Both the position numbers and the translations under genes were made by a program. Positions 1 to 48,161 of a DNA stretch of 48,161 bases are shown here, in pieces. The stretch spans positions 1 through 48,161 of the forward strand of contig JAUVCN010000007.1 of NCBI GenBank assembly GCA_030595715.1, in the 5' to 3' direction. This DNA is from Thermoplasmatales archaeon (GTDB lineage: Archaea > Thermoplasmatota > Penumbrarchaeia > Penumbrarchaeales > Penumbrarchaeaceae). The first letter of the stretch is position 1. Each line of letters opens with the position of its first letter. The notes beneath the pieces were generated by a model, which had not been told where the DNA came from, did not search any database, and saw nothing but the letters and a program-made list of their open reading frames with translations.

Positions 1-2913
1 CTCCCATATGCCATTGCAATAGGTGAGTTCGCTGGAAATGCACTCCCGGATATTTTACTCACAAATAACAGGAATGGTGGAACTGGTCCCGCATTCGGCG
101 ATACGGGCGTCTACCTCATTCGGGCCACGGATAATAGGAATTTCGTGGATCCAGTTTCGGTCTATTCCCAGATCGGTGATTTCATGATAAGGGGAATTGC
201 CGTTGGTGATTTCGATAAGACCGCAAGGGATGATGTGGTCTGTTTCACGAAACAGGACCAGACCGGACCCCCCGATGGACAATGGTATGATGCGATAGAT
301 GGCTATGGACTATCTCTCCTTGGCGCCAAACAATTTGTCCCCTACGGATTATACGACTTGAAACTGTTCGAGACCCCATCCTCGCAGCTTCCATACCAGA
401 CCATCAAGGACGTTGCAGTCGGGAACTTTGACAACGATGCAGGTGGACACGATGACGTGGTCTACGTCGGAGATGTGGTCAGAGTTGGATTCACAACATT
501 CCCACCGAACAATCCTCCATCAAAGGTCAGGGTCACGGTCACACCTTCCCCTGTCCTGAACAAAGATAACTTTGCAATAGTGAACCTGACCATCGAGGAC
601 CTTGATGGGAACTGGGACCTTACAAAGATAGAGGTGGATTTCACACCCATCGGATTACCGTTGACAGTTATCAATGCGCCGGAACAGGACCCGGATAACA
701 ACACTTATGGTTGGTATGAGTTCGAGATCCAGGTCCATCCGGATGTGATACAGGGTGATCACGAGATCAAGTTCTACATGTATGATAAGAACACGGACCC
801 ACCGGGGAAGAACTCTCCAAAATCCAATGACACATTCCTGTTCAGGGTCAAACAATTCAACAGAAGGCCGGAGATCGCCCTTAGCGAGGCGAACAGGACC
901 CTTTACGTGAAGGAGGATACTCCAACACACTTCGAGGGCGTATATGATTGGTTCTACGACCTGGATGTAGATGAAGGCTATCAACCGGATATTTTGAACA
1001 TATCCATGCGCTCTTTCAAATCAAACACGTTTGTGACAACTTCGACACTGGAAAGTCCGGATAGAAAACTGTTCAGGGTTGACCTGAAGAATGGATCATC
1101 TGCAAACCCTCAGGACTGGTCACTATTGATCACACCCGATAAGAACTTCCATCACAACGAATTTGAATACAATCAGATGTTCCTCCGAGCTGGTGACGGT
1201 ATCCTATACAGTGATCCACTTCTCAGGCTGACCATCATCATCGAATCCGATAATGATATTCCATACATACCGGTCCAAAAGAGGTTCGAATCAGATGATG
1301 ACTTCGAATTCTCCCTGGTCCAGGATGAAACAACAGTATCGTTCTCCCTTGAAGCTTATGACGAAGCGGATGGAAATACCGCATATCTCAACTATTATTT
1401 CGAGTATGAAGACCCGTCAGATGAGGAATGGCTCTATGTAAGTGAGACAGGACTCGTATCCTGGTTCCCGGAGAACGAACATGTTGGAGCTCATGAGGTG
1501 ACCTTGTGGGTTTCTGATGGAGAAGCCAATATATCCAGGACTCTCTGGTTCAATGTTTCCAACGTGAATGATGCCCCTTTCTTTATTTCACTTTCGAATG
1601 GGACGACCACGATCACTGACATTCCGGCTCACATACCTGAAAGATATGAGTTCACTGTCAACGAGCACGAGGAGTTCAATCTGACGATCATCGTTGACGA
1701 CCTTGACAGGAAGATCGGATATCAGGACAGTGTTGGATTCAAATGTAACCTAACCCTTCTGAACAACACCTATCTTGATATCGATCCGGATGATCCTTTC
1801 AAGGCGAACTTCCACTTCTGGGCGGAAAAGAAGTATGGCTACTACGCAACATACGAACCGGATACACCGCCTCTCGATACCGAGATAATCATAATAGATG
1901 GGCTGGATCAGGATATAATAGTGGTCATCCCCATAAGGATCAGGATAGAGAACGTAAACGACCCACCATTATATGTCTCAGTGGATAAACCGGAAGAAGG
2001 TCAATCTTTCCCGATCCTATACAATATCGAATTCTCGGCTGGAGTAGCTCTCGATCCGGATACACTCTACAACGACACTCTGACCTATCAGTGGGATTTT
2101 GATGCATCTGATGGATATTTCCAGCCACAGTTCGTAGGATTGAACGGCCGATGGGATTTCCCCACTGCTGGCACATACATGATCACCCTTAGGGTCGTAG
2201 ATAATGCCGGTAATTATCTTGAAGAGACCAGGAACATCACCGTCAGCGGTTTCAAGGACGATGAGGATTTCGATAATGATGGGATGACCAACAAATGGGA
2301 AGATGAGAACGGCCTTGACAAATACGATCCTGATGATGCCGATGTGGATTCCGACGGTGACGGACTTCAGAACTATGAAGAATTCCTCAACAGGACCGAC
2401 CCCAGAAGAAGAGATACAGATGGTGATGGATCCGCAGACGGAGAGGACTTCTCACCCCTTGATTCAACTGTTTGGAACGAACCTTCTCCGGATGCAGACA
2501 ATTCCAATAATTGGATCTGGGTAGCCATCATCATCGCGATAATCATCCTGATAATTGCAGTGATAGGCATACTCCTTGTTGTGAGGTCGATGAAGAAATC
2601 CAAGGAGGAGGAAGAAAGAAGAAAGAAGGCCGAAGAGATGCAGAGGTCCACATATGAAGGACAGGACCTGTATGCCGACCTTCCGGAAATGAGCCAGACA
2701 ACGTCCGGAGCAATTCCAGCTGCGCCCGACACACCATTACTGCCACCACAGGAGGGCAGTGGTCTTGATGATATCTTTGGTGGTGCAGGAACATTACCCA
2801 CGCAGGAAGGAGCCCCACCTGGACTTCCACCTGGCCCTCAAGAAGCGCCCCCTGCTCCAGCACCTCAATCAACTCCCCCACAGGGAGATGTGACCGATCT
2901 GTTAGACCAATAA
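1..2913 (+). CDS. Large cell-surface protein, 5' end outside the window
   Basis: The frame is open from base 1, so the N-terminus is missing; the GTG at 145 is only an internal codon. The visible 970 residues begin with FG-GAP/VCBS-like blades ([14 protein letters not shown] and [10 protein letters not shown] contexts). Several Ig/cadherin-like beta domains follow, ending in NVNDAP/NVNDPP-type linkers. A PKD-like domain lies near 2040-2250. An Asp-rich thrombospondin-type-3-like calcium module spans about 2260-2450 ([32 protein letters not shown]). One membrane helix lies at about 2512-2580, then a basic/acidic stretch and a Pro-rich cytosolic tail. Many N-X-S/T sequons suggest N-glycosylation. 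This is the same plan as the proteins at 26018, 29187 and 43153. The exact role is unknown; adhesion or cell-envelope structure is an inference. Confidence 0.85.
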
Positions 2914-2924
2914 GCCCCGCCAAG

Positions 2925-2932
2925 TTTAATAT
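2925..2932 (+). promoter_or_regulatory. TATA-like box for the pyrH operon
   Basis: TTTAATAT lies just after the surface protein stop. A start site about 26 bases downstream (near 2955) would give a short leader that includes the GGAGG at 2966-2970 in front of the pyrH ATG at 2977. Confidence 0.45.
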
Positions 2933-2976
2933 GGAGGCTTATCCATTTCCCGCAATCAGCCGGTAGGAGGCATTAC

Positions 2977-3675
2977 ATGAAAAGGACAGTTATCTCCCTT
3001 GGTGGTTCGATAATGGTCAGGGGTGAGGATGATCCCAAGTTCTTGATGGAATTCAGGGATCTCCTCCTGGCCCAGCCCAAAGACCACAGGATCATTATAA
3101 TCACTGGTGGTGGAAGAACAGCAAGGGACCATATAAGGATAGGACGGGAACTCGGGTCAGATGAGGCAACACTTGATAGCGTTGGGATCGAGGCGACCAG
3201 GCTCAACGCATGGCTTCTTATCTCGGGGCTCCCCGATGAATGTCATCCAGTTCCCATCGGTTCCATCGAAGAAGCATTGATTGCCATCGGATCTTTCAGG
3301 ATCGTTATTGGCGGTGGAACCCATCCCGGCCATACAACGGATACGGTGGCAGCATTGATCGCAGAGAAATGGAAAGCTGATTCATTCCTTAATCTGACCG
3401 CTGTGAACGGGGCATATACTGCTGATCCGAATGAAGATAGGAACGCGAAGAAGATCGATTCCATGACCTCGCTGCAATTGCTTGAACTGGTTTCCGATAC
3501 TGCAAGTGGAGCAGGATCCCATTCAGTGATGGATCCGGTCGCAGCGAAGATCATACACAGGGCACATCTGAGAACCTACATCATGAACGGTAGGGACCTT
3601 GGATCGGTAAAAGCATGCCTTGATGGTAAGCAATTCGATGGTACGATCATCTACCATGAAAAGGAGGTTTCCTGA
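2977..3675 (+). CDS. pyrH: UMP kinase, archaeal type
   Basis: This amino-acid-kinase-fold enzyme phosphorylates UMP to UDP with ATP in pyrimidine synthesis. The 232 residues match the usual archaeal length of about 225. Visible family features are the N-terminal VISLGGSIM phosphate loop, the IIITGGGRTARD segment, the IGGGTHPGHTTD substrate loop and the LTAVNGAYTADPN segment near the nucleotide site. The start has a clear GGAGG seven bases upstream. It opens a four-gene operon; its TGA overlaps the next ATG by one base (TGATG). Another pyrimidine gene, pyrF, lies at 18763. The short archaeal form argues against aspartokinase or acetylglutamate kinase. Confidence 0.9.
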   Translation: MKRTVISLGGSIMVRGEDDPKFLMEFRDLLLAQPKDHRIIIITGGGRTARDHIRIGRELGSDEATLDSVGIEATRLNAWLLISGLPDECHPVPIGSIEEALIAIGSFRIVIGGGTHPGHTTDTVAALIAEKWKADSFLNLTAVNGAYTADPNEDRNAKKIDSMTSLQLLELVSDTASGAGSHSVMDPVAAKIIHRAHLRTYIMNGRDLGSVKACLDGKQFDGTIIYHEKEVS

Positions 3676-3956
3676 TGGTGCAGAAAAAAGGTCCAAAGGG
3701 ATCAACAAAGAAAAAAAGACCCCTTCAGCAAAAAAGCGGAGAAAACGGGAATATCACATATTACCAAGAAAATGTCCAATCCCATAAGCACTGTTTCAAT
3801 TGCGGCATCTCGGTCCAACCAGACAAGGATACATGCTCGGAAAGATGCCAGACCGAATGGGACAAGATGCTCAAGAAGAAGAAGTTCTGGAATTATCTAC
3901 CACTTCTGGGAGCAGGATTCTTGGCCCTTCTATGGTTGATCATGAGTATAGCCTGA
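3675..3956 (+). CDS. DUF2116-like zinc-ribbon membrane protein
   Basis: A 93-residue protein with a very basic N-terminus, a central treble-clef-like zinc site (HKHCFNCG followed by DTCSERC) and one C-terminal membrane helix (about residues 72-92). The Cys pattern and following helix resemble the archaeal DUF2116 zinc-ribbon family, whose function is not established. It overlaps pyrH by one base and is 12 bases from coaD, so it is co-transcribed and probably translationally coupled. The basic N-terminus and zinc site would face the cytosol. A role linked to RNA, ribosomes or membrane targeting is only a guess. Confidence 0.7.
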   Translation: MVQKKGPKGSTKKKRPLQQKSGENGNITYYQENVQSHKHCFNCGISVQPDKDTCSERCQTEWDKMLKKKKFWNYLPLLGAGFLALLWLIMSIA

Positions 3957-3968
3957 TGGAGAGTTTCA

Positions 3969-4466
3969 ATGGTGGAAGGAGAAAGCTTCAACATCTGTCT
4001 TGGGGGGACATTCTCACCTATTCATCGAGGGCATCTCAAGCTCATTCGGGAAGCATTCAAAAGAGGTGGGCAGGTCTCTATCGGCCTCACCAGCGACGTT
4101 CTGGCCAATAGCACCAGAGAAAGAACGGTTCCCATCTATGAAAAGCGTTTGAGAGGGCTGACCAAGGTATTGGACCATATGTCAAAGGTATCCGGGATAA
4201 AATATACCGTACAGGAGATCCATGACAAATTCGGTTTCGCTGTTGAAGAGGAGATCAACGCGATCGTTGTATCGAAGGAAACCGGACCTGCAGTTGATGA
4301 CATTGACCGAGAAAGGATGAACAATGGTCTACCCTCATTGAAAAGGTTCATTTTGGACATGGTGCTCGATGACAGGGGTGAAAAGATATCTTCCACCAGG
4401 GTGGTTGAGGAAAAGATCGATCCAGAAGGTAAGATCATATCATTGAACGAGGAGGTTAGAAAGTGA
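3969..4466 (+). CDS. coaD: Phosphopantetheine adenylyltransferase (archaeal PPAT)
   Basis: This nucleotidyltransferase joins 4'-phosphopantetheine and ATP to form dephospho-CoA, the penultimate step of CoA synthesis. The 165 residues carry the N-terminal GGTFSPIHRGH motif (the T/H-x-G-H ATP site), the GLTSD segment after the second strand and the C-terminal ISSTR signature. The archaeal form is diverged from bacterial CoaD, and this gene follows the archaeal pattern. GGAGAG at 3958-3963 supports the ATG. Its TGA overlaps the GTG of the downstream rhomboid gene by four bases, giving an operon with pyrH, DUF2116 and rhomboid. Confidence 0.88.
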   Translation: MVEGESFNICLGGTFSPIHRGHLKLIREAFKRGGQVSIGLTSDVLANSTRERTVPIYEKRLRGLTKVLDHMSKVSGIKYTVQEIHDKFGFAVEEEINAIVVSKETGPAVDDIDRERMNNGLPSLKRFILDMVLDDRGEKISSTRVVEEKIDPEGKIISLNEEVRK

Positions 4467-5446
4467 CAGGGTTCATACCATCAAGTACCCAATCTATCAT
4501 TCTCTTGATCGCCATCTTCATCTTCTTTTTCCTGGCCATATACTTACCATGGAGAAAAAAGGCCACTGTTACCAGTGTCATCTTGATATCATTGATCGTT
4601 ATCTTCTCGATCCAGTTGGTCCTTTCTTCGAACATCTTCTATGACATTCCATTCTTGAATGGGATGGAAAGGGTATCGCAGGGAACGATCTACAGAGAGA
4701 TCGGATTCTATCCCCGGTCCATTGTTGATGATCAGACCTTCTATCAGTTCATAACATCCACATATCTTCATTCAAATTTCCTGCATCTTATCTTCAATTT
4801 CATCGGTCTACTCCTTCTTGGCATTCAATTGGAGAAAAAAATTGGGTGGTTCAGTTTCTTGATCCTCTACTTCGGATCCGGTATCATTGCAGGAGCCTTG
4901 ATACTGATGTTATCACCTTTCAATGCAGTGGGACAATCCATGATGATACCTTCCATCGGAGCGTCAGGATGTATATTTGGGATCCTTGGTGGATACTGGT
5001 TCCTCTATCCCAAGGACAAGATATTCTTCCCCCTGCCATTACAATTCATCAAGATGACAAATAAATGGCCTGTCTCCCTGATATTCTTGATCTATGGTGG
5101 GATCACATCGTTCTTCCTCATCATGGGTGATAATTCGAATACCAGCCATATAGGTCATTTTGGGGGATTGGTCGGAGCATTCCCGATCGCAGCACTCATC
5201 AGACCTCCCGAAAAAATTGAAAAGATCAAAAAGCTCAAAAAGGAAGATCTTTCAGTCTATGCAAAAAAAGCTAAACAGAAAGAATACCTTCAAAAAGCCT
5301 ATGATGCTGACGAGGAGGACGTAAGGAATGCCTGGTTGGATGAGTTCTTCCTCAATACCAAGTGTCCCAAATGCAGTTCTTCCAATATGAGATTCGAAGA
5401 AGGAAAAGGCATCTGTCCGAAATGTGGCAAGACCATCCGACCTTGA
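4463..5446 (+). CDS. Rhomboid intramembrane serine protease with C-terminal zinc ribbon
   Basis: A polytopic membrane protein of 327 residues. The HLIFN segment of transmembrane helix 2, the GASG motif with catalytic Ser near residue 168 and a His in HFGGLVGA near residue 232 make up the rhomboid Ser-His dyad. Rhomboids cut single-pass membrane proteins within or next to the helix. A charged Lys/Glu-rich linker (about 250-290) leads to an unusual C-terminal zinc ribbon with two CPKC knuckles (about residues 300-322), predicted to be cytosolic. Start is a GTG overlapping the coaD stop (GTGA); GGAGG at 4451-4455 is the ribosome site. The single-anchor surface proteins in this window are plausible but unproven substrates. 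Confidence 0.88.
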   Translation: MTGFIPSSTQSIILLIAIFIFFFLAIYLPWRKKATVTSVILISLIVIFSIQLVLSSNIFYDIPFLNGMERVSQGTIYREIGFYPRSIVDDQTFYQFITSTYLHSNFLHLIFNFIGLLLLGIQLEKKIGWFSFLILYFGSGIIAGALILMLSPFNAVGQSMMIPSIGASGCIFGILGGYWFLYPKDKIFFPLPLQFIKMTNKWPVSLIFLIYGGITSFFLIMGDNSNTSHIGHFGGLVGAFPIAALIRPPEKIEKIKKLKKEDLSVYAKKAKQKEYLQKAYDADEEDVRNAWLDEFFLNTKCPKCSSSNMRFEEGKGICPKCGKTIRP

Positions 5447-5524
5447 TCGTCTGGTCGATCTCCGAGTATGTTGGATTTCATTTCGATATAATCTCAGACC
5501 AAACCTCAAATATCAAGAGAATCG

Positions 5525-5532
5525 TATTATAA
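5525..5532 (+). promoter_or_regulatory. TATA box, leaderless promoter of UPF0173 gene
   Basis: TATTATAA is centred about 24 bases before the ATG at 5553, the geometry of a leaderless archaeal promoter. It helps choose 5553 over the in-frame ATG at 5538. Confidence 0.55.
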
Positions 5533-5552
5533 CCATAATGGGGGTATCTATC

Positions 5553-6167
5553 ATGGAGCCGAGGGTTTATTGGTTGGGTCATGCATCTTTCAGGATACAT
5601 TCGAGCTATGGTATAATTTATATTGATCCGTGGAAGACAGCGGGGACCCCCAAAGCGGACCTGATCATTGTCACTCACACCCACATGGATCATCTCTCCG
5701 AGGATGATATATCGAAGTTGAAGAAGGAGAATACGATCATCATCGGGTCCAAGGATGTCACGGAGCAGATACCGGAAGCTGTGACCATCCTTCCGGGTGA
5801 AAATAAGAATGTGGGGGATGTGAAGATCGAGGCTGTGAGGGCCTACAATCCTTCGAAGGAATACCACCCCAAAGCCAACGATTGGTTGGGAATTATCTTA
5901 ACTGTTGATGGCAAGAGGATCTACCATACGGGAGACACCGATGTTATCCCGGAAATGAACGATGTAAAGGATATCGATGTCTTGCTTATCCCCGTTGGTG
6001 GAACCTATACAATGACCGCCGAGGAATCCGTTGAAGCGGTCAAGATCATATCTCCCAAAAAGGCCATTCCGATGCACTGGGGAGACATTGTCGGCGGAAA
6101 GGCAGATGCAGAGAAGTTCAAGGAGCTTGCACCTTGTGATGTGGAGATCCTCGAACCTAAGAAATGA
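5553..6167 (+). CDS. UPF0173 metal-dependent hydrolase (metallo-beta-lactamase fold)
   Basis: About 204 residues starting MEPRVYWLGHASF. It has the hallmark THTHMDHLSEDD motif (HxHxDH), a later HTGDTD metal ligand segment and a C-terminal MHWGD segment. These features define the UPF0173/UlaG-like branch of the metallo-beta-lactamase superfamily. The natural substrate of archaeal members is unknown. The frame is open upstream, but the translation there is not conserved-looking, and the TATA box supports 5553. The 3' end overlaps the convergent regulator gene by 11 bases. Confidence 0.85.
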   Translation: MEPRVYWLGHASFRIHSSYGIIYIDPWKTAGTPKADLIIVTHTHMDHLSEDDISKLKKENTIIIGSKDVTEQIPEAVTILPGENKNVGDVKIEAVRAYNPSKEYHPKANDWLGIILTVDGKRIYHTGDTDVIPEMNDVKDIDVLLIPVGGTYTMTAEESVEAVKIISPKKAIPMHWGDIVGGKADAEKFKELAPCDVEILEPKK

Positions 6168-7308
6168 TCCTCTTGAGTTCAGAGATCACGGCAGGCAGAT
6201 CCTTCCATCTGACCCTATCTTCCAGGGGTATATGAAGTGAAAGAGGCAGTTCCATATTACAATTGGGAAGTGAGAACACTCTAACTTCAGGTTCTCTATC
6301 AAGGATGTTCATCCCCATCAGGGCATTCCTCATCAATGCATGTTCCTCGGACCCTTCCGAAAGATCATGGTACACACCCATGACAATACCCTCGATGCCA
6401 TCGAAAATGATGGTGAGAAGATTTTGGGGTAACACATCGTGATATTCACTGAAAACCTCCATTGGGTCAAGACCAGGACTGAACCTCAGATGTGTGAACA
6501 TGAGCACATCATATCCCATGGCCGTGATATCGGCAGCAAAGAAGGGTTTGATGAAACCGTTCTTGAACAGCTTTTCCTTGATGTTGTTGAACTTGTACCT
6601 GCTCAATCCAAGGGATTCAATGATCCCTGATCCCTTTGAATTGGGATCCTTCACTATCTCTATCAGGACCTTCAGGTCCATGTCGTCCAGTGGAGAAAGA
6701 TCAAGATCAGGGTCCCATTCGAAAAAAACCGACCAGGGGATAGTTGCAGCCACCTGGGCTGGACCCTGCGGTCGAAGGAAGGGAACATCCACTTCTTCAT
6801 TCATGCTCATCTCTATCAAGGATTGGACATCAAAGAACCGTTTGATCTGAACATTCTTCAATGAGAATATTGCATTCTTCATCTCATCCAGGTCCCGTTC
6901 GTATGAACCCAATGCATCCCCTTTCAATTTCCACCCCTGTTTGAGGGTTGTGAAATCCTCTATGACATGATATGACATCCCTTGATTGGAACCCATCAAT
7001 CGAAATATGGAATGTGTCGGGAGGGTCTTAAAAAACTTCTCTCTTACCTTTTCATCGAACCTCTTATCGATCATCTCTGCCATTCCGCTACCATGGGTCA
7101 CAAGTAGTATCTCGAACCCGATCCGGGCATAGTTGGGGACATAGTGCTTCAGGAACAGTCCCCTTCTTATCAGGGAGTTCTTGATCTTGTTGAACGTGAA
7201 GAGGTTCATTCCTATCGATCCCGATATCTCGGTATCACTATGCTCGGGATTTCTCATAAGAGAAAGGACCACTACCTTCTCGTTGTCTGTCAGGTGAGGT
7301 CTTTCCAT
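6157..7308 (-). CDS. Tandem-duplicated winged-helix transcriptional regulator
   Basis: A 383-residue protein made of two similar halves. Each starts with a helix-turn-helix (LTDNEKVVVLSLMRN with MNLFTFNKIKNSLIRRG; LSPLDDMDLKVLIEI with LSRYKFNNIKEKLFKNG) followed by the same (A)xxGF/YEI/VLxFTH element and an alpha/beta sensor-like region, reminiscent of Lrp/AsnC-type regulators. The internal duplication is visible directly. It is divergent from the RND exporter at 7487, and the shared intergenic region has two direct repeats 20 bases apart, so it may control that exporter and itself. The ligand is unknown. I recognise no named family beyond archaeal wHTH. Confidence 0.7.
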   Translation of the reverse strand: MERPHLTDNEKVVVLSLMRNPEHSDTEISGSIGMNLFTFNKIKNSLIRRGLFLKHYVPNYARIGFEILLVTHGSGMAEMIDKRFDEKVREKFFKTLPTHSIFRLMGSNQGMSYHVIEDFTTLKQGWKLKGDALGSYERDLDEMKNAIFSLKNVQIKRFFDVQSLIEMSMNEEVDVPFLRPQGPAQVAATIPWSVFFEWDPDLDLSPLDDMDLKVLIEIVKDPNSKGSGIIESLGLSRYKFNNIKEKLFKNGFIKPFFAADITAMGYDVLMFTHLRFSPGLDPMEVFSEYHDVLPQNLLTIIFDGIEGIVMGVYHDLSEGSEEHALMRNALMGMNILDREPEVRVFSLPNCNMELPLSLHIPLEDRVRWKDLPAVISELKRIIS

Positions 7309-7331
7309 ATTGTAAAGAACATATCATGTCC

Positions 7332-7339
7332 ATTTTTAA
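7332..7339 (-). promoter_or_regulatory. TATA box of the regulator gene
   Basis: TTAAAAAT on the minus strand is centred about 27 bases before the regulator's ATG at 7308, which predicts a leaderless transcript. Confidence 0.55.
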
Positions 7340-7372
7340 GTTTTTGGTTGATATGGACCCAGATATTGGGCA

Positions 7373-7403
7373 ATATTTTCAAAGATCACCCCATATTTTC
7401 AAA
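7373..7403. promoter_or_regulatory. Pair of direct repeats, candidate operator
   Basis: ATATTTTCAAA occurs at 7373-7383 and again at 7393-7403, exactly 20 bases apart (about two helical turns). The pair sits between the regulator's TATA box and the exporter's TATA box. The same-face spacing fits binding by a protein with two DNA-binding domains, such as the adjacent tandem regulator. This is an inference from position and spacing. Confidence 0.4.
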
Positions 7404-7440
7404 ATAAATTGGCGATATGTGAGATAATAAGTCCATAATG

Positions 7441-7449
7441 TATAAATAT
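7441..7449 (+). promoter_or_regulatory. TATA box of the RND exporter
   Basis: TATAAATAT predicts a start near 7470, giving a short leader with a GGTGAT ribosome site at 7472-7477 nine bases before the ATG at 7487. Confidence 0.6.
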
Positions 7450-7486
7450 CACCCTCCGGTAGAGGCATCAAGGTGATACATTGATC

Positions 7487-10400
7487 ATGGGCAAGGTTGG
7501 AGAATTCACCGCGAGATATCCCTGGATCGGTATCCTTCTCATTCTGATGATCACCGCAGGGGCCACCACTGCGATGATACTGAAACCGATGGCTCAGTCA
7601 TTTGACCAGGAAGATTTCCTACCGGATATGGACGTGGCAAAAGCTAACACCCTCTACACAGACACTTTCACCGCAACATACCCGTTCATCATCCTTTTCA
7701 GAGGAGATGACGGGGACCTTGTCACTCCGTATGGATTCAAGGATATGATCCTGCTCTCGGAAGAGATCGAGAAGAATGAAACATACAGGGAATGGAAGGA
7801 CCCAAGCTCACCTGGTCCCAGCTCTCCCGCCTCGGCCCTATTCTCCATGAGAAAGGGGGTTGATCATGCTGAAGCAATGAAGGATATATCCTCGATCGTT
7901 ACCTCATATATTCCGATAACGATGTCTGTCAATGGCTCATCCTCTTCCTTTTCGGATAACATTGACTCGGTCAACCTTTCGGATCCGGATGCCCTTTCGG
8001 TTTTTATCGAAGAACTGGACGAGGACCTCGATGACTTCATAGGTTTAGCTGAGATACCATCAACAAGTACCTCCACGCCGGATAATGCTACAGAATATTA
8101 TTCCAGTTTTGATGGGACATCCGAATTCAAGGATGAAATTCGTTACCTACTGTCCTTTGACATGGCCAATTCGACAATACAACAGGCTACGATCGATCTG
8201 AACAACTATTCGGCCATTGCCGATGAGGCCATCCAGGCCTTGACTGGAACAAGACAGAAGATAGAGGATATTCTTTCGGAAAGGCAAATACCCGAAGAAG
8301 CTACATCTCTCCTGGTATCTCTGATCAGTGAGATCAACAGGACCATCGAGAGAGCGAACACTATTATGCAAATTACAGGAATGCAAGGAAATCCCCTCGT
8401 ATTCGGGCAGGTCGCCCAGTCATTCTTCATCGGACAGTTCTTCCTCCTGAACTTCCTGACCGAGGACTTTGACCCGTCCACTGGCAGTTTCTCCGCAAAG
8501 GGTGGGATGATCCTGGTGAACCTGGACTATGAATTGAAGATAATGGAGAAAAACAAAGAACTTGACAAGCTCTATGAGATCGAGGGAAACATATCGACCT
8601 TGGTAAATTCGTTCAACAAGGGATCCGATCGGTCGATCCATCCAATTGCCTTTGCCTCCGTAAGCCAGAGAATAGATGAGGCAAGCAATGAATCCATGCA
8701 GGTCCTCCTTCCCGCGGTAATGATATTCGTTTTCACGATCCTGTTCTTCATATACCGATCGTTCATTGATATTGCGATCAATATTGCAGCCCTATCGATG
8801 GCAGTTGTCTGGATGTATGGATTCGGATCCATGATGGGATATTCATCCAATCCAATGATCATGGCCGTTCCGGTCCTTCTCGTTGGACTCGGCATCGATT
8901 ATGGTATCCACCTGACCATGAGGTACAGAGAGGAGATCAGAAAGGGAAAGACCGTGAAAGATTCTCTTCTTGCAATGTCATCCTCTGTGGGCATGGCACT
9001 CCTGTTAGCTACTTTTACAACCGTATTCGCTTTCCTGTCCAACATCTCCTCTCCGGTAGGGTTGATCCTGGAATTCGGGGTAATGGCAGCGTTTGGCATA
9101 GTGTCGAGTTTCGTGATCATGCTCATATTCATTCCCTCGGTCAAGAATTTGATCGACACTCGAAGGGCCAAGAACAAGAAAACCCTTTTCAGGGGTATCA
9201 AGGAAGGAGAATGCGACCCTGAAAAGACAGAAAAGGCCAATCAGAGGATCACAAATAGAGCCCTGCTGGGTTTGACCATCAGGGCCGAGAAACACCCTGC
9301 AGTGATCCTTGTATCAGTTCTCATCCTGACATCGATAATGTTCGGTTTCGCGATAAAGAGCGAGGTTACATTCAGCATCAATGATTTCCTTCCGGATGGT
9401 CTTCAGGAGTCAGAGGACCTCGGTTATCTGTTAAACGAGTTCAGACTGGGGCAGGGAACCGAGAATGGCGTGATCATCGTTGAAGGTGATATCTCCGAAC
9501 CAGAGGTCCTGTTCGCGATGGATGAAGTGATGGATAATGCCATAGATATCGGATCGGACTACCTCTCATATGAAGGAAGTGGAGCGTCCAAAAGACCAAA
9601 AGCGGATTTCATCCTCTATTCATTAAAAGATACTGCGACCATGATAGGTGCCCTTGATCCATCGAACACATTTTTGGGCAATTATTCGAAAGTATTCAAC
9701 ATGAGCACAGGACTTCCGGAGACAGGATCGAAAAAGGAGCAGATCAATGAGGTATTTGTCGAGTTCAATGATCTATATCCATCCCTTGCCAGAAGAATGA
9801 TCCATCTCAGCGATGGAATGGCGGATATGACGGTCATTGCCTTCACCATCGGGACCGAGGGTGATGATGAGGCATGGACCCTTTTCGATGAGCTGAACGA
9901 GATAGTTGCACCGCTGGAAGAACTGGAAGGCAGCTCTATCAACAGGGTCTCTATCACGGGTTCGACCATCCTGATGGCCGTGATAATCGATGCTATCAAT
10001 TCATCCCAGATCAGTTCATTGATGATCACCATAGTTATCTCCTTCATCGCCCTTACCATTGCATTCTTCATCGAAGAGAGATCATTGTTCCTCGGAGGGG
10101 TCGCCACTTTGCCGGTCGTGTTCTGTGTGATCTGGATAGCCGGAACGATGTATCTCATCGGCATCCCATTGAACGTGATGACCATTACCATCGGGGCTCT
10201 GACCGTGGGACTGGGGATCACATATGGGATCCACATCACACACCGTTTCATCGAGGATGAAAAGAATGAAGAGGACCTTCTTGAAGCGTCCAAGAAAACG
10301 ATCATGAACACCGGTTCTGCACTCTTCGGAGCAGCGCTGACAACTGTAGGAGGATTCGGCCTGCTCTCCTTTGCGACCATGCCGCCACTTCAGCAGTTCG

Positions 10401-17217: not shown

Positions 17218-17247
17218 AGTGTCGAGCAGAGATCCCTGTTGAAAATC

Positions 17248-17255
17248 TTTAAATA
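17248..17255 (+). promoter_or_regulatory. TATA box of rpl40e
   Basis: TTTAAATA predicts a start near 17278, with GGTGA at 17283-17287 before the ATG at 17292. Confidence 0.5.
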
Positions 17256-17291
17256 TATTGATAGGTTAGACCGATTACCCAAGGTGAGCGC

Positions 17292-17459
17292 ATGGCAAAG
17301 AGTCTAGATCCTGAGATAAGAGAGATCGTGGAGAGCAGGCGTCTTCTGAAGAGGATCTGTATGAGGTGCTATGCCAGGAACCCGATAAAGGCCAAACAGT
17401 GCAGAAGATGCGGCTACAAGGGCCTCAGGGTCAAGGCCAAGGAAGCCAGAGGCGGATGA
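17292..17459 (+). CDS. rpl40e: Ribosomal protein L40e
   Basis: A 55-residue zinc-ribbon protein of the large ribosomal subunit. It has the basic N-terminus [18 protein letters not shown] and the zinc site [19 protein letters not shown] (CxxC, ten residues, CxxC), ending in a basic tail. Length and motif match archaeal L40e closely. It marks the return to core genes after the accessory island. Confidence 0.93.
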
Positions 17460-17515
17460 TCCTCTCTTCTTCCACACCACTACTATTTTCAATACCTGTG
17501 TGATATACCCATAGC

Positions 17516-17917
17516 ATGGGTTGTTGTTTCCTTTGTTCACGTTCAGAGCTATTTCGATCACTCGATCTGGACACTGGCATTGACCCGATATTCATCGGAC
17601 CTCCAGATGGCTTCATGGATTGGTTCGACAAAGTACTTCCACTTTCAACCACATCGGTAAGGAACGCTTCATCCATCCCGGATGGGGTCCTTTTCGATCT
17701 TGTTCTGATCTGGCCAGAGAACAGCAGATATCCGGATGAGATGGAATTGAGTTCCATTAGAGGGCACCTGGCAAATGATGAGAGGATATGGGTGGCACTG
17801 CCAGCAGGGGTCGAGGACCCGGAGGAAGAAGTGAATGAGAAAGAAAATGGCGTCCTCCTTGTCGGACCTCCGATCCTCCTTTCCACGGAACATGAGATAT
17901 ACAGATTGAAATTGTAG
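17516..17917 (+). CDS. Hypothetical protein, possibly DUF3052-like
   Basis: A 133-residue protein 56 bases after rpl40e. It has a PPDGFMDWF segment followed by FDLVLIWPEN, a helix and ERIWVALPAG. The pattern P-x-G-F, strand, 'fdlv-l-w', then 'iWvalP' resembles DUF3052, a small Rossmann-like fold found in many bacteria with no known function. The N-terminal MGCCFLCSRSELF is weakly supported and the start is uncertain. Codon use is like the core genes. It converges on rnhB, with 12 bases between stops. Alternatively it is an unrelated archaeal orphan. Confidence 0.5.
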   Translation: MGCCFLCSRSELFRSLDLDTGIDPIFIGPPDGFMDWFDKVLPLSTTSVRNASSIPDGVLFDLVLIWPENSRYPDEMELSSIRGHLANDERIWVALPAGVEDPEEEVNEKENGVLLVGPPILLSTEHEIYRLKL

Positions 17918-17929
17918 GCTATACAGCCG

Positions 17930-18661
17930 TCATTCGAAAGAGAACAGTGTCGGTTGCAGATTTTCCGCAAGTATCTTCTTTGAGGTGATCCAGCTCTTTC
18001 TACAATCCGGAGGAAGGCTACCCTCTCTTCTGACCCACTCCGAGAGGAACCTCACTGTATGGATATCACTGGGATAACCGCTTCCCACATGATACCCTAT
18101 CTCTTCGGATATCCTGTCGATGATCCTATCCCTGGTCACTTTGGCGAAGATCGAAGCAGCTCCGACCACTTCATAGTCCCGATCAGCCTTGTGAAATGAT
18201 CTGACAGTTGGCCGGAGGCCCCCAAGTATCGAAGCTGTATTCTCGAATATCTCCCTTCCAAACCTCTTCTCATTCACATCGGCCGCGTCAAGGATCAGTT
18301 CATCCACGTCCACCCCTTCCGAGATCCCTTCGATCACGATCCCATCAGGAAGGCCTTCATGGATGAGAGGTCTCCCGGATATGTGAGAAGCTATGGTGGA
18401 AGAGAACGAAAGGACCTCCAATCGATTCATTGTCATTTTCTCCCTTGCCATATCTATCGTGCTGGCCGGAACGATTAGAACTGTCCTCTGGACGATACCC
18501 GGAAGGTTCTGAAAGAGCATCTCCCTCTTCTTCCTGGAGAGCATCTTTGAATCTTTCACACCCATTCTCTTCAGGACCCCCGGGTCCTCGCAGGAAGCGG
18601 ACGCTATGACCAGAGGGCCCATCACGGGCCCCCTTCCTGCCTCGTCCACTCCCATTATCAT
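17930..18661 (-). CDS. rnhB: Ribonuclease HII
   Basis: This endonuclease cuts RNA in RNA-DNA hybrids and single ribonucleotides in DNA. The N-terminal MGVDEAGRGPVMGPLVIA holds the first two catalytic acids (D, E). A central VDELILDAADV segment and the later DRDYEVVGAASIFAKVTRD block supply the rest. The start at ATG 18661 fits a TATA box (AATTAATT) centred about 26 bases upstream; a TTG at 18685 would add eight residues and overlap that box. About 243 residues, slightly longer than usual. Divergent from pyrF. Confidence 0.92.
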   Translation of the reverse strand: MIMGVDEAGRGPVMGPLVIASASCEDPGVLKRMGVKDSKMLSRKKREMLFQNLPGIVQRTVLIVPASTIDMAREKMTMNRLEVLSFSSTIASHISGRPLIHEGLPDGIVIEGISEGVDVDELILDAADVNEKRFGREIFENTASILGGLRPTVRSFHKADRDYEVVGAASIFAKVTRDRIIDRISEEIGYHVGSGYPSDIHTVRFLSEWVRREGSLPPDCRKSWITSKKILAENLQPTLFSFE

Positions 18662-18683
18662 GAATGTCGGAATGGTATGTTCC

Positions 18684-18740
18684 AATTAATTGTTAACGGA
18701 AGATCCATCCTTTACAGCCCCGCAAGGCAAAGATTATAAT
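18684..18740. promoter_or_regulatory. Bidirectional promoter region rnhB/pyrF
   Basis: AATTAATT at 18684-18691 serves rnhB on the minus strand, and ATTATAAT at 18733-18740 serves pyrF on the plus strand. Each is centred about 26 bases before its start codon, so both transcripts are predicted to be leaderless. Confidence 0.55.
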
Positions 18741-18762
18741 CGAACGGGAGCGATCCATCCCC

Positions 18763-19614
18763 ATGAGATGGAGAGAACTGCTGGATAGGTCCGTGGAGGA
18801 ACGAAGGACCCTGTTGTGTATCGGATTGGATACCGACATGAACAGATTCACCGAGGAGGATCGGTCCGAACATCTCGACCTCCAGTTCGAGATCAACAGA
18901 GAAGTGATCGAGAGGACCCATAAGACAGCTGCAGCCTACAAATTGAACATGGCATTTTACGAAGCCGAAGGACCCCAGGGTCTAACCACGCTCAAAAGGA
19001 CCATCGATCATATTAAAAGCATCCATCCGGAGGTCCTTGTGATACTGGATGCAAAGAAGGGCGATATCGGGAATACATCCAGAGCTTATGCCAGATCCGC
19101 ATTCCAGCATCTGGATGTCGATTCCGTCACTCTCAACGGTTATATGGGAAGAGACGCGATCGATCCGTTCGCCGAGGACCCTGACAGGCTATCCTTCGTC
19201 CTTTGCAGAACATCGAACGAAGCTGCATCCGAGGTCCAGGACATAGGATCCGATGAAAAACTCTTCTTGACCATGGCCAGGATCATAAAGGGTTGGAACG
19301 ATAATGCTAATCTCGGTCTCGTTGTGGGTGCAACATTTCCAGATGAACTCGGTATCATTCGAAAGGAGGTCGGCCCATCCATGCCCATTCTTGTCCCGGG
19401 GGTAGGAGCGCAGGGAGGGGATATAGGAAAGGTCCTGGAGAACGGAACGAATGATAGAGGAGGGAATATCCTTATCAATGTTTCAAGAGGTATAATGTTC
19501 GCATTCCAGAAAAATGAATTCAAAGGGATGGAACCCGGGGAAGCGGCCGAGATCGCATCCGAAGGATACGCGGATTCCATCAGGAAAGAGCTTGAGTCAT
19601 TGGATAGGTGGTGA
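18763..19614 (+). CDS. pyrF: Orotidine 5'-phosphate decarboxylase, type 2
   Basis: This enzyme converts OMP to UMP, the last step of de novo UMP synthesis. The LVILDAKKGDIGNTSRAYA segment carries the D-x-K-x-x-D catalytic array. LCIGLDTD at the N-terminus and the late VPGVGAQGGDIGK phosphate loop complete the barrel. At 283 residues it belongs to the longer type 2 group, found mainly in bacteria and some archaea, rather than the short archaeal form of about 215 residues. The GTG of the next gene overlaps its stop, so a small operon follows. Confidence 0.92.
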   Translation: MRWRELLDRSVEERRTLLCIGLDTDMNRFTEEDRSEHLDLQFEINREVIERTHKTAAAYKLNMAFYEAEGPQGLTTLKRTIDHIKSIHPEVLVILDAKKGDIGNTSRAYARSAFQHLDVDSVTLNGYMGRDAIDPFAEDPDRLSFVLCRTSNEAASEVQDIGSDEKLFLTMARIIKGWNDNANLGLVVGATFPDELGIIRKEVGPSMPILVPGVGAQGGDIGKVLENGTNDRGGNILINVSRGIMFAFQKNEFKGMEPGEAAEIASEGYADSIRKELESLDRW

Positions 19615-19958
19615 CCTTGAAACTCGAAATGGGAACAAAAGAAGAGGAAATTGGAGTGAAACTCAAGGTGAAAAAAAGCCCAATTTCCGGATCGGGAATT
19701 GCCCGGGTCCATTCCTCGGTACTGAAAAAAGGTGACTTCATCGAAGGGAAACCACATTTCGTTCAGATGGAGGGAAGGAAGAGGATCATGAGGCTGGTTG
19801 CCGATGAGATCATGGACAAGGGTAAGATATCCCTCAGGCAGAAGGATATGAACAAGCTCAAGGTCAAGGAAGGGGATGAGGTGATCCTTCTTCCATCTGT
19901 GAACATGGGTGAAAGATTGATCAAAGGATTCGGTCTGTTCAAGAGGAAAGAGGAATGA
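19608..19958 (+). CDS. Small protein with Cdc48-N-like double-psi barrel
   Basis: A protein of up to 116 residues overlapping pyrF by seven bases. The SGIARVHSSVLKKGDFIEG segment and the later KISLRQKDMNKLKVKEGDEV segment resemble the two halves of the Cdc48 N-domain/AbrB-like double-psi beta barrel, here with no ATPase attached. The function is unknown; substrate or adaptor binding is a guess. The start is ambiguous: GTG at 19608 or 19611, TTG at 19617 or ATG at 19629, with GGTGGTGA across the pyrF stop. It overlaps the next gene by four bases (ATGA). Confidence 0.6.
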   Translation: MVTLKLEMGTKEEEIGVKLKVKKSPISGSGIARVHSSVLKKGDFIEGKPHFVQMEGRKRIMRLVADEIMDKGKISLRQKDMNKLKVKEGDEVILLPSVNMGERLIKGFGLFKRKEE

Positions 19959-20437
19959 GTATGAAGGACCTTATCCAGAGGAAGAGCAGTGACCTCAAGG
20001 TCCAGACGATCCTGGGAACCATCAAGGAGAGGTTGGTGGAGTTCAGGTTCAATATTGATGTATACGATCACAAGGAAGGGACCTTGAAGGGGAGAAGGAA
20101 TTCACTTGATAGGATGGTCCTTGGCCTGTACAGGAATGTAGCTGTCAGTGTCTCAAAGGATGAGAAGGATAAGGAGATCAACATTGAACTTGACTGGGGG
20201 GGGCTGATCTCGTCCAACCTGATCACTTTCATCATTATTTTGCTGATCTCATATGCGATACTCAAGGGGCAGGGTTACATGGGAGTTCTGATATCGATAC
20301 CGGTAGGTCTTGTTTTTGTGGCCATCAATCTTTCATTGTTCGCCCTTATGAGAGTAAGGATAACATCCCTCATCAAGAAGGACCTCAAAGATCTGGAAAG
20401 GGAAGGGAATATGAGAAAAAGAAGGAGAAGACCTTGA
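19955..20437 (+). CDS. Hypothetical two-helix membrane protein
   Basis: A 160-residue protein not recognised. A soluble basic N-terminal half (1-85) is followed by two membrane helices at about 90-106 and 109-131, separated by a short loop, and a very basic C-terminus ending in a run of Arg and Lys. Both ends should face the cytosol. It is the last gene of the pyrF operon, coupled to the Cdc48-N-like gene by an ATGA overlap, and stops three bases before the convergent metalloprotease gene. It may be a membrane partner of the Cdc48-N-like protein (inference from coupling). Confidence 0.6.
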   Translation: MSMKDLIQRKSSDLKVQTILGTIKERLVEFRFNIDVYDHKEGTLKGRRNSLDRMVLGLYRNVAVSVSKDEKDKEINIELDWGGLISSNLITFIIILLISYAILKGQGYMGVLISIPVGLVFVAINLSLFALMRVRITSLIKKDLKDLEREGNMRKRRRRP

Positions 20438-20440
20438 GCC

Positions 20441-23400
20441 TCAAGACCCCTCTTCCTCTTCCCACTCTATCTCGGCTGCAACAACACGGTCGGACCCACG
20501 TTTTCTGATCATCACAAAGATCAAGATAGCAACAATAGAGATCGCCGCAAGTGCCATCAGGATCACAATGAGTATCAATCCAGATGAAGCCCCATCCTTT
20601 ATCCTTCGATCATAATCCTCCTGTGTGAGGACCTCGATCGTCATGGATGAGCTTTCGACATTCTCCCTTCCGGCAATATCCTGGATCGCCAATACTGCCT
20701 TATAATCACCTATGGAAGCATACTCATGGATAACTTCTGTCCCATACAGCCAGTCAGAGACCTCGCCATCTCCAAAATCTATCCTGAAACGGTATATCTC
20801 AATATCATCGGTCGATCCTTCGATCGAGAATCTAACAGGACCCCTGAGAGGTAAGTATGTTCTGTTTGCGGAGAAAACAGGTACTGGAGGTGATCTGTCA
20901 ATACCAACATCCCGTGTTCTGGTATCCTCCCGGTTACCAGCCACGTCCCTGGTATAGAAATAAATGGTATTGCTTCCGGATATAAGATCGATTTCAGATG
21001 TGGAGAACTCGTGGAACTCTTCCCCGTCAAGGGAAAAGTATGTGATCTCTGGTGAGACGGGTTCGCTGATCGTCTCAAAAGTGATCGCAGGAGGGTCATC
21101 GTGATACCAGGTTCCACTATCGGGGGTCCTGTCGAGGATCAGCTCGGTGATCGGGGTTGTGGTATCGATCCTTACGATCCTTTCACCACCATCGGCAACA
21201 TTCCCGGCCTGGTCCACTGCCCAGAACCTTATGGGATAATTCCCATCCAAAAGCAGGACCTCCGAATCATACTCGAATGGTCCCTCCGTACCGATCGTGA
21301 AGAAAATATCGACCTTTTCATCCAAACTGGACAATGAAAGATACGTAGGTGCGGATACCCATCCATCCCCGATAATGGGATCGAACTCGAATGAAAGATC
21401 GGGTCCGATCGTATCTACCTTGATGAACTCTGTATATGATCCGCTGATAGCTCCTGAAGGATCCGTCGCATAGTAGATTATCTCATGATCCCCATCCTCA
21501 AGATAGAATGGGACCGAATACTCCGCAGGACCCAAACCATCGATATAGAACCATCCGGTCGAAGCTCCTTCGGGAACAAGGGTGATCAGAGGCTGTGTGG
21601 TATAATAACCCGATTCTCCGTTCGGGTACTGAGGATCTATCCTGAAAGATATATCCGGATCGGATAGGTCGACACGGATCTCCCTTCGATCCATCTCGGA
21701 GGTCCTGCCGGATCGATCCGACGCCCAATAACCAAGGTCCCATATCCCCCCCTGCAGCTGCAAGGGTTCATCATATAGGACCGGACCTTCTCCCAGATCA
21801 TATTTGATCGTATCGTTCATGTCAACAGTATGGAATGATATCCCGGGTGATGTTATGTAATATCCATTGTCCCCATCAGGTTCCTCAGGAACTATCGTGA
21901 TCTCAATAACGGGGTCGATCGTATCGACCTGGAAGATCCTCTCTCTGACATCCTCCCTCAAACCCAATGGACCTTCAGCATAGAACATCAAGGTGCTTCG
22001 GCCCTCCGGAGGGTGCAAAGATGAGGTGTAATTCTCAAATGCACCACTATTCCATGAGTACATGACCACAGATCCTTCTGATGTTGTCAATTGGACCCCG
22101 GGAGATGTGATGTAATACCCATTCGACCCGTCTGGTTCGGATGGCGAGATCATAACATTCGTTTCGGGAGGCTCGAGATCGGAATCTTCGATCAGTATCT
22201 CGATGGAACCATCCAGGGCAGATGTATGAGGAAGGACAAAGAGTGAATCATACAGGGATCCAAAACCATTGAGCTGTTGCCTGACCGTGCCTGATCCGTC
22301 GTTGGTGAAATTCACGGAAGAGACCAGTACATCATTGTTCGTCCCTATCAATGTCCCCTCGACAGGTGAGGTGGAATCAATGGATATGGCCAGGGAGGAA
22401 GAGCCAGAGGTATATTTCAGGACGTATGGTGAATATCTCGAGGTTGAAGTGATAGTGTGGGAGGAGGGATATGATGATCTCCTGTGTTCATAGGTCCTGA
22501 TCCCGATATCTATCAGACCCTGATCATAGATCCCCCCACCATAGATCGGATCATCGAACACATTCGCCACATTCTCTACCATCAATACATCTCCGAACCT
22601 CTCGGGATATGCGTCCTCCGCAAGGGCCGCATCTATTGATGATATCGAATTCCTCGTGTCCTTTACGATATCCTTGATTATCTCCCGCCCACCAAAATGA
22701 TCGGCGATATAGGATATGAAGGAATAGGCCCTTCCGTAATCGGCAATGGTCTCGATGTTGCCCGGAGGTTCTCCCTCATCCCATAGAAGAAGATCATTAT
22801 CAGGATGATCCTCGTAAGCTTCCAGATGGCTCTGGACACCATCGGTCCCCGGACCGAGTGAGATCCTGACGGAAAGGTCCGCGAGACCCTCATTGAGCCA
22901 AACATCCTCATTTGGGTCCGTATCATAGTGCAGAAGATGTTGGAACTCGTGCGCCAATATCTCAAATGCCCACTCCCTTGAGTATTTCAGATCCTCTGAA
23001 TCAACGAACATATCGTTCCTTGTGGCAGGAGACCCCAGAAAGAATCCACCAACATTTCCAGGACCGTCACCGAAATCATAGATCCTGATATCTATCATGG
23101 AGTACGGATTTTCAGGATGGAACCAGTATGTTGCATTGGGATATATCTTGAGATCGAACACCTCACCCAGTGCATCTATATCCGTGGATGGTATCGAGAG
23201 TCCATCCTCAAGGTAAATGTGTGAGTATGTAGTGGTCGCTACCAGGTCCCAGTTGACCGGGATAGGGTCTGTTCGGGTCGGACCGTTCGTCTCGATGTCA
23301 CCACTGGCGATCATACGGATCGCTGATGTTGCATCCATGGGGGGATACCCTGGCCAGGTGTTATCCTGAAGTTCACGGAAATATGAGATCGCCGTTGCGA

Positions 23401-23521
23401 TGGACCCTGCCAGATCTTCCTGATGGTGATGATCAATGGAAGGCCCAGAATCACCCATGGGTGCAAATGAGGAAATTGCCAATATGACAATGATCCCGAT
23501 TATCGATCGCGAACGATTCAC
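20441..23521 (-). CDS. Surface-anchored gluzincin metalloprotease with repeat domains
   Basis: A 1026-residue protein with a signal peptide (about 1-22). The peptidase domain (about 30-345) has a zinc motif HEFQH at 191-195 and the third ligand in WLNEGLAD (E211), as in hyicolysin/M30 and related gluzincins. Five Ig-like repeats of about 86 residues follow (about 450-535, 535-620, 620-705, 705-788, 788-877), each with a 'NGYYITSPG'-type strand and a 'YxAxDxxG' end. A PKD domain (878-965), one membrane helix (980-1005) and a short acidic tail complete it. The start is GTG with an AGGGAG-like site. It would cut extracellular or surface proteins; substrates are unknown. It lacks the Asp-rich calcium module of the other surface proteins. 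Confidence 0.82.
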   Translation of the reverse strand: MNRSRSIIGIIVILAISSFAPMGDSGPSIDHHHQEDLAGSIATAISYFRELQDNTWPGYPPMDATSAIRMIASGDIETNGPTRTDPIPVNWDLVATTTYSHIYLEDGLSIPSTDIDALGEVFDLKIYPNATYWFHPENPYSMIDIRIYDFGDGPGNVGGFFLGSPATRNDMFVDSEDLKYSREWAFEILAHEFQHLLHYDTDPNEDVWLNEGLADLSVRISLGPGTDGVQSHLEAYEDHPDNDLLLWDEGEPPGNIETIADYGRAYSFISYIADHFGGREIIKDIVKDTRNSISSIDAALAEDAYPERFGDVLMVENVANVFDDPIYGGGIYDQGLIDIGIRTYEHRRSSYPSSHTITSTSRYSPYVLKYTSGSSSLAISIDSTSPVEGTLIGTNNDVLVSSVNFTNDGSGTVRQQLNGFGSLYDSLFVLPHTSALDGSIEILIEDSDLEPPETNVMISPSEPDGSNGYYITSPGVQLTTSEGSVVMYSWNSGAFENYTSSLHPPEGRSTLMFYAEGPLGLREDVRERIFQVDTIDPVIEITIVPEEPDGDNGYYITSPGISFHTVDMNDTIKYDLGEGPVLYDEPLQLQGGIWDLGYWASDRSGRTSEMDRREIRVDLSDPDISFRIDPQYPNGESGYYTTQPLITLVPEGASTGWFYIDGLGPAEYSVPFYLEDGDHEIIYYATDPSGAISGSYTEFIKVDTIGPDLSFEFDPIIGDGWVSAPTYLSLSSLDEKVDIFFTIGTEGPFEYDSEVLLLDGNYPIRFWAVDQAGNVADGGERIVRIDTTTPITELILDRTPDSGTWYHDDPPAITFETISEPVSPEITYFSLDGEEFHEFSTSEIDLISGSNTIYFYTRDVAGNREDTRTRDVGIDRSPPVPVFSANRTYLPLRGPVRFSIEGSTDDIEIYRFRIDFGDGEVSDWLYGTEVIHEYASIGDYKAVLAIQDIAGRENVESSSMTIEVLTQEDYDRRIKDGASSGLILIVILMALAAISIVAILIFVMIRKRGSDRVVAAEIEWEEEEGS

Positions 23522-23612
23522 GATATCTTATTCTCCCTAGTTATTATTAAAAGGCACGGCTAGAGTGGTGATAGATGTGTCATATCGGTCTGTCGAACTT
23601 GGATCGAAACCA

Positions 23613-24041
23613 TCATGCAACTTCAATTCCGGATGATTGGGTCCTCTTGGGTTTCTTGCCCTTGATATTGACAGGTGGCAAAGGCATCGGGGGAGGAAGG
23701 TTGACCTCCCTGCTGAGGATCACAGCGACAGGCATACATGTCTTCATGATCGTCGAATGGATCTCCTGGGCCGGTCCCTCGGGCATCTGACCGGTCTCGG
23801 TCCACTTCTCGTAAAGATCCTTGGCCTCTCCTTTGTATGTTATCCTTCCCTCTATATTAACGGTCCCGAGCCCGGTATATGTAGCGACGAACCTGAAATC
23901 CACCCTGGCAATCTCCTCCTCGGGAAGATAGTAGATCTGGGATACATTGGAGTTTATATCTATTCTGATATTCATCTTCTGGCCGATCATACCGGCTCTC
24001 TTTGCTTCAACGTTAAGTAATTCGGTCCTGCTCACGGTCAT
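23613..24041 (-). CDS. Conserved archaeal SecB-like protein
   Basis: A 142-residue soluble protein. The pattern 'RVDFRFVATYTGLGTVNIEG', an IEGRITYKGEA strand, a short W-containing helix, PAQEIHSTIMKTCMPVAV and a C-terminal LPPPMPLPPV follows a conserved family seen in many archaea whose sheet-helix layout recalls the export chaperone SecB. The function is not demonstrated. It lies 91 bases upstream of the metalloprotease on the same strand, so the two may be co-transcribed, which would suit a role in handling a secreted protein. That link is inferred. Confidence 0.5.
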   Translation of the reverse strand: MTVSRTELLNVEAKRAGMIGQKMNIRIDINSNVSQIYYLPEEEIARVDFRFVATYTGLGTVNIEGRITYKGEAKDLYEKWTETGQMPEGPAQEIHSTIMKTCMPVAVILSREVNLPPPMPLPPVNIKGKKPKRTQSSGIEVA

Positions 24042-24085
24042 GGATCGTCACCCCCGGATGGGATGAAGGCGATAAGGTGGTTCTG

Positions 24086-24093
24086 TTATAATT
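24086..24093 (+). promoter_or_regulatory. TATA box of the COG1031 gene
   Basis: TTATAATT is centred about 24 bases before the ATG at 24114, which supports that start over the internal ATG at 24180. Confidence 0.5.
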
Positions 24094-24113
24094 CCTTTGT
24101 TTAATTTTCCAGA

Positions 24114-25919
24114 ATGATCGAAATCAAGGACCAGGTCCTTAAAAAAAAATTTGTAGTATGTGCTGACCTATACGACAACATGGCAAGGCCTCGATCCACC
24201 CAGAGGAATGCGAAGCCCAGCAGGAAATGGAAACATCTGATCCTTGATGGATACATAGATGAACCTGCCTCCCTGGGTGTTCCTCCATTCATTGCTCCAC
24301 AGGTGAGGTCCCTTGCAGGCGGTCTCTTACTCGGAGGGGCGGAAGAGGAGAGCATTGGCTACATGACCGTGGACCAGTGGAGACAACTCAGGGGCAATGA
24401 TCTGGATATCGATAACCTGGATCGTCTCAACTCCCTGATCCTGATAGCAGGATGTGTCGTCCCTGGAAAATATCTGAGAGGTAATCCCGTATCACCCAGG
24501 GAGGCCTCGGAGCTCTTCAGCGTTTCAAGGGCCTCGTTGAATGTGATAACCGGTGCTGCTTCGAATGATATGGCCCAGGTCCAGGCAGATATCCATGAAG
24601 GAGATACGGGTGTTCTTGGAGAAGGTATCGCATCCCAGGGGAGGATCATATCCAGGGATCGGACCATGGAACAGTGGCAAGAACACCTGGTTTCCGGGTC
24701 CTTCATTGTGGAGCAACATCCCGACCATCCATCCCCTTTGATATGTGAGATCGAAACATCAAGAGGTTGTCCTAGATTCATTTCAGGGGGATGTTCCTTC
24801 TGCATGGAACCGGGAAAGGGACCTGTTCAGTTCAGAACTCCCGAAGAGGTGGCAATGGAAATAACCAGCCTCGCTGCCCATGGAGTGGAGAACATCAGGA
24901 TAGGTGGTCAATCGGACCTTATCTCATACCTATCGAAAGATGTGGGAAGATATGAGGTTCCCGAACCGGATGTGGGATCGGTTGCGGACCTAATGATGGG
25001 TGCAAAGGAAGCTCTTCATGATGGAATGGGAGTTAGAAGAGCTGTAAGCGAGGGAAGAAGGATAGGGATCGAATCGGGTATCGTCCATACGGATAATGCC
25101 AATCCTGCTGTTATCTCCAGCTTCCCCGACGCTTCGAAAGAGGCCCTCCAGGCAATAATCGATGGATCCACATCCGGGACGGTCCTCGCACTCGGGCTCG
25201 AGAGCTCCGACCCGAAAGTAAGGATCGCAAACAACCTGAATTCCACCGGGGAGCAAACATTCCAAGCGGTCAGCATCATGAACGAGGTTGGGAAAGGATA
25301 CGGGGAGAACGGATTACCAAGGCTACTTCCCGGCATCAATTTCCTTGGCGGTCTTCCAGGCCAGGAAGATGGTTCATATTCATTCGATCTGGAACTACTG
25401 AAAAGGATCCTTGACAGTGGACTCTGTCTCAGAAGGATCAACATCAGAAAGGCAATTTTCCCCTCCGTTGAGCAGGAGGAACATAACGAAGATAGACCTG
25501 CGCCCAGGGATCCGTTCGTCCTGTTCAAGAAAGAGGTAAGAGAGGTATTCGATCCTGTGTTCCTGGAGCGGATCCTTCCCCCCGGCCATATTATGAGAGG
25601 AGTGCTTGTTGAAGCGAATTCCGGAAAGATCAATTTCGGACGACAGATCGGATCATATCCGATCCTCGCAGGGATACCTCACAGGGTCACCCAGGGCAGT
25701 TTCATAGATCTGGTCATCACCGAGGTGTCATCAAGATCGGTCACCGGATTCAGAACGCCATTCGATCTAAGGAAAGCATCGTTCAGAGACCTGACAGCGA
25801 TACCCGGTGTTGGTAAGAAGAGGGCCGCCACGGTATTCAGGATGATCGGTAAGGGTGAAAAAGTTGAAAAGGAGCTGCTCAATGAAAAAGAATGGGTGAT
25901 GGAACATATTGTCCAGTAG
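24114..25919 (+). CDS. Radical SAM protein with C-terminal helix-hairpin-helix (COG1031 type)
   Basis: A 601-residue protein with a CPRFISGGCSFC segment, the unusual CxxxxxxxCxxC iron-sulfur site of this group rather than CxxxCxxC. A NIRIGGQSDLISY segment after it and an ALGLESSD segment continue the radical SAM barrel. The C-terminal LTAIPGVGKKRAATVF is a helix-hairpin-helix typical of nucleic-acid binding. These features define the archaeal COG1031 family, whose substrate is unknown; RNA or DNA modification is a reasonable inference. The TATA box favours 24114, while conservation-like sequence starts near residue 40. Confidence 0.85.
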   Translation: MIEIKDQVLKKKFVVCADLYDNMARPRSTQRNAKPSRKWKHLILDGYIDEPASLGVPPFIAPQVRSLAGGLLLGGAEEESIGYMTVDQWRQLRGNDLDIDNLDRLNSLILIAGCVVPGKYLRGNPVSPREASELFSVSRASLNVITGAASNDMAQVQADIHEGDTGVLGEGIASQGRIISRDRTMEQWQEHLVSGSFIVEQHPDHPSPLICEIETSRGCPRFISGGCSFCMEPGKGPVQFRTPEEVAMEITSLAAHGVENIRIGGQSDLISYLSKDVGRYEVPEPDVGSVADLMMGAKEALHDGMGVRRAVSEGRRIGIESGIVHTDNANPAVISSFPDASKEALQAIIDGSTSGTVLALGLESSDPKVRIANNLNSTGEQTFQAVSIMNEVGKGYGENGLPRLLPGINFLGGLPGQEDGSYSFDLELLKRILDSGLCLRRINIRKAIFPSVEQEEHNEDRPAPRDPFVLFKKEVREVFDPVFLERILPPGHIMRGVLVEANSGKINFGRQIGSYPILAGIPHRVTQGSFIDLVITEVSSRSVTGFRTPFDLRKASFRDLTAIPGVGKKRAATVFRMIGKGEKVEKELLNEKEWVMEHIVQ

Positions 25920-25938
25920 GATCCCCCCAACATTTTCC

Positions 25939-25984
25939 TGCATATGCAATGAATGCACATGTAATGAATATGGTTATAATAAAT
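25939..25984 (+). promoter_or_regulatory. Palindrome and TATA box upstream of surface protein
   Basis: A perfect 10-bp palindrome TGCATATGCA at 25939-25948 lies 26 bases before a TATA-like TTATAATAAAT at 25974-25984. The predicted start is near 26004, just before the ribosome site GGAAGGTG at 26005-26012. Confidence 0.4.
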
Positions 25985-26017
25985 ACAGGAACATCATATG
26001 GAAAGGAAGGTGCACCA

Positions 26018-29000
26018 ATGCGGTCAAGCTGGATACCCGTCATGCTCATTGTAGCTCTGTTGATGGCAATATTTCCGATAACCATTCCCGATGATGTTGA
26101 TGCGGCCCAAAGTGGTGATTACCCCGCAAATTACAACATGCAGGACTATGAACCCAGTGCCGAAGAGCAGTGGGACCTTGATGTGACCCAGACATCAGAT
26201 GGCAGGTTTTTCGCCGTATGGGCAGATAGCAGATTGCTCTATTCTGACATCAGATCCTCGAAATCCCAGAATGGCACTGTTTGGGGCGACGGATTGCCCA
26301 ATAACGATCAGATCGTCAACAGTGATACTGGAGGTGGAAATGATCATTGGCATCCATCCATCACAAATGATGATCGACCGAGATTGTACACCATCTGGCT
26401 GGACAATGGAGGGGACGACACTCGATTGATGTTATCCACATCCAATAACAGCGGTGCCCTGTGGGCCCCCATGGTCCAGATCACCGCAGTGACGGGAAAG
26501 ATATCAGAACCCTGGATAAGATGGTCCCCGACCGTTGGTCTGGTGATAGTCTATGTTCTCGAACGTTCAAGGAACGAGACCGGACCGATGCAACGAGACA
26601 TCATGTTCACAAGGTCAACAGATGACGGAGAGACATTCTCTACACCTATCGTTCTCAATGATGATGATACGGATGAGGACCAGCTCCATCCGAAATTGAC
26701 CGTGTCGGAAATGGGCCGGGTGGCCGTCGCATGGGAAGATTATCGAAATGGTGATTCCATATCGAGAAGGAACAGCGATATCTTCGCGATCGTTACCGAC
26801 AATGGTATATCATTCTCCTCGAACTTCCGGGTCGGAGCTCCGGATGATGAACAACAGCAGCTTCCTGACCTCGCTTTTTCACAAAATGGCGACCTGATCG
26901 TAGTATGGCAGGAATCCACACTCAGTGGATGGAGAATAAAATATTCCATAGGATGGTCATCTCCGGGATCACTCGACATGAACCTGAGCGAAGACCATTT
27001 CGGCGTTGCGAACAATATTACACGAAAGGACCAATTCAAACCCAAGGTGGATTACATAAGAGGATCGTTCGCCATTGCCTGGACAGAGATAGATACAATG
27101 GATTTCTATCTTATCCGGACCGGATATATCTCGAGGGCGGGAGAGATCGTCTCCGGAGATCATATCGTGGACAATACCATCGATCTCGGTAAGTTCATCA
27201 ATGACCCTGATATCTACATCGCAGAGATGGTGAAAGAAACCGTTGCAGTGATCGGATCGGACCAGAAGACGCAGGTTTTCTGGTTGGATCGAAGGACGGA
27301 TCCGAACCCCTCCAATGATATCAAGGAGGACTCTGATCCTTATACGGCAACGGCCAGACATGATTTGTCCATGCCATTGGGTCCAAAGAAACTGCAGGCA
27401 AGTGTCAATTCCGTTTCATGGGGAGAGGCGACGATCTCATGGGAGAGGTCCCCGGATATCGAGTTCAAGGGTTACTACCTTACCATTGGAAAAGGATCGA
27501 ACCCCGACCTGCCGGATGAGAGATTGAACGATGGTTCCATATTGAAAAGAACTGAAACGGCATTCACTTTCAAGAACCTGGAACCTGAGACAGAGTACCA
27601 GGTGAGATTGATGACCCTCGATCGAATGGGACAGAGATCGGATTCGAATCCTGTAACTTTCACCACCGGTTCGAACGGTAGACCTTCCTTCTTTTTCTCC
27701 GAGCCGAATGGCGTCAGTGATGCATCAGATGAGGGATTTCTGATATCCTGGGAATGCTCGGACCCCGAAGAGATCGCAACGTTCACACTTCACTATGATA
27801 CGGATCTCGATCCCGATGGTCAGGTATTCCTCTATTCCGGAACAACTGCCGATGATAACGGCTTTGGAAGTTTTCACTGGAACACTTCAAGTCTGACACC
27901 GGGAGGATATACCATCAATGCAACGATCGATGATGGTGTGAACGATCCGTTAACGGTCCACTCACCAGCAGTGATCGTCACTCACAGGACCATTGTCCTC
28001 GATCATCCACGTGTCATGAGCGTCAGCGTTGATGGTGGAAAGGTAACCGCCCACGCTGATGCAAAGGTTCGGGTCACATTCTCCAAGCCGATATCCCAGG
28101 TCTCCATTACGGAAGATACTGTATTCGTCCTCGATCCGATGAACATCAGGGTGGAGGGAACCATTTCAATGACCGGAACTGAAACCATGACCTGGTATCC
28201 TGATGGGAGATTGGAGCTAGGATCAGAATATCGTTTGATCCTGAGGTCTGACATCAAGGACCTTGAAGGCCTGGAACTTGATGGTCAGAACATCGGCCAA
28301 CCTTCGGGATATGAATTCTCCATCATCACGAGGTCTGCCGCAGGAATACCTGAGGTCAGGAAATGGGCTCCACAGGGACCAGGGGTTCCTTTGAGGCCCA
28401 TGATAGAGGTGCTGTTCGACATTCCCATGTCCCCCTCATCCTTCAGTGAAGATGCCATGTCCCTCATGGGCCCCGATGGAGAAGAGGTTCTGCTGGATAG
28501 CACGGTCGACGAGGATGGTTTCTCGTTCGTTGCAACGACGCGTAGGCCATTGAAAGAGAACTCCACCTACACCATGAACCTGTCAACAGGTCTGATATCC
28601 TTGAAGGGACAGAGGATAGATGGAGGATTTGAATGGAGCTTCACTACCGGAGCCCCGGACATGTCCAAGGATTCGGATAATGATCAGGTCCCGGACGACC
28701 TGGACATTTTCCCGAACGATCCCATGGAATCCCGTGATACGGACAATGATATGATAGGTGACAATACCGACCTTGACGACGATGGTGACGGAATGAGTGA
28801 CATATGGGAAGAACAATATGGACTGGACCCACTCAACGGAAAGGATGCGGACCTGGACCCGGATGGGGACGGGAAAACGAACCTGGAAGAATTCAGAGCT
28901 GGATCCAACCCAATATCCAGGGTCGACGATAACAGTTCACTTACAACTTTTCTTCTTGTGGTGGTGATCGGTCTACTTATCGTTCTGATACTGGCAGGAT

Positions 29001-29068
29001 ATGCTATCTTCCAGAGGAATAAATTCAGTGAGGAAAGGGCTCACAGACATTTCTTCCAGGAAGAATGA
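26018..29068 (+). CDS. Large surface protein with sialidase-like propeller, Fn3 and Asp-rich anchor
   Basis: About 1016 residues; ATG 26018 follows GGAAGGTG and opens a signal peptide (MRSSWIPVMLIVALLMAI). The N-terminal part (about 26180-27360) has Asp-box-like loops (STDDGETFSTP, SNNSGALWAP) as in BNR/sialidase propellers, though catalytic sialidase residues are not evident. An Fn3 domain (about 27380-27665), an Ig-like domain and two Big_5-like domains (about 28000-28650) follow. The Asp-rich type-3-like module (28660-28905: DSDNDQVPDD, DDDGDGMSD, DPDGDGKTNLEEF) precedes one membrane helix (28945-29005) and a short tail with HRHF. Carbohydrate binding or adhesion is likely but unproven. 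Probably a separate transcription unit. Confidence 0.8.
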   Translation: MRSSWIPVMLIVALLMAIFPITIPDDVDAAQSGDYPANYNMQDYEPSAEEQWDLDVTQTSDGRFFAVWADSRLLYSDIRSSKSQNGTVWGDGLPNNDQIVNSDTGGGNDHWHPSITNDDRPRLYTIWLDNGGDDTRLMLSTSNNSGALWAPMVQITAVTGKISEPWIRWSPTVGLVIVYVLERSRNETGPMQRDIMFTRSTDDGETFSTPIVLNDDDTDEDQLHPKLTVSEMGRVAVAWEDYRNGDSISRRNSDIFAIVTDNGISFSSNFRVGAPDDEQQQLPDLAFSQNGDLIVVWQESTLSGWRIKYSIGWSSPGSLDMNLSEDHFGVANNITRKDQFKPKVDYIRGSFAIAWTEIDTMDFYLIRTGYISRAGEIVSGDHIVDNTIDLGKFINDPDIYIAEMVKETVAVIGSDQKTQVFWLDRRTDPNPSNDIKEDSDPYTATARHDLSMPLGPKKLQASVNSVSWGEATISWERSPDIEFKGYYLTIGKGSNPDLPDERLNDGSILKRTETAFTFKNLEPETEYQVRLMTLDRMGQRSDSNPVTFTTGSNGRPSFFFSEPNGVSDASDEGFLISWECSDPEEIATFTLHYDTDLDPDGQVFLYSGTTADDNGFGSFHWNTSSLTPGGYTINATIDDGVNDPLTVHSPAVIVTHRTIVLDHPRVMSVSVDGGKVTAHADAKVRVTFSKPISQVSITEDTVFVLDPMNIRVEGTISMTGTETMTWYPDGRLELGSEYRLILRSDIKDLEGLELDGQNIGQPSGYEFSIITRSAAGIPEVRKWAPQGPGVPLRPMIEVLFDIPMSPSSFSEDAMSLMGPDGEEVLLDSTVDEDGFSFVATTRRPLKENSTYTMNLSTGLISLKGQRIDGGFEWSFTTGAPDMSKDSDNDQVPDDLDIFPNDPMESRDTDNDMIGDNTDLDDDGDGMSDIWEEQYGLDPLNGKDADLDPDGDGKTNLEEFRAGSNPISRVDDNSSLTTFLLVVVIGLLIVLILAGYAIFQRNKFSEERAHRHFFQEE

Positions 29069-29090
29069 TCACTGATAGGCCCAGACAACC

Positions 29091-29160
29091 TTATATACAA
29101 GGTATACGACCAACCGGAAAACTATTCATATGCCATTCCAATAATGACCTATCGGTCATT
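29091..29160 (+). promoter_or_regulatory. TATA box and leader hairpin of surface protein
   Basis: TTATATAC at 29091-29098 predicts a start near 29121 and a leader of about 66 bases. Within the leader AATGACC (29143-29149), loop TATC, GGTCATT (29154-29160) form a perfect 7-bp hairpin 16 bases before the GGTGG ribosome site. Confidence 0.45.
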
Positions 29161-29186
29161 TCCCTCGGAAGAGACAGGTGGTAGCC

Positions 29187-32100
29187 ATGTCCAAAACAAC
29201 ATTTGCTGTTCTTACCGTCATTATACTCACACTATCTGCGATCCCGTTCTTCGCATCCAGTGAGGCGTCCAAGTCAGACAAGGACAATGATGGATACTGG
29301 TATGTGGATGGCAATGATCCAGAACCCATCCTGAAGACCGATTATATTCAGGTCAACACAGATCCGGCCGCGGTTGGAAGGGATACCTTAAGTTACCAGG
29401 CAGTGGTCCAGGCAGATCTGGGTTTCAACTTCAACTATTATGGTCAAAACTATGACAAGATCTACATCGGATCGTATGGTGCGATGTCCTTCGTGGAGTC
29501 AACAGGATTATCCCGTTCACCGTCCAAAACTATGCCTTCTGGAGCATCACCAAGAGGAGTGATAGCAGTTCATTGGTCATGGTACCACTGTCAATCCAAT
29601 GATAAGAGTAGACTATTCACCCTTCAGAAGGAAGTTGACGGAGAGAAGGCCTTCATCGTTGAATGGAATCCTACGAGCGGAGGCAGGTTCCAGGCTATCC
29701 TCTATTCAGGTGGAATGATCAAGTTCCAATACAGTTCCGTGCCTAGTGCTCCGGTCGGATCATATACAACAATAGGAATCGAGAAACCAGATGGGATGAC
29801 AGGTCTCGTCATTGCAAACTCCGTTCGCAGGACCATACCTCTGTTCAAACTTCCGCATGCCATCGCATTTGTGAAGGATGAGGTGAAGGTCAAGGATGTG
29901 GACCTGGTAAATGGGGATGGAAAACGCGGCGACACTATCTTTGCCGGATCAAAACCATACCATTTCCAGGTGGAAGCAACTCATTCCGGAGGAGCTGAGA
30001 AGATGTCGAACATCCTTCTGACCCTGGGGTCCCTTCACGGTCAGGAGAACATCAAGTTCATCTATTATCACAAGAACAAGACCTTCGATCAATTGAGTGG
30101 AATGAACCATGCACAGATCAACCATGATCTTTCAACGTTCGATCAGAACAACGATTATCTCACAGTGGATTTCATGGTGGATTTCAAGATCGAATACCCA
30201 AGTCAGGACATGCGAAATGTTACTGGAAGGGCGGTTGGAAAATCAGCAGTTCCAGATGAAATGGACATTGGAGAACTATATTGGGTCGAGACAGAGGTGG
30301 AATGGGACCCAATGGACCTTTACGTTTTCCGAACATCCGATAATAGGGCATTGAGAGATAACGATTATGTTGCAGGTGAGGAGAACATCAAGTTCACCGG
30401 GATCAAGGTCGTCTATGAAAGCTCCGATGTGCAACCTCCTCCAACAATGTTCAGCCTGGAGATAACTGATAATTTCAACACGAAGAGGGTAACCTACATC
30501 CAGCAAGGAGGAATGCTTGATTCAACATGGATCTCGGTGGATCAATCAACATTGATGACCTGGACCTTCGAGGTAGTTGGATTCCCAAAATTCTCAATGC
30601 TTTCAGACCCGTTCGAGTTCAATCTCAAGGTGGATATCGATCGACCGGACGAGGTTCAGTCCATCTCCATACATGCTGATTCCAAGGACGACCCTCCAGC
30701 ATTGAATGACAATGATGGCAAGGTGTTCGTAATATGGGAAGAAGCTCAGGATGGTGGGTCTGGGATAGGATCTTACTTGATCAAAGCCGAAGCTGAGGAT
30801 TATTTGATCGAGAAGACAGTTGGATCCCATGTGACCTGGACAGAATTGGGGCAGCAGATAGGAAAGGGATTGCCAGAGGGAACCATCAACATCTCCGTCA
30901 CACCTGTTGACGATGTAGGTAACATTGGCCCCGCAAATTGGGCTTTCTTCCAGATCGATCTTACAGGACCCACCTATGAGGTCATCGATCCGGCGATCGG
31001 TGAATGGGCACTTAGCCTGAGACCGGACATCAAGGTGAGGATTGTAGATGAATTGACAGGGATCCAGGGAGAGAGCCTGGATTACAGGGTCTCGAAGGAT
31101 GGAGGATATACATTCGATGACTGGCGGAGCTTCTACTATTTCGGGAGCGAGAACGATCTGATCCGAACCATCAAGCCAGATCTCTGGGAAGGAAAAGGTA
31201 ACATCTTGGAATTCAGGGGGCGTGATGTTGCAAATTCAACAGAAACAAGGTCCGAAATGATACCCATCTGGGTGGACGCGAACCTCCCTTACATAGGAAT
31301 GAGCGAACCAGAGGTCGACGAGAACGGAACCACGGTCCATTGGCTCCGGAATATAGAAGAACCCTTGAGGATCAAGATCCATGATTGGAAGGGGTCCGGT
31401 ATAGATCCGAACAGGATCTCGTATAGATATTCAAAGAACGGAGGGGAGGCTTTTTCGGCAGATATCCCTCTTGAGGGGGAAGGATACAATAACTCCCATG
31501 GAATCTTTGAGTACTCGTTCACCCTGAGTAAGGATTGGGACCAGGGAAGAGATAACATCCTGGTCGTGGATGTATATGATAAGGTCGGAAGGAACACCAC
31601 GAAGACCTTCAGGATCAAATTCGACATGATACCGGAGATCACCCTGTTATCACCATTACCGACCTTGAAGCTCTACGACAATGAGACCGTTCCATTCTTC
31701 ATGCTTGTGAACGATCCGGACGGTGGAGAGGATATCACCATCAAATGGTTATCCAATATCGATGGTGAGATAGGTGCGGGACAGAAACTTGACGTATACC
31801 TCTCGGCAGGCGATCATATCATTCAGGTGACCATTTATGATGGCGTTTACAGGGTCAACAAGATATTCACCATAACCGTTCATGCTTCTATACTTGATGA
31901 CCCTCGCTACAAGGATTCGGACGGGGATGGTATGAACGACAGCTATGAGAAGGCATACGGGTTGAATCCATTGGCCGATGACTCGAAGAACGATCTTGAT
32001 GGTGATGGGCACTCCAACATCGAAGAATATTATGCAAATACCGATCCAACAGAGAATAACCATTACCCGGGTTCCGAGATCTTCGATGATCGTTTTCCCC

Positions 32101-32303
32101 TGCTGCCCCTCATCCTACTTATCATAGCCCTTTTGGTCTTAATTGGATCGGGTGTACTTCTCGTCAGGGAAGCAAACAAGTCCAAGGCGGTAAATGTGAT
32201 GGCGCCACCGATAATACCAGCTCCATCGTTGCCGATGGGATATCAACAGGATCGTCAGATCTCACAGGGTCCCGAACTACAGGCCCTTCCCCCATCAAGA
32301 TAA
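29187..32303 (+). CDS. Large surface protein with Fn3/Ig domains and Asp-rich anchor
   Basis: About 1038 residues; ATG 29187 follows GGTGG and opens a signal peptide. The N-terminal globular part (about 29340-29865: LGFNFNYYGQNYDKIYIGSY, VEWNP) resembles nidogen/NIDO-like or PKD-associated sheets. Ig-like and Fn3-like domains follow (about 29880-31880). The calcium-type module (31914-32052: DSDGDGMNDSYEKAYGLNP, DLDGDGHSNIEEYY) precedes one membrane helix (about 32095-32163) and a short Pro-rich tail. It shares the plan of the neighbour at 26018, but the ectodomains differ, so it is not a simple recent duplicate. Sequons are frequent. Role unknown. Confidence 0.8.
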   Translation: MSKTTFAVLTVIILTLSAIPFFASSEASKSDKDNDGYWYVDGNDPEPILKTDYIQVNTDPAAVGRDTLSYQAVVQADLGFNFNYYGQNYDKIYIGSYGAMSFVESTGLSRSPSKTMPSGASPRGVIAVHWSWYHCQSNDKSRLFTLQKEVDGEKAFIVEWNPTSGGRFQAILYSGGMIKFQYSSVPSAPVGSYTTIGIEKPDGMTGLVIANSVRRTIPLFKLPHAIAFVKDEVKVKDVDLVNGDGKRGDTIFAGSKPYHFQVEATHSGGAEKMSNILLTLGSLHGQENIKFIYYHKNKTFDQLSGMNHAQINHDLSTFDQNNDYLTVDFMVDFKIEYPSQDMRNVTGRAVGKSAVPDEMDIGELYWVETEVEWDPMDLYVFRTSDNRALRDNDYVAGEENIKFTGIKVVYESSDVQPPPTMFSLEITDNFNTKRVTYIQQGGMLDSTWISVDQSTLMTWTFEVVGFPKFSMLSDPFEFNLKVDIDRPDEVQSISIHADSKDDPPALNDNDGKVFVIWEEAQDGGSGIGSYLIKAEAEDYLIEKTVGSHVTWTELGQQIGKGLPEGTINISVTPVDDVGNIGPANWAFFQIDLTGPTYEVIDPAIGEWALSLRPDIKVRIVDELTGIQGESLDYRVSKDGGYTFDDWRSFYYFGSENDLIRTIKPDLWEGKGNILEFRGRDVANSTETRSEMIPIWVDANLPYIGMSEPEVDENGTTVHWLRNIEEPLRIKIHDWKGSGIDPNRISYRYSKNGGEAFSADIPLEGEGYNNSHGIFEYSFTLSKDWDQGRDNILVVDVYDKVGRNTTKTFRIKFDMIPEITLLSPLPTLKLYDNETVPFFMLVNDPDGGEDITIKWLSNIDGEIGAGQKLDVYLSAGDHIIQVTIYDGVYRVNKIFTITVHASILDDPRYKDSDGDGMNDSYEKAYGLNPLADDSKNDLDGDGHSNIEEYYANTDPTENNHYPGSEIFDDRFPLLPLILLIIALLVLIGSGVLLVREANKSKAVNVMAPPIIPAPSLPMGYQQDRQISQGPELQALPPSR

Positions 32304-32327
32304 AAGTAGGACCCAATAGGTGCAAGA

Positions 32328-32936
32328 TCAATATCGTTTCTCATTTATCTTCCTGGTGTAGACCCTGACGATCTTACGGGCCTCCACTGGCGATCCCTCT
32401 CTGTAGATCATCTTACCCATGATCTTTATCTTGGTAATAACAACCTTGTTCTTTCCAAGTTCTATCAGATCGCCAACCGCAAACTCCTTCTCGGGTGCTG
32501 CCTCGATCCTTTCCGATCTTGTGTTGGCTCCCTGGACGATAGCGATCTTGAGGTCAACGGAATCAAAGGTCTTCAACCATAGGCAATCCACCTCGGATGC
32601 CTCTGCTTTATGCAATCTCTTTCCATTTGACTCCATCGATGTAACTATAATATTATGATCATCCCAGATCAGTTCGTCACCTACTTTGATCCCTTCCTTT
32701 GGAAAGAATTCAATGGATGTCTTCTCGGATTGGGCACCTGTGGATATGATGGAAGTTACATTGATCGGTTTCTCAACATCAATATAGGCCTTACGAATGG
32801 ATTTGCAGGGAACGCATTGAACGGTACCATCGAATCCAGCTTCCGTACTGGGTCCAAGTTTCCCCTTCAGGATCCGGTGTGGGGTCTCCTCATCACAAAG
32901 ATCGCAGAACATATAGATAACAGAACCCTCGGCCAT
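32328..32936 (-). CDS. HVO_0476 family zinc-finger protein
   Basis: A 202-residue archaeal protein with an N-terminal CDLCDEETPHRIL zinc knuckle paired with VQCVPCKS, then two similar beta-barrel-like domains (IKVGDELIWDDHNIIVTSME and FAVGDLIELGKNKVVITKIK). This is the layout of the HVO_0476/COG1326 family, of unknown function and probably nucleic-acid associated. The TATA box on the minus strand gives a leaderless start at 32936. It shares a short bidirectional promoter with larE. Confidence 0.85.
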   Translation of the reverse strand: MAEGSVIYMFCDLCDEETPHRILKGKLGPSTEAGFDGTVQCVPCKSIRKAYIDVEKPINVTSIISTGAQSEKTSIEFFPKEGIKVGDELIWDDHNIIVTSMESNGKRLHKAEASEVDCLWLKTFDSVDLKIAIVQGANTRSERIEAAPEKEFAVGDLIELGKNKVVITKIKIMGKMIYREGSPVEARKIVRVYTRKINEKRY

Positions 32937-32959
32937 GGGGGCGCAGTGAAGGATTCTCT

Positions 32960-32990
32960 ATTTATAATATGTCATTGAGAAACTTAAAAT
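32960..32990. promoter_or_regulatory. Back-to-back TATA boxes, HVO_0476 gene and larE
   Basis: On the minus strand TTATAAAT (32960-32967) and on the plus strand CTTAAAAT (32983-32990) are each centred about 27 bases before their start codons (32936 and 33014). The centres are only 23 bases apart, so the two pre-initiation complexes could interfere. Confidence 0.6.
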
Positions 32991-33013
32991 CCATTCAGTT
33001 GTTCTCATGATCA

Positions 33014-33808
33014 ATGGTTCTATTCGAGAAGCTCAAGGAAAATATCAGGGGAAAAGGCCCTCTGGCCGTTGCTTTCTCCGGTGGGGTCGATAGCACACTT
33101 GTTGCACTTGCAGGAAAACATGTACTTGGAAATAATATCCTTGGAATAATGCTGGTGAACCCAACAATACCCATATACGAGAGGGAGATCGCTGCAAGGG
33201 TTGCGGAAGAGATCGATTTGAAAATGGATGTGATCGAGATCGACGTGATGGAGAAAACCGATTTCATATCCAATACTAGGGACAGATGTGGAAACTGCAG
33301 AGAAATGACGATGCCCATATTGATGGACCATGCCAGAGATAATGGATTTGATACGGTGGCAGATGGAGCAAACCTCGATGATCTGGGTGACTACAGGCCC
33401 GGTCACGAGGTATCGACCAGATTGGGTATCTGGCATCCATTGATAGAGACCGGCATGGGCAAGGAAAATGTAAGGGATATCCTGAAAAGAGAAGGGATAT
33501 CCGTGGCAGATCGTCCATCAACCCCATGTCTTGCAACCAGGATCCCCTTTTTTCAGATGATCACAAAGGAGAAACTATCCATTATCGATGAGTGTGAAGG
33601 AACCCTCAGAAACCTTGGATTCAGGGATATCAGAATGAGGCTGCACGAGAACATCAACGGAGGATTGATCGGTGTACTGGAGTTAGACGATCCTCGATCA
33701 GCAATGGATAGATGGGAAGAGATAATGGATAGACTTCCGTCAATTCCGGTCTTCTTGGATCCAAAAGGTTACAGGCAGGGAGCCATGAACTTGCTTAACG
33801 GCCCATAA
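33014..33808 (+). CDS. larE: LarE-like ATP-dependent sulfur transferase
   Basis: A 264-residue PP-loop enzyme with SGGVDST near residue 22. LarE adenylates a pyridinium carboxylate and inserts sulfur when making the nickel-pincer cofactor of lactate racemase. Cys residues at 92 and 95 (DRCGNC) and at 172 (STPCLATR) match the three-Cys pattern of iron-sulfur-type LarE, which can act catalytically, rather than forms with one sacrificial Cys. No larB, larC or larA is visible here, so the partner pathway may be elsewhere or the enzyme may serve another sulfur transfer. The start is leaderless by the TATA box. Confidence 0.85.
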   Translation: MVLFEKLKENIRGKGPLAVAFSGGVDSTLVALAGKHVLGNNILGIMLVNPTIPIYEREIAARVAEEIDLKMDVIEIDVMEKTDFISNTRDRCGNCREMTMPILMDHARDNGFDTVADGANLDDLGDYRPGHEVSTRLGIWHPLIETGMGKENVRDILKREGISVADRPSTPCLATRIPFFQMITKEKLSIIDECEGTLRNLGFRDIRMRLHENINGGLIGVLELDDPRSAMDRWEEIMDRLPSIPVFLDPKGYRQGAMNLLNGP

Positions 33809-33881
33809 GGTTTATATTAGACCCCCCTTTCACGTATCTCAAACCGCCCTTCCAGTTCATGCGGTCAGAAGGTGAAATAAG

Positions 33882-34052
33882 ATGATGACCCGATTCGAGA
33901 GAGCAAGGGTCCTAGGGGCCAGGACACTTCAGCTTAGCCTCGGAGCTCCCCCATTGGTGAAATCCGATGAGGTTGACCCATTGAAGATCGCACAGCAGGA
34001 AATGGAGAAGGGAATTATTCCTTTGACAGTTAAAAGGACCCAGGAGAAGTGA
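33882..34052 (+). CDS. rpoK: DNA-directed RNA polymerase subunit K
   Basis: A 56-residue homologue of eukaryotic Rpb6 and bacterial omega. It shows [19 protein letters not shown] and [19 protein letters not shown], the two hallmark segments that contact the large subunits. Two adjacent ATGs (33882, 33885) follow GGTGA at 33870-33874. A TATA-like TTTATATT sits just after the larE stop. It lies four bases upstream of rps2 in the familiar archaeal rpoK-rps2-memo order. Confidence 0.93.
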
Positions 34053-34056
34053 ATCC

Positions 34057-34671
34057 ATGAGCGAAAATCAGAATGCCCAGGACCTGTTGATAGATGAGGA
34101 CGTTTACCTCACATCCGGAGTCCACATCGGGACACAACAGAAGAGCGCGGACATGAAGGAGTTCATATTCAAGGTCAGGTCCGATGGTCTCTATGTCCTT
34201 GATATCAAGAAGACAGACGAAAGGATCAGGGTCGCAGCCAAGATGATCGCTGGATTCTCACCCAATGAGGTCCTGATAGTATCTGCAAGGCAGTATGGCC
34301 AGAGACCTGTGAGGGAATTCTCCAACAAGATCGGATGTGGTGCATTCCCAGGAAGGTTCGTCCCGGGAACACTTACAAACCCGACACTTGACCTCTACAA
34401 GGAACCCAGGGTCCTTATCGTTACAGACCCGGCAGCGGATCAACAGGCTCTCAAGGAGGCAGTGAAGTCCAGGATACCTATCATCGGTCTCTGTGATGCT
34501 AACAACGAGACAAAATATGTGGATCTGATCATACCGGCCAACAACAAGGGAAGAAGGTCCCTTGCCCTGGTCTACTGGTTGCTTACCAGAGAGGTCCTGA
34601 AGAACAAGGGGCTCATAGAATCAAACTCTGATTTCAAGGAAGAGATCAAGGATTTCGAAGCGACCCTCTGA
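34057..34671 (+). CDS. rps2: Ribosomal protein S2
   Basis: A 204-residue small-subunit protein with the archaeal/eukaryal S2 (uS2/SA-type) pattern: YLTSGVHIGTQQKSADMKEF, a VSARQYGQRPVREFS segment, RFVPGTLTNP, and VTDPAADQQALKEA with IPIIGLCDANN near the C-terminal half. No extended tail is present. GTGA at the end of rpoK serves as a ribosome site, and the two genes are almost certainly co-transcribed. Confidence 0.95.
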   Translation: MSENQNAQDLLIDEDVYLTSGVHIGTQQKSADMKEFIFKVRSDGLYVLDIKKTDERIRVAAKMIAGFSPNEVLIVSARQYGQRPVREFSNKIGCGAFPGRFVPGTLTNPTLDLYKEPRVLIVTDPAADQQALKEAVKSRIPIIGLCDANNETKYVDLIIPANNKGRRSLALVYWLLTREVLKNKGLIESNSDFKEEIKDFEATL

Positions 34672-34694
34672 TCACCATTTCCTCAGAAAGGATT

Positions 34695-35606
34695 ATGGAC
34701 CCCCAGGTAAATACCATCACCATGAGGGAACCGGCCGTTGCAGGAATGTTCTATTCCGGAACAGAAAGGGGTCTGAAGAAGGAACTTCTCAGCTGCTTCA
34801 AATTGGGACCAGGAAGGAACACCACCGGGCAGGGAAGAAAAGTATTGGGGCTCGTTTCCCCTCATGCAGGTTATTCATATTCAGGACCCACTGCCGCCCA
34901 CGGGTTCATTGCTGCAGCAGACGGAGGCCTACCTTCCAGCGTTATCGTGATAGGACCGAATCACACGGGACTGGGAAAGGAGATCGGTGTTTCAAGGGAA
35001 GATTTCAGAACCCCCCTGGGGATCGTCAGGAACGATCACGAACTTTTCGATGCAATCGGCAGCGATCATGATGAACTTTCCCACCTCAGAGAACACTCGA
35101 TGGAAGTGCAGCTGCCGTTCCTGCAGTATCTATCAAAGGATATCCGGCAGGTCTGTATCTCCATGGGTCATCCAATGTCCGTTGGGAGTGGGATGACCAA
35201 GGAGGAAGCTACATTGGCCCAGGCAGAAAGGGTTGGGAAAATGGCATCTGCAGCGATCAGAAAAGTGAAAAGGGATGTCCTAATAGTTGCCTCTTCGGAC
35301 TTCACACATTGCGGACCAAATTATGGTTATCAGATACCTCCCGGTATGAATGCTGGAGAGTTTGCGAGTTCACGGGATGAACCTGTTATCGAGAGGATCC
35401 TCCAGCATGATATGTTGGGAGCACTTCAGAAGAAGAAAGAACTTGGAACAACAGCCTGTGGAATGGGCCCCATCCTCGCAATGATGATGGCGGTGTCGGA
35501 TCTGGGGGAGACAAACGCTGACCTGCTGAACTACACGACATCATATGACGTTTCACCATCCCACAGTGCCGTGGGTTATGCATCGATCGCATTTTTCAAA
35601 AAATGA
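34695..35606 (+). CDS. MEMO1-family protein (AmmeMemoRadiSam system protein B)
   Basis: A 303-residue protein of the Memo family, related to non-haem iron dioxygenases. Conserved His/Asp positions appear in LVSPHAGYSYSG, VIGPNHTG, REHSMEVQLPFLQ and IVASSDFTHCG, as in MEMO1. In some archaea Memo acts with AMMECR1 and a radical SAM protein; neither lies nearby. It is 23 bases after rps2, the usual archaeal position. The start is the ATG after AAAGGA; a second ATG at 34722 would begin at MREPAVAGMFY, the common family start. Confidence 0.9.
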   Translation: MDPQVNTITMREPAVAGMFYSGTERGLKKELLSCFKLGPGRNTTGQGRKVLGLVSPHAGYSYSGPTAAHGFIAAADGGLPSSVIVIGPNHTGLGKEIGVSREDFRTPLGIVRNDHELFDAIGSDHDELSHLREHSMEVQLPFLQYLSKDIRQVCISMGHPMSVGSGMTKEEATLAQAERVGKMASAAIRKVKRDVLIVASSDFTHCGPNYGYQIPPGMNAGEFASSRDEPVIERILQHDMLGALQKKKELGTTACGMGPILAMMMAVSDLGETNADLLNYTTSYDVSPSHSAVGYASIAFFKK

Positions 35607-35704
35607 ACCTGATGTTGTCCTTTATCGGGCTATATGGATCGGAGATTTAAAAAATGGTTCCTAATTAAAATATCATGAGACCATATTCCGCCCGGAGGCA
35701 GGGA

Positions 35705-37012
35705 ATGAAAGTTTCGATCATTGGCTGTGGATATGTTGGGCTTACCACAGGACTGGCCCTTGCTGAACTGGGAAACGAGATCATTCTTGTGGATGTTATC
35801 CCGGAGAAGCTGAAGGTCATCGAGCAGGGGAGATCACCGTTCTATGAACCGGATGTGGATGAAATGATCTCCAAGCACATATCCTCCAGGGCGATCACAA
35901 CATCCATGGATCTTAAGGAGGCCGTGAACTCAACAGAGATCACGTTCATCACCGTCGGAACGCCATCAAGAGAAGATGGGTCGATGGATGACACATATAT
36001 CAGATCAGCCTCCGGGAATATCGGTGAAGCTATCAAGGATAAGGAAGGATTCCATGTCATTGTGATGAAATCCACTGTGGTACCAGGTACCACCGATATA
36101 ACGATCCGATCGACGATCGATGAGGTATCAGGACTCGGGTCAGGAGAAGGATACGGGCTTGCCATGTGCCCTGAATTCCTCAGGGAAGGAGCCGCAATGT
36201 ATGACAGCCTCAATCCCGACAGGGTAGTGATCGGAACCCATGAGGACAGGACCTTCGAGATCCTATCAAAACTGTTCGAGCCACTGAACTCGGACATCCT
36301 CAGAACATCACCGACCTCCGCCGAGATGATCAAATATACTTCCAACTCACTACTTGCCACCAAGATATCATTTGCCAATGAGATATCCAGGATATGTGAG
36401 GAGGTAGGGGTCGATGTCTATGAGATAATGAAGGGGGTTGGGATGGATTCAAGGATCTCACCACAGTTCCTCAGAGCAGGAGTTGGATTCGGTGGATCCT
36501 GCTTCCCAAAGGATGTCTCTGCTCTGATGCATATAGCCAAAGAGATGGGCCTGAAGACGCCGATACTTGATGGAGTGATGGAGAACAATGACATCCAGCC
36601 GTATCATCTGGTCGATATTGCAGATAGGTCCATTGGAGGCATCAAGGGTAAAAAAGCGCTTATCCTTGGACTGGCGTTCAAACCGGATACGGATGATATC
36701 AGATCCACAAGATCCCTCCCTGTTGTGATGAACCTTCTTGAAAAGGGAGCGATTGTCGCAGGACATGATCCGAAAGCGATCGATAACTTCAGGTCGGAAG
36801 CACCTGATATTGAATACTTCGAAGATATGAACATGGGTGTGGATTGGGCCGATATCATCTTCCTTATGACGGAGTGGACGGAATACAAGGAGATCGATTG
36901 GTCAACCAAAGACCATGTCGAGGCAATATTCGATGGAAGAAGGACCATTGACACATCCAAGATCGAAGATATCAATTACTGGTCGATGGGAAGGGTCCTT
37001 CCGGACTGGTGA
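35705..37012 (+). CDS. UDP-glucose/GDP-mannose dehydrogenase family enzyme
   Basis: About 435 residues; ATG 35705 follows GGAGG at 35694-35698. It oxidises the C6 alcohol of a nucleotide sugar to the acid with two NAD+. An N-terminal Rossmann motif (MKVSIIGCGYVGLTTGLALAE), a central GFGGSCFPKD with the catalytic Cys, and a C-terminal Rossmann domain (LGLAFKPDTDDIRSTRS) are visible. The spacing and motifs fit UDP-glucose 6-dehydrogenase, but UDP-ManNAc dehydrogenase is possible. The product would feed surface glycans built by the glycosyltransferases downstream. Confidence 0.88.
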   Translation: MKVSIIGCGYVGLTTGLALAELGNEIILVDVIPEKLKVIEQGRSPFYEPDVDEMISKHISSRAITTSMDLKEAVNSTEITFITVGTPSREDGSMDDTYIRSASGNIGEAIKDKEGFHVIVMKSTVVPGTTDITIRSTIDEVSGLGSGEGYGLAMCPEFLREGAAMYDSLNPDRVVIGTHEDRTFEILSKLFEPLNSDILRTSPTSAEMIKYTSNSLLATKISFANEISRICEEVGVDVYEIMKGVGMDSRISPQFLRAGVGFGGSCFPKDVSALMHIAKEMGLKTPILDGVMENNDIQPYHLVDIADRSIGGIKGKKALILGLAFKPDTDDIRSTRSLPVVMNLLEKGAIVAGHDPKAIDNFRSEAPDIEYFEDMNMGVDWADIIFLMTEWTEYKEIDWSTKDHVEAIFDGRRTIDTSKIEDINYWSMGRVLPDW

Positions 37013-37025
37013 GGAGGTCAAACCG

Positions 37026-38063
37026 ATGGAGTTGAAGAGGCTATGGAAAGATGCGGTCTATATCGCTCTCGGCCTCTTCCTGATAGGCATCCTCATGCTC
37101 CGTGCGGATGTCACCGATACTTTGGACAAAATGGCTGGAATAGATCTGAGACTTCTCGGTCTTGTTCTCCTGTTGTATGTTCTGAACACATCCTGCAAGG
37201 TGTTCAGATGGTTCGGTCTCCTAAAAGGGATCGGAGCGAAGAAGATAGGCCCGATCGTTCTTCCGATCTTCCTTGCATCCCTTGCGCTTAACAACTCCAC
37301 ACCTGGAAAGGTTGGTGGGGAACCTGTAAGGGCCATGATGCTCAAGGAACATACAGGGAACAGAGGTTCTCTTGGTGGAGCAACGATATTTGCAGAGAAA
37401 TCTCTGGATATCCTGACGATACTGGCACTTGCGATGTTCGGAATGGTCTACATGGTGATCACACTGGGTGTCAAGGATGTCATGGGACTGGCCATAGCCG
37501 TTGGGATCGGCGGGATCGTGATCATATCATTTATCATGCTCATTTTGAACAGAAGGTTCGTCAGCTGGTCAAGTAGAATTGGAACTGCAATGACCCTGAA
37601 GGTCGTTAAGGGTAGAAGATCCTCAAAGGTCTTCCGTGCCAGTGTGAAGTTATCCGAGTTCTTGAAGAGGCTGCAGGTATCGATCGCCGATCTCCGGAAA
37701 AGACCTATCACCGGTGCCGGAGTAATACTGCTCACCCTTGCCATCTGGGTAAATGAGGCCCTTCGACTCTATATCATTCTTCAAGCACTGCCAGGTGATC
37801 ATCCTTTGACATTTCCAGGTGCGGTTGCAGCGATAGCGGTTGCCAACATTCTTGGTTTCATCCTCCCCATAGGATCAGGGAATGTGATCGGAAGCACATC
37901 CGTACTCGAGCTGCTGCTCAAGGATGGTCTAATCGCCACAACGTCATCTATTGTTCAGGTCGCTACGTCCCTCTGGATATCGCTCCCGCTCGGGATCATC
38001 TCTCTTTTCTATCTGCGCTCGAGAGGAAGGAGAAGATCGAAAGCTGACATGGGCTGTAATTAA
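37026..38063 (+). CDS. Flippase-like membrane protein (LPG synthase TM / UPF0104 type)
   Basis: About 345 residues with seven to eight membrane helices. The NNSTPGKVGGEPVRAMML segment after the second or third helix is the conserved signature of the lysylphosphatidylglycerol-synthase transmembrane family (PF03706-like), together with the later LGFILPIGSGNVIGS. Archaeal members often lie in glycosylation or polyprenol loci and are annotated as flippase-like. GGAGGT seven bases upstream sets the start; the preceding frame is overlap with the dehydrogenase. Co-transcribed with it (13-base gap). Confidence 0.85.
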   Translation: MELKRLWKDAVYIALGLFLIGILMLRADVTDTLDKMAGIDLRLLGLVLLLYVLNTSCKVFRWFGLLKGIGAKKIGPIVLPIFLASLALNNSTPGKVGGEPVRAMMLKEHTGNRGSLGGATIFAEKSLDILTILALAMFGMVYMVITLGVKDVMGLAIAVGIGGIVIISFIMLILNRRFVSWSSRIGTAMTLKVVKGRRSSKVFRASVKLSEFLKRLQVSIADLRKRPITGAGVILLTLAIWVNEALRLYIILQALPGDHPLTFPGAVAAIAVANILGFILPIGSGNVIGSTSVLELLLKDGLIATTSSIVQVATSLWISLPLGIISLFYLRSRGRRRSKADMGCN

Positions 38064-38090
38064 GGAATGATCTAACCAAGGTCCATCTTC

Positions 38091-38109
38091 GAACGATCCA
38101 AGATCGTTC
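38091..38109. repeat. Perfect 8-bp inverted repeat before the GT39-like gene
   Basis: GAACGATC, CAA, GATCGTTC. It lies 27 bases after the flippase stop and 31 bases before the next TATA box; it could be an operator or a small hairpin ending the upstream transcript. Confidence 0.55.
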
Positions 38110-38140
38110 AGACCGAAAAATCCGATATGATGAAAAAATA

Positions 38141-38147
38141 CTTAAAT
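38141..38147 (+). promoter_or_regulatory. TATA box of the GT39-like gene
   Basis: CTTAAAT is centred 24 bases before the ATG at 38168, predicting a leaderless transcript. Confidence 0.5.
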
Positions 38148-38167
38148 CCGGATAAAATGGACTTGTC

Positions 38168-39847
38168 ATGGAAAACGGGATCGATCAAGGAAAGCAGGTC
38201 CCATTCTTTCCCTATTTCCTGATCATGGTCTTTGCCGGTCTTTTCAGGTTCTTGAAGATCATGGACCCATTCACTTTCCCGGGTTATTCGGGATCTATCG
38301 GCAACAATGGAACGGATGAAGGTATCTTCCTCATGGCAGCCAAATTGGTATCATCCGGATATCAGATGTATGTGGATGTCAACACCCAGCAAGGTCCCCT
38401 ATTCTCATATATATTCTCTATACTCGAGGGAGACCCGTTCAATATCAGGATCATTACAGCCATCATATCCTTGATCGGTATTGTCGGTCTGATCTTGATA
38501 TGCGAGAGGTCAAAGAACAGGAAGGTCGCGATCATTGCTTCCTTGTTCCTTGCTGTCAACTTCATATTCCTGAAGGAGAGTCGACATGCGAGCTTTGACC
38601 TGTATTCAACAGTTCTTTTGATACTGGGTTTCTATGGAACGATCATCTATTTCCAACGGGTCGATGAGAGACAGAACGAGATCAGATCAATAGACCTCCA
38701 TGCTCTGGCTCCGATATTTCTGGCAGGCATTTTCTTCTCCATGGCTGCAACATCAAAACTGTTCGCTGTTATTCCCATCTTCTCACTTGGAACCTACATG
38801 CTGATCGGGATCATAAGAGAAAAGAGAGGAGGCGGACACTGGAAAGAGAGGTCGTTCCATTTGCTGATCCTCATGATCTCGACACTGGTGACCACATTGA
38901 TCATCATGTCCATATTTGGTTTTCAAGATACACTGCAGGGAATGTTCCTGGATAATCTGAATCGTCCGAGACTGGGATTCATGGGAAATGCACCGGGAAT
39001 ATTCCTGTTCCTTCTGCATACCAGCATCCCGTTGATACTTTCCTATTTCTCAATGAGGCGGGAGATCAAGGACAGGGCTGTCCAGATCATGCTTGTCTGG
39101 ATCGTCCCCCTTCTCATCTATCTTCTACTTCAGTCACCAGTATGGGAACACTATTTCATCATAGTTCTACCACCTATATGCTACCTGGGAGCCAGAGGGT
39201 TCAACCTCCTTTTCATTGAAAGGGATATGACCGATCCCGGGCCTGAACGCGATGGGAGGGGAGAAGGTCCTTCCTGCTCAATGCCCAGATCGCTCTATAA
39301 TAACTTCAGGAGAAAAGGTCCCGTTGTTAAAACCCTGCTCTTCCTCTGTGTCGTATATTTGACTGCCACCACCGGTGCCAGCACGACCTTCCTGTTGGTT
39401 ACAGAAAGAACCATTGAGAGGGATATTGCAGAGGAGGTGTCATCGATCACCCGGGAAGATGACCTCATCATATCCGGTGACCCTATCATCGGGGTCTATG
39501 CGGACAGACTGCAACCCCCCGAAGCGACCAATCTGGCTGTTATCCGACATCCATCTCTGACCGATGAGGATCTGATCGAGATAACCTGTTACCGGAATGT
39601 TTCGTTGGTGATATTTACATATCATCTGTCCAATTATGATATTTATATCCGATTCGTCCAGAGATATTTCACATTCCACAGAGCCTACAAGAGACCCGAT
39701 GTCATGACCGATATGGAAGGTGAGATCGAAATAGGCAGGAATACATTCAATGTTTACAAGTTGGATAACGGGGTTGACCTTTCAAGCGCCAGGATCGAAT
39801 TCCTTGAGGAATTGGATCAGACCCCTCCCAGTTCCCAGGGCGGATAA
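38168..39847 (+). CDS. GT39-like membrane glycosyltransferase
   Basis: A 559-residue protein with about nine to eleven membrane helices. The first extracytoplasmic loop has NNGTDEGIFLMAAKLVSSGY followed by YVDVNTQQGP, matching the DE motif and 'G-x-x-P-L' of ArnT/GT39 enzymes that use polyprenyl-phosphate sugars. A soluble C-terminal part (about 430-559) follows the last helix. It may add a sugar to lipid-linked glycan or protein outside the cell. The 3' end overlaps the convergent gene by 31 bases. Confidence 0.75.
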   Translation: MENGIDQGKQVPFFPYFLIMVFAGLFRFLKIMDPFTFPGYSGSIGNNGTDEGIFLMAAKLVSSGYQMYVDVNTQQGPLFSYIFSILEGDPFNIRIITAIISLIGIVGLILICERSKNRKVAIIASLFLAVNFIFLKESRHASFDLYSTVLLILGFYGTIIYFQRVDERQNEIRSIDLHALAPIFLAGIFFSMAATSKLFAVIPIFSLGTYMLIGIIREKRGGGHWKERSFHLLILMISTLVTTLIIMSIFGFQDTLQGMFLDNLNRPRLGFMGNAPGIFLFLLHTSIPLILSYFSMRREIKDRAVQIMLVWIVPLLIYLLLQSPVWEHYFIIVLPPICYLGARGFNLLFIERDMTDPGPERDGRGEGPSCSMPRSLYNNFRRKGPVVKTLLFLCVVYLTATTGASTTFLLVTERTIERDIAEEVSSITREDDLIISGDPIIGVYADRLQPPEATNLAVIRHPSLTDEDLIEITCYRNVSLVIFTYHLSNYDIYIRFVQRYFTFHRAYKRPDVMTDMEGEIEIGRNTFNVYKLDNGVDLSSARIEFLEELDQTPPSSQGG

Positions 39848-41340
39848 TAGTTCATCTGAACCGAACCCAGTAAGAGAAGAACCGGCCAAGTCCATCGTGG
39901 ATTCCCGGATGCCAATGAGAAGGGAAGCACCCAGGCTATGTACCACGGATGGAATTGGACAGATGCGGCGATCAGCAGGACAAGGATGATGGAAGAGATC
40001 AGTGGTACATTTTCAACATCTATCGCGGATGTGAACATCTTCCGGATGCTGAAACCATTGAACAGAGGACTCGATCCCTTTCTTTGATGTATGAAGATAT
40101 AGACTGCAGATATCTGGAACCCAACTGATACGAACAATGCAAATGTGCCGAACACGATCCAGGCCACATCATTGGAGCCTCCAAAGATGATCGCCGATGA
40201 AAGTGATATTCCCATTATTGAAAGGATCAAAAGAAGGAACATCTCGATCCCCTGATCCCTCCTGTCGATATTTCCCAGAAGTCCCCTTACAATTATGATC
40301 AGGATCCCACCTGCTAGAAGAGCTGTCATGATGCTACCGGAATGTGACGGATCGAGGGATAGGAAAGAAAGTAACCCCTCAAGAAGTGACATGATCGAAA
40401 AACCAACATACCAATCTCCGAATTGATATTGCAGATATTCAAGAAGAAGACCGGGATCCCGGATCAGGATCGGAATGGATGATATTAGGGGGATAGTGAA
40501 AAATCCAATGAAAAGCTGGACCCTATCCTTCCATCGTTCCAGGGAAAGAAAGAAAACGGGGGCTATGAACATCGGATACAGTTTCATGGCGAATCCAGTA
40601 CCTAGCATAAGTCCACTGAAGAACGCCCTTTTCTCCACCAGAAAATAAAAGGAAAGTAGTGTGGCAATAACAACAACAACATCAAAATGACCTGCAATCC
40701 CAGTTTCAATGATAACAATTGGGCAGGTTGCATATGCTATTGCACCTCCCATCCATGTCAGAACGGGCAACCTGGACCCGGACGTTCCATTTACTTTCAG
40801 GTCACGATATCTTCGATGGATCATGAGCATTACGACCGGAACAAAGGAATTGGCAATGGAAAAAGCGACCCTGAACGGTAGATGATGAGGACCAAACGGA
40901 AGGGATACAAGACCCACAAGCCAGATATAAAGAGGAGGTTTGTTGACGTTGAAGTCCTCGTATGGGAACCCTCCATCAAGAAGTAGCTCACCCCTCCTCT
41001 CCAATCTGAAGATGTCCTGTGACATCATCGGCTCACCGAAAAGGAACGGAAGATGGATGATCAGTGTGATCAGGAATATTCCGACATACAATTTGATCGG
41101 GTCCATCCGTTCGATCTTCTTGATGATATCCGATCCGAAAATTGAAAACAGGAACAACAAGTAGGAAATGAACCATAATCCGTATATCGTTCTGAAGTTC
41201 AGATACCCCGTTCCAAGAATTGCCATGGAAAGGAGTAGGATGAAGTATACAACGGAAGATAGGATCAGTGGAAGACGATCCTTCCATGAACAGCTGGCTG
41301 CATTGGACCGCCTTGACCTACCCTCTTCATCACCTATCAT
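39817..41340 (-). CDS. GT87/DUF2029-like membrane glycosyltransferase
   Basis: A 507-residue polytopic protein. The first large loop has SQDIFRLERRGELLLDGGFPYEDFNVNKPPLYIW, with an acidic pair and 'YxDFxxxKPP' typical of polyprenol-dependent mannosyltransferases (GT87/DUF2029 and related GT-C). Other GT-C features include ETGIAGHFD and MKLYPMFIAP. It could be a mannosyl or other hexosyl transferase. A TATA-like CATATATACG lies about 29 bases before the start. It converges with the GT39-like gene and is divergent from a small anchored protein. Confidence 0.72.
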   Translation of the reverse strand: MIGDEEGRSRRSNAASCSWKDRLPLILSSVVYFILLLSMAILGTGYLNFRTIYGLWFISYLLFLFSIFGSDIIKKIERMDPIKLYVGIFLITLIIHLPFLFGEPMMSQDIFRLERRGELLLDGGFPYEDFNVNKPPLYIWLVGLVSLPFGPHHLPFRVAFSIANSFVPVVMLMIHRRYRDLKVNGTSGSRLPVLTWMGGAIAYATCPIVIIETGIAGHFDVVVVIATLLSFYFLVEKRAFFSGLMLGTGFAMKLYPMFIAPVFFLSLERWKDRVQLFIGFFTIPLISSIPILIRDPGLLLEYLQYQFGDWYVGFSIMSLLEGLLSFLSLDPSHSGSIMTALLAGGILIIIVRGLLGNIDRRDQGIEMFLLLILSIMGISLSSAIIFGGSNDVAWIVFGTFALFVSVGFQISAVYIFIHQRKGSSPLFNGFSIRKMFTSAIDVENVPLISSIILVLLIAASVQFHPWYIAWVLPFSLASGNPRWTWPVLLLLGSVQMNYYPPWELGGV

Positions 41341-41433
41341 CGTTGGTAAAGAACGTATCCTCGTATATATGTGATATTCCCGGAAATGAACATGAAAAAG
41401 ACCTTAACCAAGAAATATCAATAACCTTATTCG

Positions 41434-41886
41434 ATGAGAGTGGGACTCCGGGTAATGATCGCGGGTGCGGTCCTTGTCATTAATATCGTAATCATCCTTG
41501 TGGTAGCCTTATTGCTTGATACGTCGGAGAACGTGGATCCGGAGATCTCACTCAAGGTTTCCAGGACCTGGATAGAAGAAGGCACCTATGATAACACCAC
41601 ACCGGTAGATGGGAAGAGATGGCAGATAGTGGAGGTAGAGATGAAGAATCTCAATGAAGAAGAGGATGTTGGCATTTCTGTTACTCACTTCTACTCATAC
41701 TCGAAAAGTGGAGATCGACATTGGATCTTCAATGCAGAGGATTATTCCTATGACCCGATACCACCAGGTGGATCGACAACGGTTTTCCTTGCATTCATGA
41801 TAGAGTGCGATCAGGTATTGAATGAACTCGAATATGGCAGGAGGGTCTCATCCCCTGCAAGTTGTTCTATACCCGATCCCTTCTGA
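41434..41886 (+). CDS. Hypothetical small membrane-anchored secreted protein
   Basis: A 150-residue protein. An N-terminal membrane helix or signal anchor (about 8-28) precedes a beta-rich domain with a WQIVEVEMKNLNEEEDVG strand pattern and IPPGGSTTVFLAFMIECD, resembling DUF4352/telokin-like Ig folds often found on the outside of archaeal cells. No enzymatic motif is visible. Its stop lies 20 bases inside the 3' end of the convergent glycosyltransferase gene. Function unknown. Confidence 0.6.
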   Translation: MRVGLRVMIAGAVLVINIVIILVVALLLDTSENVDPEISLKVSRTWIEEGTYDNTTPVDGKRWQIVEVEMKNLNEEEDVGISVTHFYSYSKSGDRHWIFNAEDYSYDPIPPGGSTTVFLAFMIECDQVLNELEYGRRVSSPASCSIPDPF

Positions 41887-42814
41887 ACTCCAATGAGAAG
41901 TTCTTTGTCATCCTTTCATGCCCAAAGGCGGACAGCATCATCTCCGAAAGAAGTCCAAGTGAAAGGAACAGCAGGCTGAAAAGGAACCCAGCGAAGCTTC
42001 CGATCCCGAACACCCATTCAACCGAGGTGATCTGGAAAACAGCATCCACAACTGTCCATCCAGCACCGGCAAGTGCCAGTAGGAACGTGAACGTCGAAAG
42101 GCCCCCGAAGAAGTAAAGGGGGGACCTTCCTCTCTTGATAAGAAATGTTATCGTAACAAGGTCCAATATTCCCTTGAACAGTCTCTCGATCCCGTATTTT
42201 GACTTCCCGGAATGTCGTTTATGATGTTTGACCCTTATCTCCCCTACCCTGAATCCCCTCCAATGAGCGATGATTGGCATATACCTGTGAAACTCACCGT
42301 AAACATCAGCCATCTTAACAACTTCTCTCCGGTAGGCCTTGAACCCGCAGTTGGAATCGTGGACATTTACCGATGTTATCTTTCTTACAAGGTAATTGAA
42401 TAATTTTGATGGAAGGGTCTTTCCCAGAGGGTCCTTTCTCTTCAATTTCCAACCGCTGACAACATCATATCCCTTGTCCATCTCATTCAAAAAGTGCTTG
42501 AATTCGGCAGGATCGTCCTGAAGATCCCCATCCATCGTGAAGATGATATCGCCTTTCACATGTTCAAATCCGGTGGCAAGTGCGTTCGCCTTGCCGAAGT
42601 TCCTGTAGAAAGAATGGGCACTGACCCTGCGGTCCTTCTTGATCAATTGTCTGATCTTCTTCAAGGTCCCGTCAGTTGATCCGTCATCAACGAATATTAA
42701 CTCGAACTTCCGGGTGATGGGGTCGAGCTCCGCAACGACCCTCTTGTGAAGGGGTTTGACATTGTCCTCCTCGTTGTATACAGGAACGACTACACTAATC
42801 TCTATCTCACCCAT
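41867..42814 (-). CDS. GT2 glycosyltransferase, dolichol-phosphate sugar synthase-like
   Basis: About 316 residues from MGEIEISVVVPVYNEEDN. The GT-A domain has IFVDDGSTDGT, a DGDLQDDP (DXD-type) metal site and HKRHSGKSKYG. Two C-terminal membrane helices (about 245-300) make it the GtrB/Dpm1-with-anchor class, which loads a sugar on a polyprenyl phosphate. It would supply donor for the GT-C enzymes next door. GGGGTGA five bases upstream places the start at 42814; the frame further upstream is leader. Confidence 0.88.
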   Translation of the reverse strand: MGEIEISVVVPVYNEEDNVKPLHKRVVAELDPITRKFELIFVDDGSTDGTLKKIRQLIKKDRRVSAHSFYRNFGKANALATGFEHVKGDIIFTMDGDLQDDPAEFKHFLNEMDKGYDVVSGWKLKRKDPLGKTLPSKLFNYLVRKITSVNVHDSNCGFKAYRREVVKMADVYGEFHRYMPIIAHWRGFRVGEIRVKHHKRHSGKSKYGIERLFKGILDLVTITFLIKRGRSPLYFFGGLSTFTFLLALAGAGWTVVDAVFQITSVEWVFGIGSFAGFLFSLLFLSLGLLSEMMLSAFGHERMTKNFSLEFRRDRV

Positions 42815-42903
42815 TTGGCTCACCCCGATCATAGTAAACGAATGAACGGTATGGACAAAGCTAACACCAAAGATTACAAAAACCTTTCGAACAATATATG
42901 ATG

Positions 42904-42957
42904 GGGACCATGGATCGGTCCTTGGTCCCGACCAAGAAGAAGAATATTTCATTTATA
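42904..42957 (-). promoter_or_regulatory. GT2 promoter with overlapping dyads
   Basis: On the minus strand TATAAAT (42951-42957) predicts a start near 42928. A perfect dyad CTTGGTC-CC-GACCAAG (42921-42936) straddles that point, and GGGACCA (42904-42910) can instead pair with TGGTCCC (42923-42929), which shares bases with the dyad. A leader of about 114 bases follows. The intergenic stretch 42815-43152 holds nothing else except the promoter of the surface protein. Confidence 0.5.
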
Positions 42958-43065
42958 CGGTCCTGCCTCTGATAGAACATTGACGATCTTGCACCGACCA
43001 TTTCTGTTGAAAAGGGGCAGAATGTCAGTGTCTTTTTTATAATATGAAAAATTTGTATGCTTAGC

Positions 43066-43073
43066 TTTATATA
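43066..43073 (+). promoter_or_regulatory. TATA box of the FG-GAP surface protein
   Basis: TTTATATA predicts a start near 43096 and a leader of about 57 bases that ends with a GAGGTGA ribosome site at 43142-43148. Confidence 0.55.
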
Positions 43074-43152
43074 TTGTCTTTTTCTGAGATAATACGTTGG
43101 TACTTGGTGAAAGAAGACTCCGAGGTATCACGTTCCTGATAGAGGTGAACAT

Positions 43153-46100
43153 ATGAACAAGAATACGAATACTTTTGAGATGAAAAGAACCCTTTCGATC
43201 CTGGTTGTCGGGATATTCATCCTGATGGCTTTTGTTGTCGTTGATTGGACGACAATCGCCGGAGATGGGTCAAATGGAACGATGGATGCTGCCATCGATG
43301 AGCCCGTAAGATTTTCAGGCTCCAGAGACCTTAACAGAGATCCGGCGGATCAGATGTTCTATCAGACAGGCAATTATGCCCATTTCGGCATGAACCTTGT
43401 CACGGGAGATGTGAATGGAGACGGTCATGATGACCTTATAATCGGCCAGGGTGGTTATATCTACTCGGGACCCAAGGTATATGTCTACTACGGCATGACC
43501 CATTTCACAGATAAGATGACACAGAGCAATGCCGATGCTTCCTTTTCCGTTTCAGGCGGATATGACTATTCGAATGGGAACTCGGTCGCCTGCGGCGATG
43601 TCAATGGTGATGGGATCGATGATATCATCATCGGCTGTCACAGGGCATCCGGAAGGACAGGTGAGGTGCATGTCTACTTCGGCAGTACATCCCTCCCTTC
43701 AAGTAACACCAATCCGGATATCAAGATCATAGGTGAGCGAGGCTATTCGTCTTCTAATTACTTCGGAGAGGAGGTACATTGTGATGACTTCGATGGAGAT
43801 GGAATAGATGATATTGTGGCTCTCGCACCGAATTGGTATGAGAGGATCTACGGGAACGAATACTATGGCGGGATCTCCAACTACAAGCGATATAATTACA
43901 CTGGTCTGACTTTCATTATCTGGGGGAGGACCACATCTTCATGGCCTGCCACATTGGACCTTCGCAGCTCCGATCCGGTAACCGATCTCTATGTGAGGAT
44001 CAAGGGCTGGATGCCAAATGGACAGTACACCTATGCATACATGGGTGATGATGCAGGTGGATCCCTGGGATCAGGAGATTTCAACAATGATGGCAGGACC
44101 GATCTTGTCATCGGCTCAGCACGCGCTTACTCCTATTATAGTACAAGTTCAAGATATTATTATGCAGGAGCGGTCTGGCTCATAGAGGGAATGACAAGGA
44201 CCGAATGGATGCAGTGGTCCGGACACTACAACATGCTCGAAAGGAACGGAGAGTATATCATGTTCACCACCGACAAATCGTATTCCTACACCGGCCTGCA
44301 CCCGAGATTGGGTGATGTCAACGGTGACGGGGTGGACGACCTAGTCGTTGGTTCCAGAGGTGAGAATGGATACAATGGAGCCTGGAGGATCGTATATGGA
44401 ATGAACGATACTACCTCGTTGAAGACAAATTTCGTCAGGCAGTACCCGTATGGCGGATACTTCAATATCTTCGATGATGTGACGGATGTATACATCAAGG
44501 GATCTTCGAATTCCTATGCAGGTGCAACATGGTTGGCAGATTTCGATGGCGATGGTATCGATGATCTCCTCCTCGGTGATTCCTCGAAGTACTCCGATTC
44601 CGGTAACTACTATGCGGGATGGGTTGGCCTGTTCTACGGCAGGACCAACTGGCCGGCCACATTGAACTACGCCTCGGCAGATGCTATCTTCCAGGGAGCT
44701 CATTACTACGGATATATGGGTCATAACTATGTTCAGAGCTTGACAAGCGGTGATTTCAACAACGATGGTATCGACGACATCGTCATGGGAGCTTACAGAG
44801 CCAGGACGACAGGTAACATGTACTACGCCGGTGCGGCCTACCTGCTCTTCAGCAAGCCCCCCACAGTTGATATCTTTGATCCGGTCATTCTAGACGCAGA
44901 CGGCGATGATGGCAAGACCGTGCTTGCAGGATCTGGTGGAGCCGAGAACAAATTGACCGATCTTACCGGCGATGGGATCTATACCATAGCGACGGGGTAC
45001 AACAACTCGTACATCGTCAACGATATCAAGGAAATGAGACTCACATTCCAGCTCAAGGGTGCTTTCAGGGACTTCAAATATACCATAGGTTTTTCCGTTA
45101 ACAACGGAACATTCTACATCATTGACAACCCCCTGAAAGGAATTATTTTGAGAGAGTCCGAATTCAATATGACAAGCTTGACCCAGATAAAAGTGAACTT
45201 CTCCTTCAGCTTTACAGATGATTTCCTCTCCCAGGACCTGTTCGATCTGATCGTCGAAACAGAAGATAAGCATGGGATCAATCAAGTTGTGAAAGAGGAT
45301 TTCCTCCATCTGGAAAAGGATATCACATTCGAGGGTGATGATTTCATCGTGACAAGGGACGGCGACCCCATCAGCAGAGGACAGTTCCTTGCCGGAGGAT
45401 CGGATCTTTCCGTCACCGGATTACGTGTCATCTACGAGGGAACGACCGTCTCCCCTTTGAATGAAAAGTTCTTTGTGAGGGTGACGGATTCATACTCCAG
45501 GATCTTCGAAGATGTGGACTCATCCGGAAGAGATGTGTACTTCGAGATACCCACAACGATCGATTCTGGCGTATACAAATTCTCCATAGACATCCAGATA
45601 ACATCCGATTATATCTCAAAGATCCAGAAGACCGCGATCATACCGATGTTCTATCTGAACCTTGATCTCAATGGTCCCGAAGCTCCGACCAATGTAAGGT
45701 TCCACGCGGACACCCTGGAGGACCCGGAAAGCAGATGGGACGATGATACGGATGTCTGGCTCAGCTGGGACCCAACATACGACACCCAGCAGGGGATCCT
45801 GAGATACTATGTCGAGATATCAGGATCAACAAGGGGCACCGAGACACTGATCATTGAAGAGGGCACATCCACAAACATCACCCTTCCGGGTGCCGGTGTG
45901 TTCACCGTTTCAGTATATGCGGAGGATGAATCCAACAATATGGGCCGTGCTACCTCCGCAATGATCATCATCGATCTTGGCATGATCGAGATAATCGGAT
46001 CAAATCCGACGTTCAAGGGTGAAAAATGGTTCATGACCACCGAGGTCGATGTGACATTCACCATAGTCGATGAGGTTTTCGCCGCAAATGGACCAGAGGT

Positions 46101-47928
46101 GGACCTCAGAACTCTTGAATACAAGGTCACCACCGAAAGAACAGAGGCGGCCAGAGATCTGGCAGAATGGCAGAAGATCATCAAGTACAATGTATTGGAT
46201 GAGATCTCCACCCCGACCTCTGTGAAGCACACTGTCAAAGCAGCCATTGAAGTGTCCGAGGGCAAGGAGAACTTCGTCTGGTTCAAGGTCTCTGACGAGG
46301 TAGGGAATACCGGTATGACCATGACCTACGATCCGCAGGTTGCCATCGATGAGGCAAAAGCCTATCTCAGCACCATGGCAAACTGGACCGAGGTGGAAAA
46401 GAACGAATACCTGGTGGATCAGACCGAATTGGCCCATGAAATGGCCGATTCGATCAACCCGTCAAGGATATGGGTCGACAAGACCCCTCTGGGTTATTCA
46501 TCCCCCACACCATCAAGTGATCTCCTTGAAGATAACAGGGTAACAGCCACTATCCAGATAGTTGATCTTGGAAGCTGGGTGGATGCATCCACCATACAGT
46601 ATTCTGTTTCAAGGAATGGAATTTCCAACTATGGTGGTTGGATCAATGTGGACCCAATGATCGATGCATCCACGATCCTCGCCAAGACCGTGCAACCTCT
46701 GCTGTTCGAACCTGACTCCATCAACTATGTCAGATGGAGAGCAAAGGATGTCGCAGGAAACGGCTATTCGGTTTCCGATGATTATGTCATCTCGATCGAG
46801 GGCATACCGGTGAACAATCCGCCGGTCTGTAATATCAAATCACCGGAAATGAACGATGTCTTCGACACACAGACCGAAGTTATCCTTGATGCCACAGGTT
46901 CATCTGATCCGGATAACGATGAGCTCCAGTATAATTGGATCCTCGGAAACAGATCCATTATCAGCTCATTGTCCTACTTCGAGATCGAGACAGCTTCGAT
47001 CCTTGGACCTGGACCCCATGTGATCACGCTCGAGGTCACAGATGGACAGAGGAAGGTCAGTAAATCCATCTCCATCTTCGTCAAGATGCATCCTGATGAG
47101 GTTGACACAGATGGCGATGCTGATCCCGATGGATCGGATCCTGATGATGACAATGATGAACTATCAGATCTGCAGGAGATCATCATGGGCACAAATCCCA
47201 GACTCAGGGATACCGACCTTGATGGAGTTGATGATCTTCAGGATCCGGAACCACTGAATCCGCTTGTCTGGAAAGAAGAGGAGGATAAAGGCACTATCTC
47301 TTACTATACCGTGCTTTCCCTGCTCATCTTCCTTGCAGTCCTTATCCTTCTCATCGGATCACTTATCGTGATGAGAAGAAAATCAAGCATGAACAAGGAT
47401 CGCGTGGAGAGATCGGTCATCGCGGAAGGAAAGATCGTATCCAGATACGAGGAGCTGACCGGTGTCGGATCGCCACTGCTCCCACAGGTCAAGGATATGG
47501 GACTTTCACTGCCGCCAATTGCAGCCCAGCAGGTCGCTCCAATGAGAAGAGCAAAGGAGCTGACCGAAACCCCCTCACTTCCCGCAAAGGAGGTAGAGGC
47601 ACAGGCACCTGCACCGGCATATCCTGCAAAGGCCGAGCCCATGGAAGCACCGGTTCCGGATGCTCCCACACCTGATGTGAAAGAACCAGCCCCAAGGAGA
47701 CGGATCAGGAGAAAGACAGAGGGAGCTCCTGCTGAAACGACCCCTGGCATTCCGAACCCGGAGGACCTGACAGCTACCGCAGCTCTGCCAGGATCAGCCG
47801 AGGCAGCACCAGAAGGACAGCCGGCTGGTTCCGCAACGACCTGCGATCTGTGTGGATCATCGATAGATGTCCCATCAGGCGCAACAACTGTCGAGTGCCC
47901 ACTTTGTGGTGAGAAGAAGAACCTTTGA
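43153..47928 (+). CDS. Giant FG-GAP surface protein with cytosolic zinc ribbon
   Basis: A 1591-residue protein. A signal peptide (about 11-35) is followed by seven FG-GAP blades, each with a calcium loop like GDVNGDGHDD (near 43405, 43597, 43780, 44074, 44311, 44539, 44749): a complete integrin-alpha-like propeller. Ig/Fn3-like domains (about 44880-46800) and a PKD-like domain (about 46830-47090) follow, then an Asp-rich module (47103-47250) and one membrane helix (47296-47372). The long Pro/Ala-rich cytosolic tail ends in a zinc ribbon, CDLC at 47842-47853 and CPLC at 47896-47907. The propeller suggests ligand or surface binding; the intracellular zinc ribbon suggests partner contact across the membrane. 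Repetitive sequons are present. Confidence 0.85.
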   Translation: MNKNTNTFEMKRTLSILVVGIFILMAFVVVDWTTIAGDGSNGTMDAAIDEPVRFSGSRDLNRDPADQMFYQTGNYAHFGMNLVTGDVNGDGHDDLIIGQGGYIYSGPKVYVYYGMTHFTDKMTQSNADASFSVSGGYDYSNGNSVACGDVNGDGIDDIIIGCHRASGRTGEVHVYFGSTSLPSSNTNPDIKIIGERGYSSSNYFGEEVHCDDFDGDGIDDIVALAPNWYERIYGNEYYGGISNYKRYNYTGLTFIIWGRTTSSWPATLDLRSSDPVTDLYVRIKGWMPNGQYTYAYMGDDAGGSLGSGDFNNDGRTDLVIGSARAYSYYSTSSRYYYAGAVWLIEGMTRTEWMQWSGHYNMLERNGEYIMFTTDKSYSYTGLHPRLGDVNGDGVDDLVVGSRGENGYNGAWRIVYGMNDTTSLKTNFVRQYPYGGYFNIFDDVTDVYIKGSSNSYAGATWLADFDGDGIDDLLLGDSSKYSDSGNYYAGWVGLFYGRTNWPATLNYASADAIFQGAHYYGYMGHNYVQSLTSGDFNNDGIDDIVMGAYRARTTGNMYYAGAAYLLFSKPPTVDIFDPVILDADGDDGKTVLAGSGGAENKLTDLTGDGIYTIATGYNNSYIVNDIKEMRLTFQLKGAFRDFKYTIGFSVNNGTFYIIDNPLKGIILRESEFNMTSLTQIKVNFSFSFTDDFLSQDLFDLIVETEDKHGINQVVKEDFLHLEKDITFEGDDFIVTRDGDPISRGQFLAGGSDLSVTGLRVIYEGTTVSPLNEKFFVRVTDSYSRIFEDVDSSGRDVYFEIPTTIDSGVYKFSIDIQITSDYISKIQKTAIIPMFYLNLDLNGPEAPTNVRFHADTLEDPESRWDDDTDVWLSWDPTYDTQQGILRYYVEISGSTRGTETLIIEEGTSTNITLPGAGVFTVSVYAEDESNNMGRATSAMIIIDLGMIEIIGSNPTFKGEKWFMTTEVDVTFTIVDEVFAANGPEVDLRTLEYKVTTERTEAARDLAEWQKIIKYNVLDEISTPTSVKHTVKAAIEVSEGKENFVWFKVSDEVGNTGMTMTYDPQVAIDEAKAYLSTMANWTEVEKNEYLVDQTELAHEMADSINPSRIWVDKTPLGYSSPTPSSDLLEDNRVTATIQIVDLGSWVDASTIQYSVSRNGISNYGGWINVDPMIDASTILAKTVQPLLFEPDSINYVRWRAKDVAGNGYSVSDDYVISIEGIPVNNPPVCNIKSPEMNDVFDTQTEVILDATGSSDPDNDELQYNWILGNRSIISSLSYFEIETASILGPGPHVITLEVTDGQRKVSKSISIFVKMHPDEVDTDGDADPDGSDPDDDNDELSDLQEIIMGTNPRLRDTDLDGVDDLQDPEPLNPLVWKEEEDKGTISYYTVLSLLIFLAVLILLIGSLIVMRRKSSMNKDRVERSVIAEGKIVSRYEELTGVGSPLLPQVKDMGLSLPPIAAQQVAPMRRAKELTETPSLPAKEVEAQAPAPAYPAKAEPMEAPVPDAPTPDVKEPAPRRRIRRKTEGAPAETTPGIPNPEDLTATAALPGSAEAAPEGQPAGSATTCDLCGSSIDVPSGATTVECPLCGEKKNL

Positions 47929-47952
47929 ACTGCAGGATAGTTTGGACTGTCT

Positions 47953-47984
47953 GGCGTCTCCCGGAAGGGGGGCGCCTTTTTTTT
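47953..47984 (+). terminator. Hairpin-plus-T-run terminator
   Basis: GGCGTCTCCC, loop GGAA, GGGGGGCGCC forms a 10-bp stem (with two G-U pairs as RNA), followed immediately by eight Ts (47977-47984) and more T-rich sequence. It lies 24 bases after the surface-protein stop. It has bacterial-style intrinsic terminator form; archaea usually need only the T-run. Confidence 0.7.
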
Positions 47985-48000
47985 ATTATTTTTTTGATTA

Positions 48001-48129
48001 AGGTATAATTAATATGAAAAATCAAAGTGCGCACAATGGTATCTGTTATTGACGAACCATTGCTGCTGTGGGTTGAAATTGTGACTTGGAAAAAAGTGAT
48101 TAAACCTCTATTAGAATTATTTTTCCAAG
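48001..48129. repeat. AT-rich end region with inverted and direct repeats
   Basis: AATGGT (48035-48040)/ACCATT (48056-48061) and CTTGGAAAAA (48085-48094)/TTTTTCCAAG (48120-48129) are perfect inverted repeats, and TTATTGACGA occurs at 48046-48055 and again at 48148-48157. A TATA-like AGGTATAATTAATA opens the stretch. Sequence character differs from the core genes. Confidence 0.5.
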
Positions 48130-48137
48130 CGCGCTAA
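48036..48137 (+). CDS. Possible 33-residue small protein
   Basis: An ATG frame (MVSVIDEPLLLWVEIVTWKK, ending FFQAR) 30 bases after a TATA-like box, with its TAA directly followed by another ATG. It is hydrophobic and very short and has no ribosome site. It may be a leaderless small protein or the decayed start of the next gene, since VIDEP here echoes IIDDL there. Confidence 0.25.
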   Translation: MVSVIDEPLLLWVEIVTWKKVIKPLLELFFQAR

Positions 48138-48161
48138 ATGAAATATATTATTGACGATCTA
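48138..48161 (+). CDS. Possible start of a gene cut by the window edge
   Basis: ATG directly after the TAA of the small frame; the eight visible codons read MKYIIDDL. Too short to identify. Confidence 0.2.

Follow-up and report, generated by a model that had tools for sequence, protein, structure and literature searches.

In a Thermoplasmatota MAG (G000; 3.07 Mb) we identified a 1591-residue surface protein that joins an integrin-type propeller, a single predicted transmembrane (TM) helix and, at its extreme C-terminus, a zinc ribbon with four invariant cysteines. The gene is encoded in the window, by which we mean the whole stretch of DNA that was analysed (48,161 nucleotides, in G000). We propose that the ribbon serves for protein docking in the cytosol and is carried on a flexible Pro/Ala tether by a type I integrin-type receptor, a reading that we hold with slightly better than even confidence. 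The features of the gene and its product are listed in Table 1.

Table 1. Features of the surface-protein gene and its product, in window positions
Feature	Position	Strand	Basis
Gene, 1591-aa surface protein	43153..47928	+	single open frame, translation, orthologues of nearly full length, ~40% identical
N-terminal hydrophobic signal segment MKRTLSILVVGIFILMAFVVV, residues 10-30	43180..43242	+	hydropathy
Seven-blade FG-GAP integrin-type propeller, one DxNxDG-type calcium loop per blade	43315..44877	+	Pfam, AlphaFold2, PDB matches
PKD-like domain	46813..47088	+	sub-threshold Pfam match to K319L-like_PKD (E 2e-4) over 1239-1309
Thrombospondin-type-3-like DxDxDG calcium repeats	47095..47265	+	sequence
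Predicted transmembrane helix, residues 1387-1407	47311..47373	+	hydropathy, positive-inside charge in 14/14 homologues
Juxtamembrane helix and motif R[YF]ExhTGh-x4-LPxh, then a further LP	47374..47562	+	alignment of 14 tails, tail model
Disordered Pro/Ala-rich linker	47563..47826	+	pLDDT about 45-55, P+A 42%
C-terminal zinc ribbon	47827..47925	+	4 Cys invariant in 14 tails, top segment identity, four-strand fold

An integrin-type head on a predicted type I surface protein

The earlier note had described an integrin-like surface protein, and all of its parts are present: seven FG-GAP blades, calcium modules, a single C-terminal TM helix and a terminal CxxC/CxxC ribbon. FG-GAP was matched in seven stretches (Pfam; E 1.7e-34), with a calcium loop of the DxNxDG type in every blade, and the propeller was modelled with a pLDDT of 79.7 and a pTM of 0.87 (AlphaFold2). 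The top PDB match by sequence was integrin alpha-V (E 7.8e-9), and the top fold matches of the model were integrin alpha-5 and alpha-V (E 1.4e-12), at about 12–19% identity and TM-scores of only 0.4–0.6. With TM-scores of this moderate size, the head deserves the label ‘integrin-like’.

Metazoan integrin alpha subunits share with this protein the seven-blade FG-GAP propeller, calcium loops, a stalk, one TM helix and a cytosolic tail. However, they have three or four calcium loops rather than seven, and they lack the PKD/TSP3-like elements in the stalk and the zinc ribbon in the tail. They also pair with a beta subunit (beta-I/vWA headpiece), a partner that is not known for the window protein. 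In addition, integrin alpha has a KxGFFxR (GFFKR) motif after the TM helix, whereas the membrane-proximal tail of the window protein, which starts RRKSSMNKDRVERS, contains no GFF, nor does any of the 14 homologous tails that were aligned. A true integrin alpha subunit is ruled out by the missing GFFKR motif together with the seven calcium sites. Bacterial integrin-type propellers likewise have a calcium site in every one of their seven repeats (Chouhan et al. 2011, PMC3192720); those described there had no TM helix, in contrast to the window protein with its TM helix and conserved cytosolic tail.

A start of K/R followed by hydrophobic residues is common to the window protein and other complete members of the family. 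PKD-type domains were matched in the protein (Pfam), and in two orthologues (L033 and L038) TSP3_bac gave a weak match below the cut-off. The flanks of the TM helix carry two K/R outside and seven inside, and the positive-inside charge, found in 14/14 homologues, predicts a type I surface protein (N-out, C-in) with a cytosolic C-terminus. We find support for the arrangement claimed earlier, in which the integrin-type propeller faces outwards and the zinc ribbon lies within the cell, with its sidedness given by this prediction.

The terminal ribbon and its tether

The ribbon reads C-DL-C-GSSIDVPSGATTVE-C-PL-C-GEKKNL-stop (CxxC-x14-CxxC), inside the last 28 residues. Its cysteine codons start at 47842, 47851, 47896 and 47905 (residues 1564, 1567, 1582 and 1585) and the stop codon occupies 47926-47928, so the ribbon that the earlier note had reported is in place, from its first cysteine codon at 47842 to the stop codon ending at 47928. 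Structure prediction of the tail, which that note had proposed, gave a ribbon of four short strands (183-212 of the tail model; AlphaFold2, pLDDT 81–88).

Conservation of the cysteines in homologues had been set as the test that could overturn the ribbon. We aligned 14 tails from two families of one order (that of the source genome), which fall into two main paralogue groups. All four cysteines are invariant in 14/14 tails, across the two paralogue groups and the two families, while no conservation is seen for the other, scattered cysteines of these proteins. The ribbon is also the most conserved segment, with 48–82% identity to the window protein, compared with 26–40% for the propeller and 24–55% for the linker. 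Since synonymous sites were near saturation and dN/dS is unreliable where pS is saturated, pN was used instead; in three ortholog pairs it was 0.027, 0.123 and 0.053 for the ribbon versus 0.142, 0.258 and 0.135 for the linker, and amino-acid change in the ribbon was the lowest or low among the segments. A chance or mis-called ribbon is ruled out by the invariant cysteines and this codon-level constraint. The two invariant CxxC knuckles and the four strands predict a C4 zinc ribbon that would bind zinc.

No curated ribbon family in Pfam scored above its cut-off; the best was Zn_ribbon_FGT1_2 (E 0.024; 14.6 bits versus 27), and a LysW-type ribbon matched with E 0.06. A fold search of the PDB with the tail model (Foldseek) likewise gave no significant match (best E 0.7), and among its low-confidence matches are two membrane proteins, ZitP and TMEM55B, each matched in its cytosolic domain. 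By sequence, weak similarity was found to archaeal Zn-ribbon RNA-binding proteins and RNA polymerase subunit P (E 0.2–0.8), as would fit a ribbon that binds nucleic acid or ribosomes and tethers translation or DNA to the membrane. However, these matches are at chance level, such likeness is common to any short C4 ribbon, and the ribbon is acidic to neutral rather than basic (four D/E and two K in the last 30 residues). We consider a nucleic-acid role very unlikely.

The stretch between membrane and ribbon differs in part from the ‘about 140 Pro/Ala-rich residues’ noted earlier. It is ∼156 residues long and not uniform in composition: the first ∼60 residues form a predicted helix and a motif, and the Pro/Ala richness is real for the ∼88 residues that follow. 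The helix spans 6-58 of the tail model, and the TM helix is predicted to run on to about residue 58 of that model. In the motif, R53, E55, T58, G59, L65, P66 and L75 are invariant among the aligned tails. This conserved juxtamembrane element, overlooked by the earlier note, is a second conserved part of the tail, which may offer a further site of interaction. Among 390 genomes sampled, the tail with this LTG motif is confined to the order of the source genome. Used as a probe beyond the order, the alignment found mostly other ribbons, some on cytosolic proteins, and it was therefore dropped as a phylum-wide probe.

The linker is poorly conserved and varies in length among homologues, and in all 14 tails the ribbon is terminal, behind this flexible tether. 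Because it is terminal on a variable, flexible tether, a docking head fits the ribbon better than a structural core.

Ribbon tails in the genome and the phylum

FG-GAP ORFs were found on 19 contigs of G000. Counting FG-GAP proteins only, tails with CxxC pairs occur in 5 of the 15 that have a TM helix and a complete C-terminus (C99, the window type, C114, C171, C93 and C67), with a more irregular CxxC pattern in C67 than in the other four. The C114 paralogue carries the same tail as the window protein. Other FG-GAP membrane proteins of the genome have acidic or Pro-rich tails. Two other large surface proteins in the window (29178-32303 and 1-2913, both +), related to the window protein through its stalk or propeller, have a TM helix and Pro-rich tails without a ribbon. 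In another large single-pass surface protein of G000 (C30; L090:9266-12001 (-); 912 aa present, truncated at the 5′ end), the cytosolic tail is a TIR domain (TIR_2, E 6e-21), which gives this archaeal protein a Toll-like layout.

Elsewhere in Thermoplasmatota, terminal ribbons follow a single TM helix on other ectodomains: subtilase-CARDB (L129), fn3/FG-GAP (L133, L134), PKD (L132, L139), WD40-like/PKD (L138) and CARDB (L050, L037). The two CARDB-repeat surface proteins (L037:1-5526 (+) and L050:4836-8000 (-)) have at least two zinc ribbons in the cytosolic tail. Like the window protein, those of L129, L133, L134, L138, L139 and L050 combine a large ectodomain, a single TM helix towards the C-terminus and one or more C-terminal ribbons; unlike it, they lack the juxtamembrane LTG motif, and their ectodomains are mostly unrelated. 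Therefore, the layout recurs in Thermoplasmatota with different ribbons, and the window protein is not a one-off. A wider interpretation, in which large adhesive or enzymatic ectodomains, one TM helix and cytosolic ribbons docking on a shared intracellular scaffold would make up a Thermoplasmatota-wide receptor system, an independently evolved archaeal counterpart of integrin adhesion complexes, seems to us quite doubtful.

The ribbon might also have no specific partner and serve to cap the C-terminus structurally or to tag assembly quality, as a small cytosolic knot that would shield the disordered tail from proteolysis or aid membrane insertion or oligomerisation. Its place in the very last residues is consistent with such a cap, and different ribbons end many unrelated surface proteins of the phylum, which fits a generic role. 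However, within the family the sequence around the cysteines is conserved beyond the need of zinc binding (CxLCG..., CPLCGE), and a long tail that lacks a ribbon is seen in many of the sister FG-GAP proteins; we regard the cap as unlikely. A docking head is suggested instead, because the ribbon is a small, terminal and strongly conserved module on a variable tether that is repeated on different ectodomains.

Another possibility is release by intramembrane proteolysis, in which a rhomboid would free the tail and the ribbon would act as a soluble cytosolic messenger, as in Notch. The window encodes a rhomboid protease (4463-5443 (+); E 2e-25) that itself ends in a CxxC/CxxC ribbon. In family f28, a rhomboid gene adjoins the subtilase-CARDB-TM-ribbon gene in 10/10 genomes by distance (two loci read directly, the rest by spacing); at L129:866-6785 (-) and L130:170-6270 (+), no more than about 20 bases separate the rhomboid gene from the ribbon gene that comes after it. 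However, the rhomboid of the window lies 38 kb from the surface-protein gene, those of the remaining f1 genomes are on other contigs, and none was detected in the two incomplete f2 genomes, where the tail is nonetheless present. Rhomboid release is thus very improbable here, and a rhomboid partnership as a general rule is ruled out, since the f1 rhomboid is not adjacent to the gene.

Gene context and a proposed docking role for the ribbon

We compared gene neighbourhoods across genomes. Upstream of the gene in the window are glycosyltransferases (GT2, PMT and GT87), and G005 carries their homologues in the same gene order. Neighbours of the C99-type gene are conserved: a FolP-like gene (a label read from the sequence, not from a family search) is found in five f1 genomes, and a topoisomerase-like gene in three of those five and in one f2 genome. 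In G000, G006 and G002, an FtsX-type ABC transporter and a MoxR/DUF58 cluster are encoded upstream of the C114-type paralogue, and the ABC part is also present in G004. At the loci of the ribbon-tailed paralogue (L099:314-11728 (-), L040, L041 and L043), the transporter genes lie upstream of it and the MoxR/DUF58 cluster further upstream. No neighbour common to C99-type and C114-type loci was found in this comparison. Because the two neighbourhoods differ, gene context indicates no candidate partner, and partner finding by neighbours fails.

CxxC pairs can serve as redox or metal switches, and the ribbon could in principle sense zinc levels or thiol redox state and so alter the state of the receptor. 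We find this highly improbable, as the glycosyltransferase, FolP-like and topoisomerase-like neighbours give no pointer to metal or redox regulation, and a surface for interaction is suggested by the residues that are conserved between the cysteines.

By analogy, the closest functional precedent for the tail ribbon is ZitP of Caulobacter crescentus, in which a ribbon in the cytosol binds PopZ, an organiser of the cell pole, and directs localisation to the pole (PMC5182065). ZitP resembles the window protein in being bitopic, in having a domain outside the cytoplasm and in carrying a small zinc ribbon on a linker in the cytosol (PMC5182065). In contrast, ZitP is a bacterial protein of about 245 aa without a propeller, its ribbon (zinc_ribbon_5) is N-terminal and DUF3426 lies on the far side of its TM helix, whereas the window protein has a C-terminal ribbon and no match to DUF3426 (Pfam). 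Its topology is the mirror image of that of the window protein, and ZitP is not a relative, the likeness being that of the general ribbon fold alone. AgmX/GltJ (Myxococcus) and TcaA (Staphylococcus) are examples of further bacterial membrane proteins with a cytosolic ribbon at the N-terminus.

We infer a mechanism in which the propeller, on its long, calcium-bound, Ig/PKD-like stalk, would recognise a surface or extracellular ligand. The TM helix would run inward into the conserved juxtamembrane helix and motif, and the Pro/Ala tether would then hold out the ribbon in the cytosol. There, the ribbon would bind a cytosolic protein and thereby anchor, cluster or position the receptor, or report its state. 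The functions suggested earlier, a sensor or a link to cytoskeleton or envelope, are plausible.

The earlier note also did not recognise the architecture as one already described. In the literature consulted, mostly outside subscription journals, we found no published account of an FG-GAP propeller with a TM helix and a terminal ribbon, and to that extent this holds; however, the protein is one case of a layout that recurs in Thermoplasmatota, and cytosolic ribbons on bitopic membrane proteins were already known from bacteria (ZitP; PMC5182065). What is new is the combination of integrin-type propeller, conserved juxtamembrane motif and terminal ribbon, together with its recurrence in the phylum; the kind of module is not new.

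Most likely, the surface protein docks to a cytoplasmic component through its ribbon. Being short, conserved and probably soluble, the tail would make an easy bait for the inner contacts of archaeal surface proteins. If the ribbon docks a cytosolic partner, an integrin-type head would be connected directly with the inside of the cell, mechanically or by signalling, in archaea that are only distantly related to animals.
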